A stretch of 64,000 nucleotides of DNA from Arthrobacter sp. C2. Its GTDB lineage: Bacteria > Actinomycetota > Actinomycetes > Actinomycetales > Micrococcaceae. Within the stretch, counting starts at the first letter, position 1; every line of letters begins with the position of its first letter. A model generated the notes under the pieces. The model saw nothing but the letters and a program-made list of their open reading frames with translations. It was not told where the DNA came from and ran no database searches. A program made the position numbers and the translations under genes. Below, one piece after another: positions 1-64,000 of this stretch. The stretch spans positions 1,426,001-1,490,000 of the forward strand of contig CP042428.1 in NCBI GenBank assembly GCA_024207135.1. Reading direction: 5' to 3'.

Positions 1-653
1 ACAAGGCGGCCGAGGAAGCCATCCGCTCGCACATCTCCCGCGCCCGGCCCCGCGATGCGATCACCGGCGAGGAATTCGGCACCACCGGCAAGTCCAACCG
101 GCACTGGGTCATCGACCCGATCGACGGAACCAAGAACTTCGTGCGCGGGGTGCCGGTCTGGGCCACGCTGATCGCGCTGATCGACGACGGGGAGCCGGTC
201 GTCGGGCTGGTCTCCGCCCCGGCACTGAACCGCCGCTGGTGGGCCGCGAAGGACATGGGCGCCTACACCGGCCGCTCCATGGCCAGCGCCCACAAGCTGA
301 AGGTCTCCTCGGTGGCCAAGCTCGAGGACGCCTCGCTGTCCTACTCCTCGCTGACCGGCTGGAAGGAACGCGGGCAGCGCGAGAACTTCATCGAGCTGAC
401 CGACTCGCTCTGGCGCACCCGCGCCTACGGGGACTTCTGGTCCTACTGCATGGTCGCCGAGGGCGCCGTGGACCTGGCCGCCGAGCCGGAACTGAACCTC
501 TACGACATGGCCGCCCTGGTGCCGATCGTGCGCGAGGCCGGGGGCCGCTTCACCTCGGTGGAGGGCGTCGATGGCTGCAACGGCGGCAATGCCGTGGCCA
601 GCAACGGCCTGGTCCACGACGCCGCACTGGAAATCCTGAACGCCGGCCGCTAA
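1..653 (+). CDS. hisN: Histidinol-phosphatase / inositol monophosphatase-family protein, 5' truncated by window edge
   Basis: The reading frame is open from the first bases of the window (codons start at base 3), so the start lies outside; about 216 residues are visible. The inositol-monophosphatase family metal sites are present: GEE near residue 28 and DPIDGTKNF near residue 43, with the second metal-binding Asp probably in [11 protein letters not shown]. In actinobacteria this subgroup commonly supplies histidinol-phosphate phosphatase (HisN), which dephosphorylates L-histidinol phosphate in histidine synthesis. Sequence alone does not separate it firmly from inositol-1-phosphatase, so the symbol is a family-level assignment. 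The stop codon TAA overlaps the ATG of the next gene (TAATG), suggesting translational coupling. Confidence 0.75.
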
Positions 654-1294
654 TGCTTCCGGCACCGCTGACCCCGAGCGAGGAAAACTACCTCAAGGCG
701 CTTTACGCGCTGACCGAGTGGGAGAACGAGCCGGTGACCACCGGGAACATCGCCGCGCAGCTGGGCGTGGCCCCGGCGTCGGCGACCTCGATGGTCTCCA
801 AGCTGGCCGGCAAGGACCTTCTGGTCCACCCGCCCTACGGTGCCATCACGTTCACCGAGTCCGGACGCCTGGCCGCGCTGTCCGTGGTGCGCCGGCACCG
901 GCTCATCGAGACTTTCCTGCTCAACGAGCTGGGCTACGCCTGGGACGAGGTGCACGAGGAGGCCGAGCAGCTCGAGCACACGGTTTCGACCCGCTTCATC
1001 GAGGCCCTGGCAGCACGCCTGGGACACCCGGCCGCCGACCCGCACGGGGACCCGATCCCCGGACCCGACGGCTCCCTGGCGATGCCCCCGGCGATCCGGC
1101 TTGACCGCTTCCAGGCCGCCGGGGCACCCACCGCCGCCGTCGTGTCCCGGATCAGCGACGAGGACCCCGCGTTCCTGCGCCTGTGCACGGAGCTTGGCAT
1201 CTGGCCGGGGGCCACCATCGAACTGCCGCATCCGCGGATCAGCGACATCGACGCGACCATGCTGTGGGTGCTGTCCGTGCCCACCAACGCCTAG
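653..1294 (+). CDS. DtxR/MntR-family metal-dependent transcriptional regulator
   Basis: A protein of 213 residues with the DtxR/MntR architecture. The N-terminal winged helix-turn-helix (residues 1-70) carries the typical LTPSEENYLKALY opening and a TTGNIAAQLGVAPASATSM recognition region. A dimerisation and metal-binding domain follows, with RRHRLIETFL and HEEAEQLEHTVS supplying His/Glu ligands. A short C-terminal FeoA-like portion is present (residues about 140-213). Such proteins repress metal-uptake genes when loaded with Mn(II) or Fe(II). The ATG overlaps the upstream stop (TAATG), which decides the start. No metal transporter lies beside it; the next genes are fluoride channels, so its targets are probably elsewhere. 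Confidence 0.85.
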   Translation: MLPAPLTPSEENYLKALYALTEWENEPVTTGNIAAQLGVAPASATSMVSKLAGKDLLVHPPYGAITFTESGRLAALSVVRRHRLIETFLLNELGYAWDEVHEEAEQLEHTVSTRFIEALAARLGHPAADPHGDPIPGPDGSLAMPPAIRLDRFQAAGAPTAAVVSRISDEDPAFLRLCTELGIWPGATIELPHPRISDIDATMLWVLSVPTNA

Positions 1295-1316
1295 GCAGCG
1301 GAACCGGGCGCCGGGA

Positions 1317-1877
1317 ATGGACGAGCCGAAAATACCGGGCGGGCAAGGGGCCCATGGCAGCGCGCAGCCGTGCCGCGACGCGACGACCAACGCCATCGCA
1401 CCCCAGGCAACCCCGCCAAGGCCCGCACCGCGGATCACCGGCCGGAACCTGGCCGCGGTCGCCGTCGGAGGCCTGTGCGGTGCCGGCCTGCGGGTCGGCC
1501 TGGGCCTGTGGTTCCCCGACGGCCCCGGCTTCCCGGCCACCACCCTGGCCATCAATGTCGCAGGCACCGCCGCCCTGGGCGCGCTGACCAGCTACTGGCA
1601 GGTGACCCGTCGCGGGCCAGGCTGGCTGCGCGCCGGCGTCGGAACCGGCTTCCTGGGCGCCTTCACGACGTTCTCCGCCCTGATCCTCTTCGCCCTCGGC
1701 GCGGGGGCGGGTGCCGCCGTGCTGGATCTGGCGGTCTCGCTGGTGCTGTGCGTGGCGGCGGCCTGGGCGGCCATGGCCGTCGTTGAACGGGTGCTGGACC
1801 GCGGAGCACCGGCGGGTCCGGCGCCAGCGGCCGGCTCTCGGCACCCCGGGACCCCGGACGCGGGAGGGCCCACATGA
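1317..1877 (+). CDS. crcB: Fluoride channel subunit 1 (CrcB/FluC family)
   Basis: A membrane protein of 186 residues with about four transmembrane segments after a proline-rich N-terminal stretch of about 40 residues. Family signatures are visible: GGLCGAGLRVGL in the first helix, NVAGTAALG in the second, and GFLGAFTTFSA, the conserved fluoride-pore segment with its Thr-Thr-Phe-Ser, in the third. FluC channels are dual-topology dimers that export F-. Here the second subunit is encoded immediately downstream with an ATGA overlap, the usual arrangement for a heterodimeric pair in Gram-positives. The ATG at 1317 lies 22 bases after the regulator gene; the extra N-terminus relative to typical 120-130 residue FluC proteins leaves a later internal start possible. 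Confidence 0.88.
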   Translation: MDEPKIPGGQGAHGSAQPCRDATTNAIAPQATPPRPAPRITGRNLAAVAVGGLCGAGLRVGLGLWFPDGPGFPATTLAINVAGTAALGALTSYWQVTRRGPGWLRAGVGTGFLGAFTTFSALILFALGAGAGAAVLDLAVSLVLCVAAAWAAMAVVERVLDRGAPAGPAPAAGSRHPGTPDAGGPT

Positions 1878-2314
1878 ACGCACTTGGCCCCGCCGGCTTC
1901 CTGCTCATTGCCGTGGCCGGGGCGTTCGGCGCGTTGCTGCGCTACCTGCTGGATGTCGTGCTCTCCGCCGCGCAGCACCGACGCACCGCCGCGGGAACCC
2001 GGATCTTTCCGCTGGGCATCCTGCTGGCAAACACCCTGGCTTGCCTGCTGGTCGGCGGGGGCGCGGCGTGGGCCGCGGGCCACGGAATCGCCTGGCACCC
2101 GGATCACCTGGACTCCTGGCCGGGGCTGCTGATCCTGGCCTTGGTTCTGGGCGTGTGCGGGGGGCTGAGCACCATGAGCACCTTCATCGTGGCGGCCGTG
2201 TCCCTGTGGCGCTCCGGAGCCCGGGCGATGGCGGCGTCCTACACCGGGCTGACCCTTGGTGCCGGACTGGCTGCCGGGCTTCTCGGCGGCTTGCTGGCAT
2301 CCCTGCTGCCCTAG
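1874..2314 (+). CDS. crcB: Fluoride channel subunit 2 (CrcB/FluC family)
   Basis: A protein of 146 residues with four predicted transmembrane helices and FluC signatures: GAFGALLRYLLD in helix 1, NTLACLLVGG in helix 2 and GVCGGLSTMSTF in helix 3. The last is the pore motif in a diverged form, Ser-Thr-Met-Ser where subunit 1 has Thr-Thr-Phe-Ser. The start ATG overlaps the stop of subunit 1 (ATGA), so the two are translationally coupled and probably assemble as a heterodimer exporting fluoride. A hydrophilic insert after helix 1 (QHRRTAAG) is also present. The gene is convergent with the DUF2568 membrane protein gene 73 bases away. Confidence 0.88.
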   Translation: MNALGPAGFLLIAVAGAFGALLRYLLDVVLSAAQHRRTAAGTRIFPLGILLANTLACLLVGGGAAWAAGHGIAWHPDHLDSWPGLLILALVLGVCGGLSTMSTFIVAAVSLWRSGARAMAASYTGLTLGAGLAAGLLGGLLASLLP

Positions 2315-2387
2315 CCAGCACGTACCCGCAGGGGCCGGCCATTCCCACGGAGGGCGGGCACCGGATGCGGCACCGCTGGGCGGCCTC

Positions 2388-3881
2388 CTAGCGTGCGGCG
2401 CGCCGCCCGGTGGCCTTCTTGCCGCCGGCCACGTTCTGGCCACGGACGGCAACGGTCAGCGCCAGGCTGATGGCGGTCAGCACTCCCATGCACACCGCCA
2501 GGACCGGTTGTCCGGCAATGGCCAGCAACCCCGCACCGGTGGCAAACAGCAAGTGCGCCAAGATCGCATGGTAGGGCTGGGGCAAGCGCAGGCTCGCCTT
2601 GGGCGACATGAAAACAGCCCAGAAGACCAGCAACGGCACGACGGTGACAATCAGCGACATCGCGGTGCTCAGCGGCAGTACCACCAGGCCCCAAATTCCA
2701 AGCGCACCGAGCAGTGCAACTTCGAGGATGAAGGACACGACCAGCAGTGCAACCACGATGCCACGGGAGGCGCCGCCCCGGGGCGTTCCAGCCGCTGGGG
2801 AAGGCGCCGCCGCGGGTTCCTCGGCAACCGGGGTCTCGGTTTGCGGGATCTCGGTTTGCGGGATCTCGCTGTCCGTTGCCGTGGCTTCCCGGTTCCGGGG
2901 CGGTCCCGCGGCATCGGGTGCGGCCACGGTTGCGGCAGCGCCATCCGGTTCGGCCGCGGGTGCATCCGGTGTCCGGGCCGGGCCGGGTGCAGGGGTTGCT
3001 GAGTCGGAGGCTGCCGTGCTTGCAGGTTCCGGCGCGGCGGCCCCGGATTCCAACGGGTCCGGCTTGACCTTGGAGGCCTTGGCAGGTTGCGTGGCCGCCG
3101 CCGGGCGCGATGCCGCTTCCGTCGCGGACGATGCACTGGCCTGGAACGGGCTTTTTGCGGGTTCCTCGCGGGCTGCCGGTTTCTTCACCGAGCTGTCGAA
3201 GGCCCCCGTCCGTGCCGTGTCAGCTTGCTTCTTGCCCGCTGCGGGACCGGCTGCCGGGGGCACGGCCTGACTGGTTGCCGGGGCGCCGGGCTTGCCCGGC
3301 GCAGGGGAAGCAACCGGGCCGGGTGCAGCGGCCTTGGGAGCCTGCTCCGGAGCGGGGGGCTTGGGGCTCGGGGCACTCTTTGCCGGGGGCACGTTTGCCG
3401 TCGGAGCGGGAGCCGGAGCCTGGTTGCCCTTCTCCGTCCGGGCGGGAGCAATCGGTCCGGGCTTGGGCATCGGGCCGGTCTTCGAAGCCGGCGTCCGTGC
3501 GGCCTGCGGTGCGGGGACCTGGTTCTTGTTGCCTGGCTTCGTCGCCTGGGCCGCATTTTCCGGCTTGGGCGTGTCGGCAACGGGGGTTCCCGGCTTCGGG
3601 GGCTTCGCCACAAAGCCTGCAGGCTTGCCGAAGGTTGCCGGGCTTGGCTTTGAATTCGTCTGCACCGCGGGCGTCCGGGGCGTTCCGTTCGTCGAGTTCG
3701 CCGACGCTGGTGCGGTGTTCACAGCAGAAGCAGGCTTGGTGGTGCCGGCAGCCGGCGGTGTCTTCCCGGCCGCGGGTGCGTTTGCCGCAGCTGCGGCCTT
3801 GGCAGGCGTTGGGCGCACGGCGTCGGCTGGAACGGCATTCTTCGCCGGAACACCTTTTTTCGATGCTGGCTGCTTCGGCAT
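2388..3881 (-). CDS. DUF2568 (YrdB-like) membrane protein with long Ala/Pro/Lys-rich N-terminal region
   Basis: A protein of 497 residues in two unlike parts. Residues 1-370 are low-complexity, rich in Ala, Pro, Lys and Gly, with acid-rich stretches near the end and a short tandem repeat, IPQTEIPQTETP. Residues about 370-497 hold four hydrophobic segments and match my memory of the DUF2568/YrdB family: SFILEVALLGALGIWG, then VVPLLVFWAVFMSPKA, then AHLLFATGAGLLAIAG. The start ATG is chosen because GAGGTAAA precedes it at good spacing; an ORF extension further upstream lacks a ribosome binding site. Family members are usually about 120 residues, so the disordered cytoplasmic or cell-wall-spanning tail is unusual. 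Function unknown. Confidence 0.75.
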   Translation of the reverse strand: MPKQPASKKGVPAKNAVPADAVRPTPAKAAAAANAPAAGKTPPAAGTTKPASAVNTAPASANSTNGTPRTPAVQTNSKPSPATFGKPAGFVAKPPKPGTPVADTPKPENAAQATKPGNKNQVPAPQAARTPASKTGPMPKPGPIAPARTEKGNQAPAPAPTANVPPAKSAPSPKPPAPEQAPKAAAPGPVASPAPGKPGAPATSQAVPPAAGPAAGKKQADTARTGAFDSSVKKPAAREEPAKSPFQASASSATEAASRPAAATQPAKASKVKPDPLESGAAAPEPASTAASDSATPAPGPARTPDAPAAEPDGAAATVAAPDAAGPPRNREATATDSEIPQTEIPQTETPVAEEPAAAPSPAAGTPRGGASRGIVVALLVVSFILEVALLGALGIWGLVVLPLSTAMSLIVTVVPLLVFWAVFMSPKASLRLPQPYHAILAHLLFATGAGLLAIAGQPVLAVCMGVLTAISLALTVAVRGQNVAGGKKATGRRAAR

Positions 3882-4146
3882 GTTGGCTTTACCTCGTATG
3901 GACTCGACAATGCTCGACATATGCCAAGCCGACAACTTACCGTTCAAGTCTATGACGATCGCCCGGTTGTACTGCAAAATATCAGGTCAGTTGGCATTTC
4001 ACCGTATTTCAAGGGGCCCGGCGCAGAGCACCGGAGACCGACCTCGGCTGCATCGTCCAGCGCCTCGTGGCATGCCGTACGCATGCCCGATCGTGTCCTA
4101 TAGGCCGCAGGCCCCACACCCAGGTTGGCTGTGTGCGATTAAGACA
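3882..4146. other. Intergenic region between DUF2568 gene and tRNA
   Basis: About 265 bases upstream of the DUF2568 gene, probably its promoter and leader. On the minus strand TTGAAC and CATATG lie about 18 bases apart near 3920-3950 and could be a weak promoter. No ORF or RNA gene is supported here. Confidence 0.3.
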
Positions 4147-4183
4147 AATGATCCGCGGCCCTGTAACAGGACCGCGGATCATT
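4147..4183 (-). terminator. Rho-independent terminator after tRNA-fMet copy 1
   Basis: A 12-bp perfect stem (AATGATCCGCGG and its complement) with an inner CCTG/CAGG stem and a TAA loop, followed on the minus strand by TTGTCTTA. It lies 7 bases beyond the tRNA 3' end. Confidence 0.75.
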
Positions 4184-4189
4184 TCTTTG

Positions 4190-4263
<74 letters not shown>

Positions 4264-4470
4264 TCAGTAGATACAACAGTACCAGCGTCCCCACGTCATA
4301 CCTAATCGACCCGTGGTTTCGTCGGATTTTCGCGATTTCCCGGCCAATGCCAACGAGAGGGACGCCAACTACATTGGATTGCTGCATCGAAAAGCGGCTT
4401 CAGCGAAATTTACCAAGGTGACGCTCCCCACCATCCCGGCGGAGCCCCGCAGTGCTTGGCAGCAGACAAG

Positions 4471-4508
4471 GAAAGACCCCGACCAGGTTTCCCTGGTCAG
4501 GGTCTTTC
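4471..4508 (-). terminator. Rho-independent terminator after tRNA-fMet copy 2
   Basis: A 16-bp stem (AAAGACCC then CGACCAGG with one G.U pair) and a short loop, ending in a T-run on the minus strand just beyond the tRNA 3' end at 4514. Confidence 0.75.
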
Positions 4509-4513
4509 TTTCG

Positions 4514-4587
<74 letters not shown>

Positions 4588-4635
4588 GCGATATATCAAT
4601 CATCGCGCACGGGGCTTCGCCGAAGCAAATCCTGG

Positions 4636-4674
4636 CGGTGTCGCCCTGCTCACATGCCCGGCAGGGCGACACCG
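4636..4674 (-). terminator. Terminator hairpin after the UPF0182 gene
   Basis: A perfect 14-bp inverted repeat (CGGTGTCGCCCTGC) with an 11-base loop, 22 bases past the stop of the UPF0182 gene on the minus strand. Confidence 0.6.
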
Positions 4675-4695
4675 GATTGCTCCGCGACCGGTGCC

Positions 4696-7600
4696 TTACG
4701 GCGCCGGGGACTCGGACGGTGCCGGGGTTTCCGATGGCGCAGGAGTCTCGGTGGGAGCCGGGGCGCCCGTCAATTCGTCCTGTGCCTCGGTGGCGCGTTC
4801 CAGTGCATCCTGCAGCTTGGTCTGCTCCGCGCCGTACTTGGCGAAGTCGCCCTCGGCCAGTGCGGCCTGTCCGGCCTTGATTGCCGCGTTGGCGTCGCCC
4901 AGGGCATCGGTGAGCTGCTGCTCGGCGGTCTGCGTGGCCGGAGGTGTTCCGGGCTCCTCGCCGCCGTCTCCGGTTCCGGTCCCGGTTTCGCTGGTGACCG
5001 CGCCGCTGGTCCCCTGGAACACCTGGTCCAGGGCCTCGGCGAGCGTGTCCGCGAATCCGACCTTGTCGCCGAAGGCAACGAGCACCTTGCGCAGGGTCGG
5101 GTACGAGGTCTGTCCGGAGGACTGCACGTAGACCGGCTGGACATAGAGGATGCCGCCGCCCACGGGCAGCGAGAGCAGGTTGCCGTTCTTCACTTCCGAG
5201 GCGCCCTGGCGCAGCAGGTTCAACGCCTGCGAGACCGTGGCGTTGGAGTCGAAGTTCTGCTGTGCCTGGCCGGGGCCGGGCACGGAGAGCTCACGCGGGA
5301 TGGCCAGCAGGCGGAGCTTGCCATAGCCCTCGCCCTTGACGCCGGCCTTGTTGCCGGCATCGGCCTCGGCCGCCAGGAAGCCGAACAGCACGTTGCGCTG
5401 CTGGCCGCCCGGGGCGGTCTGCGGGATGAACGTCGAGGTCAGCGAGAAGGCTTCCTTCTCCTGCTTCGGCATCTTCAGCGACAGGTAGTACGGGGGCTGC
5501 TTGACGCTCGCGTTGGACTGCGTCGGGTCGGAGGGGACCGACCAGGCATCGTTGGAGTCGTAGAATCCGCCGGGATCGGTCACGTGGTACGTGGCCAGCA
5601 GTTCGCGCTGGACCTTGAACAGGTCCTCGGGGTAGCGCACGTGGCTCATCAGCTCGGCGGACATGTCCTTGTAGGACTTGATGTTCGTCGGGAAGACCTT
5701 CTGCCAGGCCTGCAGCAGCGGTTCCTCGGGTTCCCATGCGTAGAGCGTGACCGAACCGTCGTACGCGTCCACGGTTGCCTTGACCGAGTTGCGGATGTAG
5801 TTGATCTGCCCCGTCGCGGCCACCGCGCGGGTGCCGCCGGTCAGCGAGTCGGTGACCGCCGAGTCCAGTGCCTGCTGCTTGGAGTACGGGTAGTTCTTCG
5901 AGGTCGTGTAGGCATCGACGATCCACTGCACGCGTCCATCGACGATCGCCGGGTAGGCGTTGGAGTCCACGGTCAGGTAGGGCGCGACCTTCTTGACGCG
6001 GTCCTTGGGGTTGCGGTCGTAGAGGATCTGCGACTCGGAGTTGATCGCATCCGAGAGCAACAGGTCGGTGGAGGCGAACTTCAGCGAGTACACCAGGCGG
6101 TTGAAGAAGTTGCCCACCGAGGGCCCTCCGTCGCCATCGAAGGTGTTGCGGGTGTCTTCGCTGCCCGCACCGGAGGCCGGGCGGTCGAGCTCGCGCGGCT
6201 CCCAGCCCTCGGGGCCGCCGACGATCGAGTAGTCGGGCGAGGTTTCGCCGAAGTAGATCCGCGGTTCGTAGGTGTCGTCGTTGCCCAGCACGCCCTGGGT
6301 CGGGATGCCGGACAGCATGAAGTCCGGGCGCCCGCCGGCTGCCACGCGGTTGCCGTAGGCGGCAACCAGGCCGTAGCCGTGGGTGTAGGTGATGTGCTGG
6401 TTGACCCAGGTGTCACCCGGGTCGACGTTGAGCTCGCGCACGCCGATGACGGTGTCTTCGGTCTTGCCGTCGATCTCGTAGCGGTCCACGTTCAGCGTCT
6501 TGGTGAACTTGTAGTACGTGCGGAACTGCTGCAGCTGGTCGAACGCGGCCGAGACCAGGTTCGGGTCCAGCAGGCGGATGTTGGTGGTCGTTGCCGAGTC
6601 CTTGGACAACGCGTTCTTCTGCGGGTTCAGCTGGACGTCGTACGGCGTCTCCTCGACCGAATCCAGGCCGTAGGCCTTGCGCGTCATCTCGATGTTCTTC
6701 TGGATGAATTCGCGTTCCAGCGTCTTTTCCGACGGGACGACCTGGTACTGCTGCACGATGAACGGGTAGATGCCCCCGGCGACGATGACCGTCACCAGCA
6801 GCATCGCGGTGCCGATGATCGGCAGGCGCCAGCGGCCCATGATGGCCCCGACGATGAAGGTCACCGCGACCAGCACGGCGGCGATCGCCAGGATCGTCTT
6901 GGTCGGGATGACAGCGTGCACGTCGGTGTACAGGGCGCCGGCCACGCGGCCGTTTTGCGAGAGCAGCGTGGAGTAGCGGTCGACCCAGAAGTTCACGGCC
7001 TGCAGCAGCAGGAAGGCCACGGCGAAGACCGCGATGTGGATGCGGGCGGGCTTGCCGATGACAACGCCGCCGCGCTCCTCGATGCGGATGCCGCCGTAGA
7101 GGTAGTGGGTCAGCAGGCCGGCGATCCCGGCGATGAGCACCACGGAGATCAGGTAGCCGGTCAGCAGGCCGATGAACGGCAGCGAGAACATGTAGAAGGA
7201 CAGGTCCATGCCGAACTGCGGGTCGGTCTCACCGAAGTCGACCTGGTTGAAGAAGAGCAGCACTTCCTTCCACTGCGAGGTGACCGCGGTGGCGGCAAAG
7301 ATGCCGATCACCACCGGCACGCCGATCATCAGCAGGCGGCGCATCGGTTCGAGCTGCGACTGGTACTTGGACATGTTGTCCTGGCGCTGCCCGTCCGGGG
7401 CGTAGACCGGCCGCGAACGGTAGGCCAGGCGCAGGGAGAGCCAGGTTGCCGCGCCCATGAGCAGGAAGGCGACCACGAAGATCGCTGCCTTGGACAGGTA
7501 CTCGGTCCAGAACACGCGTTCAAAGCCGAGCTGGTTGAACCACAGCACATCCGCGTAGACGCTGGAGACGAAGACGAAAATGGCGACCAGGATGCCGATC

Positions 7601-7713
7601 ACGATGATCGTGGGCATCAGTGGGGATGGTCGTCGCTGGTGCGGCTGCGGGTCGGGACGTCCTTCGGGACCCCGTGGGGGCCCTCCGAAGGGGCTGCCGG
7701 TGCCAAAACTCAA
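4696..7713 (-). CDS. UPF0182 family large membrane protein
   Basis: A protein of 1005 residues matching the UPF0182/COG1615 family in length and layout. A proline-rich cytoplasmic N-terminus is followed by seven hydrophobic helices (about residues 32-330). A long extracellular domain carries family-typical runs such as [17 protein letters not shown] and [17 protein letters not shown]. The C-terminus is an acidic and Pro/Thr/Ser-rich tail ending in repeats of the type PSETPAPSE. The start is TTG at 7713, preceded on the minus strand by AGAGGT at 5-base spacing. The function of the family is unknown. The same gene sits next to the PDZ protease gene in mycobacteria (Rv3193c/Rv3194c from memory). 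A long frame on the opposite strand is a codon-bias shadow. Confidence 0.92.
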
Positions 7714-7898
7714 TTTATACCTCTACCGTTGGAACGATTGGCGCGCAGAAAGCGCACCGGAAGTGTGTCTTTGTTCTCTATTCTGCCTTGCATGGCCGCC
7801 CGGCGGGGCACCCTAAAGGATGATGTCGCACAAATGTGAGCCGATTGTGACCCGGTCCCCGCTTGGGCTCCCGCTCCCCGCAAGGGGAACCGCCGGCG
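7714..7898. other. Gap between PDZ-protease and UPF0182 genes
   Basis: 185 bases on the same-strand path. A CCCC-GCAA-GGGG hairpin with imperfectly paired outer arms (about 7853-7892) may terminate the protease transcript; the part next to 7713 carries the UPF0182 leader and ribosome binding site. Confidence 0.35.
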
Positions 7899-9083
7899 CT
7901 AGCCGCAGCCGGGGAAGGACGCCGGGTCCTTGCCCGCGCCGATCCCTTCGACCGCCGCGCGTGCCTCGGAGAGCGTGGCCACCTTGATGACGTCGAGCCC
8001 GTCGGGGATCCTGCCGACCACGTCGGGGCAGTTCTCCGCCGGGGCCAGGAAGTACGATGCGCCCTGGTCGCGGGCGCCGACGAGCTTCTGCGCGATGCCG
8101 CCGATCGGCTCGACCTTGCCGTCGGCCGTGATGGCCCCGGTCCCGGCAAAGTGCTTGCCCCCGGTCATCTCGCCCGGGGTGAGCGTATCGACGATGGCCA
8201 GGGCGAACATCATCCCGGCGCTGGGCCCGCCGACGTTCTCCAGCCCGAACTTGGCCTGCAGCGGGAAGTCGAAGCTGCCCGAGAGCAGGATCCCGAGCTG
8301 GCGCTGGCCCCCGGCCCCCTCGGTGGTGGACACCGTGACCTCGGCCCGCTTCCCGTCGCGCAGGATCCCCAGGACGCTGGGCTTCGCGCCGGCGGCATCG
8401 AGCTGCTTCTTGAGCGCATCCAGGTCGGTGATCTTGTGCCCGTTGATGGTTTCGAGCCGGTCGGAGATCTTCAGCACGCCGGAATTCTGCTGGGTCGCGA
8501 ATCCCACGACGCCCAGGTGGCTGGAGAAGGGGATGTCCAGCTCGTGCAGGGCCGCGGCGGTGGACAGCTGCTGCGAGTCGTCCATCATCACGGTGTTCTG
8601 TTCGCTCTGTTCGGTGGTGGTGGTGCCCCGCGGCAGCACCGTCTCCTCGGGGACCACGTCCTGGGTCGGGTCGATCCAGCCCCAGAGCACGTTGAAGAAC
8701 GGCAGCCGAGCCTGGCCCCCGCCCTGGACGTACACCGTGGTCATGTCCAGCTCGCCGGAGGTCGGGTAGGTCTGCTCTCCGCTGATGCTCAGGAGCTTGG
8801 TCCCGTTGACGGACCCGATGGTGTTCAGCGCCGGGCCGGCGGATTCGACCACGAAGTGGGTCGGCAGCAGCGTCGCGGCCGCGATCAGCACCATCGTGAT
8901 CCAGCCGGCGACCGCGCGGTTGCGCCGCATCCGCGCCGTCCCGGGGTCCGGTGCGGGCCAGCGGTGCAGCAGCGGGCCGTGGTCGGCGCCGTCCGGGCCC
9001 TGCGTTCCTTCGGTCCCCGCGGCGTTCAGGCCGGCCCGGTCCCCGGCTTCTTCATGCGCTGCTGGCACGATTCCCTCTTTCAT
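7899..9083 (-). CDS. PDZ-domain Lon-like (S16) serine protease, YlbL type
   Basis: A protein of 394 residues. A polar N-terminus of about 50 residues is followed by one transmembrane segment (WITMVLIAAATLLP), a lumenal region, a PDZ domain (about 200-285: SGVLKISDRLETINGHKI) and a C-terminal Lon-type protease domain. The catalytic serine is in GGPSAGMMF and the catalytic lysine in GGIAQKLVGARDQGA, the Ser-Lys dyad of family S16. Homologues such as Bacillus YlbL are membrane-anchored proteases. The exact start is uncertain: a GTG five codons later has a better ribosome binding site (AGAGGGA), and MRRNRAV at residue 52 is another candidate. Divergent from the DUF2342 gene. Confidence 0.85.
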   Translation of the reverse strand: MKEGIVPAAHEEAGDRAGLNAAGTEGTQGPDGADHGPLLHRWPAPDPGTARMRRNRAVAGWITMVLIAAATLLPTHFVVESAGPALNTIGSVNGTKLLSISGEQTYPTSGELDMTTVYVQGGGQARLPFFNVLWGWIDPTQDVVPEETVLPRGTTTTEQSEQNTVMMDDSQQLSTAAALHELDIPFSSHLGVVGFATQQNSGVLKISDRLETINGHKITDLDALKKQLDAAGAKPSVLGILRDGKRAEVTVSTTEGAGGQRQLGILLSGSFDFPLQAKFGLENVGGPSAGMMFALAIVDTLTPGEMTGGKHFAGTGAITADGKVEPIGGIAQKLVGARDQGASYFLAPAENCPDVVGRIPDGLDVIKVATLSEARAAVEGIGAGKDPASFPGCG

Positions 9084-9266
9084 TGCTGGTCTCTGCGCCC
9101 CGCGGGGCGAGGCGTGCGCCGCGCGCCACGAGCAGCCTCAAGCCTACAAGCCCGGGCCGCGGCGGTCGTGTGCGGCACGGATGCGAGGCGCTGCTTCACA
9201 GCGGGTTCCGATGTGCCCACAGCGAACTGGCAACCCGGAGCTTGGGCCGATCCCCGGGCCCGGGGG

Positions 9267-9272
9267 TACCGT
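9267..9272 (+). promoter_or_regulatory. -10 box of leaderless transcript for DUF2342 gene
   Basis: TACCGT, six bases before the ATG at 9279. No Shine-Dalgarno is present, so transcription probably starts at the ATG itself. Confidence 0.55.
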
Positions 9273-9278
9273 TGAACC

Positions 9279-10775
9279 ATGGCTGAGAATCCCCCATCAA
9301 ACCGACCCGACGACTCCGGCAACGACGACGAGAACCCGAAGGATCCGTTCTCCGAGATGTTCGGCTCGCTCTTTGGCGGTGCTGGCGGATTCGACCCGAA
9401 AAACCTCCCCGAGGGCCTGGGCGAGGCCATGGGCCTGTCCAACAACCCCGAAGCCATGGCGCAGATGATGGCGCAGGCCCAGGCCATGATGTCCGCCATG
9501 GCCCAGGGCGGCTCCGGCCCGGTGAACTGGAAGATGGCCACCGATGCGGCACGCCAGGCCATAGCCAAGGACGACCCCTCGGTTTCCGCTTCCCGCGCCG
9601 CCGCCGTGGCCTCCGCGGCCCGGCTGGCCGAGATGTGGCTCGATGCCGCCACGGTGTTCGAGGCCGACGGCAGCGAATGCCGCGCCTTCTCCCGCGCCGA
9701 GTGGGTCGAAAAGACCATGCCGGTGTGGAAGTCGCTGACCACGCCGGTCGCCGAGTCCGTCGGCAAGGCCATCACCTCCGCGCTCTCCGAGCAGATCCCC
9801 GAGCAGATGCGGCCGATGATGGGCGGGGCACAGGGCATGCTCCAGTCCCTGGGCGGCACCATGTTCGGCATGCAGCTGGGCACGGCCGTCGGCGGCCTGG
9901 CCAAGGACGTGCTGGGCGCCACCGACATCGGGCTTCCGCTGGCCGGGTCCACCCCCGCGCTGGTGCCGACCAACCTCGCCGCGTTCGGCGAGGGCCTTGA
10001 GGTTCCCGAGCAAGAGATCCTGCTTTTTGCCGCGCTGCGCGAATGCGCCCACGCCCGGTTGTTCAACCGCGTGCCGTGGCTGCGCTCCTCGGTGATCTCC
10101 TCGGTGGAGGCCTACGCCCGCGGCATCCACATCGACATGTCGCGCATCGAGGAAGCCGTGCGGGACATCGACCCGAGCAATCCCGAGTCCTTCCAGTCCT
10201 TGATGGGCGAGGGGCTGTTCATGCCCCAGCGCACCGCGGCACAGGAAACCGCGCTGGCCAAGCTCGAGCTGGTGCTGGCGCTGATCGAGGGCTGGGTCGA
10301 CGAGGTCGTCGCCGCGGCCGCGGTGAACCTGCCCCAGGCAACCCGGCTGCGCGAAACCATCCGCCGCCGCCGGGCCACCGGCGGACCGGCGGAGAACGCG
10401 TTCGCCTCGCTGGTGGGACTGGAATTGCGTCCGCGGCGCCTGCGCGAGGCGGCGGCCCTCTGGGCGCACCTGTTGACCGAGCGCGGGCAGGAGGGGCGCG
10501 ACGCCGTGTGGGCGCACCCCGACCTGCTGCCGACCGAAGAGGACCTGATGGACCCGACCGGGTTCACCTCGCGCCGCCAGCTGGCCGAGGCCAGCATGGA
10601 TGACATCGACGCCGCGCTGAGCAAGCTGCTCGACGGAGGGTTCGACGAGCCCGCGGCGGGCAGCGGCGATGACGACGGCACCGGGGAAGCCGATGGAACC
10701 GGCGGAACCGACGGAGACGGAACCGACAAGGGTCCCGAAGCGGGCAATCCCACGGACAGCTCCACCGACAAGTAG
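9279..10775 (+). CDS. DUF2342 / zincin-like metallopeptidase-family protein
   Basis: A protein of 498 residues resembling the DUF2342 (Zincin_2) family, sometimes named F420-biosynthesis-associated. It has an acidic Asn/Asp-rich N-terminus, a Met/Ala/Gln-rich helix (EAMAQMMAQAQAMMSAMA), then the core, and an acidic Gly/Asp-rich tail. The zincin helix appears as LRECAHARLFNRVPWLR: Glu and the second His of HExxH are kept, but the first position is Arg. EGWVDEVV about 60 residues later would supply the third ligand. Whether this protein is an active peptidase is therefore open. The start is supported by a leaderless promoter box. The gene adjoins the PDZ protease, as in mycobacteria (Rv3195 from memory). 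Confidence 0.8.
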   Translation: MAENPPSNRPDDSGNDDENPKDPFSEMFGSLFGGAGGFDPKNLPEGLGEAMGLSNNPEAMAQMMAQAQAMMSAMAQGGSGPVNWKMATDAARQAIAKDDPSVSASRAAAVASAARLAEMWLDAATVFEADGSECRAFSRAEWVEKTMPVWKSLTTPVAESVGKAITSALSEQIPEQMRPMMGGAQGMLQSLGGTMFGMQLGTAVGGLAKDVLGATDIGLPLAGSTPALVPTNLAAFGEGLEVPEQEILLFAALRECAHARLFNRVPWLRSSVISSVEAYARGIHIDMSRIEEAVRDIDPSNPESFQSLMGEGLFMPQRTAAQETALAKLELVLALIEGWVDEVVAAAAVNLPQATRLRETIRRRRATGGPAENAFASLVGLELRPRRLREAAALWAHLLTERGQEGRDAVWAHPDLLPTEEDLMDPTGFTSRRQLAEASMDDIDAALSKLLDGGFDEPAAGSGDDDGTGEADGTGGTDGDGTDKGPEAGNPTDSSTDK

Positions 10776-10816
10776 TCCACCGGCGGGCGTTCCGCCGGTC
10801 GTGGAGGGTCTTGGAC

Positions 10817-10851
10817 AAGGGGTGCCGGCGCATTGCGCGCCGGCACCCCTT
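10817..10851. terminator. Bidirectional terminator hairpin
   Basis: A perfect 15-bp inverted repeat (AAGGGGTGCCGGCGC, loop ATTGC) between the convergent DUF2342 and YgjP-type genes. Confidence 0.7.
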
Positions 10852-10884
10852 CGCGATTCCCGGTGGATCCGCCCGGCCGGCGGC

Positions 10885-11592
10885 TCAGCCGAACAACCGG
10901 TACGGATCTCCCGCTTCCCCGCCGTGGACACCGCCGCCAAAACCGTCCCGGGCTCCGGGGCCACCGAGCTCGTCGAGGTCCCCGAAGTCGTCGAAGTCGT
11001 CTTCCGCATCCAACGTACGTGCCGGTTGCGCCGCGGCAGTCTTGGCCGCGTGGAAGCCGTGGCTGGCCCCGGACAGGAAGATGGTGGCATCGTGCACCCG
11101 CGGGTAGCGGGACAAGGCGGCCTTGAACCGCGGGCCGTGGCCGTCGCGCGGCTCCACCAGGTGGGCCAGTTCGTGGGCCAGCACGTAGTCCTGAACCCAC
11201 TGCGGCATCGACCGGAGCCGGTCCGAGAGCCGGATCCGCCGGGTCTGGAGGCTGGCCGAACCCCAGCGCGAGTTCTGGTTCGAGACCCAACGCACCGAGG
11301 CCGGTGCGGCCAGGCGTCCGAAGAGCTCCGCATCCATGGCGTGCGCCCGGGCCAGCAGCAGGGCATCGGGGTCCGCCCCGGCGCCCCGGACGACCTTGCG
11401 CATGACCTTCTTGACCATGTCCGCCACCAGCATGCGCTCGGCGTGCTCGGTGAGGCCCGCGGGCACGGAGACGACCATGGTGTCCTGCTTCCACGCCCCG
11501 GAGATCGTCTTCTTGCGCCGGGACGAGCGCACCACGCGGATGGGGGTGCCCGTCTCGTCCACGTATTCGATGGTGGATGGTTGGGTGCGCAT
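10885..11592 (-). CDS. YgjP/SprT-like zinc metallopeptidase
   Basis: A protein of 235 residues. The domain matches YgjP-like (DUF45/M48-type) metallopeptidases: an N-terminal beta-rich part (SSRRKKTISGAW), then SNQNSRWGSAS, then the zinc site HELAHLVEPRDGHGPRF, with HExxH and the downstream HG..F. The C-terminus is an acidic, glycine-rich tail of about 45 residues. The start ATG at 11592 is preceded by GGAAAGGAC and gives the expected family length, whereas a longer open frame upstream lacks a ribosome binding site. Proteins of this family are small cytoplasmic proteases of unknown substrate. Convergent with the DUF2342 gene and divergent from the ThiF-fold gene. Confidence 0.85.
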   Translation of the reverse strand: MRTQPSTIEYVDETGTPIRVVRSSRRKKTISGAWKQDTMVVSVPAGLTEHAERMLVADMVKKVMRKVVRGAGADPDALLLARAHAMDAELFGRLAAPASVRWVSNQNSRWGSASLQTRRIRLSDRLRSMPQWVQDYVLAHELAHLVEPRDGHGPRFKAALSRYPRVHDATIFLSGASHGFHAAKTAAAQPARTLDAEDDFDDFGDLDELGGPGARDGFGGGVHGGEAGDPYRLFG

Positions 11593-11793
11593 GCTTTGTC
11601 CTTTCCGCCGCGCCTGTGCTGCCGTTTTCTTGCCGTCCGCGGACCTTGCCCCGGTGCCGCCTCCGCGCCGCTTTCCCGCTCCGGGGTGTGGATAACCGCG
11701 GCGGCGTTCGCGGCCCGGTGCCACGATGGGTTCATGCAGGGCACCGGCCACGAGGATTCGCGCCGGGGCCGCCGTTCCCGAAGGAGCAACATC

Positions 11794-12843
11794 ATGAGGA
11801 TCAACCCGGGCTTGCAGGTACTCAGCCTAATGGAGGGCGTGGTGCAAATCGGCACCGGGCAGCGCGCCCGGTGGATAACCGGGCTGAGCGCGGCCGAAAA
11901 ACGGTTCGTGCTCTCCCTGGGCACCGAGGAGCAAGGCCCCGCGGTACCCACGGAGGGCCACGCGAAAGGCCAGCCGACGGAGCAGGGGCCCGATGCCGCC
12001 CGGCGCAGCGAGATCCTGGAGATGCTGGCCCCGGTGCTGCTGGATACCCCGGCCCAGCTGCCGCCCGGCGCCCGGCCGGGATCCGGCCACGGGCTCGGGG
12101 CGCGGCTGGTGCCCGATGTGCGGCAGTGGAGCGCGGCCTACCAGATGGACGCGGCCGAAGTGCTCGCACGCCGGGCCGGTGCCCGGGTCGCGTTGCAGGG
12201 ATGCGGGAGGATGGGCCAGCTGTTGGCGCACATCCTGGCCGCAGCGGGCGTCGGTTCGCTGATGCTCAGCGATGCGGCGTCGATGGATGCCGGGGACCTG
12301 GGCGCCGGGACCACCGGCATCGGCAGCGTCGGCACCCCGCGGGCCCGCGCCACGGCCCGGGCGCTGGCGTCCCTGTACCCGCACCTGGTGGTGGCCGAGA
12401 CCGGGCACCGAAGCCCCGATGCCCCGCCGCTGGACATGGCGGTGGTGCTCTCCGGCGGGATGCTCCCGCCGCTGGAATCGCTGCCCACGGATGCCGCGAT
12501 GCTGCCGGTGCTGTTCACCGATTCGGGGATGAACCTCGGCCCGCTGTGCCTTCCGGGGCTGACCATGTGCGAACGCTGCGTGTGGGAACAGTGCGACCCG
12601 ACGCTGCGGTTGCTCGCCGACGCCGGGGTCGGCGCGCGGGTCCCGGGGCTGCGCCCGGAGGCGTCGCTGGCCGCCGTCGCCGCGGGGACGGCCGCGATGC
12701 AGGTGCTGATGGTGCTGGACCGCATCAACATCCCCGCCGCCGCCGGCTCGATGCTCGTGTGCGACCTGCCCACCGGGTCCACCACCATGGTTCCGGCCAA
12801 GGTGCGTCCGCGCTGCAACTGCCTGGACTCGCTGGCCGCCTGA
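11794..12843 (+). CDS. ThiF/E1-like fold protein of unknown role
   Basis: A protein of 349 residues. The ATG is preceded by AAGGAG at 7-base spacing. The central part (about residues 130-230) looks like a Rossmann nucleotide-binding E1/ThiF fold: VALQGCGRMGQLLAHIL, a beta-strand and Asp (LMLSDAASMDAGDLGAG), then a segment resembling the region where E1 proteins bind partner strands. Cysteine pairs MCERC and RCNC could bind zinc. The N-terminal about 120 residues resemble neither MoeB nor ThiF. It recalls the ThiF-like or docking proteins that accompany azoline-forming peptide cyclodehydratases, but no peptide precursor or YcaO gene lies nearby. The gene sits where mycobacteria have Rv3196 (from memory). 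Function not assigned. Confidence 0.6.
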   Translation: MRINPGLQVLSLMEGVVQIGTGQRARWITGLSAAEKRFVLSLGTEEQGPAVPTEGHAKGQPTEQGPDAARRSEILEMLAPVLLDTPAQLPPGARPGSGHGLGARLVPDVRQWSAAYQMDAAEVLARRAGARVALQGCGRMGQLLAHILAAAGVGSLMLSDAASMDAGDLGAGTTGIGSVGTPRARATARALASLYPHLVVAETGHRSPDAPPLDMAVVLSGGMLPPLESLPTDAAMLPVLFTDSGMNLGPLCLPGLTMCERCVWEQCDPTLRLLADAGVGARVPGLRPEASLAAVAAGTAAMQVLMVLDRINIPAAAGSMLVCDLPTGSTTMVPAKVRPRCNCLDSLAA

Positions 12844-12941
12844 AGCCCCGCTCCGGCGCACCGTCCGGAATCCCGCGTTGCGCCGGAGCCCGGCCCCGAA
12901 GGTCGGACGATTCCGGGAATCCCGGCGGGTCGCGACGCCGG

Positions 12942-15089
12942 TCAGTCCAGGGTTTCCCCGCCCAGGATCGCCAGCACCGCCTCGCCGTAGCGCTCCAGCT
13001 TGCCCTTGCCGACCCCCGAGACCCGGCCCAGGTCCGAGAGCCCGGAGGGCTTCGCCTCGGCGATCGCCATCAGCGTCGCATCGGTGAAGATCACGAAGGC
13101 CGGCAGCGAGTTGGCCTGGGCGACCGACAGCCGCCAGGCGCGCAGGGATTCGAACACGGCCTCGTCGTAGCCGGCGGGGCAGTTCCCGCAGCGGCCCAGC
13201 TTCCGCTCGGTGGCACTGGTCAGCAGCGTGCCACAGACCCGGCACATCGGCGGACCGGCCGGGGCCCGCCGCCGGACGGCCCGCGGGGCCGCGGCCGTCG
13301 ATGAGGTTCCCGCCGGGCGCAGCCCGTCCAGGAAGCGCGAGGGCCGCCGGTTGGCCCGTCCCCCGGGGGTGCGCGCCAGCGACCAGGACAGCCCCAGGTG
13401 CATGCGGGCGCGGGTGATGCCCACGTAGAGCAGCCGGCGTTCCTCGTCGTAGCCGGCCTGGTCGTCGGCGAAGGAGATCGGCATCAGCCCCTCGGAGAGC
13501 CCGACCAGGAACACCGCGTCCCACTCCAGGCCCTTGGCCGCGTGCAGCGAGGCCAGCGTGACGCCCTGCAGCGTCGGTGCGTGCTGGCTGGCGGCGCGCT
13601 CCTCCAACTCGGCGACGAAGAGCCCCAGGGTGAACGGGGTCTCGGCCCCGGCCCGTGCCTCGGCCATCTCGTCGGCGAGCGCCACCAGGGCGGAGAGCGA
13701 CTCCCATTTCTCGCGCACCGCGCCGGAGGCGGCCGGGGCCGTGGCGCTGTAGCCCAGGGAGACCAGGATGTCGCGGGTCAGCTTCGGGACCGAGTCGCCG
13801 TCGGCCTCGGTGGTGGCGTGGCGGGCGGCGGAGCGCAATTGCAGCATCGCGTCGCGGACCTCGCGCCGGGCGAAGAAGCGTTCCCCGCCGCGCAGCAGGT
13901 AGCCGACCCCGGCGGAGGCCAGGGCCTGCTCATAGGCGGCGGACTGCCCATTGGTCCGGTACAGGATCGCGATTTCCGCCGCGGGGGTGCCGGCCGCGAT
14001 CAGCTTCTTGATCCGCTGCGCGATCTCCGCGGCCTCGGCCTCGTCGTCCTTCGCCTCGAAGAAGCTCGGCTCCGGGCCGTTTTCCCGCTGCGCGATCAGT
14101 TCCAGCGGCGTGGGCCAGGGATGGTCGCGGTCCGGCACCCCGGCCTCGGGGCGGCGGGCGGCCAGCACCCGGTTGGCCAGGTGCACCACCTGCGGGGTGG
14201 AACGGTAGTCGCGCACCAGCTTGACCACCGGGGCGTGCTCGTAGCGCGCGGTGAAGTCCAAGAGGTGCCGCGGGGTGGCACCGGTGAAGGAATAGATGGT
14301 CTGCGAGGCATCCCCCACCACGCACAACTCGTCGCGCCCGCCGAGCCACAGATCCAGCAGGCGTTGCTGCAGCGGGGAAACGTCCTGATACTCGTCGACC
14401 ACGAAGTGCCGGTACTGGCCGCGCACCGAGGCCGCGACCCGCTCGTCGTCCTCCAGGATCGCCACGGTCAGCAGCAACACGTCCTCGAAGTCGATGAACT
14501 GCCGATCGGTCTTCACGTCCTCGTAGGACTGGAAGATCCGCGCGACGGTGGTCGGGTCCAGCCCGCCGGGTTCCCCGCGGTCGGCGGCCGCGGCGGCGGC
14601 GACGTAGGACTCGGGGGTCAGCATCGAGACCTTCGCCCATTCGATCTCGCTGGCCAGGTCGCGCACGGTGGCGCGGTCCGCGTTGGTGCGCAGCCGGCGT
14701 GCCGCCTCGGTGATCAGCGGCGCCTTGTAGTCGACGATGTTCGGCAGGTTCCCGCCGATGGCCTGCGGCCAGAAGTACTGCAGCTGGCGCAGCGCGGCGG
14801 CGTGGAAGGTGCGGGTCTGCACGGCCCCGGCGCCCAGTTCGCGCAGCCGGGAGCGCATTTCCGCCGCGGCCCGGGCGGTGAAGGTCACCGCGAGCATCGA
14901 GGAGGGCTTGTACACCCCGGTGTGCACGCCGTAGGCGATGCGGTGGGTGATGGCGCGGGTCTTGCCGGTGCCGGCCCCGGCCAGCACGCACAGCGGGCCG
15001 CGCAGCGTCGTGGCGACCATGCGCTGTTCATCGTCCAGCCCGCCCAGGATCCGGTCCTCCAGGGCGCTGGTTCCGGTTGCTTCGTCCAT
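12942..15089 (-). CDS. uvrD2: UvrD2-type superfamily 1 DNA helicase
   Basis: A protein of 715 residues. SF1A helicase motifs are visible in order: Walker A GAGTGKTR (about 37-45), FTARAAAEM (Ia), VVDEYQD (II, Walker B), GDASQTIYSFTGA (III), VRDYRSTPQV (IV), LASLHAAKGLEWD (V) and YVGITRAR (VI). A tetracysteine zinc module (CRVCG ... CGNCP) and a C-terminal HRDC domain (about 640-715) identify the UvrD2 class known from mycobacteria, a DNA-dependent ATPase/helicase in repair. It lies 3 bases downstream of nudC on the same strand, so the two are cotranscribed. Mycobacteria keep the same uvrD2-nudC pair (Rv3198c-Rv3199c from memory). Confidence 0.93.
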   Translation of the reverse strand: MDEATGTSALEDRILGGLDDEQRMVATTLRGPLCVLAGAGTGKTRAITHRIAYGVHTGVYKPSSMLAVTFTARAAAEMRSRLRELGAGAVQTRTFHAAALRQLQYFWPQAIGGNLPNIVDYKAPLITEAARRLRTNADRATVRDLASEIEWAKVSMLTPESYVAAAAAADRGEPGGLDPTTVARIFQSYEDVKTDRQFIDFEDVLLLTVAILEDDERVAASVRGQYRHFVVDEYQDVSPLQQRLLDLWLGGRDELCVVGDASQTIYSFTGATPRHLLDFTARYEHAPVVKLVRDYRSTPQVVHLANRVLAARRPEAGVPDRDHPWPTPLELIAQRENGPEPSFFEAKDDEAEAAEIAQRIKKLIAAGTPAAEIAILYRTNGQSAAYEQALASAGVGYLLRGGERFFARREVRDAMLQLRSAARHATTEADGDSVPKLTRDILVSLGYSATAPAASGAVREKWESLSALVALADEMAEARAGAETPFTLGLFVAELEERAASQHAPTLQGVTLASLHAAKGLEWDAVFLVGLSEGLMPISFADDQAGYDEERRLLYVGITRARMHLGLSWSLARTPGGRANRRPSRFLDGLRPAGTSSTAAAPRAVRRRAPAGPPMCRVCGTLLTSATERKLGRCGNCPAGYDEAVFESLRAWRLSVAQANSLPAFVIFTDATLMAIAEAKPSGLSDLGRVSGVGKGKLERYGEAVLAILGGETLD

Positions 15090-15092
15090 GTC

Positions 15093-16058
15093 CTAGTTTT
15101 CCAGGCGTTCGGGTTCGGGCAGCACGCCGCCGAACCAGTGTTCGATCAATGCGCTGGCGATCGAGGTGCCCGAGGGCACCCCGATGGCCCCGGAGCGGAC
15201 CTCGGCGGCCAGCTCCTCGCGGGTGAACCAGCGCAGGTCGATGATCTCCACCCCGTCGGGCACCAGCTCGGTGCCCGTGGCGGTGGCGGTGAACCCGAGC
15301 ATCAGCGAGCGCGGGAAGGGCCAGGGCTGGGAGCCCATGTAGCGGGGGTTCTGCACGATGACCCCGGATTCCTCGGCGACCTCGCGGATGACCGCGGATT
15401 CGAGGGATTCGCCGGGCTCGACGAACCCGGCCAGGGTGGAGAAGCGGGTGCCGCCCCAGGCCTTGTTGGCGCCCAGCAGCAGCCGGTCGTCCTCGTCGGT
15501 GATGGCCACGATGACGGCCGGGTCGGTGCGCGGGAAGTGCTCGAGGTCCTCCGCGGCGCAGTGCTTGACCCAGCCGGAGTCCCGCAACTGAAGTTTCCCG
15601 CCGCAGCCCGGGCAGAAGTTCATCGAGTGGTTCCAGTTGGCGATGGCCACTGCCTCGACGAACAGCCCGGCATCGCGCGCGCCCAGCCCGGCGGCGACAT
15701 CGCGCAGGCCCAGCCACTGCTCCGGGTGGGTGGCGGCGGTGCCGGCCGCACCGTCGTCCGCGGCCGGGGCCTCGGGGAAGGAATGCAGCACGATTTCGGT
15801 GCTGCCGTCGGAGCCCAGGTAGATCTCTGTCCCGCCGGCCGGGACCTGCGTGCCCTCCAGCAGCACCAGTTCGCCGTCGAGCACCCGGGCGCGGCCGCCG
15901 ATCATCACAAGGTGCCGGGTCCTGGGGTCCGCGCGCAGCGCATCGAGCCAGCCGGCTTGGGTGCGCCGTTCGCAGCCGCGGTCGATGGCGGTGCGGGCCA
16001 GGGGCAGGGCCCCTAGCTCGGGGTGGCTGGTCACGGGTTGCTGCACGGTATCGCTCAT
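15093..16058 (-). CDS. nudC: NAD(H) diphosphatase / NAD-cap decapping Nudix hydrolase NudC
   Basis: A protein of 321 residues. It has an N-terminal NUDIX-like domain and a zinc-ribbon region with CPGCGG and, about 18 residues on, KHCAAED. The catalytic Nudix box GFVEPGESLESAVIREVAEESGV is complete with the REVxEE core, and the family-specific SQPWPFPRS follows. NudC hydrolyses NADH to NMNH and AMP and removes NAD caps from RNA. The usual second CxxC of the ribbon is reduced here to a single Cys. The start at 16058 is fixed by a leaderless promoter (TACGGT seven bases upstream) and gives the normal family length. First gene of a nudC-uvrD2 unit, divergent from the phosphotransferase-like gene. 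Confidence 0.92.
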   Translation of the reverse strand: MSDTVQQPVTSHPELGALPLARTAIDRGCERRTQAGWLDALRADPRTRHLVMIGGRARVLDGELVLLEGTQVPAGGTEIYLGSDGSTEIVLHSFPEAPAADDGAAGTAATHPEQWLGLRDVAAGLGARDAGLFVEAVAIANWNHSMNFCPGCGGKLQLRDSGWVKHCAAEDLEHFPRTDPAVIVAITDEDDRLLLGANKAWGGTRFSTLAGFVEPGESLESAVIREVAEESGVIVQNPRYMGSQPWPFPRSLMLGFTATATGTELVPDGVEIIDLRWFTREELAAEVRSGAIGVPSGTSIASALIEHWFGGVLPEPERLEN

Positions 16059-16065
16059 AGCATCA

Positions 16066-16071
16066 ACCGTA
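16066..16071 (-). promoter_or_regulatory. -10 box of leaderless nudC-uvrD2 transcript
   Basis: TACGGT seven bases before the nudC ATG on the minus strand; no Shine-Dalgarno. The same hexamer serves the divergent phosphotransferase-like gene. Confidence 0.55.
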
Positions 16072-16267
16072 CTGACCCGACCGCCACAACGCATACTTCG
16101 GGGCGCCGGTTGTGGCTATCGGCGCACCCTCCGCGGCGGACGGGCCGGTGGCCGGCGCAGCCACCCGGCCCGGCCCCGGGGTGCGCGATAGCCGGCGGCG
16201 GGCGGGGATTGGACGCAAAACACGCGACTCGCCGCCGCACGGCAGGACTCGAACAGCCCTTGCGGTC

Positions 16268-16273
16268 TACGGT
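16268..16273 (+). promoter_or_regulatory. -10 box of phosphotransferase-like gene
   Basis: TACGGT seven bases before the GTG at 16281. It supports that GTG over the ATG 15 bases further on. Confidence 0.5.
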
Positions 16274-16280
16274 GGAGGAT

Positions 16281-17768
16281 GTGAAACGCTCTCCCATGGA
16301 ACTCGCTGCCATCGCCACCGCTGCGGTCCCCGGCTTGGCGCCCACGGGCGTGGCCTCGTTGCCGGACGACGGCAATGATTTCGACTCGGTGCTCATCGTC
16401 GACGCCGCCAAGAACCGCTGGCGCGTGCGCTCCCCCCGCCACGAGGAAGCGTCGATGCGCCTGGAATCGGAACTGGCCGCGCTGCGTGCCTTCTCCGCCG
16501 GCATCCGCGCCTCGCTGCCCTTCCAGCTGCCCTCCGTTGCCGGAACCGTGCGGCAGGGCCCGCTGCGCACCTTCGTCTACAACCACCTGCCCGGCAAGCA
16601 GTTCTCCCTGGAGGACCTCGTGGGGCAGGGTTCGCGCTGCGCCCGGGACCTGGGCGCCGTGATGGCCGCGATCCACTCGATGCCGGCCTCCGCCATCGAC
16701 CGCGCGGATCTGCCCTCCTACACCGCCGAGCAGGTGCGCCAGCGCCGGCTCAACGAGCTGGACGCCGCGGCCACCACCGGCATGATCCCCTCGCGGCTGC
16801 TGCGGCGCTGGGAACACGCGCTGGAGGACGTGGCGCTGTGGCGCTTCAACGCCACCGTCATCCACGGGGACCTGCACGAGGACCAGCTCCTGGTCCAGGA
16901 CGCCAAGGTCGTGGCGGTCACCGGCTGGACGGACCTGCAGGTCGGGGACCCGGCCGACGACTTCGCCTGGCTGGCGGCGGTGCACGAGCAGTCCTTCGCC
17001 GAGGCCGCCTTCGAAAGCTATGTCGCGGTGCGCGGGGACCGGGCCGATCCGCACATCATGCGCCGTGCCGCGCTGGCCGCCGAGTTCGCCCTGGCCCAGT
17101 GGCTGGTCAAGGCCATTGCCGGGGGCGACGCCGAGCGCATCGCCGAGGCCAAGGTCATGCTCGAGGAGCTCGACCACGACATCGCCGAGTACGGCGGCCA
17201 GCCGATCTCCGTGGTGGAGCCCCCGCGGGCGGCCAAGCCCGAGCCCGCGGACGCGCCGCCGGAACCTGTTCCCTCCAACGAACGCGTCACCGTCATCGGG
17301 ATTGATGCCGCCGACGACGCCGGGGACACCGCCGAGGACAATGAACCGGCAGGGAAACACGCTGAGCCGGAAACCTCTGCCATGCGGATCCTGCCCTCCC
17401 CCGTGAGTGCCGCGCCGGCCCCTCCAGCATCCCCGCCGGTCCCGACCGCAGCCCCGATGCATCCGGCCAGCGCCCCGGTGGCATCCAAGAAACCGGTGCC
17501 GGCACCCGTTGCCGCCGCGGCCACGGGATCCGCGGTTTCGGCAGCCGAGGCTTCTGCACCCGGGTCCGCGAACTCCGATGGCCCGAAGACGCCTGTTGAC
17601 GCGGATCATTCGGACAACAAGGGCAGCGACGAAGCCGGCAACCAAGAACACCCAGACAAGGACACGGCGGGAACGCCCACGGACGATGCCCCGGCATCCG
17701 GACGTTCGGCCGCGGCAGCGGAACCAGAGACCTCCGCAATCCCGGTCCAGAAGCTCGAAAAGCAGTAG
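16281..17768 (+). CDS. Aminoglycoside-phosphotransferase-fold protein with degenerate active site and low-complexity tail
   Basis: A protein of 495 residues. Residues 1-310 have the APH/choline-kinase fold: an N-lobe with VRSPRHEEASMRLESELAAL, then the catalytic loop VIHGDLHEDQLLV and the metal-binding loop region VTGWTDLQVGDPADDFAWL. Two key positions differ from active family members. The Asn normally found in the catalytic loop is Gln, and the Asp of the usual IDW metal-binding motif is Gly (TGW). The last about 180 residues are an Ala/Pro/Ser/Glu-rich, presumably disordered tail. Homologues are generally annotated simply as phosphotransferases, and no substrate is known to me. The GTG start is chosen from the promoter box. 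Convergent with adnB, divergent from nudC. Confidence 0.7.
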   Translation: MKRSPMELAAIATAAVPGLAPTGVASLPDDGNDFDSVLIVDAAKNRWRVRSPRHEEASMRLESELAALRAFSAGIRASLPFQLPSVAGTVRQGPLRTFVYNHLPGKQFSLEDLVGQGSRCARDLGAVMAAIHSMPASAIDRADLPSYTAEQVRQRRLNELDAAATTGMIPSRLLRRWEHALEDVALWRFNATVIHGDLHEDQLLVQDAKVVAVTGWTDLQVGDPADDFAWLAAVHEQSFAEAAFESYVAVRGDRADPHIMRRAALAAEFALAQWLVKAIAGGDAERIAEAKVMLEELDHDIAEYGGQPISVVEPPRAAKPEPADAPPEPVPSNERVTVIGIDAADDAGDTAEDNEPAGKHAEPETSAMRILPSPVSAAPAPPASPPVPTAAPMHPASAPVASKKPVPAPVAAAATGSAVSAAEASAPGSANSDGPKTPVDADHSDNKGSDEAGNQEHPDKDTAGTPTDDAPASGRSAAAAEPETSAIPVQKLEKQ

Positions 17769-17779
17769 GCGGCAGCAGC

Positions 17780-17800
17780 CCGGCGCCTCGATGGCGCCGG
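17780..17800. terminator. Possible bidirectional terminator hairpin
   Basis: A perfect 8-bp stem CCGGCGCC with a 5-base loop, 12 bases past the phosphotransferase-like gene and about 80 bases from the end of the convergent adnB. There is no clear T-run. Confidence 0.4.
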
Positions 17801-17878
17801 ACCGCACGTGGCTTCAACTTCGGCTTCGGCTTCACACGCGGCAAGGCGCCGCGACTGGCCCTCAGGCGTGTGCCGGGC

Positions 17879-20800
17879 TTAGCCCTCGATCGCCGGCACC
17901 CGTCCCAGTTGGGCCATGGACGCGGTGATCAGTTCCTCCAGTTCCGCCTCGTCGGCCAGGTCGTGCGGCCGGATGGTGGTGCCGGATCCCACGTAGTAGA
18001 ACGCCGCGCGGACCTGGGATACGTCGATGCCACGCAGGCGCGCCCAGCCCAGCCGGTACACCGCCAGCTGCAGGGCCTTGATCCGCAGTTCCTCCCCGCG
18101 CGGCACCCTCCCGGTCTTCCAGTCAACCAGCAGCCAGGCTCCGTCGGGCTCCTTGAAGATCGCATCGATGCGCCCGCGCACCGACACCGGGCCGATCCGG
18201 GTCTCGATCGCGGCCTCCACGAACGCCGGCTGCCGGTTGGCCCATTCGGAGTCGAGGAACGCGGCCTTCATGTCCTCCAGGTCCAGCGCGTCGTCGATGT
18301 ACGCGTCGGCGGCCTCCAGGTAGTCGCCCAGTTCCAGCATCCCGGTGGAATCGAAGTACTCCTCCAGCCAGGCGTGGAAGGCGGTGCCGCGGCGGGCGGC
18401 GGTGCCCGGGCGGCGCGGGACCGGGCGGCGCAGCTCGGCCAGCACCGAGGCGGCATCGGTGGCCAGGTCCACGAAGACCGAGGCACGCACGTGCTTCGGG
18501 ATCGCGGTGGTCCGCTCCTCGGCGGCTTTCTGGGCCTGGCGGGCCAGCAGCAGCTCCGCTTCGTGGAACCAGGCCTTGCCGGTCGGGGTCGACCAGGGTT
18601 CCTGCGCCTCGGGCCCCTGGCCGACGGACGCCGGTTCCCGGTGCCCGTCGCTGGAATCCTCGCCTGAACCATCGCGGGATTCTTCCCTGGCCCGCGCGGC
18701 GGCTTCGAGCACCGCCGCCGCCGAGGCCTCCAGCTTGGCACGGCGTCCGGCCGGGCGGGGACGGACCACCCCGCCGCCGGAGACGACCGGGCCTTCGAGC
18801 GGGTCGTACGGCCAGCGGGCCTCCAGCGGCGCCTCGCGGAACGGGTTGGCCTCCGGCGCGTCCTCGTCGGCCACCCACAGGGTGGTCGTCGCCGACGGTG
18901 CCGGCCCCTCGGACAGCGGGCGCATGTCCAGCAGGAAGCTGGAGGGCTCGGTCAGCTTGGTGCGCGTGCCGGTCCAGGCGGTCGCCGAACAAATCAGCAG
19001 CGACTTGGCGCGGGTCAGCGCGACATAGGCCAGCCGGCGTTCCTCCAGCTCGGCGTGCGCGAGCACCTCGGACTTGAACATCGCCTCGGCCTTGACCACG
19101 TCGAAGAGCGATTCCTGGTCGGTGTCCCACTGCGGCAAATCGTGCTTGTCCCCGCGCAGCGGCCACGGCAGCGCCGCGTCCCCGCTGGTCCAGCGCGAAT
19201 CGCTGGCGCTGGGGAAGATGCCCTCGTTCATCCCGGTCACCGCCACCACGTCCCATTCCAGGCCCTTGGAGGCGTGGATGGTCAGCAGCTGCACCGCATC
19301 CGGGTTCGGCTCCCCGGGCACGATCGCCAGTCCGCCCTCCTTCTCGGCCGCGGCCTCCAGCCAGGTCAGGAACCCGGCCAGGTCGACCCGGGTGGAGGTG
19401 GACGCGTAGTCCTGGGCGATGTCGGCGAAGGCGTCCAGGTGGCGGCGCGCCTCGTGGATGCCCACCCCGGGCTTGGCGGCCACCTCGATGTCCAGGCCCA
19501 TCGCGCGTTCGGTCTCGCGCAGCAGCGTCTCCAGGTCGTCGTCGATGAAGCCGCGCAGGTAGCGCAGCTCGTCGCGCAACTTCCGCAGCCGGCCCAGCGC
19601 CTCGGCCCCCAGTGAGCGCCCGTCGCCGGAGACCCAGTCGGGGTGCGGCAGGTAGTCCAGCGCCTCGATGAGGCTCGCGGCGTCGTTGAGCTCGGCCCGG
19701 GCCTCGCCGCGGGTGACTTCCTCGGCGCTTTCGGGGGCGTCGAGGTTTTCGGCCACGCCGTCCTTGAGCGCGAATTCGCGGCGGCGGGCCAGGAAGCGCG
19801 ACCAGTCGGCGAAGGCCATCAGGTCCGCCGGGCCGATGCGCCAGCGTGCCCCGGCCAGCAGCCGCACCAGGTGGTCGGAGCGGTTCGGATCCACCAGCAC
19901 GTTGAGCGTGGCGACGATGTCGGCGACCTCGGGCATGCCCAGCAGCCCGCCCAGGCCCAGGATTTCGTACGGGATGCCGGCGTCCTCCAGGCCGCGGGCG
20001 ATGGGCATCAGCGCCGAGCGGGTGCGGCAGAGCACCGCCATCGACGGGTTCCGTCCGTGCGCGGCGGCAAAGGAGCGGCGTTCGGCGGCGAAGCGGGAAG
20101 CCAGGGCCGCGGCCTCCTGGGAGCCGGTGGCGTAGCGGGCCAGCTCCACCGTTCCGGTCCCGGCGAAGGCGCTGGGCTTGAGCGAGGGCACCGAGATGCC
20201 CGAGGGTGCGACCGAGTTCAGCTTCGCGGAGACCGCGTTGGCCGCCGAAAGCACGTTGACCGAGTTGCGCCAGGCCGTGGACAGGTAGGCCACCGAGGCC
20301 GGGCGCAACCGCCCGGGGTCCTCGCTCTCTCCCTCGTCCCCGGAACCCGGGCCGCTGGTGCCGTCGAGGCGCGCCGGGAACTCGGTCGGGAAGCGGAAGA
20401 GCTGCCCGGCGCTGGCCCCGCGGAATCCGTAGATGGACTGGTTGGGGTCCCCGACGGCGGTCAGCGCGTGCCCGTCGCCGAAGATGCAGGAAAACAGCAC
20501 CATCTGGGCGTGCGAGGTGTCCTGGAACTCGTCGAGCAGCACCACCTTGAACTTCGCCCGTTCGCTGTGCGCCGCCTCCGGGATTTCCCGGGCGATGCGC
20601 GCGGCCAGCGCCACCAGGTCCCCGTAGTCCAGGGCGCCGCGGGCGGCCTTGGCCCGCGCGTAGTCCACGGCCAGTTCGGCGATGGTGGCGCGGGTGCGCA
20701 GCCTGTCCAGCAGCTTGCGGGCATCGATCGAGGGCGCTGCCTGCTTGTCTATCCGGTAGGGCAGCGCCTCGAGCCGACCCACCAGCGTATCGATCCATTC

Positions 20801-21427
20801 CTTGGCATACACCGGGTCCACCAGGTGCTCGGCGCATTCCCCGGCGAAGGTGACCACGGCGTCGATGAGCGTGTTCTTGGAGGAGGCCAGGTGCTCGTAG
20901 TCCCCGGCGTAACCCTCGACGACCGCGGCGGCGACCTGCCAGGCCTGGGCGGTGCCCAGCAGCGCGGTGTCCGATTCCACGCCGATGCGCAGCCCGTGCT
21001 CCTTCACCAGCGTGTTGGCGTAGGAGTGGTAGGTGGACACCGAGGGATCCAGCAGGCCTTCGTCCTCGAGTTCCAGCAGCCCGGAGCGGGCCAGCTTTTC
21101 CAACTGCCCGCGGATGCGCTGGGCCAGTTCCCCGGCGGCCTTGCGCGTGAAGGTCACCCCGAGGATCTCCTCGGGGCGCACCTGCTTGTTGGCGACCAGC
21201 CAGATGACCCGGTCGGCCATCGTGGCGGTCTTGCCCGACCCGGCTCCGGCGATCACCAGCAGCGGCTCCAGCGGCGAGGAAATGATCGCCGACTGCTCCG
21301 GGGTCGGCTGGTGCTGGCCCAGGATCTCCGCCAGCTCCTCCGGCGAATACACCCGCGGCGGCTCCGTGCCGCCGAGGCTCGGTGCGGACACGGCCTCCGC
21401 CTGGCTGGCTTCTTGGGTGCGGTTCAT
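17879..21427 (-). CDS. adnB: AdnB-like helicase-nuclease subunit
   Basis: A protein of 1182 residues. Its N-terminal SF1A motor has Walker A AGAGSGKT (60-67), TFTRKAAGELAQR, a VVLLDEFQD motif II, GDPNQSIYGFRGAS, LLTIHASKGLEWD and YVALTRAK. The C-terminal RecB-family nuclease has RGTAFHAWLEEYF, GRIDAIF, LLVDWKTG and the downstream KALQLAVYR, matching the Asp, Asp-x-Lys and Gln-x-x-x-Tyr active site. This matches AdnB of the mycobacterial AdnAB motor-nuclease, which resects double-strand breaks. The start ATG is chosen because it overlaps the stop of adnA (ATGA). A region of about 60 residues before the nuclease domain is low-complexity (EESRDGSGEDSSDGHRE). The two subunits are presumably made as a coupled pair. 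Confidence 0.9.
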   Translation of the reverse strand: MNRTQEASQAEAVSAPSLGGTEPPRVYSPEELAEILGQHQPTPEQSAIISSPLEPLLVIAGAGSGKTATMADRVIWLVANKQVRPEEILGVTFTRKAAGELAQRIRGQLEKLARSGLLELEDEGLLDPSVSTYHSYANTLVKEHGLRIGVESDTALLGTAQAWQVAAAVVEGYAGDYEHLASSKNTLIDAVVTFAGECAEHLVDPVYAKEWIDTLVGRLEALPYRIDKQAAPSIDARKLLDRLRTRATIAELAVDYARAKAARGALDYGDLVALAARIAREIPEAAHSERAKFKVVLLDEFQDTSHAQMVLFSCIFGDGHALTAVGDPNQSIYGFRGASAGQLFRFPTEFPARLDGTSGPGSGDEGESEDPGRLRPASVAYLSTAWRNSVNVLSAANAVSAKLNSVAPSGISVPSLKPSAFAGTGTVELARYATGSQEAAALASRFAAERRSFAAAHGRNPSMAVLCRTRSALMPIARGLEDAGIPYEILGLGGLLGMPEVADIVATLNVLVDPNRSDHLVRLLAGARWRIGPADLMAFADWSRFLARRREFALKDGVAENLDAPESAEEVTRGEARAELNDAASLIEALDYLPHPDWVSGDGRSLGAEALGRLRKLRDELRYLRGFIDDDLETLLRETERAMGLDIEVAAKPGVGIHEARRHLDAFADIAQDYASTSTRVDLAGFLTWLEAAAEKEGGLAIVPGEPNPDAVQLLTIHASKGLEWDVVAVTGMNEGIFPSASDSRWTSGDAALPWPLRGDKHDLPQWDTDQESLFDVVKAEAMFKSEVLAHAELEERRLAYVALTRAKSLLICSATAWTGTRTKLTEPSSFLLDMRPLSEGPAPSATTTLWVADEDAPEANPFREAPLEARWPYDPLEGPVVSGGGVVRPRPAGRRAKLEASAAAVLEAAARAREESRDGSGEDSSDGHREPASVGQGPEAQEPWSTPTGKAWFHEAELLLARQAQKAAEERTTAIPKHVRASVFVDLATDAASVLAELRRPVPRRPGTAARRGTAFHAWLEEYFDSTGMLELGDYLEAADAYIDDALDLEDMKAAFLDSEWANRQPAFVEAAIETRIGPVSVRGRIDAIFKEPDGAWLLVDWKTGRVPRGEELRIKALQLAVYRLGWARLRGIDVSQVRAAFYYVGSGTTIRPHDLADEAELEELITASMAQLGRVPAIEG

Positions 21428-24400
21428 GGCTCGGTGACCTGCCTTCCTTCGGAACATAGTGGACAAATCCCCGGCAGCCGGCAGTTGCTGCCGCTGCGCC
21501 CGCCGCGGGCCGGGTCGTGGCGCGAGAGGAAGTCCGCGTCGCCCATCAACTGGGCGGCGGCCAGCACCATCGGTGTGGCCCAGTCCGTCTCGGTGATGGC
21601 CGGTTGCGCCTGCTCGCGCGGGGTCTTGGTGCTGGTGCCCAGCTGCACCAGCGACGCACCGGCGGGCACCGTGGTGAGCTCCTCGGCGGTCTTCCCGGCC
21701 AGCGCCCCGTTGATGATCGCGGCCTGGTAGGCGCCCAGCTGCGGGTGGTGTTCGACGTCCTTGCCGCTGGGCTGGGACTTGCCGGTCTTCAGGTCAACGA
21801 CCCACGGGTTCCCCGCCGCGTCGGCCTCCACCCGGTCCACGACGCCCCGCAGCAAGGCGGCACGCGGAGCCCGCGGATCGGCCGGCGGCTGTGGCCCGTC
21901 GGCTCCGGGCACGTCCCCGGGTCCCGGCACGTCCACGGACCCGGGTGGGTGGATCAGAACCTCGAAGGGGATTTCCCGGCCGATCAGGCGCCGCTTTTCG
22001 GTGCTCATCATCACGTTGTACTGCGCCAGTTTCTTCAGCATCGATTCGGCCCGCTCGCGGTCCCGGGCACCCTCCCAGTTCTGCGGCATTTCCAGCTCGC
22101 CCCAGCGCTCGTCAAGCACCCGCTGGTACTCCGCGCCGCTGGCCTCGGGGTGTTCCTCGGCGATGGAGTGGACCAGGGTGCCCAGGGAGCGGGCGAAGTC
22201 GGTGGCCGCCTCTCCCCCGGCGGCCTGGACAAACCAGTTCAGCGGGGAGTTCATCACGGACTCGACCTTCGACGGGGAGACCTTCACCGGTTCCCCCGGC
22301 GGGACCACCGGCCCGTGGGAGGTGGACTCGGCAAGACCCCACCAGCTAGCCGGGTGCGCCCCGCGGATCGGGTGCGGCGCGGCAACCAGGGCGCCGAGCA
22401 CCGCGGTGGCGTCGCGGTGCAGCGGCTCGCGGGCCGTATCCAATGCCGTGGCCTCGGCCGCCTGGCGCAGCTCGGCCACCAGCGCGCCGAGCGTCCGGGG
22501 CCGGGGTACGAAGGCCGCCGCGCGTCCCTGGACCGCGCCGACGGGGTCCACGAGGTCCAGGAAGGAGGAAGGCGCCGTGTCCTCGGAGGCCACGGCGATG
22601 GCGATGACCTTCTCCCGGGCGCGGGAGATCGCGTTGGCGAAGGTGCGCAGCTCGTCGGCACGGGTCTCGCGGATCAGCGAGGCGATGTTGCGCACCGGCA
22701 GGATCTGCGGGCCGTGCTCGATGACGTCGCTGAGCGCACCGCCGCCGAGCAGCTCGCCGCGCAGCTTGGTGTTGGGCCAGATCCCTTCCTGCATCCCGGG
22801 CACCAGCACCAGGTCCCATTCGCGCCCGGCGGCCGCCGCGGTGGTGAGCACCTGGACGGAGGCAGCGGACCCGCCGCGGCTGGCCAGGGTGTCCATGGGC
22901 AGTTCCTGGCCCAACACGTGCTCGACGAACTGGGCGACGGAGGAGCCGGGCAGCTGGTCCACGAAGCGTTCGGCGGACTGGAAGATCGCCAGCATCGCAT
23001 CCAGGTCGTGATCCGCGCGGGTGCCCAGGATGCCGCCGGCCAGCGCGGCGGCGCTCCACTTCTCCCCCATGCCGCTTGCGGCCCACAGGGCCCACAACGC
23101 TGTTTCGGCGTTCACGTTGCTGCCGGCCAGCTCCTCGCGCAGCGCGCGGTACATGCGGGCCAGCCTGCGGGCGCCGGCGGCCTCCCGCCCCATGGTTTCC
23201 AGCAGTTCCAGCTCGTCGAGCATCCCGGCCAGCAGCTCGGCGCTGGAGCGGTTCCCGCCCTGGGCGACCTCGTGGCGGCGCAAGCCCTGGCGCAGCCGGC
23301 GCACGTCCAGTGCCGAGGCGTTGGCGTAGCGGGACATCAGCAGTTCCTGCAGCAGCAAAGGGTCCGCCGGCGCCCCGGGCGCCAACGCCAGGGACATCAG
23401 ATCCAGCAGCGGGCGCACTGCGGGTTCCTCGCGCAGCGGGGTTTCGGCCGGCGGGGTGTTCACCGCGATCCCGGCCCCGGCCAGGTACTTGGCCATGGAC
23501 CGGACCTGGGACCCGTTGCGCAAGATCACCGCCATGGACTCCAGCGGACGGTGGTTGATCAGGTGTTCCTCGAGCAGGCGCTGGGCCACCAGGCGTTCCT
23601 CGTGGATCGGCGAATCGACCAGCAGCACCTCCAGGCAGCCAGGTTCCGGGGCACCGGGTTCGTCGTTCCCGGAGACCTGCCCCCCGGTTTCGGTTCCCTC
23701 GTCCGCGGCCGTCTCCGGCACCTCGGCGGTGGCCGGTGCATCGGGGAACTCCAGCTTCCGTCCGGCGCCTCCGGCGGCAACCGGGATGCGCCTGGCGACC
23801 TTGCCCCAGGCCTCGGCCAACTCAGGGTTCAACCGGTAGGAAGTGCGCAGTTCCAGGATGCGCGCGGGCGCGTTCCCGGTGCCCAGCCGTGCCTCGAACT
23901 CGCCGAGCATGTCGGGGCGGGCACCGCGGAAACCCTGCACCACGTTGTCCGGGACGGCGAAGGCCACCAGGTCCCGGCCCCGGGCCAGCAGCGAGAGCAG
24001 GTGGTGCTGCGCGGGGTTCGCCTCCTGCAGGTCATCGACCATCACCAGGTGCAGGCGCTCGTGTTCGGCTTCCAGGAACTCCGGGTTGTCCTCGAGGATG
24101 TGCGCGGCGGCGGCCAGGAGCCCCGCCGGGTCGAACGCCTCGGCGCTGCCCAGGTCCAAAAGGTCCCGGTATTCCTGGTAGAACTGCGCCGCTGCCACCC
24201 ATTCGGGACGGCGCAGCGACTCCCCCAGGTCCTGCAGCGCACCGGCCTCCAGCCCGTGCTCGGAGATCCGGTCGAAGAGTTCACGCAGTTCCTTGCGGAA
24301 GCCGCGGGTGCCGATGGCCTCCCCAAGGGACTCGGGCCACTCCGGCCCGGGAGTGATGCCCAGGGCGTGGCCCTCGAGCAGGTGCCCGATCAGGGTGTCC

Positions 24401-24810
24401 TGCTCCGGACCCGAGAGCAGTCGGGGCGGCCGCTGCAGCGCCGGCAGCAGCCCGTCGAGCCGGGCCCTGCGGATCAGGTCGAAGGCGTAGGCCGACCAGG
24501 TGCGCACGGCGGGTTCGGAAAACGTCTTCTCGGTGCCGGCGGACAGGTCGTCGCGCAACGTGGCCGCGGCGGAACGCGTGGGGGAAAGCACCAGCACATG
24601 CTGCGGGTCAAGCCCGGCATCCAGCCGGTGCGTGAGCACCCGCAACAGCGTGGTGGTCTTCCCGGTGCCCGGTCCGCCCAGGACCAGCACCGGTCCATGG
24701 CCGGGTGCCAGCTCCAGGAGTTCTTGCTGGTCCGGGTCGGCGGCCAGGGAATCGGCCGGGGCGGTTGCCACGGTCTCCGGGGCGGATGCGAGGGTGTCCA
24801 TGTGCTCCAT
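21424..24810 (-). CDS. adnA: AdnA-like helicase-nuclease subunit
   Basis: A protein of about 1128 residues. An N-terminal UvrD-like motor has Walker A GGPGTGKT (about 45-52), motif II as VMVDDLQEA, a VQGFRGARP motif III and RTSYRLNPELA. C-terminal is a PD-(D/E)xK nuclease: KVSPSKVESVMNSPLNWFV, LLRGVVDRVEAD, WVVDLKTGKSQP and HHPQLGAYQAA. The extreme C-terminus has three cysteines, NCRLPGICPLC, like the second half of an AddB-type iron-sulfur site, but the first Cys (normally CPL) is Ser. AdnA pairs with AdnB in actinobacterial end resection. The ATG at 24810 overlaps the alkyltransferase-like stop (TGATG); an ATG three codons on has GGAG just upstream and is also possible. Confidence 0.88.
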   Translation of the reverse strand: MEHMDTLASAPETVATAPADSLAADPDQQELLELAPGHGPVLVLGGPGTGKTTTLLRVLTHRLDAGLDPQHVLVLSPTRSAAATLRDDLSAGTEKTFSEPAVRTWSAYAFDLIRRARLDGLLPALQRPPRLLSGPEQDTLIGHLLEGHALGITPGPEWPESLGEAIGTRGFRKELRELFDRISEHGLEAGALQDLGESLRRPEWVAAAQFYQEYRDLLDLGSAEAFDPAGLLAAAAHILEDNPEFLEAEHERLHLVMVDDLQEANPAQHHLLSLLARGRDLVAFAVPDNVVQGFRGARPDMLGEFEARLGTGNAPARILELRTSYRLNPELAEAWGKVARRIPVAAGGAGRKLEFPDAPATAEVPETAADEGTETGGQVSGNDEPGAPEPGCLEVLLVDSPIHEERLVAQRLLEEHLINHRPLESMAVILRNGSQVRSMAKYLAGAGIAVNTPPAETPLREEPAVRPLLDLMSLALAPGAPADPLLLQELLMSRYANASALDVRRLRQGLRRHEVAQGGNRSSAELLAGMLDELELLETMGREAAGARRLARMYRALREELAGSNVNAETALWALWAASGMGEKWSAAALAGGILGTRADHDLDAMLAIFQSAERFVDQLPGSSVAQFVEHVLGQELPMDTLASRGGSAASVQVLTTAAAAGREWDLVLVPGMQEGIWPNTKLRGELLGGGALSDVIEHGPQILPVRNIASLIRETRADELRTFANAISRAREKVIAIAVASEDTAPSSFLDLVDPVGAVQGRAAAFVPRPRTLGALVAELRQAAEATALDTAREPLHRDATAVLGALVAAPHPIRGAHPASWWGLAESTSHGPVVPPGEPVKVSPSKVESVMNSPLNWFVQAAGGEAATDFARSLGTLVHSIAEEHPEASGAEYQRVLDERWGELEMPQNWEGARDRERAESMLKKLAQYNVMMSTEKRRLIGREIPFEVLIHPPGSVDVPGPGDVPGADGPQPPADPRAPRAALLRGVVDRVEADAAGNPWVVDLKTGKSQPSGKDVEHHPQLGAYQAAIINGALAGKTAEELTTVPAGASLVQLGTSTKTPREQAQPAITETDWATPMVLAAAQLMGDADFLSRHDPARGGRSGSNCRLPGICPLCSEGRQVTEP

Positions 24811-25280
24811 CAGATCATTCGGGGGCGACGTTTTGGAACCGGGAGCGCTTCGGCCACCCGGTCGATGCGCGCATGGTCTGCCTCGGTGGGCACCCAGCGT
24901 GCACGTTTCATCCGCACCCGGGCCTCGGTGCACGGGGTCGCTTCCCGCGCCCAGTGCCCGGCCGCGACCGGTTGCAAGGCGGCCGGCAGGGTCCCGTCGG
25001 AGCGGATGACCCGCCACCAGGTGACCTCCGATCCCCCGCGGCCCATCACCTTGCCCACCTGTCGCGGGCCACCGGACCCCAGGAGTTCGGCGATGTCGCC
25101 GTAGGAGAGGACCTTGCCGGCGGGAATCATGGCGACCACCGCAAACACCGCTTCGTCGTACTCCAGTCCCGCCTCGGCCGCAGCTCCGGCCGTTCCCGGG
25201 AGATCCATGGCTCCCCCCGCATCCGGAACCGTTGTCCGTGCTGACTGGTCCAAGGTTGTCTCCTCACGTGCCGTGCCCAT
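24810..25280 (-). CDS. Alkyltransferase-like (ATL) DNA-binding protein
   Basis: A protein of 156 residues with the C-terminal domain of O6-methylguanine-DNA methyltransferase (about residues 38-110): IPAGKVLSYGDIAELLG, GPRQVGKVM and RVIRSDGTLP. The alkyl-acceptor PCHR motif is replaced by VTWWRV, a Trp in place of the active Cys. It is therefore an ATL-type protein that flips out alkylated guanine without repairing it and hands it to excision repair. The rest of the domain matches actinobacterial ATLs, with ARWVP at the end. The ATG at 25280 follows a GATAAT box by eight bases; GTG at 25286 or ATG at 25208 (behind GGGGGAG) are alternatives. First gene of the adnA-adnB operon. Confidence 0.85.
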   Translation of the reverse strand: MGTAREETTLDQSARTTVPDAGGAMDLPGTAGAAAEAGLEYDEAVFAVVAMIPAGKVLSYGDIAELLGSGGPRQVGKVMGRGGSEVTWWRVIRSDGTLPAALQPVAAGHWAREATPCTEARVRMKRARWVPTEADHARIDRVAEALPVPKRRPRMI

Positions 25281-25288
25281 CCACACCC

Positions 25289-25294
25289 ATTATC
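25289..25294 (-). promoter_or_regulatory. -10 box of the ATL-adnA-adnB operon
   Basis: GATAAT on the minus strand, eight bases before the ATG at 25280. Confidence 0.45.
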
Positions 25295-25359
25295 GGGGGT
25301 CGGGCCCGCTGTTCATCCACAAGCGCGCTGCGGATCGCCAAAGTGTCTCAGGTTCCCGG

Positions 25360-25365
25360 TAGCGT
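25360..25365 (+). promoter_or_regulatory. -10 box of leaderless exonuclease gene
   Basis: TAGCGT seven bases before the ATG at 25373, with no Shine-Dalgarno. Confidence 0.5.
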
Positions 25366-25372
25366 TGAGGCC

Positions 25373-26053
25373 ATGACTTCCTGGCATACTCTCCCCCGCG
25401 CCGCATTCGATCTCGAAACCACCGGCCGCGACCCGCTCGATGCACGCATCGTCACCGCCTCCATCCTGGTGGTCAACGGGCGCTCCGAAATCCTGCAGAC
25501 CAGGGAATGGCTCGTCAACCCCGGCGTGGCCATCCCGGAAGAGGCCTCGGCCATCCACGGCATTTCCACCGCCAAGGCGCAGGCCGACGGCATGGATGCG
25601 GCCACCGCAGTTGCCGAAATCTCGGCGTTCCTGGCCGACCTGTTCCTCACCATGCCCGTCATGGCCTTCAACGCCGCCTACGACTTCACGGTGCTCGACC
25701 GCGAAGCCAAGCGCCACGGCCTGGCCCCGATCGTCCCGGCCCCGGTCATCGACCCCTACGTCCTGGACAAGCAGGTCGACAAGTACCGTCGCGGCAAGCG
25801 CAACCTCTCGGTGATGAGCGAGTTCTACGGCGTTCCGCTGCTCAACGCCCACACCTCGGAGGCCGATGCCGCCGCCACCATCGGGATTGCCGATGCGCAG
25901 GCCGCGAAATACCCCCAGCTGCAGGCCGACCCCGCCGCACTGCACGCGCAGCAGATCAAGTGGGCGGCGGAGCAGGCAGCAAGCCTCCAGGAGTACTTCC
26001 GCCGCAAGAACCCCGACGCCGTCGTCGACGGCCAGTGGCCGGTCAAGTCCTAG
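25373..26053 (+). CDS. DEDD-family 3'-5' exonuclease (DnaQ-like)
   Basis: A protein of 226 residues. The three exonuclease motifs of the DnaQ/epsilon fold are visible: AAFDLETTGRDP (Exo I, Asp and Glu), FNAAYDFTVLDREA (Exo II, Asp) and NAHTSEADAAAT (Exo III, His and Asp; DEDDh type). HGISTAKAQADG is typical of epsilon-like exonucleases. It is not the usual polymerase epsilon subunit, since no polymerase-binding tail is evident and the neighbours are repair genes. The start follows a leaderless promoter, and a rho-independent terminator closes the unit. Divergent from the ATL-adnAB repair operon. A role in DNA repair or turnover is an inference from family and context. Confidence 0.88.
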   Translation: MTSWHTLPRAAFDLETTGRDPLDARIVTASILVVNGRSEILQTREWLVNPGVAIPEEASAIHGISTAKAQADGMDAATAVAEISAFLADLFLTMPVMAFNAAYDFTVLDREAKRHGLAPIVPAPVIDPYVLDKQVDKYRRGKRNLSVMSEFYGVPLLNAHTSEADAAATIGIADAQAAKYPQLQADPAALHAQQIKWAAEQAASLQEYFRRKNPDAVVDGQWPVKS

Positions 26054-26073
26054 CCAGGCACCTCACGCAATAT

Positions 26074-26106
26074 GTCGAAGGGATCCCGACTCGGGATCCC
26101 TTCGAC
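26074..26106 (+). terminator. Terminator after the exonuclease gene
   Basis: Perfect 14-bp arms (GTCGAAGGGATCCC) around a 5-base loop, followed by GTTTCC, 20 bases past the stop codon. Confidence 0.7.
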
Positions 26107-26230
26107 GTTTCCGGGGCGAAGCCCGGGCCTGCGGGTCCCTTGCCGCCGGGGCACCCCGACCGGCACTTCGCGGCGCCAATCCCGGCGGCGTCCGCGCAAC
26201 ATGAAGCAATATTTCCCCACCAACGGCTCC

Positions 26231-26248
26231 GGGTGAGCCAGCTCACCC
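26231..26248. promoter_or_regulatory. Palindromic candidate operator upstream of metN
   Basis: An 18-base sequence with a perfect 8-bp palindrome, GGGTGAGC-CA-GCTCACCC, about 220 bases before metN. A two-base gap is too tight for an RNA hairpin loop, so a dimeric repressor site is more likely. Confidence 0.45.
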
Positions 26249-26386
26249 TACGCATCGGTAACCCCAAGCCCCTTTTTGCGCCAGCCGCGCCAGCGAATTA
26301 TTCGAAAAAACCTCCGCTCCCCCAAGAAAACGGCAGCCAAACCCGGCGCCGTCGAGAGCCGTTGCGAAGAAAGTCGGGAAACGGCC

Positions 26387-26405
26387 ACGATTGCGCTGCA
26401 ATCGT
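26387..26405 (+). promoter_or_regulatory. Inverted repeat in the metN leader
   Basis: ACGATTGC-GCT-GCAATCGT, 8-bp arms with a 3-base loop, 61 bases before the metN start. It could be an RNA hairpin or a second operator. Confidence 0.4.
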
Positions 26406-26466
26406 TCGACAGTGATTCAATGTCAGGTACCCCCTTTACTTTTTGATTGCTAAGGACATCCCCCTT

Positions 26467-27459
26467 TTGATCACAGTCACTGACCTGCGCAAGGTCTACC
26501 AGCAGGGCGACCGCACCGTCGTCGCCCTGGATGGAGTCTCCTTGCACGTCGATGCCGGCCAAATCCACGGCATCATCGGCCACTCCGGCGCCGGCAAGTC
26601 AACACTTGTCCGTTGCCTGACCTTGCTTGACCGCCCGACCTCCGGGTCCGTTGCCGTGAACAACCAGGAACTGGCCAATGTCTCCGACTCCGACCTGCGC
26701 ACCGCACGCCGGCGCATCGGCATGGTCTTCCAGCATGCCAACCTGATGGATTCGCGCACCACCGCGCAGAACGTGGCCTTCCCGCTGGAACTCATCGGCA
26801 CCCCCAAGGCCAAGATCGCCGAAAAGGTCAATGCCCTGCTGGAACTGGTTGGACTGACCCAGTTCGCCGACGCGTACCCGGCCCAGCTTTCCGGAGGGCA
26901 GCGCCAGCGCGTCGGCATCGCCCGCGCCCTGTCCTCGGATCCCGACGTGCTGCTGTGCGACGAACCCACCAGCGCGCTGGATCCCAAGACCACCGACGAG
27001 ATCCTTGCGCTCATCAAGTCCGTGCGTGACCGGCTGAACCTCACGGTGCTGATCATCACCCACGAAATGAACGTCGTGAAGCAGGCCTGCGATTCGGTCT
27101 CGCTGCTCGAAGCCGGACGGATCGTCGAACACGGTGCCATCGCCACGGTCGTCGCCGACCCGGCCAGGCGCCTCTCCCAGGCGCTGCTGCCGATGCCCGG
27201 CAAGCTTCCGGCGGATCTTCCCGCCGGCGTCGTGCTGGATCTGCTCTACTCCGGTTCCCAGGCCACCGAGCCGGTGATCTCCTCGATTGCCCGCACCTTC
27301 AACGTGGACGTGAACGTGCTTGCCGGTTCCGTCGAGAACCTCGGGGCACACCAGTTTGCGCACCTGCGCATCCAGCTGCCCGAGGGCTCGGACATCACCG
27401 CCATCACCAACCACCTGCTCGCCAACGGTGTTGCCGTGACGCCCAAGGAGGCCAAGTAG
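26467..27459 (+). CDS. metN: Methionine ABC transporter ATP-binding protein MetN
   Basis: A protein of 330 residues. ABC ATPase motifs: Walker A GHSGAGKST, Q-loop MVFQHANLM, signature LSGGQRQRVGIARAL, Walker B VLLCDEPTSALD and switch His IITHEMN. The C-terminal about 90 residues form the NIL domain, the methionine-sensing domain specific to MetN. It drives import of D/L-methionine with MetI and MetQ, encoded immediately downstream. TTG at 26467 is chosen as the start because AAGGA lies ten bases before it and the protein then begins ITVTDLRKVYQ as in homologues; an in-frame TTG at 26443 is a weaker alternative. Confidence 0.92.
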   Translation: MITVTDLRKVYQQGDRTVVALDGVSLHVDAGQIHGIIGHSGAGKSTLVRCLTLLDRPTSGSVAVNNQELANVSDSDLRTARRRIGMVFQHANLMDSRTTAQNVAFPLELIGTPKAKIAEKVNALLELVGLTQFADAYPAQLSGGQRQRVGIARALSSDPDVLLCDEPTSALDPKTTDEILALIKSVRDRLNLTVLIITHEMNVVKQACDSVSLLEAGRIVEHGAIATVVADPARRLSQALLPMPGKLPADLPAGVVLDLLYSGSQATEPVISSIARTFNVDVNVLAGSVENLGAHQFAHLRIQLPEGSDITAITNHLLANGVAVTPKEAK

Positions 27460-27462
27460 TCC

Positions 27463-28143
27463 ATGGACTTCTTCAACGATCTTGTCACCAACCCCGGCAT
27501 CACCAAGGCCATGTGGCCGGCGTTCATCGAAACCATGCAGATGGTGGCCATCGCCGGTGTCTTCACCGTGATCATCGGCCTGCCGCTGGGGATCCTGCTG
27601 CTGAACACCTCGCAGGACGGGCTGACCCCCAACAAGCCGCTCAACGTGGTGCTCTCCGGAATCATCGTCAACATCACCCGGTCGATCCCGTTTGCCATCC
27701 TGATGGTTTCGCTGATCCCGTTTGCCAAGCTCATTGTCGGCGTTTCACTGGGTCCGGTGGCCGCCTCGGTCTCGCTGACCATCGGCACCATCCCGTTCTT
27801 CGCCCGCCTGGTGGAAACCGCGCTGCGCGAGGTCTCCGGCGGGAAGATCGATGCGGCCCTGGTCATGGGATCGACCAAGATGCAGGTCATCCGCAAGGTC
27901 CTGGTTCCCGAAGCCATGCCCGGCATTGTTGCGGCGGGCACCACGACGCTGGTGACCCTGATCGGGTACTCGGCGATGGCCGGCCTGGTCGGCGGTGGCG
28001 GGCTGGGACGCTTGGCCTACAACTACGGCTTCCAGCGCTACGAACCGGCGATCATGGTGGTCACCATCGTGATCATGGTGGTCATGGTCCAGCTGGTCCA
28101 GGTCATTGGCGATCGCATCGCCCGCGTGGTGGATCACCGCTAG
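27463..28143 (+). CDS. metI: Methionine ABC transporter permease MetI
   Basis: A protein of 226 residues with five hydrophobic helices. The ABC permease EAA-type loop is present as ALREVSGGKIDAALVMGSTKM, and a C-terminal GLVGGGGLGRLAYNYGFQRY matches MetI. It starts 3 bases after metN. It forms the homodimeric membrane channel that MetN energises and that receives methionine from either of the two MetQ lipoproteins. Residue count and helix arrangement are normal for MetI. Confidence 0.93.
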   Translation: MDFFNDLVTNPGITKAMWPAFIETMQMVAIAGVFTVIIGLPLGILLLNTSQDGLTPNKPLNVVLSGIIVNITRSIPFAILMVSLIPFAKLIVGVSLGPVAASVSLTIGTIPFFARLVETALREVSGGKIDAALVMGSTKMQVIRKVLVPEAMPGIVAAGTTTLVTLIGYSAMAGLVGGGGLGRLAYNYGFQRYEPAIMVVTIVIMVVMVQLVQVIGDRIARVVDHR

Positions 28144-28172
28144 CCCCCGGCGCACGATCCGCCCACAGCATT

Positions 28173-28242
28173 CCGACGGCCCGGTCCGTCGGGGCGCAGC
28201 CAGTAGCCGCTAGCTGCGTGAGATCGCCGGCAGCACGCCGGC
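28173..28242 (+). promoter_or_regulatory. Three-hairpin structured leader before metQ copy 1
   Basis: The metI-metQ gap folds into three consecutive hairpins. A: CCGACGG/CCGTCGG, 28173-28192. B: CGCAGC/GCTGCG, 28195-28218, with TAGCCGCT in its 12-base loop. C: GCCGGC/GCCGGC, 28226-28242. An AAAAGGA ribosome binding site follows. The same three elements in the same order precede metQ copy 2. Confidence 0.6.
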
Positions 28243-28265
28243 ACCAACGAAAAGGAACGCAGCTC

Positions 28266-29120
28266 ATGCGCAGGAAACTCGCACTTGCCCTCACCGGCGT
28301 CGCCACCCTGTTCGCCCTGACCGCCTGTGGCGGCAATGCCGGCGCACCGGCCGCCAGCACCGCGGAAACCGGCAATGCTTCCGGCTTGACCGTGGTCAAG
28401 GTCGGCGCCAGCCCGGTCCCGCATGCCCGGATCCTCGAGTACATCGATGAGAACCTGGCCGCGAAGGCCGGCATCGACCTGGACATCACAGAGATCGACG
28501 ACTACCAGACCCCGAACCTTGCCCTCAGCGACAAGTCGATCGACGCCAACTTCTTCCAGCACGTCCCGTTCTTCGACGAGCAGGTCGCATCGAAGGGCTA
28601 CGAGCTGGAGCACGGCACCGGAATCCTGCTTGAACCGCTCACCGCATTCTCCAAGAAGTATGCGGAGGCTTCCGCCGTCGAGGACGGTGCAACGGTGGTG
28701 CTCATGAACGATCCGTCCAACCAGGTGCGCGGCCTGCGTGTGCTTGAGGGAGCAGGGTTGCTCTCCGGAATCGTCGACGGCGACTCCGCGCTCAGCGTTG
28801 AGTCCGATGCCGCGAAGAACCCCAAGGGACTGAAGTTCCAGGAGGTCAACGCGGAGCAGGTCCCCAAGTTCTACCAGGAAGACCCGAACATCGGCCTCGC
28901 CATCGTCAACGGCAACTACATCGTCCAGGCCAAGCTGAACAAGGACGAAGCCCTCGCGGTTGAGCCCGTCAAGGACAACCCGAATGCCAACATCCTGGCC
29001 TGGCGTGCAGGCGAGAAGACCGAGGGCGTGACCAAGCTCGATGAGCTGTTGCACTCCGATGAGGTTCGCGACTACATCGAGACCACGTGGCCGGAGGGCG
29101 ACGTCATCCCGGCCTTCTAG
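28266..29120 (+). CDS. metQ: Methionine-binding lipoprotein MetQ, copy 1
   Basis: A protein of 284 residues of the NlpA/MetQ family. A signal peptide (RRKLALALTGVATLFALTAC) ends in a lipobox whose Cys is lipidated, so the protein is anchored outside the membrane. The substrate-binding domain has VVKVGASPVPHARILEYI, an ANFFQHVPFFDEQ region and NGNYIVQAKLN, all typical. AAAAGGA precedes the ATG. It is about 70-75 percent identical by eye to the next gene, so this is a tandem duplication. Differences cluster in the ligand-side segment (HVPFFDEQVASKGYELE here, TEAYLADQVKTKGYKFE there), which leaves room for altered affinity. Confidence 0.93.
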   Translation: MRRKLALALTGVATLFALTACGGNAGAPAASTAETGNASGLTVVKVGASPVPHARILEYIDENLAAKAGIDLDITEIDDYQTPNLALSDKSIDANFFQHVPFFDEQVASKGYELEHGTGILLEPLTAFSKKYAEASAVEDGATVVLMNDPSNQVRGLRVLEGAGLLSGIVDGDSALSVESDAAKNPKGLKFQEVNAEQVPKFYQEDPNIGLAIVNGNYIVQAKLNKDEALAVEPVKDNPNANILAWRAGEKTEGVTKLDELLHSDEVRDYIETTWPEGDVIPAF

Positions 29121-29198
29121 GCGTTCCGCGCCACCTCGCACCAAGCACCGCCCGCTTGGGCAAAACCACGTACCACCCCCCGTAATCCCCGATGGTTT

Positions 29199-29276
29199 TC
29201 GACGGCTCACCCTCGTCGACGCGCAGCTGGTAGCCGCTTCGCTGCGTTGGTTACCCGGTGTCCATCCACACCGGGT
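29199..29276 (+). promoter_or_regulatory. Three-hairpin structured leader before metQ copy 2
   Basis: Hairpins: A, TCGACG/CGTCGA (29199-29219); B, CGCAGC/GCTGCG (29222-29246) with TAGCCGCT in its 13-base loop; C, ACCCGGTG/CACCGGGT (29253-29276). The A and C stems keep pairing although their bases differ from leader 1, a covariation pattern, whereas stem B and its loop octamer are conserved in sequence. Confidence 0.6.
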
Positions 29277-29301
29277 CTTGATGAAAAGGAAACGCATCGC
29301 T

Positions 29302-30153
29302 ATGCGTAAGAAACTCGCACTTGCCCTCACCGGCGTTGCCACCCTGTTCGCGCTGACGGCCTGCGGCGGCGGCACCGCCGCTGCCCCCAGCGCATCGCAG
29401 AGCGGCGACAGCGCCGCACCGATCGTTGTCAAGGTTGGTGCGAGCCCGATCCCGCACGCCCAGATCCTCGAGTACATCGATGCCAACCTGGCTGCAAAGG
29501 CCGGCATCGACCTGGACATCACCGAGATCGAGGACTACCAGACCCCGAACATCGCGCTTGCCGACAAGACCCTGGATGCAAACTTCTTCCAGACCGAGGC
29601 CTACCTGGCAGACCAGGTGAAGACCAAGGGCTATAAGTTCGAGCACGGCGCAGGCGTCCACGTCGAGCCGCTGACCGCGTTCTCCAAGCAGTTCAAGGAC
29701 GTCGCCTCGGTGACCGAAGGCGCCACCGTGTTGCTGAACAACGACCCGGTGAACCAGCTGCGCGGCCTGCGCGTACTGGAAACCGCAGGCCTGCTCAGCG
29801 GCCTGGCCGATGACGATTCGGCCCTGACGATTCAGGACGACGCCGCCAAGAACCCCAAGAAGCTGAAGTTCCAGGAAGTGAACTCGGAGCAGGTTCCCAA
29901 GTTCTACCAGGAAGACCCGAAGATCGGACTTGCGATCGTCAACGGCAACTACATCGTGGCTGCCAAGCTGAACACCGACGAGATCATCGCCCAGGAAGAC
30001 GCGGTCAACAACCCCAACGCCAACTTCCTGACCTGGCGCGAGGGCGAGAAGACCGACGGCATCGCCAAGCTCGACGAGCTGCTGCACTCCGACGAGGTCC
30101 GCGAATACATCAAGAGCACCTGGACCGACGGCAGCGTACTTCCGGCCTTCTAG
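29302..30153 (+). CDS. metQ: Methionine-binding lipoprotein MetQ, copy 2
   Basis: A protein of 283 residues, a tandem paralogue of the preceding gene, with the same lipobox (ALTACGGG), MetQ core (VVKVGASPIPHAQILEYID) and C-terminal TWTDGSVLPAF. AAAAGGAAA precedes the ATG. It is the last gene of the met operon before a strong terminator. Two receptors sharing one MetNI transporter could bind methionine isomers or sulfoxides with different affinity; that is inference. The duplicated unit includes the leader hairpins, so the duplication spanned at least one leader plus one gene. Confidence 0.93.
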   Translation: MRKKLALALTGVATLFALTACGGGTAAAPSASQSGDSAAPIVVKVGASPIPHAQILEYIDANLAAKAGIDLDITEIEDYQTPNIALADKTLDANFFQTEAYLADQVKTKGYKFEHGAGVHVEPLTAFSKQFKDVASVTEGATVLLNNDPVNQLRGLRVLETAGLLSGLADDDSALTIQDDAAKNPKKLKFQEVNSEQVPKFYQEDPKIGLAIVNGNYIVAAKLNTDEIIAQEDAVNNPNANFLTWREGEKTDGIAKLDELLHSDEVREYIKSTWTDGSVLPAF

Positions 30154-30205
30154 TCCCCACGGTTCACCCGGGCGCCAAGCCACACGCGCCACGCGCCGAA
30201 CCACG

Positions 30206-30252
30206 AATGCGCCGTCCCTCCCCTGCCACCGGCATCGGGCGGACGGCGCATT
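30206..30252 (+). terminator. Rho-independent terminator closing the met operon
   Basis: A 12-bp stem (AATGCGCCGTCC and its complement) followed by TTCGTTTCC, 53 bases past metQ copy 2. Confidence 0.8.
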
Positions 30253-30318
30253 TTCGTTTCCCCGGACTTATCCACAATTCCGCCGCGGCCACTCCACTCC
30301 CCGTGCCCACGATGCATC

Positions 30319-32145
30319 ATGGAAGGCATGACCACCTCCACCGGCATCATCGACGCGGCCCTGGCCGCGCTCAACGGGGCATTGGAAACCGGGACCACCG
30401 GCCCAACCCCGGATGCCGGCATGCCCATCGACCCGCTGCGGACCCTCGCTGCCCTCGAATTGCTGCTGCGCCACACCGTTGATGCCGTGGATCGGTCCAT
30501 CGCAGATTCCCCGGTCCGCGCCGCGGCCTTTGCACGGCTTTCCGAGCACTTCGCCCACGCCGGCAGCCACGCGCAAATCGTCGCCGCGGGCTCGTGCGAC
30601 AGGACCGAGGTCAATACGCTGACCGACGGCGCGCTGGCCGGGCTCAACCAGGTCCTGGCCGCCCCCGAGGCCTTCGCCCGCGGCAACACGCAGCTTCCTG
30701 CCGATGCGGTGAGTGCCGCCGACCGCAAGCCCCTGCACAAGGGCACCCCCGAGTTCCTCGAGTCCCAGTTCAATCTCGACTACTTCCAGGCCGAGCACCG
30801 CGTGAAATCTCACGACCGGCTGCTGCCGCACCTTGACGCCGACGGGCAGCAGGCACCGGCCCGATACCCGCAGCTGGGCAGGATCCTTCAGTCCGGCACC
30901 GCGGACCCGCGCACCGTTGCCAGTGCCGCGGCCAAGCTCGCCGCGCTGGAGACCTCCATCGAGGCCCAGCCCGATCCCGCCAACGTGCGCACCAAGCTCG
31001 AGGCCTTGGTCGCCGGCATCCTGGCCACCGCCGGACAAAAGACCGTGGACAAATTGATCAAGCAGGCTGCCGCCGACCTTGACCGCAGCGTTCTTGAGCG
31101 CGAGGAAGCGGCAATGCTGCAGAACCTGAGCGTGCAATTCAAGTGCAAACGGCCCACCGGCTACGTCTGGGAGCTGACCACCGATGCCGTGGGCCACGCG
31201 TTCCTCAAGCGCCTGGCCGATGATTTGAACAACCCGCGCACCGCTTCCGGCCGGCTGCCCTTCCCCGCAGGTCCCGGCCTGCCGACGGATACCCCCGACG
31301 GCACTTGTCCGCCGCAGGATGCCGCGGACAGCGCCAACGACCCGGCGGGAGCCCCAAACGGCCTCCACGCCATCGCTTCGGGCGTTCCGGCCGGCAGCCT
31401 CGACCAGGGCTTCCTCCCGATTCCCGAATGGGCCGCAAACCCGGACACGCCCGTCGACCAGCGCCCACGTGCCGGCTTCAACGACGTGGGCCGTCCGGTG
31501 GCGCTCTCACCCGAGGAAGCACCCCGACCGGGGGAAACCGCGAAGGAAACCAACGCGCGACTGCGTGCTCGTCGGCTCTACCAATTGATCTTCGATGCGA
31601 TCACCAGGTACATCGACCCGCACACTCCGGAGGATGTCTGGATGCCGCTGAGCTCCCGTATCGAGATCCTGGTGACGATCACCTACGAGGCGTTGGCCGG
31701 GATCACCGACCAACCCGGCTTCACCGAGGACGGCGACCTCATTTCCGCGGCAACGGCACGTCGGCTGGCCTGCAACGCCGGCATCCTGCCGCTGGTCATG
31801 AGCGGCAAAAGCCAGCCGCTGGATCTGGGCCGTAAGGTCCGCTACTTCACCAAGGCGCAGAAGCGGGCCATCGGCGCCCGCGACCGCGGCTGTGCGAACC
31901 CCGGCTGCTCGATGCCGGTCCACCGGACCGAGGTGCACCACATCAAGGCGTTTTCCGAGGGCGGGGAAACAAACGTGTCCAACGGGATCTTGCTGTGTAT
32001 TTCATGCCACACCGCCTACCACGCGGGGCATTTCGACATCGTGGTCATCGACCAGATCCCCCACGTGGTGCTGCCCGCATCGCGGGATCCGCTCCGATTG
32101 CCCAGGCGGAACTGGGTCTTCCATCCGGAAGCCGCAGCCGCCTGA
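30319..32145 (+). CDS. DUF222 domain protein with C-terminal HNH endonuclease motif
   Basis: A protein of 608 residues of the actinobacterial 13E12/DUF222-HNH repeat family. The N-terminal and middle parts are helical, with a Pro/Gly-rich linker at about 315-400. The C-terminal HNH nuclease region has ARDRGCANPGCSMPVH, then EVHHIKAFSEGGETNVSN and LLCISCH, giving the CxxxxC, HH, Asn and CxxC zinc positions. These genes occur in several copies per Arthrobacter or Mycobacterium genome. Their role is unclear; homing or mobile-element nuclease activity has been suggested. An ATG three codons on (30328) is an alternative start. No ribosome binding site is obvious. Confidence 0.8.
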   Translation: MEGMTTSTGIIDAALAALNGALETGTTGPTPDAGMPIDPLRTLAALELLLRHTVDAVDRSIADSPVRAAAFARLSEHFAHAGSHAQIVAAGSCDRTEVNTLTDGALAGLNQVLAAPEAFARGNTQLPADAVSAADRKPLHKGTPEFLESQFNLDYFQAEHRVKSHDRLLPHLDADGQQAPARYPQLGRILQSGTADPRTVASAAAKLAALETSIEAQPDPANVRTKLEALVAGILATAGQKTVDKLIKQAAADLDRSVLEREEAAMLQNLSVQFKCKRPTGYVWELTTDAVGHAFLKRLADDLNNPRTASGRLPFPAGPGLPTDTPDGTCPPQDAADSANDPAGAPNGLHAIASGVPAGSLDQGFLPIPEWAANPDTPVDQRPRAGFNDVGRPVALSPEEAPRPGETAKETNARLRARRLYQLIFDAITRYIDPHTPEDVWMPLSSRIEILVTITYEALAGITDQPGFTEDGDLISAATARRLACNAGILPLVMSGKSQPLDLGRKVRYFTKAQKRAIGARDRGCANPGCSMPVHRTEVHHIKAFSEGGETNVSNGILLCISCHTAYHAGHFDIVVIDQIPHVVLPASRDPLRLPRRNWVFHPEAAAA

Positions 32146-32263
32146 TCGTCTTCAACCACAGCAGGACACCGTTGTCCGCTGACCGGCTCACGGCACGCCC
32201 GCTCGCCTCTCCACCGCCGTCTGCCCGGTGTGATGGAACTGCGGGCCTGGAGAACATCGGTAA
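32146..32263. other. Intergenic stretch after HNH gene
   Basis: About 120 bases following the HNH gene. Nothing convincing is visible; the broken GNAT frame begins just after an in-frame TAA at 32261. Confidence 0.3.
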
Positions 32264-32480
32264 TCACTCACCCGACAGGTCGAGACCACCGATTTGACCG
32301 GGCTCCACGACGCGGTGGGGTGGAGCGCCTACACCGACTCCCCCGCGACTCTCCTAGCCTCGATCCGGGGTTCCCGCACCGTGGCCGTGGCCCGTCCCGG
32401 CAACCAGCTGGTCGGGTTGGCCCGAAGCATTTCCGCCGGCGCTTCCATCTGCTGCCTGCAGGACGTCCTGTGCATCCCGC
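32264..32480 (+). pseudogene. Truncated and frameshifted GNAT acetyltransferase remnant
   Basis: The frame reads DLTGLHDAVGWSAYTDSP, then VAVARPGNQLVGLARSISAG, then CCLQDVLCIP. This is the N-terminal half of a GNAT N-acetyltransferase (family pattern: avGW.aY, LVG.aR.vsDG, LQDVLVHP). After LQDVL the expected VHP appears in the +1 frame, so a one-base deletion near 32472 breaks it. The acetyl-CoA-binding Q/RxxGxG/A segment and everything after it are missing: a bidirectional terminator follows within about 20 bases. No start codon with a ribosome binding site is present at the expected position. I read this as a decayed gene. Confidence 0.55.
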
Positions 32481-32497
32481 GATCGCGGCAGGTAAGC

Positions 32498-32550
32498 AAA
32501 GCGCCGGCGCCACGCCTGGATCTCGGGGATCCTGGTGGCACCGGCGCTTT
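32498..32550. terminator. Bidirectional terminator downstream of the permease gene
   Basis: 16-base arms beginning AAAGCGCCGG with one mismatch and about a 20-base loop, 49 bases past the permease stop on the minus strand, flanked by A and T on both sides. Confidence 0.65.
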
Positions 32551-32598
32551 GACCAGCAGCTGCTGCCGGCTGCCAAAGCAGCCAACCGCCAACGGGAA

Positions 32599-34125
32599 CT
32601 ACTGTGTGGCGGGCTGCGGCTCTGCGGTCTTTTCCATCGCTGCCACTTGGTCCGCGTACTTCTGGTTCAGGCGCGAGTGGCGCCGTCCGTAGCCGAAGTA
32701 GATCAGCACGCCGAGCACCAACCACACGACAAAGTAGATCCACGTCTCCACGGCAAGGTTGACCATCAGGTAGGTGCACAGCAACGCCGAAACGATCGGG
32801 ATGACCGGGCCGAACGGAACCCGGAAGGCGGGCTTGAGGTCCGGGCGCTTGCGGCGCAGCACGATGATGCCCAGGCTGACCATCACGAAGGCCGACAGCG
32901 TGCCGATGTTGATCATCTCCTCGAGCACATCCACGCGGGTGAAGCCGGCCACCAGGGCGACCAGCGAACCGCAGATGACGGTGATGCGCACCGGTGTGCC
33001 GCGCTTGGCGCTGGTCTTGGAGAGCGAGTAGGGCAGCAGCCCGTCGCGGCTGATGGCGAGCACGACCCGTGAGAGCCCCATGAGCAGCACCATGACCACC
33101 GTGGTCAGGCCGATCAGTGAGCCGACGGCAATGACCGAGGCTGCCCCTTCGTTGCCCACCAGCGAGAACGCGGTAGCCAGCGTCGGTGTCTCCACGGCCG
33201 CCAGCTCCTTGTAGGAGACCATTCCGGTCAGCGCGAACGAAACACCGACGTAGAGCAGCGTGGTCAGGGCAAGTCCGGCGAAGATGCCGCGGGGCAGCGT
33301 CTTGTTCGGGTTCTTGACTTCTTCGGCGCTGGTGGCCACGACGTCGAAGCCGACGAACGCAAAGAAGACCAGTGCGGCGCCGGCAAGCACGCCCATCATT
33401 CCGTATTGGGCCGGTGCGGCGCCGGTGGCAAAGGCGAAGAGCGACTGCTTGAGCACCTCGGAGGTGCCATCCCCCGTGGCCGGAACCGCCTCGGGGATGA
33501 ACGGAGTGAAGTTCTCCGCCTTGATGTAGAACAGGCCGGCGACGATGACGAAGAGCACGACGGCGATCTTGATAATGGTGAACACATTCCCGACCGTGGC
33601 TGACAGCTTGGTGCCCATGACGAGCAGCAGCGTGAACAGCGCGACGATCAGCAATGGTCCCCAGCTCATGGTGACGATGCCTAGGTCAATGGTGGGTGAG
33701 AGGTGTACTCCCACGAGCTGGAAAACTTCGGTGAGGTAGATACCCCAATACTTGGCGATCACCGCGGCTGCAGTGAAAAGTTCGAGGATCAGGTTCCACC
33801 CGATGATCCATGCAATGAACTCGCCCATGGTGGCATAGGAAAACACATACGCCGAGCCTGCGACGGGGATCGCGGTCGCAAATTCCGCGTAACACATGAT
33901 GGCCATGGCACAGGTAAGCGCTGCGATCACAAAGGAGAGCGTGACTGCCGGTCCGGAGAAGTTTGCTGCGGCCCGCGCGCCCACGGAGAAGATGCCGGCG
34001 CCCACCGACACTGCCACACCCATGATCATCAGATCCCAGGTGTTCAGGGTCCGCTTGAGCTGGCGGCCGGGTTCCGCGGCGTCAGCCAGGAAACTCTCCA
34101 CGGGTTTGGTACGAAAAAGGCTCAC
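32599..34125 (-). CDS. APC superfamily amino acid permease (cationic amino acid transporter type)
   Basis: A protein of 508 residues with about 12 transmembrane helices. The APC family opening is LKRTLNTWDLMIMGVAVSVGAGIFSVG, an unwound GAGIF helix 1 that binds substrate. FAFVGFDVVATSAEEVKNPNKTLPRGI is the helix 6 / loop signature of the YfnA/CAT subgroup. The C-terminus is a short basic cytoplasmic tail. The start is placed at GTG 34125, giving VSLFRTKPVE as in homologues, behind GAGGAAA on the minus strand; an upstream ATG would add six residues. The likely substrate is an amino acid, not resolved further. It stands alone. Confidence 0.88.
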   Translation of the reverse strand: MSLFRTKPVESFLADAAEPGRQLKRTLNTWDLMIMGVAVSVGAGIFSVGARAAANFSGPAVTLSFVIAALTCAMAIMCYAEFATAIPVAGSAYVFSYATMGEFIAWIIGWNLILELFTAAAVIAKYWGIYLTEVFQLVGVHLSPTIDLGIVTMSWGPLLIVALFTLLLVMGTKLSATVGNVFTIIKIAVVLFVIVAGLFYIKAENFTPFIPEAVPATGDGTSEVLKQSLFAFATGAAPAQYGMMGVLAGAALVFFAFVGFDVVATSAEEVKNPNKTLPRGIFAGLALTTLLYVGVSFALTGMVSYKELAAVETPTLATAFSLVGNEGAASVIAVGSLIGLTTVVMVLLMGLSRVVLAISRDGLLPYSLSKTSAKRGTPVRITVICGSLVALVAGFTRVDVLEEMINIGTLSAFVMVSLGIIVLRRKRPDLKPAFRVPFGPVIPIVSALLCTYLMVNLAVETWIYFVVWLVLGVLIYFGYGRRHSRLNQKYADQVAAMEKTAEPQPATQ

Positions 34126-34433
34126 TGATTTCCTCGGCGGCAATGAAACGCGAAAACTAACCGGACAAGCCTAGCCGCGTTGCCCATACGCCCCTGTGGA
34201 CCGCTTGCTCCCTGATGCACCCCGGCGCCGGGAATCCTTGCACCTTCCCCCACACCCCGGCATGTTGACCAATCAGTATCTGACGTGTCCTTTTACCGCA
34301 TTTCTCATGGCCCATCCGCATCGACGCGACTTTCCCCCACGGGCCTCGGTCCGACAAATGCGCCGAAACGAAAAGTGGTCTAGAGCTCACCAAATTTCAT
34401 CTCCCGGGCGCTGTGAGCCGCCCAAAAACATGA
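34126..34433 (-). other. Upstream region of the permease gene
   Basis: About 300 bases between the hemL terminator and the permease start. It should contain the permease promoter; no ORF or RNA is recognised. Confidence 0.35.
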
Positions 34434-34491
34434 AAAAGCCCCCGGAAAGCTCCGCATCAAGCGATTGACGCGGCGGCTTCCGGGGGCTTTT
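34434..34491. terminator. Terminator of the hem operon
   Basis: Long arms (AAAAGCCCCCGGAAAGC and a one-base-shorter complement) with about a 25-base loop, 14 bases past hemL, with T-runs in both orientations. Confidence 0.8.
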
Positions 34492-34505
34492 ACGCCCCTG
34501 TCGGG

Positions 34506-35819
34506 CTAGACGGCGGGAACAGCCGAAGCTGCCGCACGGGCCGCGGCCGGGAGCGCGTCGAAGATCTTGTTCATGGCCTCGTCGTCGTGGGCCGACGAGA
34601 GGAACCAGGCCTCGAAGACACTCGGCGGCAGGTAGATTCCCGACTCGAGCATCGAGTGGAAGAACGGCGCGTAGCGGTAGGCCTCTTGGGCCTGGGCCTG
34701 CGCGTAGTTGTGCACGCCGTGCTCCGAGGTGCCGAAGGCGACCGAGAACAGGTTGCCCGCTCTCTGGATCGAGTGGTCGACGCCCGCGGCGGCAAGCGCC
34801 CCGGTGAGGGCAGCCTGCAGCTCGAGGGACTTCGCATCGATGTGCGCGTAGACCTCGGGCGTGGCGTGGGTCAGTTGGGCGATGCCCGCCGCCATGGCCA
34901 CCGGGTTGCCCGAGAGCGTGCCGGCCTGGTAGACCGGGCCCAGCGGGGCCAGGTAGTCCATGACCTCGGCGCGTCCGCCCAGCGCGGCGGTGGGCAAGCC
35001 GCCGCCGATGACCTTGCCGAAGGTGTACAGGTCCGGGGTCCAGCCCTCGGTGCGGCCGCTCAGTCCCCAGTAGCCGGCATCCGAGGCGCGGAAGCCGGTG
35101 AGCACCTCGTCGAGGATCAGCAGCGCGCCGTTGGCGGTGGTGGTCTCGGCCAGGAACTTGTTGAAGCCCTCGTCCGGGGTCACGACTCCCATGTTGCAGG
35201 GGGCGGATTCGGTGATGACCGCGGCGATGTTCGCGCCGTGCTCGGCGAAGGCCGCGGTGATGGCCTCGCGGTCGTTGTACGGCAGCACCAGGGTCTCGGC
35301 GGCGGTGGCCGCGGTGACTCCGGCGGAGCCGGGCAGGGCCAGGGTGGCCAGGCCGGAACCGGCGGCGGCCAGCAGGCCGTCGAGGTGGCCGTGGTAGCAG
35401 CCGGCGAACTTCACGATCAGGTCGCGGCCGGTGTAGCCGCGGGCCAGGCGCACCGCGGTCATCGTCGCCTCGGTGCCGGTGGAGACCATGCGCATGCGCT
35501 CGACCCCGCCAAAGCGGTCCATCACCAGGCGGGCCAGCTTGCCCTCGTCGGGCGTGGAGGCACCGAAGGACAGCCCGCGGTCGACCGCCGCGTGCACCGC
35601 ATCCTGGATGGCCGGGTGCGCGTGGCCCAGCAGCGCCGGGCCCCAGGAGCAGACCAGGTCGACGTAGGAGTTCCCGTCGGCGTCGGTCAAATACGCCCCC
35701 TTGGCGCCGACCATGAACGGGGGCACCCCGCCGACCGAGCCGAAGGCGCGCACCGGGGAGTTCACCCCGCCGGGCATGAGCTGCTGGGCGGTGGCGAAGA
35801 GTTCAGCGGAGCTGGTCAT
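34506..35819 (-). CDS. hemL: Glutamate-1-semialdehyde 2,1-aminomutase
   Basis: A protein of 437 residues. This PLP enzyme converts glutamate-1-semialdehyde to 5-aminolevulinate, the second step of the C5 route. Signatures: [54 protein letters not shown] and the PLP lysine in [14 protein letters not shown] (about residue 265). The ATG at 35819 overlaps the hemB stop (TAATG) and is preceded by GAAGGAA; a slightly longer frame upstream is rejected for that reason. Last gene of the minus-strand heme operon. Confidence 0.95.
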
Positions 35820-36802
35820 TACTTTCCTTCTTTCAGCCACTGGGCGATTTCACTGGCCCAGTAGGTCAACACGGTGTCTGCGCCGGCACGGCGGATGCCC
35901 AGCACGGATTCGAGGATTGCGGCGCGGCGGTCGATCCAGCCGTTGGCGGCGGCGGCCTCGATCATCGCGTACTCGCCGGAGATCTGGTAGGCGGACACCG
36001 GAACCGGGGACATCGCCGCGACGTCGGCCAGCACGTCCAGGTAGCTCATGGCCGGCTTGACCATGACCATGTCGGCGCCCTCGGCCAGGTCGAGCTCGAC
36101 CTCGATCATGGCCTCGCGGCGGTTGGCCGCATCCATCTGGTAGCTGCGGCGGTCCCCGGTCAGCTGAGAGTCCACGGCCTCGCGGAACGGGCCGTAGAAG
36201 GCACTGGCGTACTTGGCGGCGTAGGCCAGGATGGACACGTCCTGGTGCCCCGCCTCGTCCAGGGCCTGGCGGATGACCGCGACCTGGCCGTCCATCATGC
36301 CCGAGGGGGCGACGATGTGCGCGCCGGCATTGGCCTGGGCCACGGCCAGCTTGCCGTAGATCTCCAGGGTGGCGTCGTTGTCCACGCGGCCCGCCGCGTC
36401 CAGCACGCCGCAGTGGCCGTGGTCGGTGAATTCGTCCAGGCAGACATCGGACATGATGACCAGTTCGTCGCCGACCTCGGCGCGCACCGCCTCGATGCCC
36501 AGGTTCAGGATGCCTGCCGGGTCCAGCCCGGCGCTGCCGACCGCGTCGCGGGTCTCGGGGATGCCGAAGAGCATGATGCCGCCCAGTCCCAGTTCGACGG
36601 CCTCGGAGGCCGCGGCCTTGAGGCTGTCCATGGTGTGCTGCACGACCCCGGGCATCGAGGTGATCGGGTTCGGCTCGGTGATCCCTTCGCGCACGAAGGC
36701 GGGCAGGATCAGTTGCTGCGGGGCCAGCACCAGTTCGGCGGTGAGCCGGCGCATGGCGGGGGTGGTGCGCAGGCGGCGGGGCCTGCGGGCGGGGAATGAC
36801 AT
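35819..36802 (-). CDS. hemB: Delta-aminolevulinic acid dehydratase (porphobilinogen synthase)
   Basis: A protein of 327 residues. It condenses two 5-aminolevulinates into porphobilinogen. Active-site regions: [25 protein letters not shown] (metal-site region), [13 protein letters not shown], the first Schiff-base Lys in [17 protein letters not shown], and the second in [17 protein letters not shown] lies 7 bases before the ATG. hemL follows with an overlapping start; hemD ends 40 bases upstream. Confidence 0.96.
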
Positions 36803-36842
36803 TCTTCGCTCCTTGTGAAGCTGGTGTGGTGGTAGCTAAGTC

Positions 36843-37778
36843 TTAGGTGGCTGGATCGGTGGAGGCTCGACGGGCGGAAGCTGCCCGGGAGGAAGCTGCA
36901 AGGGTGGAGTTTGCGTGGCGGGAGGCTGCAACGGCGGATTCCCAGGCATCGGCGAGCCCCTCGGGGGTGGGCAGGGCGGCGATGCCCGTCGGTTCCAACC
37001 CGTGCTCGCGCAGCCGCTTGGCGGTGCTGTCCCCGATGGCGATCAACTCCTGACCCCCAGTCAGGCGCGCGGCCAGGTCCGGAAACAGGACCAGGAACGT
37101 GTCGACGGTGCTCGGCGAGGAGAACATGACCGTATCCATCCCGGCCAGGGCCCCGGGGAGTTCGGGGACCGCGAGCAGGTACCCGCCCTCCGGCAGGTCC
37201 ACCGGGGTGGAGGCCGGCGATCCAAGCAGCGCGCGTGCCGGATCCGCCGGGGCGGTGACGGTGTTGTAGGCAACGACGATGTCCGCATCCCAGCCGTGGG
37301 CCGCGAACCCGTCGCGCAGCGTGGCCGAGGCGATGTCCGCCTGCGGGGCGAACACCCGGGCGGCCGAGGTGCGCAAATCCGGCCAGTCCGCGAGCATGCC
37401 GCGGGCCGAGTGGTCGGTGGCGGGCATGAAATCGATTCGCGCGCCCAGAGCCTGGACGGCCCGCGCGGTAGCCTCGCCGACCACCGCGACCCGGGTGCCG
37501 GAGGGGATGCGCAATTCCACGCCCAGCGCCGCGGCCCGGGCGCCCAGCGCGGTGAGCGTGTTGACGGAGGTGAACACGCACCAGTCGTAGTGCCCGGACA
37601 GCATCCGGCGCAGGTGCGCATCGAGTTCCGCGGTGTCGGCGGGCAGCTCGAAGTCGATGAGCCGGCACACCGCCGTGCGTGCGCCGCGTGCCGCAAGGAC
37701 CTCCACGGTCGCCGCGGCACGGTCGGCACTGCGCAGCAGCAGGGCGGTGCGCCCCGCCAACACCCCGGGATTCGACAT
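36843..37778 (-). CDS. hemD: Uroporphyrinogen-III synthase
   Basis: A protein of 311 residues. HemD closes hydroxymethylbilane with D-ring inversion to uroporphyrinogen III. The family is poorly conserved, but the two-domain alternating pattern is visible: LLRSADRAAATVEVL, DWCVFTSVNTLTAL, RVAVVGEATARAVQALG, DTVMFSSPSTVDTFL and LIAIGDSTAKRLREHG. A tail rich in Ala, Ser and Arg (about 35 residues) follows. TAGGAA precedes the ATG. It lies 5 bases after hemC in the same operon, which supports the assignment. Confidence 0.9.
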   Translation of the reverse strand: MSNPGVLAGRTALLLRSADRAAATVEVLAARGARTAVCRLIDFELPADTAELDAHLRRMLSGHYDWCVFTSVNTLTALGARAAALGVELRIPSGTRVAVVGEATARAVQALGARIDFMPATDHSARGMLADWPDLRTSAARVFAPQADIASATLRDGFAAHGWDADIVVAYNTVTAPADPARALLGSPASTPVDLPEGGYLLAVPELPGALAGMDTVMFSSPSTVDTFLVLFPDLAARLTGGQELIAIGDSTAKRLREHGLEPTGIAALPTPEGLADAWESAVAASRHANSTLAASSRAASARRASTDPAT

Positions 37779-37783
37779 GGTTC

Positions 37784-38758
37784 CTACAATCCCGCCAGCT
37801 CGGCTGCGCCCTCGCGCAGCAATTGCTCGGCCAGCGCGACGCCCAGGGCCGCGGCGCCGTCGAGCGTAAGCTCGCGGGTGGTGGCGGAGCGGCGCATGGT
37901 GTCGGACCCGTCGACCTTGCAGGCCACCGAGTCGAGCACCAATTCGTCCCCGCGGACGGTGGCCAGCGCGCCGATCGGCGCGGCGCAGCCGGCCTCAAGG
38001 CGGGCCAGCAGCGCGCGTTCGGCGGTGACCGCCAGGCGCGTGTCCGAATCGTCCATGGTTTCCAGCGCCGCGTCCACCGATGCGTGTCCGGTGCCGCCGG
38101 TCCGCACCTCCACGGCCAGGGACCCCTGGCCGGGAGCCGGGAGCATGATCTCCGGGTCCAGGTACTCGGTGATGTGGGATTCCAGGCCCAGGCGCTCCAG
38201 CCCGGCGGCGGCCAGGATCACCGCGTCCAGGTCGCCCTGGGCGGTGCGCCCCACTCCCCCGTCGTCCTTCTGCGCCGGCGAGCCCTTGACCCGGCCCAGC
38301 CGGGTGCCGACGTTGCCGCGGATGTCCACGATCCGAAGGTCCGGGCGGAAGGCCAGCAGCTGCGCGGCGCGCCGCGGGGAACCGGTGCCCACCGTGGCGC
38401 CCTCGGGCAGCTCGGCCAGGAAAAGCCCGTCGCGGGCGCACAGCGCATCGCGCACGTCCGCGCGCTCCGGGGTGGCGGCGATGACCAGGCCGTCGGGCTG
38501 CGTGGTCGGCAGGTCCTTGAGCGAGTGCACCGCCATGTCGCAGGTGCCCTCGTACAGTGCCTGGCGCAAGGCGGCGGCAAACACGCCGGTGCCGCCAAGC
38601 TGCGAGAGCGGACCGGTGGTCACGTCCCCCTCGGTCTTCACCAGCACGGTGTCGTAGGGGACCTGGGCGATCTCGTGCAGCTGCGCGGCGACATGCCCGG
38701 TCTGCGTGGTGGCCAGCGCGGAGCCGCGGGTGCCGATGGTGAAGCGGGAGGCGCTCAT
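37784..38758 (-). CDS. hemC: Hydroxymethylbilane synthase (porphobilinogen deaminase)
   Basis: A protein of 324 residues. It polymerises four porphobilinogens on a dipyrromethane cofactor. Signatures: TIGTRGSALATTQT, MAVHSLKDLPT, GTGSPRRAAQLL, DIRGNVGTRLGRV, APGQGSLAVEVR and the cofactor-bearing Cys in LEAGCAAPIGA. The start ATG overlaps the hemH stop (ATGA). A segment SPAQKDDGGVGRTAQG is a slightly expanded loop. Confidence 0.96.
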   Translation of the reverse strand: MSASRFTIGTRGSALATTQTGHVAAQLHEIAQVPYDTVLVKTEGDVTTGPLSQLGGTGVFAAALRQALYEGTCDMAVHSLKDLPTTQPDGLVIAATPERADVRDALCARDGLFLAELPEGATVGTGSPRRAAQLLAFRPDLRIVDIRGNVGTRLGRVKGSPAQKDDGGVGRTAQGDLDAVILAAAGLERLGLESHITEYLDPEIMLPAPGQGSLAVEVRTGGTGHASVDAALETMDDSDTRLAVTAERALLARLEAGCAAPIGALATVRGDELVLDSVACKVDGSDTMRRSATTRELTLDGAAALGVALAEQLLREGAAELAGL

Positions 38759-39960
38759 GGTGCCGGCACCCCGACCTCGGAGTCGACCGCGGCGATGGTC
38801 GGCTTGGTGGTGCCGTCGCGCATCACCTTGGCGCAGCAGTTGGGGCGGCAGACATCGAACCAGGGACCGAGCTCGGCGACCGAGGCGCGGCCAGGCTTCA
38901 GCGCGGCACCGTCGGACCCGGCCAGGCGCTCGGCCACCAGGTCGACCATGCCGGAGACGAAGTCCGCATGGGTGCCGGGTGTCGGGGCGCGGTGGAAGGC
39001 AAGGCCGAGTTCGGCGCAGGTTTCCCTCGCCTCGGTGTCCAGGTCCCAGAGGACCTCCATGTGGTCCGAGACGAAGCCGATGGGCATCACCACGACCCCG
39101 GCGACGCCGGCTGCCTGGTACTCGGTGAGCGCGTCGTTGATGTCCGGTTCCAGCCACGGCACGTGCGGGGCGCCGGAGCGGGACTGGAAGACCAGGGAGT
39201 GCTCCAGCCCGGCGGCCTCGGGCACCCCGGCCAGGATCGCGTCGGCGACGGCCAGGTGCTGGGCCGAGTACAGGTCGGTGTCCAGCGTGGCCACGAGGTC
39301 GCGCGGGCCGGCGGCCTGCGCGTCGGAGGTCGGGATCGAGTGCGTCACGAAGACGATCTTGATCTCGCCCTCCGGGTTTCCGGCCGTGGCCAGCTGCGCC
39401 CGGACCTCGGCCAGCGAATCGCGCAGCCCGCCCATGAACGGAGTGACGAACCCGGGGGTGTCAAAGTACTGGCGCACCTTGTCAACCTCGAGCTTGCCCT
39501 CCAGGCCGGTTTCGCGCAGCGCGACGCCCAGGTCCTCGCGGTATTGCCGGCAGGAGGAGTAGCCGGAATAGGCGCTGGTGGAGAGCATCAGCACCCTGCG
39601 GTGGCCCTCGGCGTGGATCTGTTCAATCGTTTCGGCGACGTACGGGGCCCAGTTGCGGTTGCCCCAGTAGACCGGCACGTTGATGTCGCGGGCGGCCAGC
39701 TCGGCCTCGAGGGCCGCCTTCAGCGCGCGGTTCTGTGCGTTGATCGGGGACACCCCGCCGTTGGCGCGGTAGTGGGTGGCGACCTCCTCGAGGCGCTCGT
39801 CGGGGATGCCGCGACCCTTCGTGACGTTGCGCAGGAACGGGATCACGTCGTCCTGTCCCTCCGGTCCGCCGAAGGAGGCCAGCAGGATCGCGTCGTACGC
39901 CTTGGGCGCCATGACCCCGTTTTCGTCGTACCCGGTGCGCGGGTCGAATTCCTGGCTCAT
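38755..39960 (-). CDS. cpfC: Coproporphyrin III ferrochelatase
   Basis: A protein of 401 residues of the ferrochelatase family. In actinobacteria it inserts Fe(II) into coproporphyrin III to give coproheme. Signatures: AILLASFGGPEG, VYWGNRNWAPYV, MLSTSAYSGYSSCRQYRED, VTHSIPTSD (catalytic His), FQSRSGAPHVPWLEPD and PIGFVSDHMEVLWDLD (Glu and Asp). A C-terminal Cys cluster, DVCRPNCCAKV, with SSCRQY fits the [2Fe-2S] cluster known in actinobacterial enzymes. The start overlaps the chdC stop (ATGA), and the stop overlaps hemC. Older name hemH. Confidence 0.95.
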   Translation of the reverse strand: MSQEFDPRTGYDENGVMAPKAYDAILLASFGGPEGQDDVIPFLRNVTKGRGIPDERLEEVATHYRANGGVSPINAQNRALKAALEAELAARDINVPVYWGNRNWAPYVAETIEQIHAEGHRRVLMLSTSAYSGYSSCRQYREDLGVALRETGLEGKLEVDKVRQYFDTPGFVTPFMGGLRDSLAEVRAQLATAGNPEGEIKIVFVTHSIPTSDAQAAGPRDLVATLDTDLYSAQHLAVADAILAGVPEAAGLEHSLVFQSRSGAPHVPWLEPDINDALTEYQAAGVAGVVVMPIGFVSDHMEVLWDLDTEARETCAELGLAFHRAPTPGTHADFVSGMVDLVAERLAGSDGAALKPGRASVAELGPWFDVCRPNCCAKVMRDGTTKPTIAAVDSEVGVPAP

Positions 39961-40670
39961 CGCAGGACCTCGGCGACCTCGGCGGTGGAGATGCGGCGGC
40001 CGGTGTAGAACGGGATTTCCTCGCGCACGTGGTTGCGGGCCTCGGTGTAGCGCAGGTGGCGCATCATGTCGACCAAATCGATCATGTCCGGGGCCTCGAG
40101 GCAGATCTGCCATTCGTAGTCCCCGAAGGCGAAGGCCGCCACGGTGTTGGCCAACACGGACGGGAAGTCCCGGCCCAGGATGCCGTGGTCGCGCAGCATC
40201 TTGCCGCGTTCCTTCGGATCCAGCAGGTACCAGTCGGTGGAGCGGACAAACGGGTAGACGGTCATCCAGGCCTCGGGGGCCACGCCGCGGGCGAAGGCCG
40301 GCGAGTGGTCCTTGGAGAACTCGGCCTCGCGGTGCACGGCCATGGTCGAGTAGACGATGGAGGTCTCGGCGAAGAGGTAGGAGCGGCGGATCTTGCGCAC
40401 CGCGGCCTGCAGGGACTCGGCGGTCGGGCCGTGCACCCAGGTCATCACGTCGGCGTCCTCGCGCATGGCGGAGACGTCGTAGGTGCCGCGCAGGGTCACG
40501 CCCTCGGCGGCCAGCTCGGCAACCAGTGCGTCGAACGCCTCGACGCCCTCGGACCGGTCCAGGTCCGAGTCGCGCTTGAAGACGGTCCACAGGGTGTAGT
40601 ACATGGTCGCGTCGGCACCCGCCGCTTCGCGGTCGCGGATGACGGGTGAATTGGATTCCACTGCACTCAT
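39957..40670 (-). CDS. chdC: Coproheme decarboxylase (ChdC, HemQ)
   Basis: A protein of 237 residues of the chlorite-dismutase fold. It oxidatively removes two propionates from coproheme to give heme b, the last step of the coproporphyrin pathway. Signatures: MYYTLWTVFKR, the catalytic Tyr region MTVYPFVRSTDWYLLD, FGDYEWQICLEAPD and RHLRYTEARNHV. AGGAG precedes the ATG. It lies between cgoX and cpfC, as in other actinobacterial heme operons. A small hairpin (40699-40718) stands about 30 bases before its start. Confidence 0.95.
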   Translation of the reverse strand: MSAVESNSPVIRDREAAGADATMYYTLWTVFKRDSDLDRSEGVEAFDALVAELAAEGVTLRGTYDVSAMREDADVMTWVHGPTAESLQAAVRKIRRSYLFAETSIVYSTMAVHREAEFSKDHSPAFARGVAPEAWMTVYPFVRSTDWYLLDPKERGKMLRDHGILGRDFPSVLANTVAAFAFGDYEWQICLEAPDMIDLVDMMRHLRYTEARNHVREEIPFYTGRRISTAEVAEVLR

Positions 40671-40698
40671 GGGTTGGTTCTCCTGCTTTCTTTGCGGT

Positions 40699-40718
40699 AC
40701 TTCGCCTTCCGGCGAAGT
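40699..40718 (-). promoter_or_regulatory. Intra-operon hairpin before chdC
   Basis: A perfect 8-bp stem ACTTCGCC/GGCGAAGT with a 4-base loop, about 30 bases upstream of the chdC start inside a 129-base gap. It could be an mRNA processing or stability element. Confidence 0.4.
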
Positions 40719-40799
40719 GGTTCTCGTACGTGTTGCGAAAGTCTGTGGTGCCGCACCCGTCCGGCACGCCGGGGCGGCGCCGGGCGGGAAGGCCGGGGG

Positions 40800-42665
40800 T
40801 CAGCTGGCGGTGATGCGCAGCCGCTTGCGGGTGTCGTTGACGACGGAGGCCAGCCCGGTGCCCGCCAGCCAGGCGCCGACCAGCTCGAGGCCCGGGTGCG
40901 CGGAGGCGATCTCGCGGATCGCCGCCACGCGCGCCGCGTGCCCGGTGGTGGCGAAGGGCAGCGCGCCGGAATAGCGCACGACGTCGAAGCCCAGCACGTC
41001 CCCGGCGGTGATTTCCATGCCCAGCAGCACCGAGGCGTCGGCCAGCGCGGCGTTGCGCAGCGAGGCGTCGTCGGCGTTCACCAGCGCGGAAGCCACGTCG
41101 TTGAGCCGGCCGTAGGACAGGCGCAGCACGTGCGACCCGGGGCCCGATTCGTCGCCCAGCCACTGCCACTTGGCCGTCGCGTGGGTCAGTGCCTTGGCCC
41201 CGACGTTGTCCGCGGTGGGGGCGACCAGCAGGCCGGTACCGCGCGGGGCGTCGTCGAGCTCCGGCTTGTCGATGACCAGGGTGACCAGGGAAATACCGGC
41301 ACCGGGTGCGGGGCGGTGGACGGCGAAGGCCGTATCGACGCCGGCCAGCAGGTCGACGGCGACCGGCCCGCCGGTGGCAACCACGACGCGCTCGGCCAAC
41401 ACCTCGCGGGGCGCGGCCGGGGTCTCGGCCTTGGCCGCCTTCTCGTGCTTCTCCTGCTTTTCGTGCTTCTCGGCCTTGCCGGGGCGGGCGGGCGCTGCGG
41501 CGTCGGCTGCTGCCGGGGCGGCCAGCAGCACGCGGAATCCGGCGGGATCCCCCGTTGCCGTGAGCGCCTCGACCCGGCTGTTGGCATGCAATTCGACGCC
41601 CGCGGATTTCAGGTCTTCCAGCAGGGCGGCGGTGAGCCGGTTCATGCCCCCGACCACCGAGGCGACCGCGGATCCGGCCGGGGCCGCGGCGCGCATGGCC
41701 GCCACGGCGCGGGCCAGCGAGCCGTGCTTGAGCACCGCGGCGCGCAGCCCGGGGGCGATGGCGTCGACGTCGAGGGTGTCGGGATCGGCCGAGTGCACGC
41801 CCGAGACCACGGGGGTCACCAGGTTTTCCAGCACGGCCGAGCCCATCCGGGAACGGACCAGCGCGCCGAGGGACATCGTCCCCTCGGTGATCTTCTTCGA
41901 CACCGGGGTGATCAGGTCGGCAGCGGCGCGCAGGGCACCGGCTCGCCCCACGGCGCTGCGCACCTCTTCGGCCCACGGGTCACCGGGGATGCCCAGGATG
42001 CCGGTGGCCGGCAGTGGCTGCGCGGTGTTCTCGCTGCCGCGCTTCAGGTACAGCCAGGCTCCCCCGGGTTCCGGGGTGACGATGTCATCGCCCAGGCCCA
42101 GCTCCCCCAGGAGGTCGGCGACGGCGGTGGAGCGGGTGGCGAAGGATTCTGCGCCGGCATCCAGCCGGAGCCCGGCAACCTCGTGGACGCCCACGCAGCC
42201 GCCGAAGGCCGCGGAGGCCTCGTGGACCTGGACGCGGTGTCCGCTGGTGGCCAGCTCGCGGGCGGCCACGAGCCCGGAGATGCCGCCGCCGATGACCACC
42301 GCAAGCGGGCCCTCGGGCACCGCCGGGGCAGGCGTCGCGGCCTCGGTGCCGCGGGCCCGGGCCAGCAGGCGCATGGCGTGGGCCGCGGCGTTGGAGGCGA
42401 CCGGGGTGCGCCGGGCCTTGGCCGGAGCCTTTTCTGCGGCAGCGGCGACAGCTGCGGCCGGTGTTGCCGTGCCGGGCGTTGCCGCCTCCGCGGTGCCGTC
42501 GGCGTCGGCGGCCGGGGGCGTGTCGGCCACCGGCGCGTTCCCGGTGCCCGGTGCGCCGGCCGATGTCCCGTCGTCGAGGTCCGCCGCGGCGCCCGCAGCG
42601 CGCCGGGCCGTTCCGGCTTCATTGGCCGAGCCGCGGCGTGGCTGCTCTTCGACGTTTGGCACCAT
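40800..42665 (-). CDS. cgoX: Coproporphyrinogen III oxidase (CgoX, HemY-type) with N-terminal extension
   Basis: A protein of 621 residues, a FAD enzyme oxidising coproporphyrinogen III to coproporphyrin III. After about 120 Ala/Pro/Gly/Thr-rich residues the FAD site appears: LAVVIGGGISGLVAARELA, then GGCVGVHEVAGLRLDAGAESF. Later come FVTPVVSGVHSADP-like LVTPVVSGVHSADPDTLDV and a C-terminal GAWLAGTGLASVVNDTRKR. A Lys/Glu/His-rich insert (KAEKHEKQEKHEKAAKAE) sits near residue 410. Homologues are usually about 480 residues, so both the extension and the insert are unusual. The ATG follows a weak ribosome binding site, and the TTG just before it is ignored. It lies between hemE and chdC. Confidence 0.9.
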   Translation of the reverse strand: MVPNVEEQPRRGSANEAGTARRAAGAAADLDDGTSAGAPGTGNAPVADTPPAADADGTAEAATPGTATPAAAVAAAAEKAPAKARRTPVASNAAAHAMRLLARARGTEAATPAPAVPEGPLAVVIGGGISGLVAARELATSGHRVQVHEASAAFGGCVGVHEVAGLRLDAGAESFATRSTAVADLLGELGLGDDIVTPEPGGAWLYLKRGSENTAQPLPATGILGIPGDPWAEEVRSAVGRAGALRAAADLITPVSKKITEGTMSLGALVRSRMGSAVLENLVTPVVSGVHSADPDTLDVDAIAPGLRAAVLKHGSLARAVAAMRAAAPAGSAVASVVGGMNRLTAALLEDLKSAGVELHANSRVEALTATGDPAGFRVLLAAPAAADAAAPARPGKAEKHEKQEKHEKAAKAETPAAPREVLAERVVVATGGPVAVDLLAGVDTAFAVHRPAPGAGISLVTLVIDKPELDDAPRGTGLLVAPTADNVGAKALTHATAKWQWLGDESGPGSHVLRLSYGRLNDVASALVNADDASLRNAALADASVLLGMEITAGDVLGFDVVRYSGALPFATTGHAARVAAIREIASAHPGLELVGAWLAGTGLASVVNDTRKRLRITAS

Positions 42666-42707
42666 CAACTCTTTTCAGGGAAACGAATGTGTATCTTCGA
42701 AGGCGCC

Positions 42708-42764
42708 GGACACGATGCGCGGCGGCCGCGCGGCGCTGGGCCGTGCGGCCGGCGCACCGTGTCC
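42708..42764 (-). promoter_or_regulatory. GC-rich hairpin between hemE and cgoX
   Basis: Outer arms GGACACG/CGTGTCC with GCGC/GCGC inside, enclosing about 30 GC-rich bases, within a 124-base gap of the operon. The function is unknown; attenuation or processing are possible. Confidence 0.4.
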
Positions 42765-42789
42765 TGCACCCGGTGTTGCTTCTTCTAGC

Positions 42790-43860
42790 TTAACGCCCGG
42801 CCACGGGGATCGAGTGAATGAGTTCGACCACACGCGTGAGGGTTTCCGGGTTGGTTTCCGGCGGCACGCCGTGGCCCAGGTTCGCCACGTGCGAGACGGC
42901 GGTGTCGCCCGCGGCAAGCACCTCGCGCACGTGGGCCTCGAGGACCTCCCACGGGGCCGACAGCAGCGCCGGGTCGATGTTGCCCTGCAACGGGATGTCC
43001 CCGCCGAGGCGGCGGTTGGCCTCGTCCAGCGGCAGGCGGTAGTCCACGCCCATGACATCGACGCCGACATTGCGCATGGCGCCGAGCAGTTCGCCGGTGC
43101 CGGTGCCGAAGTGGACCAGCGGGACGCCGGTGTCGCGCACGACATCCAGGGCGCGGGCCGAGGCCGGGGCGACATGGTTGGTGTAGTCGGCCAGCGACAG
43201 CGATCCGGCCCAGGAGTCGAAGAGCTGTCCGGCGGAGGCGCCGGCCTCGATCTGGGCGCGCAGGAACGCACCGGAGGCGTCGGCGGCCCAGTTGGCCAGT
43301 TCCTCCCAGACACCCGGCTCGGCATGCATCATGGTGCGCGGGCCCATGTGGTCGCGGGACGGGCGCCCCTCGACCATGTAGGCGGCGACGGTGAACGGGG
43401 CACCGGCGAATCCGATCAGCGGGGTGTTGCCCAGCTGCTCGACGGTCATCGCGACCGCCTCGCGGATCGGGTCCAGCGAGGCGTCGGTCATCTTCGGCAG
43501 CGCCCGCACGTCGGCGGCGGTGCGCACCGGGGTGCCCAGCACCGGGCCGACGCCCGGGACGATGTCGACCTCGATGCCCGCGAGCTTCAGCGGGATCACG
43601 ATGTCGGAGAAGAAGATCCCGGCATCCACGTCGTGCCGGCGCACCGGCTGCAAGGTGATTTCCGAGGCCATCTCCGGGCGCAGGCAGGATTCGAGCATCT
43701 CGGTGCCCTCGCGCAGCTTGCGGTATTCGGGCAGCGAACGGCCTGCCTGGCGCATGAACCACACGGGTCTGCGGCTTGGCTTCTGGCCGCGGTAAGCGGT
43801 AATCAACGGGGAATTGGCGGTACGACCGTCCATCAGCGGGTGGTTCTGGCTCAACGTCAT
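42790..43860 (-). CDS. hemE: Uroporphyrinogen decarboxylase
   Basis: A protein of 356 residues. It removes four carboxyls from uroporphyrinogen III to make coproporphyrinogen III. Signatures: RRPVWFMRQAGRSLPEYR (substrate-binding Arg-rich loop), FSDIVIPLKLAG (catalytic Asp), GFAGAPFTVAAYMVEG, VHFGTGTGELLGAM and LQGNIDPALL. The ATG at 43860 gives MTLSQNHPLM as expected; an upstream frame without ribosome binding site is rejected. First gene of the minus-strand operon, divergent from hemA over a gap of about 130 bases that must carry both promoters. Confidence 0.95.
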   Translation of the reverse strand: MTLSQNHPLMDGRTANSPLITAYRGQKPSRRPVWFMRQAGRSLPEYRKLREGTEMLESCLRPEMASEITLQPVRRHDVDAGIFFSDIVIPLKLAGIEVDIVPGVGPVLGTPVRTAADVRALPKMTDASLDPIREAVAMTVEQLGNTPLIGFAGAPFTVAAYMVEGRPSRDHMGPRTMMHAEPGVWEELANWAADASGAFLRAQIEAGASAGQLFDSWAGSLSLADYTNHVAPASARALDVVRDTGVPLVHFGTGTGELLGAMRNVGVDVMGVDYRLPLDEANRRLGGDIPLQGNIDPALLSAPWEVLEAHVREVLAAGDTAVSHVANLGHGVPPETNPETLTRVVELIHSIPVAGR

Positions 43861-43994
43861 GTTATTGATTCTGCCAACATATCCGCCCGAACCGTAATCC
43901 ACACGCCCCCAGCGAACGTACGCTGCCTGGTATTTGGCGACCTGGTCACACCCGATGCTCTACAACCAGTAGAAGCGCTATCATGGGAGGCACT

Positions 43995-45353
43995 GTGGTT
44001 TTACTATCTCTCGTTGCCTCTCATTCAGACATCGACCTCGAGACCGTGGCAAAGATCAGTGCCGACGCCTCCCAGGTCGCTTCCGTCGTGCTCGCTTCGG
44101 CCAGCCCTGTTGCCGGCGCCATCACCCTGGCCACCTGCAACCGCTACGAAATCTATTGCGAAGTGCCGCAATCCGAGGACGTACCTGCCGCGCGCTCGGA
44201 GGTGATCACCCAGATCGCCGCCAGCACCGGGCTTTCCGAGGCCACCATCTCCACCGCGCTGGTCTCCAAGACCGAGACCGAAGTCATCGAGCACCTCTTT
44301 TCCGTCGGCGCCGGACTGGATTCCGCCGTCATCGGGGAGCGCGAGATCGCCGGCCAGGTGCGCCGCGCCCTGAACGAGGCGCAGGCCGCCGGAACCGCCA
44401 CCGGTTCCCTGGTCCGGCTCTTCCAGGCAGCCTCGCGCACCGCCAAGGACGTCGGTTCGCGGACCTCGCTGGGATCGCGCGGCCTCTCGGTCGTCTCCGT
44501 GGCGCTGGATTTGGCCACCGACCTGAGCCGCGAGCCCGACTGGGGCTCCAAGAACATCGTCATCTTCGGCACCGGCGCCTACGCCGGGGCCACCATGTCG
44601 CTTTTGCGCGAGCGCGCCGCCCACAACGTGTCGGTGTTCTCCGCCTCGGGACGGTCCGAGGCGTTCGTCGCCACCCGCGGCGGCACCGCGCTGGACGAGT
44701 CCACGCTCGAGGCCGCCCTCGAGGCCGCCGATGTCATCATCGGGTGCAGCGGTTCCGACCACCGCCTGATGGCCTCCGACATCGCGACCCTCGACCGCGG
44801 CTCGCGCCCGCTGATCGCCATCGACCTGGCCCTGACCCACGACTTCGACCCGGAGCTCGGCTCGCTGGAAAACGTGGAGCTGATCAACCTGGAATCGGTG
44901 CGCATGGCCGCCCCCGAGGAGCAGGCGCAGTCGCTGCGCCAGGCCCGCGGGATCGTGGTCGACGCGGCCGAGGCCTTTGCCGCCGAACAGCGCGAACGTG
45001 CCGCCGATGCCGCCATCGTGGCCCTGCGCCGGCACACCCAAAAGGTCCTGGAGGCCGAGGTCGAAAAGGTCCGCGCCCAGCACGGCTGCACCGCCGCGGC
45101 CGAGGAAGTCGAATTCGCGATGCGCCGGATGATGCGCCAGCTGCTGCACGTGCCCACGGTCCGTGCCCGCGAGCTGGCCGCGGCCGGGCGCGCCGGGGAC
45201 TACATCGACGCCCTGGAGACGCTGTACGGGCTTGAGGTCGAGGTGCCCATGGCGCCCTCGATGAAGAAACCGGGCACCTGCCCGGTGACCGGCGTCCAGG
45301 GCTCCGACGCCGGGAACCTCGCCGAGTCCGCCCCCGTCCAGCAGGCCGGATAG
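43995..45353 (+). CDS. hemA: Glutamyl-tRNA reductase
   Basis: A protein of 452 residues. It reduces glutamyl-tRNA(Glu) to glutamate-1-semialdehyde, the committed C5 step. Signatures: the catalytic Cys in [10 protein letters not shown] (Cys48), [47 protein letters not shown] (NADPH-binding) and a C-terminal dimerisation helix. GTG at 43995 is chosen since GGGAGG lies five bases before it; an ATG 12 bases earlier would add only four residues. GluTR is the usual point of heme regulation. Divergent from hemE. Confidence 0.95.
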
Positions 45354-45406
45354 CCACCTCCCCCACCATGCCCGCCACACCGGTCGGGCCGGGCACGAGC
45401 CACCAC

Positions 45407-45449
45407 GCAAAGGGCACCGCGGGAAACTTCTTCCCGCGGTGCCCCTTGC
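45407..45449. terminator. Bidirectional terminator between hemA and the SH3-like gene
   Basis: About 15-bp arms (AAGGGCACCGCGGGA) with a short loop between convergent genes. Confidence 0.7.
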
Positions 45450-45486
45450 CGTCCACGGCCTGGCGTCCACGGCGTGCCGGTGCCGG

Positions 45487-46557
45487 TCAGGCCGGACGCT
45501 TGCCGGCGACCAGCTGGGCAGCCGCCCGCTTCTGCTCGCTGCTGCACTTGCCGTGGTACCCGGTGTAGTAGGTGCTCCCGTCGGCCAGGCGTCCGCTGCG
45601 CTTGGCGCCCATGGAATCGGACATGCAATCGGCCAGGTGCTCGATCCCGTATCCGTCGCGGCGCGGATTGATCTTCTCCGCATGGCGCACCAGCGTCGAG
45701 AAACCCCGGGGATACGCCTTGAACTGCATGATGTGCGCGCATTCGTGCAGGGCCACGGCCTTGAGCGGTGCCGCGCCCGGGTCCGGGTGGCCCACCCGGC
45801 TCAGCGTGATGCGCAGTGGACTGGACTGCGCGTAGTACTCGTCCTTGCGGTGGCTCACCCGCACGGTGATCCGCGGGCAGTGCCTGGCGATGTGCTTGGA
45901 CACCGCAGCGCCCCATGCCGCGTCCGAGTACGTCCGGGCGCCCGGGCCCACGGCCGTGCCCAGTGAAACCTTCTTCACGTGCTTCAGCGCAACCCAGCCG
46001 GTCTTTCCCTTGTACTGGACCCGGACCCAGGAACGCGGCTTGTTCCGGGCGTTGTCCACGGTGCCGAGGGTGTAGTCCCGCCCGATGGTCGCCAGCTTCT
46101 TGCCACCGTTGGCCTTCGAACGCAGGACGGTCGACTGCCTGGCGGTGTACTTGGCCACGACCAGGCGCTTGAGCTGGTTGGACCTGACCCAGCCGGTGCG
46201 GCCCAGGAACGTGATCTGGGTGTAGCCCTTCGAGGTCTTGCCGGTGCCCCACACCGTGTATCCCTTGCTGGCCGACCCCAACCGGGCCCCTGCGCCCTTG
46301 CCGCTGCGCGGCTTGATGGTGGCGGTGGCGACGTAGTGCGGCCTTGACGCGCCGACGGTGCCGGACCCGGCCAACACGATCGGCCGGGCGGATGATTCGG
46401 CCTGCATCGCCGGCGCCTTCGACAAAGCGGCGGCAGGATCCGCCAGGGGCATCGCGAGGATGGCGGCCGAACCCGGCCCCTCGCCTGCCGACGGTGCGGA
46501 CAGCAGGCCCTGGGTGAGGGCCAGTGCGCCAACGAGCGCAAACAGGAATGCTTTCAT
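45487..46557 (-). CDS. Secreted protein with SH3-like repeats and an HExxH peptidase-like C-terminus
   Basis: A protein of 356 residues. The N-terminal 25 residues are a signal peptide (KAFLFALVGALALTQGLLSA). Two SH3b-like modules follow, with GYTQITFLGRTGWVRS and SWVRVQYKGKTGWVA. The C-terminal part has AVALHECAHIMQFKAYP, an HExxH zinc site, and IEHLADCMSDSMGAK 30 residues later that can supply the third ligand. Six Cys residues could form disulfides. I recognise no characterised homologue. A cell-wall or peptide-directed secreted metallopeptidase is the plausible reading, because bacterial SH3b repeats bind peptidoglycan. It is a single-gene unit between hemA and moeZ. Confidence 0.65.
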   Translation of the reverse strand: MKAFLFALVGALALTQGLLSAPSAGEGPGSAAILAMPLADPAAALSKAPAMQAESSARPIVLAGSGTVGASRPHYVATATIKPRSGKGAGARLGSASKGYTVWGTGKTSKGYTQITFLGRTGWVRSNQLKRLVVAKYTARQSTVLRSKANGGKKLATIGRDYTLGTVDNARNKPRSWVRVQYKGKTGWVALKHVKKVSLGTAVGPGARTYSDAAWGAAVSKHIARHCPRITVRVSHRKDEYYAQSSPLRITLSRVGHPDPGAAPLKAVALHECAHIMQFKAYPRGFSTLVRHAEKINPRRDGYGIEHLADCMSDSMGAKRSGRLADGSTYYTGYHGKCSSEQKRAAAQLVAGKRPA

Positions 46558-46713
46558 GCGGTGCCTTAAACATCAGTGCCCTCCCCAGCGAGCAACACTT
46601 CAGTGTGAACACTCACAGGGTAGTGGAACCCCCGGGCGCACCGGGGCCGCCGCGCCACGGCCGCATCGCCCCGGAAACCGGAGAATCCACCGCTGACAAG
46701 CTGGTCCCAGGCG

Positions 46714-47937
46714 TCAGTAGGCGGGCATGCGCGGATCCACATCGCTGATCCAGTCCAGGATTCCGCCCGCGACATGACGCACCTGCGCATAGTCCCGTTC
46801 CAGCAGGTAGCGCAGCACCTCCCCGGAACGGCCCCCCGACTTGCAGTGCAGGATGATCTCCCGGTCCCGGGGCAGCTCGATTTCCCCGCCCAGGATCGCC
46901 CCGCGCGGGGCGAGGATCGCCCCGGGGATCGAGGCGATTTCGGCCTCGCCCGGCTCCCTGACATCGACCAGCAGGAAGTCTTTCTTCCCCTCGGTGCGCA
47001 GCTCGAGCAGGCGCGCCAGCTCCCTGGCGTCGATGCTGTGCGCGGCCATCTGCGCCAGCCCCTGGGCATCCAGCACGGGGGCCGAGCAGAAGTCGTCGTA
47101 GCTTTCCAGCAGACCGGTGATCGGCGGGACATCGGGATCCGGCAGCAGCGACACCTCCCGCCAGGTCATGTCCAGCGAGTCCAGGATCAACAGGCGCCCC
47201 AACAGCGAGCGGCCGACCCCGGTGACCAGCTTGATGGCCTCGGCCACCATCACCGAGCCGATCTGCGAGCACAGCACCCCGAAGACCCCGCCCTCGGCGC
47301 AGGAGGGAACCGTGCCCGCCGGCGGCGGGGTCGGATACAGGTCGCGGTAGTTCGGGCCGTGGGCGTCCCAGAACACCGACACCTGGCCGTCGAAGCGCAG
47401 GATCGAGCCCCAGACGTACGGGATGCCGGCGAGCGCGGCCGCATCGTTGACCAGGTAGCGGGTGGCGAAGTTGTCGGTCCCGTCCAGGACCAGGTCGTAC
47501 TGGCCGAAGAGCTCCACGGCGTTGGAGGCATCCAGCCGGTGGTTGTGCACCCGCACGGTGACCAGCGGGTTCAGTTCCTTGATGCGCGCGGCGGCGGATT
47601 CGGTCTTCGGCATCCCCACGGTGAGGGTGGAGTGGATGACCTGGCGCTGCAGGTTGCCCAGGTCAACCTCGTCGTCGTCGATGATGCCCAGGGTTCCCAC
47701 CCCGGCCGCGGCCAGATAGAGCAGCGCGGGGGCGCCGAGCCCGCCGGCGCCGATGACCAGCACCCGGGCATTCTTCAGCCGGCGCTGCCCCGTCATCCCG
47801 ATCTCCGGGATGATGATCTGGCGCGAGTAGCGCAGCAATTCCTCCGGCAGCAGTTCGTCCCCGGGCGGCACGAGGGCCGGGAGCCGGCCGGCGGTGGCGT
47901 TCTCGAACCGGGTGGTGGGGTCGTTGCGATGGTTCAT
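46714..47937 (-). CDS. moeZ: Adenylyltransferase/sulfurtransferase MoeZ
   Basis: A protein of 407 residues with two domains. The N-terminal E1/MoeB-ThiF domain has RYSRQIIIPEIGMTGQRRL, VIGAGGLGAPALLYLAAAGVG, DDDEVDLGNLQRQVIH, DGTDNFATRYLVND and CAEGGVFGVLC. A C-terminal rhodanese domain (about 305-400) has the catalytic Cys in ILHCKSGGRSGE. MoeZ adenylates and sulfurates the C-termini of sulfur carriers (MoaD, CysO) for molybdopterin and cysteine synthesis. A TATGGT box six bases before the ATG suggests a leaderless transcript and fixes the start. Divergent from the TetR gene. Confidence 0.9.
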   Translation of the reverse strand: MNHRNDPTTRFENATAGRLPALVPPGDELLPEELLRYSRQIIIPEIGMTGQRRLKNARVLVIGAGGLGAPALLYLAAAGVGTLGIIDDDEVDLGNLQRQVIHSTLTVGMPKTESAAARIKELNPLVTVRVHNHRLDASNAVELFGQYDLVLDGTDNFATRYLVNDAAALAGIPYVWGSILRFDGQVSVFWDAHGPNYRDLYPTPPPAGTVPSCAEGGVFGVLCSQIGSVMVAEAIKLVTGVGRSLLGRLLILDSLDMTWREVSLLPDPDVPPITGLLESYDDFCSAPVLDAQGLAQMAAHSIDARELARLLELRTEGKKDFLLVDVREPGEAEIASIPGAILAPRGAILGGEIELPRDREIILHCKSGGRSGEVLRYLLERDYAQVRHVAGGILDWISDVDPRMPAY

Positions 47938-47943
47938 GTATTC

Positions 47944-47949
47944 ACCATA
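47944..47949 (-). promoter_or_regulatory. -10 box of leaderless moeZ transcript
   Basis: TATGGT on the minus strand, six bases before the ATG at 47937. Confidence 0.5.
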
Positions 47950-48063
47950 ATGCTTGCGCGGCGCGTTGGCGCCGGTCCGGCATCCGTCGTTACCCAAGAG
48001 TAGACTTGTGCGGAATGTCGCCCGTATTCGATGCGGGCGGCGAGCTTTCGCGAAAGGGCCGAT

Positions 48064-48684
48064 GTGACCACTCCCCCAAGCCGCGGCGGACGGACCCAAC
48101 GGATGCCGCGCGAGGCCCGTCGCCGCCAGCTGCTCAACGCGGCCCATCAGGTCTTTGTGGCCCACGGGTACCACGGGGCCTCGATGGATGAGATCGCCGA
48201 GGTTGCCGAGGTGTCCAAGCCGGTGCTGTACCAGCACTTCCCGGGCAAGCGGGAGCTGTATGTGGCGCTGCTCGATGCGCACATGGACGAGTTCAGCGCG
48301 CTGCTGCAGCAGGCCATCAATTCCACCACCGACAACAAGTTGCGGGTGGGTGCCACGATTCGCGCCTACTACGAGTACATCTCGCGGGATTCGCAGGCGT
48401 TTCGGCTGATCTTCGAATCCGACCTCCTCAACGACGAGTTGATCGGCGGGCGCATCGAGGCGTTCAACGCGAAGTTCGCCGGGCGCATCGCCGACGTGGT
48501 TGCCGAGGACACCAGGCTTCCCCCGGCCCAGGCCCTGCTGATGGGCCGGGCCATGGCCGGGATGGCCCAGGTCTCGGCCCGCTACTGGGTGGATATGGCC
48601 GACGAGGTGCCCATGGAAGAGGCCAGCGAGCTGGTCTCGCGTTTAGCTTGGCGCGGAATCGGTCGTTTCCCCAAGGAATCCTGA
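48064..48684 (+). CDS. TetR-family transcriptional regulator
   Basis: A protein of 206 residues. The N-terminal helix-turn-helix is clear: RRRQLLNAAHQVFVAHGYHGA then MDEIAEVAEVSKPVLYQHFPGKRELYVALL. The C-terminal ligand domain has a FESDLLNDE segment. The start GTG is preceded by GAAAGGG; a TAGACT box about 60 bases upstream may be its promoter. DUF3107 follows on the same strand. The TetR-DUF3107 pair is conserved in actinobacteria (Rv3208-Rv3208A from memory). The ligand is unknown. Confidence 0.88.
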   Translation: MTTPPSRGGRTQRMPREARRRQLLNAAHQVFVAHGYHGASMDEIAEVAEVSKPVLYQHFPGKRELYVALLDAHMDEFSALLQQAINSTTDNKLRVGATIRAYYEYISRDSQAFRLIFESDLLNDELIGGRIEAFNAKFAGRIADVVAEDTRLPPAQALLMGRAMAGMAQVSARYWVDMADEVPMEEASELVSRLAWRGIGRFPKES

Positions 48685-48755
48685 CGTAAATTCGACACTA
48701 GATGTTGGTCGGCGCCACCGGGCTCCGGCACATGCAACAAACCAGGAAGGCCACC

Positions 48756-48977
48756 ATGGACGTTCGCATTGGAATTCAGAATGTTGCCCGCGAGATCGTG
48801 ATCGAGTCCGCCGAGGACGCCGAGGAGTTGGCCAAGCGCGTTTCCGACGCGCTGGCAGCAGGCGGGGAACTCCGCCTCACCGACTCCAAGGGCCGCCTCA
48901 TGCTGGTGCCCGTCGCGGGCATCGCGTATGTCGAAATCGGTGTCGAGGAAGCACGCCGCGTGGGCTTCGCCCACTAG
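48756..48977 (+). CDS. DUF3107 small protein
   Basis: A protein of 73 residues matching the actinobacterial DUF3107 family: MDVRIGIQNVAREIVIES, then the ELAKRVSDALAAGG helix and GIAYVEIGVEEARRVGF. AGGAAGG precedes the ATG; an upstream in-frame ATG would add 18 residues without a site. The family has no known biochemical role. It follows the TetR gene and is closed by a strong terminator. Confidence 0.85.
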   Translation: MDVRIGIQNVAREIVIESAEDAEELAKRVSDALAAGGELRLTDSKGRLMLVPVAGIAYVEIGVEEARRVGFAH

Positions 48978-48993
48978 GCACCGGGTCGCCAGG

Positions 48994-49031
48994 CAGGTGG
49001 GGAGGAACGGTAAACCGTTCCTCCCCACCTG
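48994..49031 (+). terminator. Strong rho-independent terminator after DUF3107
   Basis: A 17-bp perfect stem (CAGGTGGGGAGGAACGG) with a TAAA loop, followed by TTTAAG. It may also serve the convergent dehydratase gene. Confidence 0.8.
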
Positions 49032-49049
49032 TTTAAGCCTCCGCCGGGG

Positions 49050-49733
49050 CTACTGGAACGCCGGCGGTTCGTCGCTCAGCTCGGTGTTCAGGCCCACGCG
49101 GTTGCCGTCGGCGTCCGTGTAGATGCTCAGGGCCGGCGCGTGGGTCCGGTCCCCGGCGCCTGCGTGCGGCTGAAGTGCTTCCTGGAGCGCTTCCAGCCCG
49201 GAATGGGAAATGAACTTCTCGACGTGGATGCGGTTGGCACGTGGCGTTGCGGTGTCCTCGAAGCGGATCCGCGGGTTGCGGCCCTCGGGATCCACCAGGA
49301 ACCCGTCGCGTCCCCTGCGGTAGCCCATGGCACCGGTCCAGAAGTCCTCCAACCTGGCCGGATCCTGCGTCTCGATGCCCAGGGCGACGTCCTGGTGGCG
49401 GTCGGGCACCGCGACGGCGCCCGAGTCGGAGGCGGCGAATTCAAGCAGCGACGCCAGGGCCACGTCGCGCAGGGTGACTTCGTCGCCCACGTCGTGGGAG
49501 GTGGTCCGCAGGAAGATGGTGCTCGCCCGCCAATCGACATCCGGGTGGTGGCCCTGGTGCTCGGCGGCCTCCGCCACCAGTGCGAGGAAGTCGACGGCTT
49601 CCCGGGTGTCCGGGAACGCCCAGGCGCAGACCAGCGCTCCTTCCCGCTTCCTCCACGACGGCAGTTCCTTCAGCGCCCTGGCGATCTCGTAGTCGGTCAG
49701 GAGGCGGGTGGGTGAGTCCTTGTCAAGGCCCAT
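49050..49733 (-). CDS. Pterin-4a-carbinolamine dehydratase fused to a glyoxalase-like domain
   Basis: A protein of 227 residues. The N-terminal half is a pterin-4a-carbinolamine dehydratase: LTDYEIARALKELPSW, then EHQGHHPDVDWR, the HHP catalytic motif, and a later SHD. The C-terminal half resembles the small VOC/glyoxalase_6 module (LGIETQDPARLEDFWTGAMGY, FLVDPEGRNPRIRFED). PCD normally dehydrates 4a-hydroxytetrahydropterin after aromatic hydroxylation; no such hydroxylase lies nearby, so the role is unclear. The start is uncertain: ATG at 49733 gives a compact protein, while ATG at 49766 would add 11 residues; neither has a clear ribosome binding site. Confidence 0.75.
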   Translation of the reverse strand: MGLDKDSPTRLLTDYEIARALKELPSWRKREGALVCAWAFPDTREAVDFLALVAEAAEHQGHHPDVDWRASTIFLRTTSHDVGDEVTLRDVALASLLEFAASDSGAVAVPDRHQDVALGIETQDPARLEDFWTGAMGYRRGRDGFLVDPEGRNPRIRFEDTATPRANRIHVEKFISHSGLEALQEALQPHAGAGDRTHAPALSIYTDADGNRVGLNTELSDEPPAFQ

Positions 49734-49824
49734 GGTGGTGGTTCTCGTTTCTTGTGGTGCTGTCATTGGTCGGTGTGTGCCCCGGCGCGGGCGGGCGGCA
49801 CGGGGCAGGCCCAAGCGGGCAGGC

Positions 49825-50505
49825 TCAGGCGGTCATCCCCAGCTGGCGCATGCGCCGCGAGTGGTTCTCCACCAGCCGGGCAAAGAGCCGCGTCATTTCC
49901 TGGCCGCGGCCATCGGGGCCCTGAAGCTGCAGGGCACCCCAGTAGTCGTACTTCTCGCCGATCTCCCTGGCCTGGGTCAGCGCCTCGCCCAGCAGCCGCC
50001 GGCCCCAGAGCGCCAGGCGCGAGGCCCGCTCGGGATGGTCGGTGATGGCCAGTTGCAGCCGCTCGCGCAACCACTCGGTGTTCGCCTCGGACGTCTTGAC
50101 CTCGTGCACCAGGGTCCGCACCTCCGCTTCCAGCCCGGAGGCAATCAGCGCGTAGAAGTCGGCGGCGACCCCGTCGATCACATACGCCTTGGTCAGCGAC
50201 TCGTACCAGTCCCCCGGCTTGGTCCGCCGATGCATCTCGTCCAGCGAGGCCATGAACGGCTCGATGACCTCCTGCGGGTCCAGTCCTCGCTCGGCAATGC
50301 GCTCGCGCACCATCTCGAAGTGCCCGAACTCCTTCACGGCGAAGCGGCCCAGGGTTTCGCGGTCCACCAGGGTCGGCGACAGCCGCGCGTCGGAGGACAG
50401 GTGCTCGAAGGCCGTCAGTTCCTGGTAGGCGATCAGCCCCATCAGGGCCAGCTCCGCGTCGTCGGCTGCGGCCGCCGAGCCATAGGTCAAGGGTGTTTTG
50501 GTCAT
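49825..50505 (-). CDS. Ferritin-like fold protein (MiaE-like hydroxylase family)
   Basis: A protein of 226 residues, mostly helical. It resembles the actinobacterial ferritin-like fold protein sometimes called hydroxylase for 2-methylthio-cis-ribozeatin synthesis. Candidate metal ligands are in the helices: AYQELTAFEHLS, EFGHFEMVRERI (ExxH-like), and later Glu residues in YDYWG-flanking regions. The start ATG at 50505 is set by a TACGCT box six bases upstream. Divergent from the RNB ribonuclease gene, next to a DEAD-box helicase, giving an RNA-related setting (Rv3210c-Rv3211 from memory). tRNA hydroxylation is a family-based guess. Confidence 0.75.
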   Translation of the reverse strand: MTKTPLTYGSAAAADDAELALMGLIAYQELTAFEHLSSDARLSPTLVDRETLGRFAVKEFGHFEMVRERIAERGLDPQEVIEPFMASLDEMHRRTKPGDWYESLTKAYVIDGVAADFYALIASGLEAEVRTLVHEVKTSEANTEWLRERLQLAITDHPERASRLALWGRRLLGEALTQAREIGEKYDYWGALQLQGPDGRGQEMTRLFARLVENHSRRMRQLGMTA

Positions 50506-50511
50506 GGGTTC

Positions 50512-50517
50512 AGCGTA
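50512..50517 (-). promoter_or_regulatory. -10 box of the ferritin-like gene
   Basis: TACGCT on the minus strand, six bases before the ATG at 50505. Confidence 0.5.
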
Positions 50518-50569
50518 CTCGGGGCCCAACACGCTCGGCACGTCGATGCCATGGCGGCGGCCGGGTGGT

Positions 50570-50575
50570 TATGCT
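50570..50575 (+). promoter_or_regulatory. -10 box of the RNB gene
   Basis: TATGCT, six bases before the GTG at 50582. It forms a divergent leaderless pair with the ferritin-like gene. Confidence 0.55.
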
Positions 50576-50581
50576 GGCGTT

Positions 50582-52033
50582 GTGAGCCACCAATACATCG
50601 CATTGACCCCCGAGGCCCGGAGCACCGCACTGGCCCAGGCCCTCAAGGCCCTGGAAACGGAGTTCGAGGTTCGTTCCGAATTCCCGGCCGAGGTGCTGGA
50701 GGAGGCCGAGCGCGCGATCGCGGACTTCGAGCTGCCGGCCATCGACAAGCGAGACATCGAGCTGGTCACCATCGACCCGGCCAGCTCCACCGACCTGGAC
50801 CAGGCCCTGCACCTGTCGCGCAGCGACGACGGCTACCTGGTGCACTATGCGATCGCCGACGTGCCCGGCTTCGTGGCCCTCGGCGGCACCCTCGACGCGG
50901 AGACCAGGCTGCGCGGGCAGACCGTGTACCTGCCGCACCGGCGGATCTCGCTGCACCCCGAATCCATCAGCGAGGACGCCGGTTCGCTGTTGCCGAACCG
51001 GGACCGCAGCGCCTACCTGTGGACCTTCACCCTCGATGGCCAAGGCGCGGTCACCGGCACCGGCCTGCAGCGGGCCATCGTCCGCAGCCGGGAGAAGCTC
51101 AGCTACGTCGGCGTCCAGGAGTCCCTCGACGCGGGCACGGCCAGCGAAATGCTGCAATTGCTGCGCGAGGTCGGGCTCAAGCGCATCGAACTGGAACGGG
51201 CCCGCGGCGGGGCCTCGCTGCGCATCCCCTCCCAGGAGGTCGAATGCATCGACGGCACCTACAAGATCGTCTCCGACGCCCCGCTGCCGGTGGAGGACTG
51301 GAACGCGCAGGTCTCCCTCATGACCGGGATGGAGGCGGCCCGCATCATGCTCGAGGCGAGGGTCGGGCTGCTGCGCACCATGCCCGCCCCGGCCCAGAAG
51401 GACATCGACATCTTCCGGCTCCAGGCCAAGGCGCTGGGCGCCGTGTGGGAGCCGACCCAGCCCTATGGCGAGTTCCTGCGCTCGCTGGACCTGGCCGACC
51501 CGCGGCAGCTTGCCCTGATGCACCAGGCCACCAGCCTGTTTCGCGGCGCCACCTACACCGCGATCGACGGCGAACTGCCCCGGGACACCGTCCAGGCCGC
51601 CATCGCCGCGCCCTACGCACACACCACGGCCCCGTTGCGCCGGCTGGTGGACCGCTTCGCGCTGCTGGTCTGCTCCTACGCGGTCACCGGCCAGGAAGTT
51701 CCCCGGGGACTGCGCGAGGCGCTGCCGACGCTGCCGGAATTGATGAACGACTCCAACCGCGTCGTGAACAAGATCGAACGCGCGGCCATCGACACCGTGG
51801 AGGCCGCCTCGCTGGCCCACCGCGTGGGCGAACGCTTCCGTGCGGTGACCCTGACCGCTTCCGGGGAATCCTCCAACGGCAACCACCGCTCGCTGGGGAC
51901 CCTCCAGCTGGAATCCCCCGCCGTCATGGCTCCGTTCGAGGGCAGCTCGCAGGCCGGGGTGCAGGTTGAGGTGGAACTGGTGCATGCGGACCCGGCCAGC
52001 CGCAAGGTGCTCTTCCGCATCGTGGGCGCCTAG
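50582..52033 (+). CDS. RNB-domain (RNase II/R-type) exoribonuclease without accessory RNA-binding domains
   Basis: A protein of 483 residues consisting essentially of an RNB catalytic domain. The active-site segment is VTIDPASSTDLDQALHLS, with three of the four acidic residues seen in RNase II; the fourth position is Gln. Conserved RNB segments follow: YAIADVPGFV, TVYLPHRRISLHP, SLMTGMEAARIMLE and YAHTTAPLRRLVDRF. No N-terminal cold-shock or C-terminal S1 domain is visible, so it is shorter than RNase R (700+). Other small actinobacterial and deinococcal RNB enzymes have the same DLDQ form. The GTG start is fixed by a leaderless promoter. Confidence 0.88.
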   Translation: MSHQYIALTPEARSTALAQALKALETEFEVRSEFPAEVLEEAERAIADFELPAIDKRDIELVTIDPASSTDLDQALHLSRSDDGYLVHYAIADVPGFVALGGTLDAETRLRGQTVYLPHRRISLHPESISEDAGSLLPNRDRSAYLWTFTLDGQGAVTGTGLQRAIVRSREKLSYVGVQESLDAGTASEMLQLLREVGLKRIELERARGGASLRIPSQEVECIDGTYKIVSDAPLPVEDWNAQVSLMTGMEAARIMLEARVGLLRTMPAPAQKDIDIFRLQAKALGAVWEPTQPYGEFLRSLDLADPRQLALMHQATSLFRGATYTAIDGELPRDTVQAAIAAPYAHTTAPLRRLVDRFALLVCSYAVTGQEVPRGLREALPTLPELMNDSNRVVNKIERAAIDTVEAASLAHRVGERFRAVTLTASGESSNGNHRSLGTLQLESPAVMAPFEGSSQAGVQVEVELVHADPASRKVLFRIVGA

Positions 52034-52324
52034 CGTCTGCTCCGGGCCCGGCGGCGAGGCCCGGTCGGCAAATACCGCGATTTGACCCGGTGCACGATAT
52101 GCTTGAACGGTATACAAGGATGCCCGGTCGCGTACCTTGAAAAGAATTCATGCGGGATTACCCAGCGACTTCCGCGCCCCACGTGGTCAGATCCACTTGA
52201 CCGCTAGCTAAGCCTGCGATCGGCTCCGCTGGAAGCACCTCGATTGTGGTGGACCTCCGACCCCTCCTTCCCGGAAGTCACGGGAACGGTCGTCGAGCAC
52301 CCCTTTCCCAAGGTGCCTAAACGA
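52034..52324 (+). other. Probable long 5' UTR of the DEAD-box helicase gene
   Basis: About 290 bases with no supported ORF. A TATACA box lies at 52109-52114, which would leave a leader of about 200 bases; long leaders are common for cold-inducible DEAD-box helicase genes. No rho-independent hairpin was found. Confidence 0.4.
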
Positions 52325-54019
52325 ATGAGACCCCCTGTGTTGAATACAGAACACCAGCTCACCGCCGATTCGGCGTCTGAGGCAGTGGACATCGAAGAAA
52401 CCCTGTCCACCGATGAAACCCCGCACGAAATCCCGCAGCTGACCTTCGCCGACTTCGGCGTGCGCGCCGACATCGTCGAGTCCCTGACGGACGCCGGGAT
52501 CATCCACCCCTTCCCGATCCAGTCGATGACCCTCCCGGTCGCGCTGGGCGGGCACGACATCATCGGCCAGGCCAAGACCGGCACCGGCAAGACCTTCGGC
52601 TTCGGCATCCCCGCGCTGCAGCGCGTGATCGGCCCGGACGACGAGGGCTACGACAAGCTCCCGGTCCCCGGCGCCCCGCAGGCCCTGATCGTCGCCCCGA
52701 CCCGCGAACTCGCGGTCCAGGTCGCCACCGACATCGCCAAGGCAGCCACCAAGCGCAACGCCCGCATCGCCACGATCTACGGCGGACGTGCCTACGAACC
52801 GCAGATCGAGCAGCTGAACAACGGCGTCGAGATCGTGGTCGGCACCCCCGGGCGCCTGATCGACCTGCACCGCCAGCGCCACCTGAACCTCAAGAACGTG
52901 CGCATCGTGATCCTCGACGAGGCCGACGAGATGCTTGACCTGGGCTTCCTGCCCGACGTCGAGACCCTGCTGGCCGCGACCCCCGCGATCCGCCAGACCA
53001 TGCTCTTCTCGGCCACCATGCCCGGCCCGGTCATCGCGATGGCCCGCCGCTACATGACCAAGCCGACGCACATCCGCGCCGCGGACCCGGACGACGACTC
53101 CATCACCAAGAAGGACATCCGCCAGGTCGTCTACCGCGCCCACCAGCTGGACAAGGACGAGGTCGTCGCCCGCATCCTGCAGGCCGAAGGCCGCGGCCGG
53201 ACCATCATCTTCACCAAGACCAAGCGCTCGGCAGCCAAGCTGACCGACGAGCTGATCGATCGCGGTTTCGCCGCCGGCGCCATGCACGGCGACCTGGGCC
53301 AGGGCGCCCGCGAGCAGGCCTTGCGCGCCTTCCGCAACAACAAGGTCGACGTGTTGGTCGCCACCGACGTCGCTGCCCGCGGCATCGACGTTGACGACGT
53401 CACCCACGTGATCAACCTGCAGTGCCCTGAAGACGAGAAGACCTACTTGCACCGCGTGGGCCGCACCGGCCGCGCCGGCAACAAGGGCACCGCCGTGACC
53501 TTCGTGGACTGGGAAGACGTTCCGCGCTGGGGTTTGATCAACAAGGCCCTGGGCCTGAACGTCACCGACCCGGTGGAAACCTACTCCTCCTCCCCGCACC
53601 TCTATGCGGACCTGAACATCCCCGCCGGCACCAAGGGCCGCCTGCCGCGCCACGCGCGCAAGCTCGAGGGCCTAGCCGGAGAGAAGCTCGAGGACCTGGG
53701 CGAGACCGGCAAGAAGAACGCCCCGCGTTCCGGCGGCCGTTCCTCCGAGGGCGGGCGACGCGGCGAACGCACGGAGCGCTCTGACCGTTCGGAACGCAGC
53801 AACAGCGGTGAGCGCGGCGGACGCCACGGCCATTCGCGCGGCCGTTCGGACCGTCCGGCACGCGAGGGCGAACGCCACCGCGAAACGGCCGTCGCCGCCG
53901 ATGCCGCCGATGCCGGTGAGCAGTCCGCTGCCGCCGCCGATCGCCCGGCCCGCAACCGCACCCGCAGCCGCACCCGCCGCCGCGACGGCGAAGTCGTGAC
54001 CAACAACGACGCCGAGTAG
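52325..54019 (+). CDS. DEAD-box ATP-dependent RNA helicase
   Basis: A protein of 564 residues. Motifs in order: LTFADFGV with Q motif PFPIQSMTLP, Walker A AKTGTGKT, PTRELA, GTPGRL, VILDEADEML (DEAD), SATMP, IIFTKTKRSA, TDVAARGIDVDDV and YLHRVGRTGRAG. The C-terminus is a long Arg/Ser/Gly-rich tail (RSDRSERSNSGERGG, RNRTRSRTRRRDGE) typical of RhlE/CsdA-like helicases that unwind structured RNA. ATG at 52325 is chosen; an upstream in-frame TTG would add 27 residues of unlikely composition. The position next to the ferritin-like and RNB genes parallels mycobacterial rhlE (Rv3211 from memory). Confidence 0.92.
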   Translation: MRPPVLNTEHQLTADSASEAVDIEETLSTDETPHEIPQLTFADFGVRADIVESLTDAGIIHPFPIQSMTLPVALGGHDIIGQAKTGTGKTFGFGIPALQRVIGPDDEGYDKLPVPGAPQALIVAPTRELAVQVATDIAKAATKRNARIATIYGGRAYEPQIEQLNNGVEIVVGTPGRLIDLHRQRHLNLKNVRIVILDEADEMLDLGFLPDVETLLAATPAIRQTMLFSATMPGPVIAMARRYMTKPTHIRAADPDDDSITKKDIRQVVYRAHQLDKDEVVARILQAEGRGRTIIFTKTKRSAAKLTDELIDRGFAAGAMHGDLGQGAREQALRAFRNNKVDVLVATDVAARGIDVDDVTHVINLQCPEDEKTYLHRVGRTGRAGNKGTAVTFVDWEDVPRWGLINKALGLNVTDPVETYSSSPHLYADLNIPAGTKGRLPRHARKLEGLAGEKLEDLGETGKKNAPRSGGRSSEGGRRGERTERSDRSERSNSGERGGRHGHSRGRSDRPAREGERHRETAVAADAADAGEQSAAAADRPARNRTRSRTRRRDGEVVTNNDAE

Positions 54020-54038
54020 ATTGACGCCCAGCCACTAG

Positions 54039-54980
54039 ATGACGTTGACCAGCATTCCTGACGGGCCCATCGCCGATCCCTTGCCGGAAACCGATGGGCC
54101 CGCCGAGGCCATGGCGGCCCGCATGTGGGACCCCACCGGGCCCAACCTGATCGTCCATGCGGAAAATGCGGCGTTCCTGCCGACTCTTCCGGACGAAACA
54201 TTCACCCTGATCTACGTCGACCCCCCGTTCAACACCGGGCGGACGCAAAAGCGCCAGGTCACCACCGCGGTCCGCGCGGCCGCCGGCGAGGGCGACCGGG
54301 TCGGCTTCCAGGGCCGGAGCTACTCCACCCTGCGCGGGGACCTGCACAGCTACGACGACGCCTTCGACGACTACTGGTCGTTCCTGGAACCGCGCCTGCG
54401 CGAGGCCTGGCGGCTGTTGGCCGACGACGGCACCTTGTACGTGCACCTCGACTACCGCGAGGTGCACTATGCCAAGGTGATGCTCGATGCGATCTTCGGC
54501 CGAGAATCGTTCCTCAACGAGATCATCTGGGCCTACGACTACGGGGCGCGCGCCAAGTCCCGCTGGCCGGCCAAGCACGACAACATCCTGGTGTACGTGA
54601 AGAACGCGAAGACCTACCACTTCGACAATGCCGAGGTGGACCGCGAGCCGTACATGGCCCCCGGTTTGGTCACCGCCGAAAAGCGCGAGCGCGGTAAATT
54701 GCCCACCGATGTCTGGTGGCACACCATCGTCTCTCCCACGGGCAAGGAAAAGACCGGGTACCCGACGCAGAAGCCCGAGGGCATCCTGCGCCGGATCATC
54801 AACGCCAGCTCGCGAGAGGGCGACTGGGTCCTTGACTTCTTCGCCGGCTCCGGCACCACCGGGGCCGTATCCCAGGCGCTGGGCCGCCGGTTTGTCTGCG
54901 TGGACGAGAACCCGCAGTCGATTGCCGTGATGACCAAGCGCATCCCGAAGGCCACGGTCCTGAGCATGTTTGAAGACTGA
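54039..54980 (+). CDS. Solitary DNA adenine/cytosine-N4 methyltransferase
   Basis: A protein of 313 residues. The class-beta order of amino-methyltransferase motifs is visible: catalytic motif IV DPPFNTG (about residue 62), target and recognition segments (GRSYSTLRGDLHSYDD, LHLDYREVHYAK-like), then motif X near WPAKHDN and motif I DFFAGSGTTGAV near the C-terminus. DPPF fits N6-adenine or N4-cytosine methylation. There is no restriction partner, specificity subunit or phage gene nearby, so it is orphan, possibly a regulatory or conserved actinobacterial methyltransferase. It starts 19 bases after the helicase gene and may be cotranscribed. Confidence 0.85.
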   Translation: MTLTSIPDGPIADPLPETDGPAEAMAARMWDPTGPNLIVHAENAAFLPTLPDETFTLIYVDPPFNTGRTQKRQVTTAVRAAAGEGDRVGFQGRSYSTLRGDLHSYDDAFDDYWSFLEPRLREAWRLLADDGTLYVHLDYREVHYAKVMLDAIFGRESFLNEIIWAYDYGARAKSRWPAKHDNILVYVKNAKTYHFDNAEVDREPYMAPGLVTAEKRERGKLPTDVWWHTIVSPTGKEKTGYPTQKPEGILRRIINASSREGDWVLDFFAGSGTTGAVSQALGRRFVCVDENPQSIAVMTKRIPKATVLSMFED

Positions 54981-55052
54981 GCACCTGCGCGCAAGCTGCA
55001 TCTGGTCGGCGGTCGGGTGAACGCCATGTCCACCCACTGGATCTGCCGCTAC

Positions 55053-55100
55053 ACTGAACCCCAAGTTGTCTCGATTCCCCGAGGCGACTTGGGGTTCAGT
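55053..55100 (+). promoter_or_regulatory. 21-bp hairpin before the 55-residue ORF
   Basis: A perfect 14-bp outer stem (ACTGAACCCCAAGT), one wobble, then a 6-bp inner stem (GTCTCG/CGAGGC) with a loop of about 6 bases. It lies 73 bases past the methyltransferase and 19 before the small ORF start, with no long T-run. Attenuator, processing site or terminator. Confidence 0.55.
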
Positions 55101-55119
55101 CGTTTCAGGAGTGATCACC

Positions 55120-55287
55120 ATGACCGAGATTGATTCGCGTGCCCAGCTTGCGGCAATGCTTGCCGAACAAGCTCTCCAGGTGGCGACCAAGCTCAAGCCC
55201 GGCTCCTGGGAGTCCGTGCAGGCGTTGTCCACGTTGTCCATCGCACAGAGCCTGCTGACCATGAACCAGCAACAGCAGGAGCCCTGA
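55120..55287 (+). CDS. Small helical protein, 55 residues, unknown
   Basis: The ATG is preceded by AGGAG at 8-base spacing. The 55-residue product is Ala/Leu/Gln-rich and should be helical (SRAQLAAMLAEQALQVATKL), with a Gln run at the end. There is no signal peptide or transmembrane segment, and I recognise no family. A strong ribosome binding site and normal codon use support that it is translated. It sits behind a long hairpin (55053-55100). Confidence 0.5.
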   Translation: MTEIDSRAQLAAMLAEQALQVATKLKPGSWESVQALSTLSIAQSLLTMNQQQQEP

Positions 55288-55324
55288 CGGCCGGCCGGGC
55301 CTGTGGACAACCCCTCCCAATCAT

Positions 55325-55353
55325 TTGGCAACGGGGTTAGGATGTCTGCTAAT
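55325..55353 (+). promoter_or_regulatory. Candidate sigma70-type promoter for the DUF6318 gene
   Basis: TTGGCA and GCTAAT separated by 17 bases, about 30 bases before the DUF6318 start codon region. Confidence 0.4.
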
Positions 55354-55382
55354 TGACTCCAACCGAATCGTAGGCCGTTGGC

Positions 55383-56006
55383 ATGTTTGCGAAAACCAGA
55401 AAAGTCATCGTTGTCTTGAGTTCGGGTGCGCTCCTCCTGGCAACGGCAGGATGCGGCGGTAACGCCGCCCCAGTCGAGTCCACTGGCACGTCACCGACAC
55501 CAACCGCAACTGCAAGCAGTTCGCCCCCGACATCGTCACCCAGCCCCACCGCGAAGCCCACGCCCACACCGGTACCTGCCAGTTCCAAGGGGCCAGCCAA
55601 GAATTGGCCGGTCCCCCAGATGCCGGAAGCCGCGAAGAAAAACTCAGAAGAAGGCATAGCTGCCTTTACCAAGTACTACTTCGAGCTTGTCGACTATACG
55701 GTCCTGACGTACGACACGAAGCCACTCAAGGCTGTCACGCAACGCTCTTGCTATTTATGTGCCACGCAAATCATCGATCCTGCAGACGGAAATAGAGGAC
55801 ATGGGGGTTGGCACGTTGGAGGCAAGACCGACTTGACTGTAACTCTTGCCAAGAACGCGAAAGGGAACGCCGTTTCTACATTCAGCTTCGTTCGCGAAGA
55901 AACGCGGGTCTATCTTCCTGATGGGAAATTGCAAAGTACGATCGATCCCATAACCAAGCCTAAAGCCGGAATGTTTAACTTGGCGTTCAACAAGGATGGT
56001 CGGTAG
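55383..56006 (+). CDS. DUF6318 family lipoprotein
   Basis: A protein of 207 residues. The signal peptide ends in the lipobox LATAGCGG. A Ser/Thr/Pro-rich linker ([18 protein letters not shown]) leads to a globular domain matching the Micrococcaceae DUF6318 family: GPAKNWPVPQMPEAAKKNSEEGIAAF, YYFELVDYTVLTYDTKPLKAV, then a Cys pair SCYLC. Two further segments end in NLAFNKDGR. The function is unknown; it is a surface lipoprotein. GC content falls here compared with flanking genes. It starts the AT-richer islet and is followed by a secreted PKD-like protein. Confidence 0.75.
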   Translation: MFAKTRKVIVVLSSGALLLATAGCGGNAAPVESTGTSPTPTATASSSPPTSSPSPTAKPTPTPVPASSKGPAKNWPVPQMPEAAKKNSEEGIAAFTKYYFELVDYTVLTYDTKPLKAVTQRSCYLCATQIIDPADGNRGHGGWHVGGKTDLTVTLAKNAKGNAVSTFSFVREETRVYLPDGKLQSTIDPITKPKAGMFNLAFNKDGR

Positions 56007-56046
56007 TGGACGTCCAGTTCGTTGATCCAGATGGAAGATAGTCTCA

Positions 56047-57018
56047 ATGAAAAGGCTATATTCGGCGTTGATCCTCATTTCAGCAATGATCCTGATATTT
56101 TCCACCCCGCTTACAGTGCAAGCACCCGCAACGGCCCTTACTCAGGATTCGGTTGCAAGGCCGGCCTGTGATTCTTCACTGTCCTTCGGCGGAGACAGCG
56201 GACACACACATGAGGAAGGCTGTGACGGCAAGGTACATAAGCCACGCGGAACTTTTTACAAAGACAATTCAAAGTCAAAGCAGGTCCGGTACGGACCGAA
56301 ATTAAAGTACCAGGTCGAATACTTACGTCAATGTGAGCCAGCTTTGATGGAGAAGCTTGGATGCGATGCCAATCCTGATCCCCCATGTTCAGATGGAAGT
56401 TATCCCGTCGTTCGATTGATTTATGCAATAAACGGACCACGTAAGGGACAACTGGTTGGAACGAGCTCGTACTGCAGTGTTGAACCAAAATTGGAAGTCC
56501 CTGGAGCCGAGCAAGACATCGCAAAGATAACTCCCGAACGATTCCGTCGCTTGCCCATCCTCGCATCGGCCATCATCAGTCAGCCAGAGGGTTTTTCTCT
56601 TCGTAACGGGCATGCCCATATGTATGCGGAGTCGAGAAGACAGAACTTCGAAGTGACCCTCTTCGACCAACACGTGCGGATTCGGGCAATACCGACGTCA
56701 TACGGTTGGAACTACGGCGATGGAACAGCACAGCGTCTGAGTTTCCCGGGTCAGAGTGTGATCAACCGTGGCTTTGACGAAGCAACCACCACGAGCCATG
56801 TCTACCAGGAAACTGGTGATTTCAAGGTAGGGCTGAGCACCCGGTTCCGGGGAGAATATTCGACAGAGAATGGGCCCTGGATCCCGATCCCGGGTGTGGC
56901 CAACGTGCCGAGTGATCCGATCACCATGAGTGTGTGGAGGACCAAAAAGATCTTGGTGGCCGAGAACTGCAACCAAAACAATGATGCTCCAGGCTGCAAA
57001 TCGATCTTCCAGGAGTAG
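56047..57018 (+). CDS. Secreted protein with PKD-like segment, unknown
   Basis: A protein of 323 residues. A signal peptide (KRLYSALILISAMILIFS) is followed by a Cys-rich part (CDSSLSFGG, GCDGK, CDANPDPPC) and, near residue 220, a PKD-like beta segment: YGWNYGDGTAQ, then TSHVYQETGDFKVGL. This is the WDFGDG/ T.YxxxGxY.V signature in diverged form. Codon use is much more AT-rich than the flanks. It lies 40 bases after the DUF6318 gene, and I infer the pair is one unit. A cell-surface binding role is only an inference from the PKD-like fold. Confidence 0.6.
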   Translation: MKRLYSALILISAMILIFSTPLTVQAPATALTQDSVARPACDSSLSFGGDSGHTHEEGCDGKVHKPRGTFYKDNSKSKQVRYGPKLKYQVEYLRQCEPALMEKLGCDANPDPPCSDGSYPVVRLIYAINGPRKGQLVGTSSYCSVEPKLEVPGAEQDIAKITPERFRRLPILASAIISQPEGFSLRNGHAHMYAESRRQNFEVTLFDQHVRIRAIPTSYGWNYGDGTAQRLSFPGQSVINRGFDEATTTSHVYQETGDFKVGLSTRFRGEYSTENGPWIPIPGVANVPSDPITMSVWRTKKILVAENCNQNNDAPGCKSIFQE

Positions 57019-57077
57019 TCCGATGAACACGGTCCTCCGATTCCACGGCGCCCGCACAAAGCGAAAACGATATTGAA

Positions 57078-57121
57078 GAAGCCCCGGTGTTCTACCAATA
57101 CAGGCAGAATACCGGGGCTTC
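57078..57121. terminator. Hairpin between the PKD-like and transporter small-subunit genes
   Basis: An 11-bp perfect stem (GAAGCCCCGGT) with a 22-base loop between convergent genes; the minus-strand side continues into a T-richer tail. Confidence 0.55.
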
Positions 57122-57168
57122 AGCAATCCTCGTCGAGGTGTGGTCTCTACGGACCAACTGACGAGCGC

Positions 57169-57300
57169 CTAGACCAAGCTGCGGCCCTCGGCGCGGGCCT
57201 GCTTCCATTCACGGAAGAACGCCCGAGTGATCACGAAGAGGGTTCCGGCAACGACGACTGGCCAGATCAGGACGTATACGGTCAACCAAAAGATTTCCAT
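57169..57300 (-). CDS. Putative transporter small subunit (43 residues)
   Basis: A protein of 43 residues, found by reading the gap by hand: MEIFWLTVYVLIWPVVVA then a basic C-terminal part ending GRSLV. It has one transmembrane helix and a basic tail (REWKQARAEG). CAGGAG precedes the ATG at 57300. It resembles small proteins annotated in Micrococcales beside solute symporters as putative transporter small subunit. It lies 23 bases after the symporter gene on the same strand, so the pair should be cotranscribed; that it is an accessory subunit is inference. Confidence 0.65.
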   Translation of the reverse strand: MEIFWLTVYVLIWPVVVAGTLFVITRAFFREWKQARAEGRSLV

Positions 57301-57323
57301 TGTTGTCTCCTGCTTCCTTTTCT

Positions 57324-59006
57324 CTACTTGCGGTTGGCTACGGGGTCGGTGTCGCGCTTGATCGTCTCGATGGGGTCGAAGTCACCAACGTGATCCTTGA
57401 TCGTGCTGAAGTCGAAGTTCTGCTTCGAACGCACCGACATCGCGTAACAGATGATCGTCGAGACTGAATAGGCCACCAGCGATCCGCTGAGCACTGCATA
57501 CTCATGCAGTGCACCCATTGCGAACGGAGCAGCGACGGCAATGGCCACGACGCCCACGATGCGGGCTACCTTCAATCCGAAGAAGCCAAAGGTCATCAGA
57601 CCAAGGACGACGCCGACACCGACGATTCCGAGAACGTCCACGGCATATCCGGTGAATCCCGACATCGAGATCCATTCAAAGCGCACCGGCACGAACAACG
57701 CCAGCGCCGCCAGGGTTGAGATGGTGAAGGCCTTGTTGGTGACCTTCTTCCAGTAAAAGCTTGCGATGACCGGGAAAACCAACGCTCCCCAGAGTGCACC
57801 TACGAATACCAACAGGTCCAGGATGTTCATCTGGCCGCTGGCGAAGAAGAGACCCGCAGCGGTGGCAAGGATCATGGTGATGCGCCCAACCAGCAACATG
57901 GTTTTCGGCTTGACGTTCTTCTTGCCAACTGTCTGGCCGTAGAGGTCCGTCATGGCGATGGAAGAGAGCGCTGCCAGGTCCGAGTCCGCCGTGGACGACA
58001 ACGACCCAAGAATCATGATGAAGAAGACGCAGAGCAGGACCGGGCCGAGGTAAGTGACAGCCAACTGCGGAATCAGGTTGTTCGTGTCGCCGTCCATCGG
58101 GGTGATACCCGCATACAGGGCGATGACGCCGAGCATGCCGAATCCGATCACCGTGGCGCCATAGCCAATGGTCGCCGTAATGAAGGTCGGCTTGATGAGG
58201 TCCTCACGCACGGCAAAGAGCCGCTGGGCAATCGTCTGGTTGCCGATGGCGTAGGCCAGAACGGCTGCAATGTACGGAGCACCCTGGTTCAGGAATGCCT
58301 CGGACGAGAAGAAGTTGGCCTGCTGCACCGTCAGGTTCGAGGCGCCGGATTCAAAGAGTCCGGGTCCTCCGGCGGCAAAGAACACCACCGGGATGATGAT
58401 GACCACTGCACCGAGCATCGCCACCACTTGCGCGAAGTCGGTCAACACCGAGGCACGGAATCCGGACCATAGCGTGTAGAGCAAGATGCCTGCGGCAACT
58501 GCGATGATTCCTTGGCGGAAGCTGAAAGGCGAGAGCAGCGCAATCAGCGCGCCGCCAGCGATGAAGTTGGACGTCAGGGAGATGACGCTGCCCAGGATGT
58601 TTGAGCCTGCGAGCATGAGCTGGCTGGACCGTCCGTGACGGGCATACATGACCTCGGCCAGGGTGTGTGCCTTTGGCGCAACCGCACGGATCCTCCGACC
58701 AAAGGGGTAGATGAATAGAATCATCAAGGCCCCCCAAAGGCCATAGTGAATCGGCCCGGAAATGCCATAGGTGTAGCCAGACGTAGCCGAAGCGTACATC
58801 GACGCAGCCCATATCCATGTCGCGGTCATACTTGCCGCCGAGACACCGAATCCAATTTTATTGCCGGCAGTCATATAACCATCGGCATTTTCTTTCTTCT
58901 TGCCAATAAACAGAGTCATCACGAATGTGCCTCCGTAAAAAAGCACCAACAACCCCAGGACAACCGATCCCGCGAGAAGTTGATATTCTCCGCTTTGGAG
59001 ATCCAT
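57324..59006 (-). CDS. Sodium:solute symporter family (SSS) transporter
   Basis: A protein of 560 residues with about 13-14 transmembrane segments. SSS family hallmarks: GKKKENADGYMTAGNKIGFG, TWIWAASMYASATSGY, LAEVMYARHGRSSQ and an SSTADSDLAALSSI region around the sodium site. The overall layout resembles urea/polyamine-type SSS proteins (DUR3-like), but the substrate cannot be read off. The ATG at 59006 is preceded by GAGAGGA. Followed by the 43-residue small subunit. A 14-bp palindrome sits about 86 bases before its start. Confidence 0.85.
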   Translation of the reverse strand: MDLQSGEYQLLAGSVVLGLLVLFYGGTFVMTLFIGKKKENADGYMTAGNKIGFGVSAASMTATWIWAASMYASATSGYTYGISGPIHYGLWGALMILFIYPFGRRIRAVAPKAHTLAEVMYARHGRSSQLMLAGSNILGSVISLTSNFIAGGALIALLSPFSFRQGIIAVAAGILLYTLWSGFRASVLTDFAQVVAMLGAVVIIIPVVFFAAGGPGLFESGASNLTVQQANFFSSEAFLNQGAPYIAAVLAYAIGNQTIAQRLFAVREDLIKPTFITATIGYGATVIGFGMLGVIALYAGITPMDGDTNNLIPQLAVTYLGPVLLCVFFIMILGSLSSTADSDLAALSSIAMTDLYGQTVGKKNVKPKTMLLVGRITMILATAAGLFFASGQMNILDLLVFVGALWGALVFPVIASFYWKKVTNKAFTISTLAALALFVPVRFEWISMSGFTGYAVDVLGIVGVGVVLGLMTFGFFGLKVARIVGVVAIAVAAPFAMGALHEYAVLSGSLVAYSVSTIICYAMSVRSKQNFDFSTIKDHVGDFDPIETIKRDTDPVANRK

Positions 59007-59660
59007 ATCTGTCCTCTCATCATAGGAATGCCGCCGGAAAAATTCCTATTTACATGCGCGCTGGCCAACAAAGGGCACAATTGAGATCGACTTCGTGTAC
59101 ACGAAATCGGCAAGGCATCCGGCGTGGACGCATTCAGAGCGCGCTAAACCACCCGGTCATCACGCCGGACTATTGGACTTCGGCTATTGGTCGCGGGAGG
59201 TTATCCTCACCAACGCGACGCCGTTCCATGTCCAATATGACGGCGAAACTCATGCCGTCGTGGTTGTGAGTTGCTTCGTGAAACCTTGGAACTAAGCTCA
59301 ACAAAAATATTTCACTCAGCGAAGCAACTAAAACGATAGTAGCAGGAATGCGATGAGATCGCTCGCGGGAGAGGTAACGATCCGGGACACCGTAGCTGGG
59401 AACGGCCCGCCACTCCCTACGCTGATGCACTCATAAACGGCAATGCTGATTGGAAAGATATAGAATTCTCCGAATCATTATTGCGTTGGTTATTGCGATA
59501 CCGGCCGCTTATCTTTAGCGACGAACTTGGCTCGTCGAAACCGTGGATAACGCGCCGGATGATGAGCCATTCAGCGCACAGCTCAGAGTCGGGAATTGCA
59601 CCAAAAAAGAACCCGTTGCCCGTTCAGGACGGGCAGCGGAGGTGCTCCGAAAGAAGCTGT
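59007..59660. other. About 650-base AT-richer intergenic stretch
   Basis: Contains the symporter promoter region and the palindrome at 59092-59105. A few short open frames exist (for example from about 59331 on the + strand), none with a convincing start, ribosome binding site or recognisable family. It may hold gene remnants, but nothing supports a specific call. Confidence 0.5.
59092..59105. promoter_or_regulatory. 14-bp perfect palindrome, candidate operator of the symporter
   Basis: TTCGTGTACACGAA, 86 bases before the symporter start on the minus strand. Its symmetry fits a dimeric repressor site (TetR- or GntR-like); no regulator gene is adjacent. Confidence 0.5.
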
Positions 59661-60521
59661 TCAGAACAGGTCGGGCATGCCCACCGGGGTTGTGCCGGTA
59701 CCTGCTTCGAGAATCCTCTGGAGCATCTCGACGGTGGTGGTGTTTTCACCAAGCATGTTCGGCTTGCCGGTGCCGTGGTAATCGGATGACCCGGTGATGA
59801 TCAAGTCGTGTTCGGCGGCGATGGAACGCAAGTACCTCCGGCCTTCTTCCGGGTTGTCACGGTGGTTGATTTCCAGGCCCAGCAAACCGGCCTCAATCAT
59901 TTGTTCGAATGTTTCCTCGCCGACCACCCTGCCCCGGGCGGATGCAACGGGGTGCGCAAATACGGGCACTCCCCCCGCCTCGCGCACGAGTTTGACGGCG
60001 GTCACCGGATCCATGGCGTAATGCCCGACGTAGTAGCGTGAACGCGCGGTCAGCACCTGGGCGAAGGCCTCGGTGCGCGTCCTGACGACCCCTGCGGTCA
60101 CCAACGCGTCGGCAATGTGTGGTCGACCGATGGTTGCGCCGGGGGCCGTGTGGCGGGAGATCATGTCCCAGTCCACCGGGTAGTCCTCCGCGAGCAACTC
60201 CACCATGCGCCGCGCGCGGGTGATGCGGGCGTCGCGGGCCTTGTCGATTTCCTCGATCAGCCCCGGATGCGAAGGATCATGCAGGTAGGAAAGCAAATGA
60301 ACGCTGATGCCGAGCTCCGTCTTGCAGGAGATCTCCATCCCCGGGACCAGCCCGATGCCAAGCTCGAGAGCGGCTTCACCGGCCTCTTGCCACCCGGCGG
60401 TCTGGTCGTGGTCGGTCAAGGCAACCACGTCCAGTCCAGCTAGCTTGGCCGAGGCAACCAAATCGGCGGGAGGCTCCGTCCCGTCGGAAACGTGTGAGTG
60501 AGCATGAAGGTCGATCCGCAT
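59661..60521 (-). CDS. PHP-domain phosphoesterase
   Basis: A protein of 286 residues of the PHP family. Metal-ligand motifs: RIDLHAHSHVSDGT (HxH), VALTDHDQTAGW, VPGMEIS (Glu), GRPHIADAL, VFAHPVAS and TGSSDYHGTGK. The closest described members (YciV/TrpH, RnaAM) hydrolyse 3',5'-nucleoside bisphosphates or trim RNA 5' ends; that function here is family inference. The start ATG is supported by a TACCCT box seven bases upstream. Single-gene unit, divergent from the aminopeptidase gene. Confidence 0.88.
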   Translation of the reverse strand: MRIDLHAHSHVSDGTEPPADLVASAKLAGLDVVALTDHDQTAGWQEAGEAALELGIGLVPGMEISCKTELGISVHLLSYLHDPSHPGLIEEIDKARDARITRARRMVELLAEDYPVDWDMISRHTAPGATIGRPHIADALVTAGVVRTRTEAFAQVLTARSRYYVGHYAMDPVTAVKLVREAGGVPVFAHPVASARGRVVGEETFEQMIEAGLLGLEINHRDNPEEGRRYLRSIAAEHDLIITGSSDYHGTGKPNMLGENTTTVEMLQRILEAGTGTTPVGMPDLF

Positions 60522-60528
60522 AGCTCTC

Positions 60529-60534
60529 AGGGTA
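60529..60534 (-). promoter_or_regulatory. -10 box of the PHP gene
   Basis: TACCCT on the minus strand, seven bases before the ATG at 60521. Confidence 0.5.
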
Positions 60535-60740
60535 TCCCCTCCCTGACTGGCAACGGGCGCGGTCCCCCGGTGTTCTTCCCGGGACGAACACCTCCGGGAC
60601 CACCGTGGGTCGATGCCGCGACTTCGACGGACAGCTGGGGGTGCCTGATCGGGCCGATATCAGGGGCCGCGCCCGCGTTGGCACCACGCACAGTGCCGGG
60701 CGCCTTGGCGTATGCGCCCGGGCTTTGAGACGATTGGTCA

Positions 60741-62291
60741 ATGAGCACTGATGCAACCACCACCACCGGCAGCGACCAGCCCCTCGAAGAGCGCGTGAAC
60801 AACCGTTCCCAGCGCCCCAACTCCGAGGCTTTCAAGGCATTCATGGCGTCCTCTTGGGCTCCCGACACCGCCGAACTTCCCGGCCAGGACGAAGTGGCAC
60901 CGTATGCGGCCAATCGCCGCGCCGCGATTTCCGCCCGCTTCCCGGGCGAGCGCCTGGTCATTCCGGCCGGACCGCACAAGGTCCGCTCCAACGACACCGA
61001 CTACCGCTTCCGCCCGCACTCGGGCTTCGCCCATCTGACCGGCCTGGGCCTTGACCACGAGCCCGACGCGGTCCTGGTCATGGAGCCGGCCGCCGAGGGT
61101 TCCGGGGACAACGGTTCGAACCATGTTTCCACGCTCTACTTCGCCCCGATGGCCGGTCGCGATTCCGAGGAGTTCTACTCCAGCGCCCGCAGCGGCGAAT
61201 TCTGGATTGGCCCGCGCCCGACCCTGGCCCTGCTGCAGGCCCGCCTGGGCCTGCCCACCGCAGACCTCACCGGCCTGGAGTTCGCCATCACCACCGATGC
61301 CGGCGTGGTGGAATTCGGCGGCATGCGCATCCGCCTGCTGCGCGATGTCGATTTGAACTGCGACGCACTGGTCGACACCTCCCGCATCAACACCGGCGTG
61401 GACCTGGAAGCCTCCGACGCCCTGGACGGGGAACTCACCGAGGCCTTGAGCGAGATCCGCCTGGTCAAGGACGCCTGGGAAATCGGCGAGATGAAGAAGT
61501 CGGTGGCCGCCACCGTCAACGGCTTCCACGAAGTGGTCAAGTCGCTGGACCGTGCCATGACCCACGAGCGCGGCGAGCGCGTGGTCGAGGGCGCCTTCTT
61601 CGCCCGTGCCCGCGAAGAGGGCAACGACTTGGGTTACGACACCATCGCCGCCTCGGGCAACAACGCCACGGTGCTGCACTGGATCAACAACAACGGCACC
61701 GTCAACGACGGCGACCTGCTGCTGCTGGACGCCGGGGTGGAGGCCGAGTCGCTGTACACGGCCGACGTCACCCGCACCCTGCCGGTCAACGGCACCTACA
61801 CGGAGGTGCAGCGCAAGATCTACCAGGCGGTGCTCGACGCGGCCGATGCCGCCTTCGCCGTCGCCAAGCCCGGCACCAGGTTCCGCGACCTGCACACCAC
61901 CGCCGTCACGGTGCTGGCGCGGAACCTCGACGCCTGGGGCCTGCTGCCGGTGTCGCTGGAAGAGGCGCTGTCCCCCGAGGGCCAGCAGCACCGCCGCTGG
62001 ATGCCGCACGGCACCAGCCACCACCTGGGCCTGGACGTGCACGACTGCGCGCAGGCCAAGGCCGATCTGTACCTGGACGGGATCCTGGAGGAGGGCATGG
62101 TCTTCACCATCGAGCCGGGGCTGTACTTCAAGAACGAGGACCTTGCCGTGCCGGCGGAATACCGCGGCATCGGCGTGCGCATCGAGGACGACGTACTGGT
62201 CACGGCCGACGGATGCGTGAACCTCTCCGCGGCGCTTCCCCGCACCCCGGCCGACGTCGAGGCCTGGATGGCGCAGGTCCGCAAGGGCTAG
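60741..62291 (+). CDS. pepP: Xaa-Pro aminopeptidase (M24B)
   Basis: A protein of 516 residues. An N-terminal creatinase-like domain (SNDTDYRFRPHSGFAHLTGL) is followed by a pita-bread M24 catalytic domain. The di-Mn ligands are in LLLDAGVEAESLYTADVTRTLPV (Asp, Asp), HGTSHHLGLDVHD (His), EEGMVFTIEPGLYF (Glu) and GVRIEDDVLV (Glu). It removes N-terminal residues next to proline. The length is slightly above E. coli PepP (441) owing to a N-terminal extension of about 40 residues. A rho-independent terminator follows. Confidence 0.93.
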   Translation: MSTDATTTTGSDQPLEERVNNRSQRPNSEAFKAFMASSWAPDTAELPGQDEVAPYAANRRAAISARFPGERLVIPAGPHKVRSNDTDYRFRPHSGFAHLTGLGLDHEPDAVLVMEPAAEGSGDNGSNHVSTLYFAPMAGRDSEEFYSSARSGEFWIGPRPTLALLQARLGLPTADLTGLEFAITTDAGVVEFGGMRIRLLRDVDLNCDALVDTSRINTGVDLEASDALDGELTEALSEIRLVKDAWEIGEMKKSVAATVNGFHEVVKSLDRAMTHERGERVVEGAFFARAREEGNDLGYDTIAASGNNATVLHWINNNGTVNDGDLLLLDAGVEAESLYTADVTRTLPVNGTYTEVQRKIYQAVLDAADAAFAVAKPGTRFRDLHTTAVTVLARNLDAWGLLPVSLEEALSPEGQQHRRWMPHGTSHHLGLDVHDCAQAKADLYLDGILEEGMVFTIEPGLYFKNEDLAVPAEYRGIGVRIEDDVLVTADGCVNLSAALPRTPADVEAWMAQVRKG

Positions 62292-62327
62292 ATCCGGCTG
62301 CGACCCGGCGGATGACCCCTGGCATGG

Positions 62328-62369
62328 CAACGGCGGTCCCCCACCCTTTCGGGTGAAGGACCGCCGTTG
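62328..62369 (+). terminator. Terminator after pepP
   Basis: Arms CAACGGCGGTCC and complement, continuing imperfectly inside, followed by GTGTTTCACGTT, 36 bases past the stop. Confidence 0.7.
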
Positions 62370-62456
62370 GTGTTTCACGTTGTATCACGGGGCCGCCTGT
62401 GGCCTTGCGTCCCTCCGGTTCGCGTACCGGTTTGGCCGGGTCGCGCCCTGCCCGGC

Positions 62457-63299
62457 CTAGGAGTGCTTGCCGTGTTCCGCCTGGTTGTGCTTGTGCGCCT
62501 CTGGGCCCGATCCGTTCGGCGCCGGTGCATCGCCATCAGCAGGTGCGTCCGCTTCGGGCTTCGTTTCCGGCTCCGCGGCCAGCTCGGGCGCGGGTGCGGG
62601 TGCCGGCTCGGGTGCGGGAACAACGGCAGGTGGGTTGTCCTGGATCCGGATGCCGAACTGGGGGCGCCCGTCGGGCAGGTCCGAATAGCTGCCCGTCGAC
62701 GGGGCGGACGGCACCGTGGGTGCCTCGGGCTGGGCGGGTGCCTGGGTCTGCGCCGGAGGCTGGTGCGTGCCGTGGTTGGCGCCGACCCCGGCGTCAGCGG
62801 CCGTGCGGCTCATCGGCAGCTTGGCGGCCATCGCGCGTGCAGCATGCGCATGGGAGAACGACACCACCACGTCGTAGCTGGTGGCCAGCACCTGGGACTG
62901 CGAGGCGAAGTCGCGCTTGCCGCGCCTGAACGAGTAGCTCACCACGCCCACCAGCATCCAGATGGCCATGCCGATGCCCACCGAGGACAGGATCTGCGCC
63001 AGCGCATTGGAGCCCGGGCTGAAGATGGTCAGCACCAGGCCGACGAACACGCCGAACATCGCGCCCTGCGCCGCACCCGCGGCGGCCACCTTCGGGTAGC
63101 TGAGCTTGGCGGTGACCCGCTCCACGGATTTGAGGTCGTTGCCCACGATCGTGAGGTTCGCGACCGGGAAGTCGTTGTCGGCCAGGTAGTCCACCACTTT
63201 CTGCGCGTCCAGGTACGTGTTGTAGCGCCCCAAAAGCTCGCCGCGCGGCAGGCCGAGCGAGTTCGGGTTGGACGGGGACGCACCAAGTGGGGAAGACAT
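62457..63299 (-). CDS. General-stress 17M-like (YflT) membrane protein with proline-rich tail
   Basis: A protein of 280 residues. The N-terminal about 50-60 residues match the general stress protein 17M domain (YNTYLDAQKVVDYLADNDFPVANLTIVG). Two hydrophobic helices follow (GAMFGVFVGLVLTIFSPGSN and ILSSVGIGMAIWMLVG) and then a cytoplasmic Pro/Ala/Glu-rich tail of about 130 residues. ATG at 63299 is chosen; a longer upstream frame would add 37 unlikely residues. Its function in stress is suggested only by the family name. Divergent from the PRC-barrel gene. Confidence 0.75.
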   Translation of the reverse strand: MSSPLGASPSNPNSLGLPRGELLGRYNTYLDAQKVVDYLADNDFPVANLTIVGNDLKSVERVTAKLSYPKVAAAGAAQGAMFGVFVGLVLTIFSPGSNALAQILSSVGIGMAIWMLVGVVSYSFRRGKRDFASQSQVLATSYDVVVSFSHAHAARAMAAKLPMSRTAADAGVGANHGTHQPPAQTQAPAQPEAPTVPSAPSTGSYSDLPDGRPQFGIRIQDNPPAVVPAPEPAPAPAPELAAEPETKPEADAPADGDAPAPNGSGPEAHKHNQAEHGKHS

Positions 63300-63436
63300 A
63301 TATCCATTGTGCACGTTGTGCGGGCAGAAGACCGGGCTTGATCGCTGAAGGTGAAAGCGCGGGCGGCGAGCCGCGGGGTTTGGCGGCGTCGCGCTCAACA
63401 CATCGACCAAACCGGGTCCGGGTGCAGCGCAGGCAG

Positions 63437-63442
63437 TAGCCT
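63437..63442 (+). promoter_or_regulatory. -10 box of the PRC-barrel gene
   Basis: TAGCCT, seven bases before the GTG at 63450. Confidence 0.55.
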
Positions 63443-63449
63443 AGAGAGC

Positions 63450-64000
63450 GTGAGCAGCAATTCTACGAAGGTCTTCATCGCACGCCTGCTGGGCCTTGAC
63501 GTCTTTGACCCCCTGGGCGACCGCCTGGGACGGCTGCGCGATGTCGTGGTCATCTCGCGCCTGGCCACCAAGCCCGCCCAATGCGTCGGCGTGGTCGTCG
63601 AGGTGCCCGGCAAACGGCGGGTCTTCGTGCCCATGACGCGCATCCAGGCCATGGAGTCCGGGCAGATCATCTGCACCGGCCTGGTGAACATGCGCCGCTT
63701 CGTCCAGCGCGGCGCGGAGATCCTGGTCGCGGCCGAGCTCTTCGACCGGCGCGTGGTCTTCGAGGACGGCAGCGGCAACGCCGTGGTCGAGGACATCGGG
63801 CTGGCCCGCGAACGCAACGGGGACTGGATCATCTCCGACTACTACGTTCGCCGCGGCGACCCGGCCTCCGGGCTGCTGGGACTGCGCCGGGCGCGCGGGG
63901 AGCGGCTGCTGGTGCCCTGGGACGCGATCATGCACACCGCGCTGCACGAGCCGCAGGCCGCGAGCACCTACGTCGCCGCCCACGACGAGATGAAGCCCGC
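63450..64000 (+). CDS. PRC-barrel protein related to the MgtE-type family, 3' truncated by window end
   Basis: About 183 residues are visible, starting at GTG (SSNSTKVFIARLLGLDVFDP). The region to about residue 170 has two PRC-barrel-like repeats: GLDVFDPLGDRLGRLRDVVVIS, then VVEDIGLARERNGDWIISDYYV. Actinobacterial proteins of this form are annotated as magnesium transporter MgtE N-terminal plus CBS domain proteins, but only the N-terminus is in the window, so the transport part cannot be judged. The start is set by a leaderless promoter box. No Shine-Dalgarno. Confidence 0.65.
   Translation, partial: MSSNSTKVFIARLLGLDVFDPLGDRLGRLRDVVVISRLATKPAQCVGVVVEVPGKRRVFVPMTRIQAMESGQIICTGLVNMRRFVQRGAEILVAAELFDRRVVFEDGSGNAVVEDIGLARERNGDWIISDYYVRRGDPASGLLGLRRARGERLLVPWDAIMHTALHEPQAASTYVAAHDEMKP

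Follow-up and report, generated by a model that had tools for sequence, protein, structure and literature searches.

The SAM-I (RF00162) and SAM-IV (RF00634) RNAs are structured leaders of methionine-related genes. Other described RNA hairpins are connected with the unequal output of genes that share an operon. For example, the stem-loops between operon genes known as SRPS could set unequal subunit amounts (PMC4423207), and the internal terminators of ABC importer operons are RNA hairpins that are thought to tune the binding protein against the translocator (PMC9045158). According to the latter source, how ABC importers make the binding protein exceed the translocator "remains unclear". ANTAR-target RNAs, as described in PMC8164766, are stem-loops with hexaloops that are bound by protein; they are linked to ABC substrate-binding components, have been reported in Arthrobacter, and require two hexaloops with A at position 1 and G at position 4. 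No metQ leader RNA of the kind described below was found in the literature searched, which covered subscription journals thinly and leaves such an absence unproven.

The locus considered here lies in a window of 64,000 nucleotides (positions 1426001-1490000 of its contig) from a Paeniglutamicibacter-like genome (G000). It contains a duplicated metQ gene, and each copy is preceded by a leader with three hairpins, here called A, B and C. The arrangement 5'-A-B-C-Shine-Dalgarno-D-metQ, in which D is a hairpin at the start codon in most copies, constitutes a metQ-specific RNA element that occupies the gap after metI or metQ1 and is found in eight Micrococcaceae genera. A first-pass annotation of the window had recognised no known riboswitch class in these leaders, in agreement with Rfam 15: at gathering thresholds the whole window contains two tRNAs and no match at the metQ leaders, and relaxed limits over 28000-29400 give three matches at chance level, the best with an E-value of 2.1. 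Both SAM families are present in the window's genome (seven RF00162 matches, six of them over the cut-off, and five RF00634 matches), none of these within 1426001-1490000, and the metQ leaders match neither.

Layout of the metNIQ operon and its leaders

The operon is arranged as metN-metI-metQ1-metQ2, and all features given below are on the + strand in window coordinates. The first gene, metN (26443..27459, start codon uncertain), encodes an ATPase with ABC_tran and NIL domains (Pfam PF00005 and PF09383), whose top NCBIfam match, TIGR02314 MetN, falls under the curated cut-off. It is followed by the permease gene metI (27463..28143; NCBIfam NF008049 MetI, over the cut-off) and by two genes for NlpA/MetQ lipoproteins (Pfam PF03180), namely, metQ1 (28266..29120) and metQ2 (29302..30153). 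Leader 1 begins past the metI stop and comprises the whole metI-metQ1 gap (28144-28265), and leader 2 lies in the metQ1-metQ2 gap (29121-29301).

In leader 1, hairpin A (28172-28179/28186-28193, core CCGACGG/CCGTCGG) is predicted by folding and supported by covariation in the genus alignment, with a shuffle z of its own of +0.7. Hairpin B follows at 28194-28219; it includes the common 22-mer at 28196-28217, with the loop TAGCCG at 28204-28209 and a C.A mismatch within the stem. Hairpin C (GCCGGC/GCCGGC, 28226-28231/28237-28242) is predicted by folding and shuffles, and the Shine-Dalgarno AAAAGGA together with the start-codon hairpin D (CGCA/TGCG) spans 28250..28271, D being weakly predicted in this leader (0.13). 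Leader 2 repeats this order with hairpin A (TCGACGG/TCGTCGA) at 29199-29205/29213-29219, hairpin B at 29221-29247 with the loop TAGCCG at 29231-29236, and hairpin C (ACCCGGTGT/ACACCGGGT) at 29253-29261/29268-29276, where A and C are predicted by folding, shuffles and the genus alignment. Its Shine-Dalgarno AAAAGGAA and its predicted hairpin D (ACGCAT/ATGCGT) span 29284..29307. Hairpin D is absent from the first-pass description.

All stems quoted in that description are present, and the folds agree on three hairpins in the same order in both leaders. That B is nearly unchanged between the copies is likewise borne out, apart from one extra base on the 3' side in copy 2. The proposed loop octamer TAGCCGCT does occur in both copies (28204-28211 and 29231-29238); its last two bases, however, belong to the stem. 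These two occurrences are the only ones in the window, where about one is expected, and the octamer by itself proves nothing, since 26 of 100 shuffles also yield at least two matches. The folding energies of the two leaders are similarly unremarkable (z of -1.43 and -1.52), so that the fold energy of either leader alone is uninformative and the case for more than chance comes from relatives.

Conservation of the leader among Micrococcaceae

MetQ orthologs were taken from 15 genomes of the genus and 295 of the family, leaving out 21 weaker family matches (E 1e-79 to 1e-51) and still weaker ones; 60 more upstream regions were fetched, and 96 oriented leaders were read. Hairpin B, flanked by A and C, is located upstream of metQ in 62 of these 96 Micrococcaceae orthologs and in 8 of 16 genera (g1, g8, g10, g11, g21, g30, g31 and g32). 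The remaining 34 orthologs are without it, which indicates that B is dispensable. Twelve leaders added later, which brought the total to 71 distinct leaders, were chosen as model matches, and the resulting figure of 74 B-bearing leaders out of 108 is for that reason enriched. On a MetQ tree built from 54 of the 108 rows, the B label changes six times, with at least four changes forced by well-supported branches. The simplest reading would be that B is an old element that has been lost several times. The metQ1-type and metQ2-type genes of Paeniglutamicibacter form separate tree groups, each with its own leader, and the metQ2 group also includes Glutamicibacter rows. Two disrupted cases were observed, namely, a decayed second metQ copy in G006, whose leader is altered (its loop reads TGGCCG and the ATG is missing), and an insertion that cuts B in G048.

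When a set of 59 distinct leaders was compared with dinucleotide shuffles, the mean z was -1.8 for A, -2.5 for B and -2.0 for C, with values below zero in 48, 59 and 59 leaders, respectively. Hairpin A is weak in some leaders, its z being zero or higher in 11 of the 59, including leader 1 of the window, which counts against it. The alignment of B has 49 distinct rows, in which the paired cells amount to 95.9% and four of the eight pairs are changed on both sides, in 30 cells. Among 500 shuffles, none is as high in paired percentage, cell count or covariation score, and four reach the pair count. The number of pair types gives no support here, because 207 of the 500 shuffles reach the same number.

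An alignment of the genus (18 leaders, 17 of them distinct, leaving out the divergent row L032) covers A and C as well. Here, 90.8% of cells are paired, and compensation is seen at 8 of 25 pairs, in 15 cells. No shuffle out of 500 attains these values, and pair types are no more numerous than in the shuffles (479 of 500). Three of the compensated pairs are in A and five in C, with none in B, which is nearly invariant within the genus. The 500-shuffle controls ignore relatedness and are not a full R-scape analysis; in controls where the structure was slid along the alignment, which keep relatedness, the paired cells drop to 31.7-49.0%. Some pairs are broken among the 17 rows (column pair 12-27 of A in three and pair 71-85 of C in seven), and these count against the structure. 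Taken together, compensatory changes exceed chance, as is the case for structured cis-regulatory RNA. The proposal that stems A and C change letters between the copies yet stay paired is confirmed. The check that the first-pass annotation had put forward, covariation and structure in relatives, came out in favour of structure, with shuffle controls taking the place of R-scape. Its further claim of selection on RNA structure instead of leftover duplication is upheld by the covariation and by leaders at single-copy metQ genes in other genera.

With a family-wide alignment, RNAalifold recovers B alone and misses A and C because these do not align across genera; A and C also align poorly among the leaders of genus g32. 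Mean identities of A, the B core and C are 0.61, 1.00 and 0.62 in g32 (21 leaders), 0.64, 0.98 and 0.67 in g8, and 0.67, 0.94 and 0.69 in g1. When arms were swapped between leaders, the pairing of A changed from -16.1 (own) to -8.1 (swapped) and that of C from -15.5 to -9.0, a test that is biased since the arms had been chosen by folding each own sequence. One 22-mer is common to 44 of the 71 distinct leaders and the loop UAGCCG to 69, and where the B stem does change (g30, one leader of g21, and g31), it changes on both sides with the loop unchanged. An imperfect pair near the B loop is kept in 70 of the 71 leaders: 59 have a mismatch at the same position (the sole flaw in 55), four have it one pair further down, five have U.G instead, and two have an extra base. 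In the four leaders with the shifted mismatch, the original position turns Watson-Crick; the one exception among the 71, G196, shows full pairing at this site. Judged by these alignments, what is conserved in A and C is the helix, whose sequence is free to vary, and what is conserved in B is nearly every letter.

Gene specificity of hairpin B and features around the start codon

A covariance model of B (R1) was run on 290 genomes from 32 genera of the family, with 24 candidates scored per genome, a depth at which weak sites could escape. Among the 78 best family matches (E up to 0.0025), 72 are located 42-65 nt 5' of metQ on the same strand, a consistent link to one gene, and all 69 matches with E up to 2.4e-4 are metQ leaders. 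The other six (in G244, G182, G201, G197, G206 and G187) all overlap ORFs, the match in G187 spanning an ORF end. There are 53 weaker family matches (E 0.004-0.05) versus about 15 predicted from the E-values, which are rough; two, in G196 and at the decayed G006 copy, are linked to metQ, and the seven inspected among the remaining 51 overlap ORFs. Among 347 genomes of the order (20 candidates scored in each), 13 were matched at E up to 0.002. Ten of these are Micrococcaceae, and the matches in the other three (G354, G554 and G406; E 7e-4 to 1e-3) overlap ORFs. The window's genome has one weak B match (2038035), opposite an ORF that resembles RNase H by eye, and a Pfam scan of the other strand at this place found nothing. 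A pattern search allowing three mismatches gave three matches, and the one that was read looks coding by eye. Within this sensitivity, B is confined to a single gene in one family.

Hairpin D (RCGCA/TGCGT-type) is predicted to pair the start codon with a probability above 0.5 in 59 of 74 B-bearing leaders versus 3 of 26 B-less leaders, a count that leaves out eight rows of g4, g9 and g15 whose start is not comparable. One of the three B-less leaders with D is that of G048, with the insertion within B. The association between D and B is confounded by descent. The pattern AAGGA-N(6-12)-ATGCG is found at 72 places in the window's genome on both strands (32 for a reversed control pattern), and CGCA is present in the gap at three of the 72, namely, both metQ starts and an ATG at the beginning of a 115-residue frame. 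On the minus strand, D together with the complement of the Shine-Dalgarno resembles a terminator.

The Shine-Dalgarno has a mean unpaired probability of 0.54, with values above 0.5 in 40 of the 71 leaders. Hairpin A has a U-rich TTC(C/G) stretch to its 5' side in 55 of 71 leaders versus 28.8 in shuffles, the motif having been picked after looking. Between the upstream stop and A, many Paeniglutamicibacter leaders contain an extra hairpin (mean z of -2.5, below -1 in 14 of 18), which is not seen in the window's two leaders (z of -0.8 and -0.7). Two further pairings were considered and dropped: a switch formed by the 3' arm of B and ACGCA beside the Shine-Dalgarno, which genera with GCTGCAC do not fit, and a pairing between the loops of B and C, which was seen by eye in genus g21 alone.

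Candidate mechanisms and relation to known systems

The reading that we favour, at a little short of an even chance, is that this intercistronic, metQ-specific mRNA element uncouples MetQ output from that of MetNI, and that B is recognised by its sequence, probably by a protein. Such uncoupling is suggested by the placement of the element between the permease and binding-protein genes, and the element would act post-transcriptionally. It had also been proposed in the first-pass annotation that the leaders raise binding-protein expression relative to MetNI, which would fit the same intercistronic placement. The helices of A and C would act as barriers around the ribosome-binding site and as spacers, B would be a sequence-specific stem-loop whose most likely partner is an RNA-binding protein or ribonuclease acting in trans, and D would make initiation responsive to binding at B. 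A protein partner is preferred over a ligand pocket, to which a lone hairpin with six loop bases and one imperfect pair is less suited than to recognition by a protein. With its hexaloop and imperfect stem, B may resemble the iron-responsive element, and its sequence provides a ready bait for a partner search. The metNIQ transcript would probably be cut or protected near A, where processing is plausible given the U-rich TTC stretch and the preference of mycobacterial RNase E, which is described as cleaving 5' of cytidines (PMC10641625). The extra hairpin 5' of A would be as expected for protection of the upstream product. A hairpin pair in the 5' UTR of esxB in M. smegmatis is reported to have given no stability (PMC11728522), which counts against the favoured reading. 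Also against it are the 34 orthologs without B, the weakness of A in some leaders, the broken pairs in A and C, the pair-type counts, the missing extra hairpin in both leaders of the window, and, for D, the confounding by descent and the terminator-like minus strand; the altered leader of the decayed copy in G006 speaks for it.

A more specific proposal is that the leader is a gene-specific mRNA switch of a new class, which we regard as tentative and, on the whole, unlikely. A fixed 22-nt UAGCCG hairpin with a built-in mismatch, set between helices of free sequence, would be read by a protein or a methionine-related ligand and would open the start-codon hairpin, setting MetQ apart from MetNI.

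Two alternatives to the favoured protein-read element are improbable to the same degree. The first is a riboswitch for methionine, SAM or another small molecule that controls metQ translation, with D or C-Shine-Dalgarno as expression platform; it would be new, as there is no Rfam match. The role of metQ in the methionine pathway, the strong sequence constraint in B and the start codon tied up in D all speak for it. Its conserved letters, however, are mostly in one simple hairpin, with no conserved junction or pseudoknot seen by eye, the Shine-Dalgarno is not consistently hidden, and the pairing of the B 3' arm with ACGCA suits some Paeniglutamicibacter and fails in the GCTGCAC genera. Strong B matches, moreover, precede no gene other than metQ, and the recognised SAM-I and SAM-IV copies are located elsewhere in the genome. 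The methionine or SAM sensing suggested in the first-pass annotation finds no support, and a riboswitch is nevertheless a serious rival to the favoured reading.

The second is passive, selective processing and stabilisation, in which the U-rich linker is cut and plain hairpins protect the metQ mRNA, leaving more binding protein than translocator, with B kept for an RNase or by slow drift. The intercistronic placement, the TTC motif near A and the extra hairpin before A in many Paeniglutamicibacter are consistent with this, and precedents are described for SRPS (PMC4423207) and for programmed decay in E. coli (PMC5927463). Such a mechanism does not need an invariant B, however, and B is conserved far above A and C; nor would a general stabiliser account for the restriction of strong B matches to a single gene. 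Neither leader of the window shows the extra hairpin, and the esxB case is a counter-example here as well (PMC11728522).

It is very improbable that B instead works as DNA, as the operator of an internal metQ promoter to which a dimeric transcription factor binds. Regulation at a single locus is common for operators, and B does form an imperfect dyad of 22 bp. What is seen is the reverse of the pattern expected of an operator, however: the asymmetric centre, TAGCCG, is unchanged in 69 of 71 leaders, and the two half-sites vary together, pair by pair; in addition, the flanking A and C are conserved as structures, and 28100-29320 contains no sigma-70-like promoter, a search that actinobacterial promoters could escape. 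Still less credible is a transcription attenuator or internal terminator. Hairpins between genes would suit it, and internal terminators are reported to set clostridial ABC transporter ratios (PMC9045158), but only 3 of 71 leaders have a U-tract in the stretch from B to the start, and 4 of 71 have TTTT within 14 nt 3' of B, no intrinsic terminator, attenuator or terminator-like site was found on the + strand of 28100-29320, and the clostridial cases described there are downstream of the binding-protein gene, with the metQ leaders upstream. Lastly, leftover duplication or a conserved leader peptide, for which both window leaders precede duplicated genes and read open in the metQ frame, is refuted by the comparison. 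The leader is also found where other genera have a single metQ gene, and the reading frame is broken in L019 and L022, whose B contains one additional base. By eye, the codons GTA GCC vary no more at their third positions than at the first two, with neighbouring codons varying in amino acid.

Compared with the described systems, the metQ element differs from SRPS in that these, as presented in PMC4423207, are defined by stem-loop folding energy and occur at many sites, whereas B is nearly letter-fixed with strong matches at one gene. The internal terminators of ABC importers, as presented in PMC9045158, end transcription, whereas the metQ leaders are mostly without U-tracts. An ANTAR-type loop (A at 1, G at 4) occurs in none of the 71 leaders in minimum-energy folds of the A, B and C segments. 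As the near-fixed element lies between the translocator and binding-protein genes in eight genera, and both B-less genera and an insertion-disrupted copy are available, the question of binding-protein excess becomes directly testable. The leaders represent an RNA family with good support, located at a gene for methionine uptake in non-model actinobacteria. As an orphan cis-regulatory RNA family, it is ordinary in kind and unusual in its gene-specific, near-invariant hairpin.

Glutamicibacter leaders and hairpin B

The metQ leaders of Glutamicibacter (e.g., leaders L060 and L064) retain hairpin A, the first of the three successive leader hairpins, and carry GCCGTGG...CACGGC in place of hairpin B. 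A second CACGGC, close to the Shine-Dalgarno sequence, is an alternative potential partner for that 5' strand (GCCGTGG); the 5' strand and both CACGGC copies, i.e., all three pieces, are found in 9 of the 18 leaders of this genus. This arrangement looks like two mutually exclusive pairings.

A disrupted leader and decaying metQ copies

One leader has been disrupted naturally (L123, genome G048, contig C57, 1-338), with the end of a transposase, which by eye looks IS630-like, directly adjoining the 3' half of hairpin B. Hairpin A and the 5' half of B are gone, and hairpins C and D, the latter holding the metQ start codon, are still there. The metQ duplicate is itself decaying in some species: an intact metQ is followed by a broken second copy in L172 (genome G009) and L171 (genome G006).

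The metQ1-metQ2 gap and the antisense strand

In four two-copy relatives (L020, L021, L022, and L023), a long hairpin of 12 to 18 pairs, differing in sequence among the four, lies 3' of metQ1, and an additional hairpin precedes hairpin A of metQ2. The corresponding gap in the window is shorter and shows neither of these hairpins. Read on the minus strand, hairpin D runs into the Shine-Dalgarno complement, and the two together resemble a terminator on the antisense strand, at 29292-29307 and at 28257-28271.

tRNA genes and SAM-I riboswitches

Two tRNA genes lie on the minus strand of the window (4190-4263 and 4514-4587), with equal scores (65.3 bits each) and a spacing of 324 bases. Outside the window, four of the seven SAM-I riboswitch (RF00162) matches of the genome are grouped within ~13 kb (G000:C1:3346206-3359534), which suggests a methionine or sulfur gene island.
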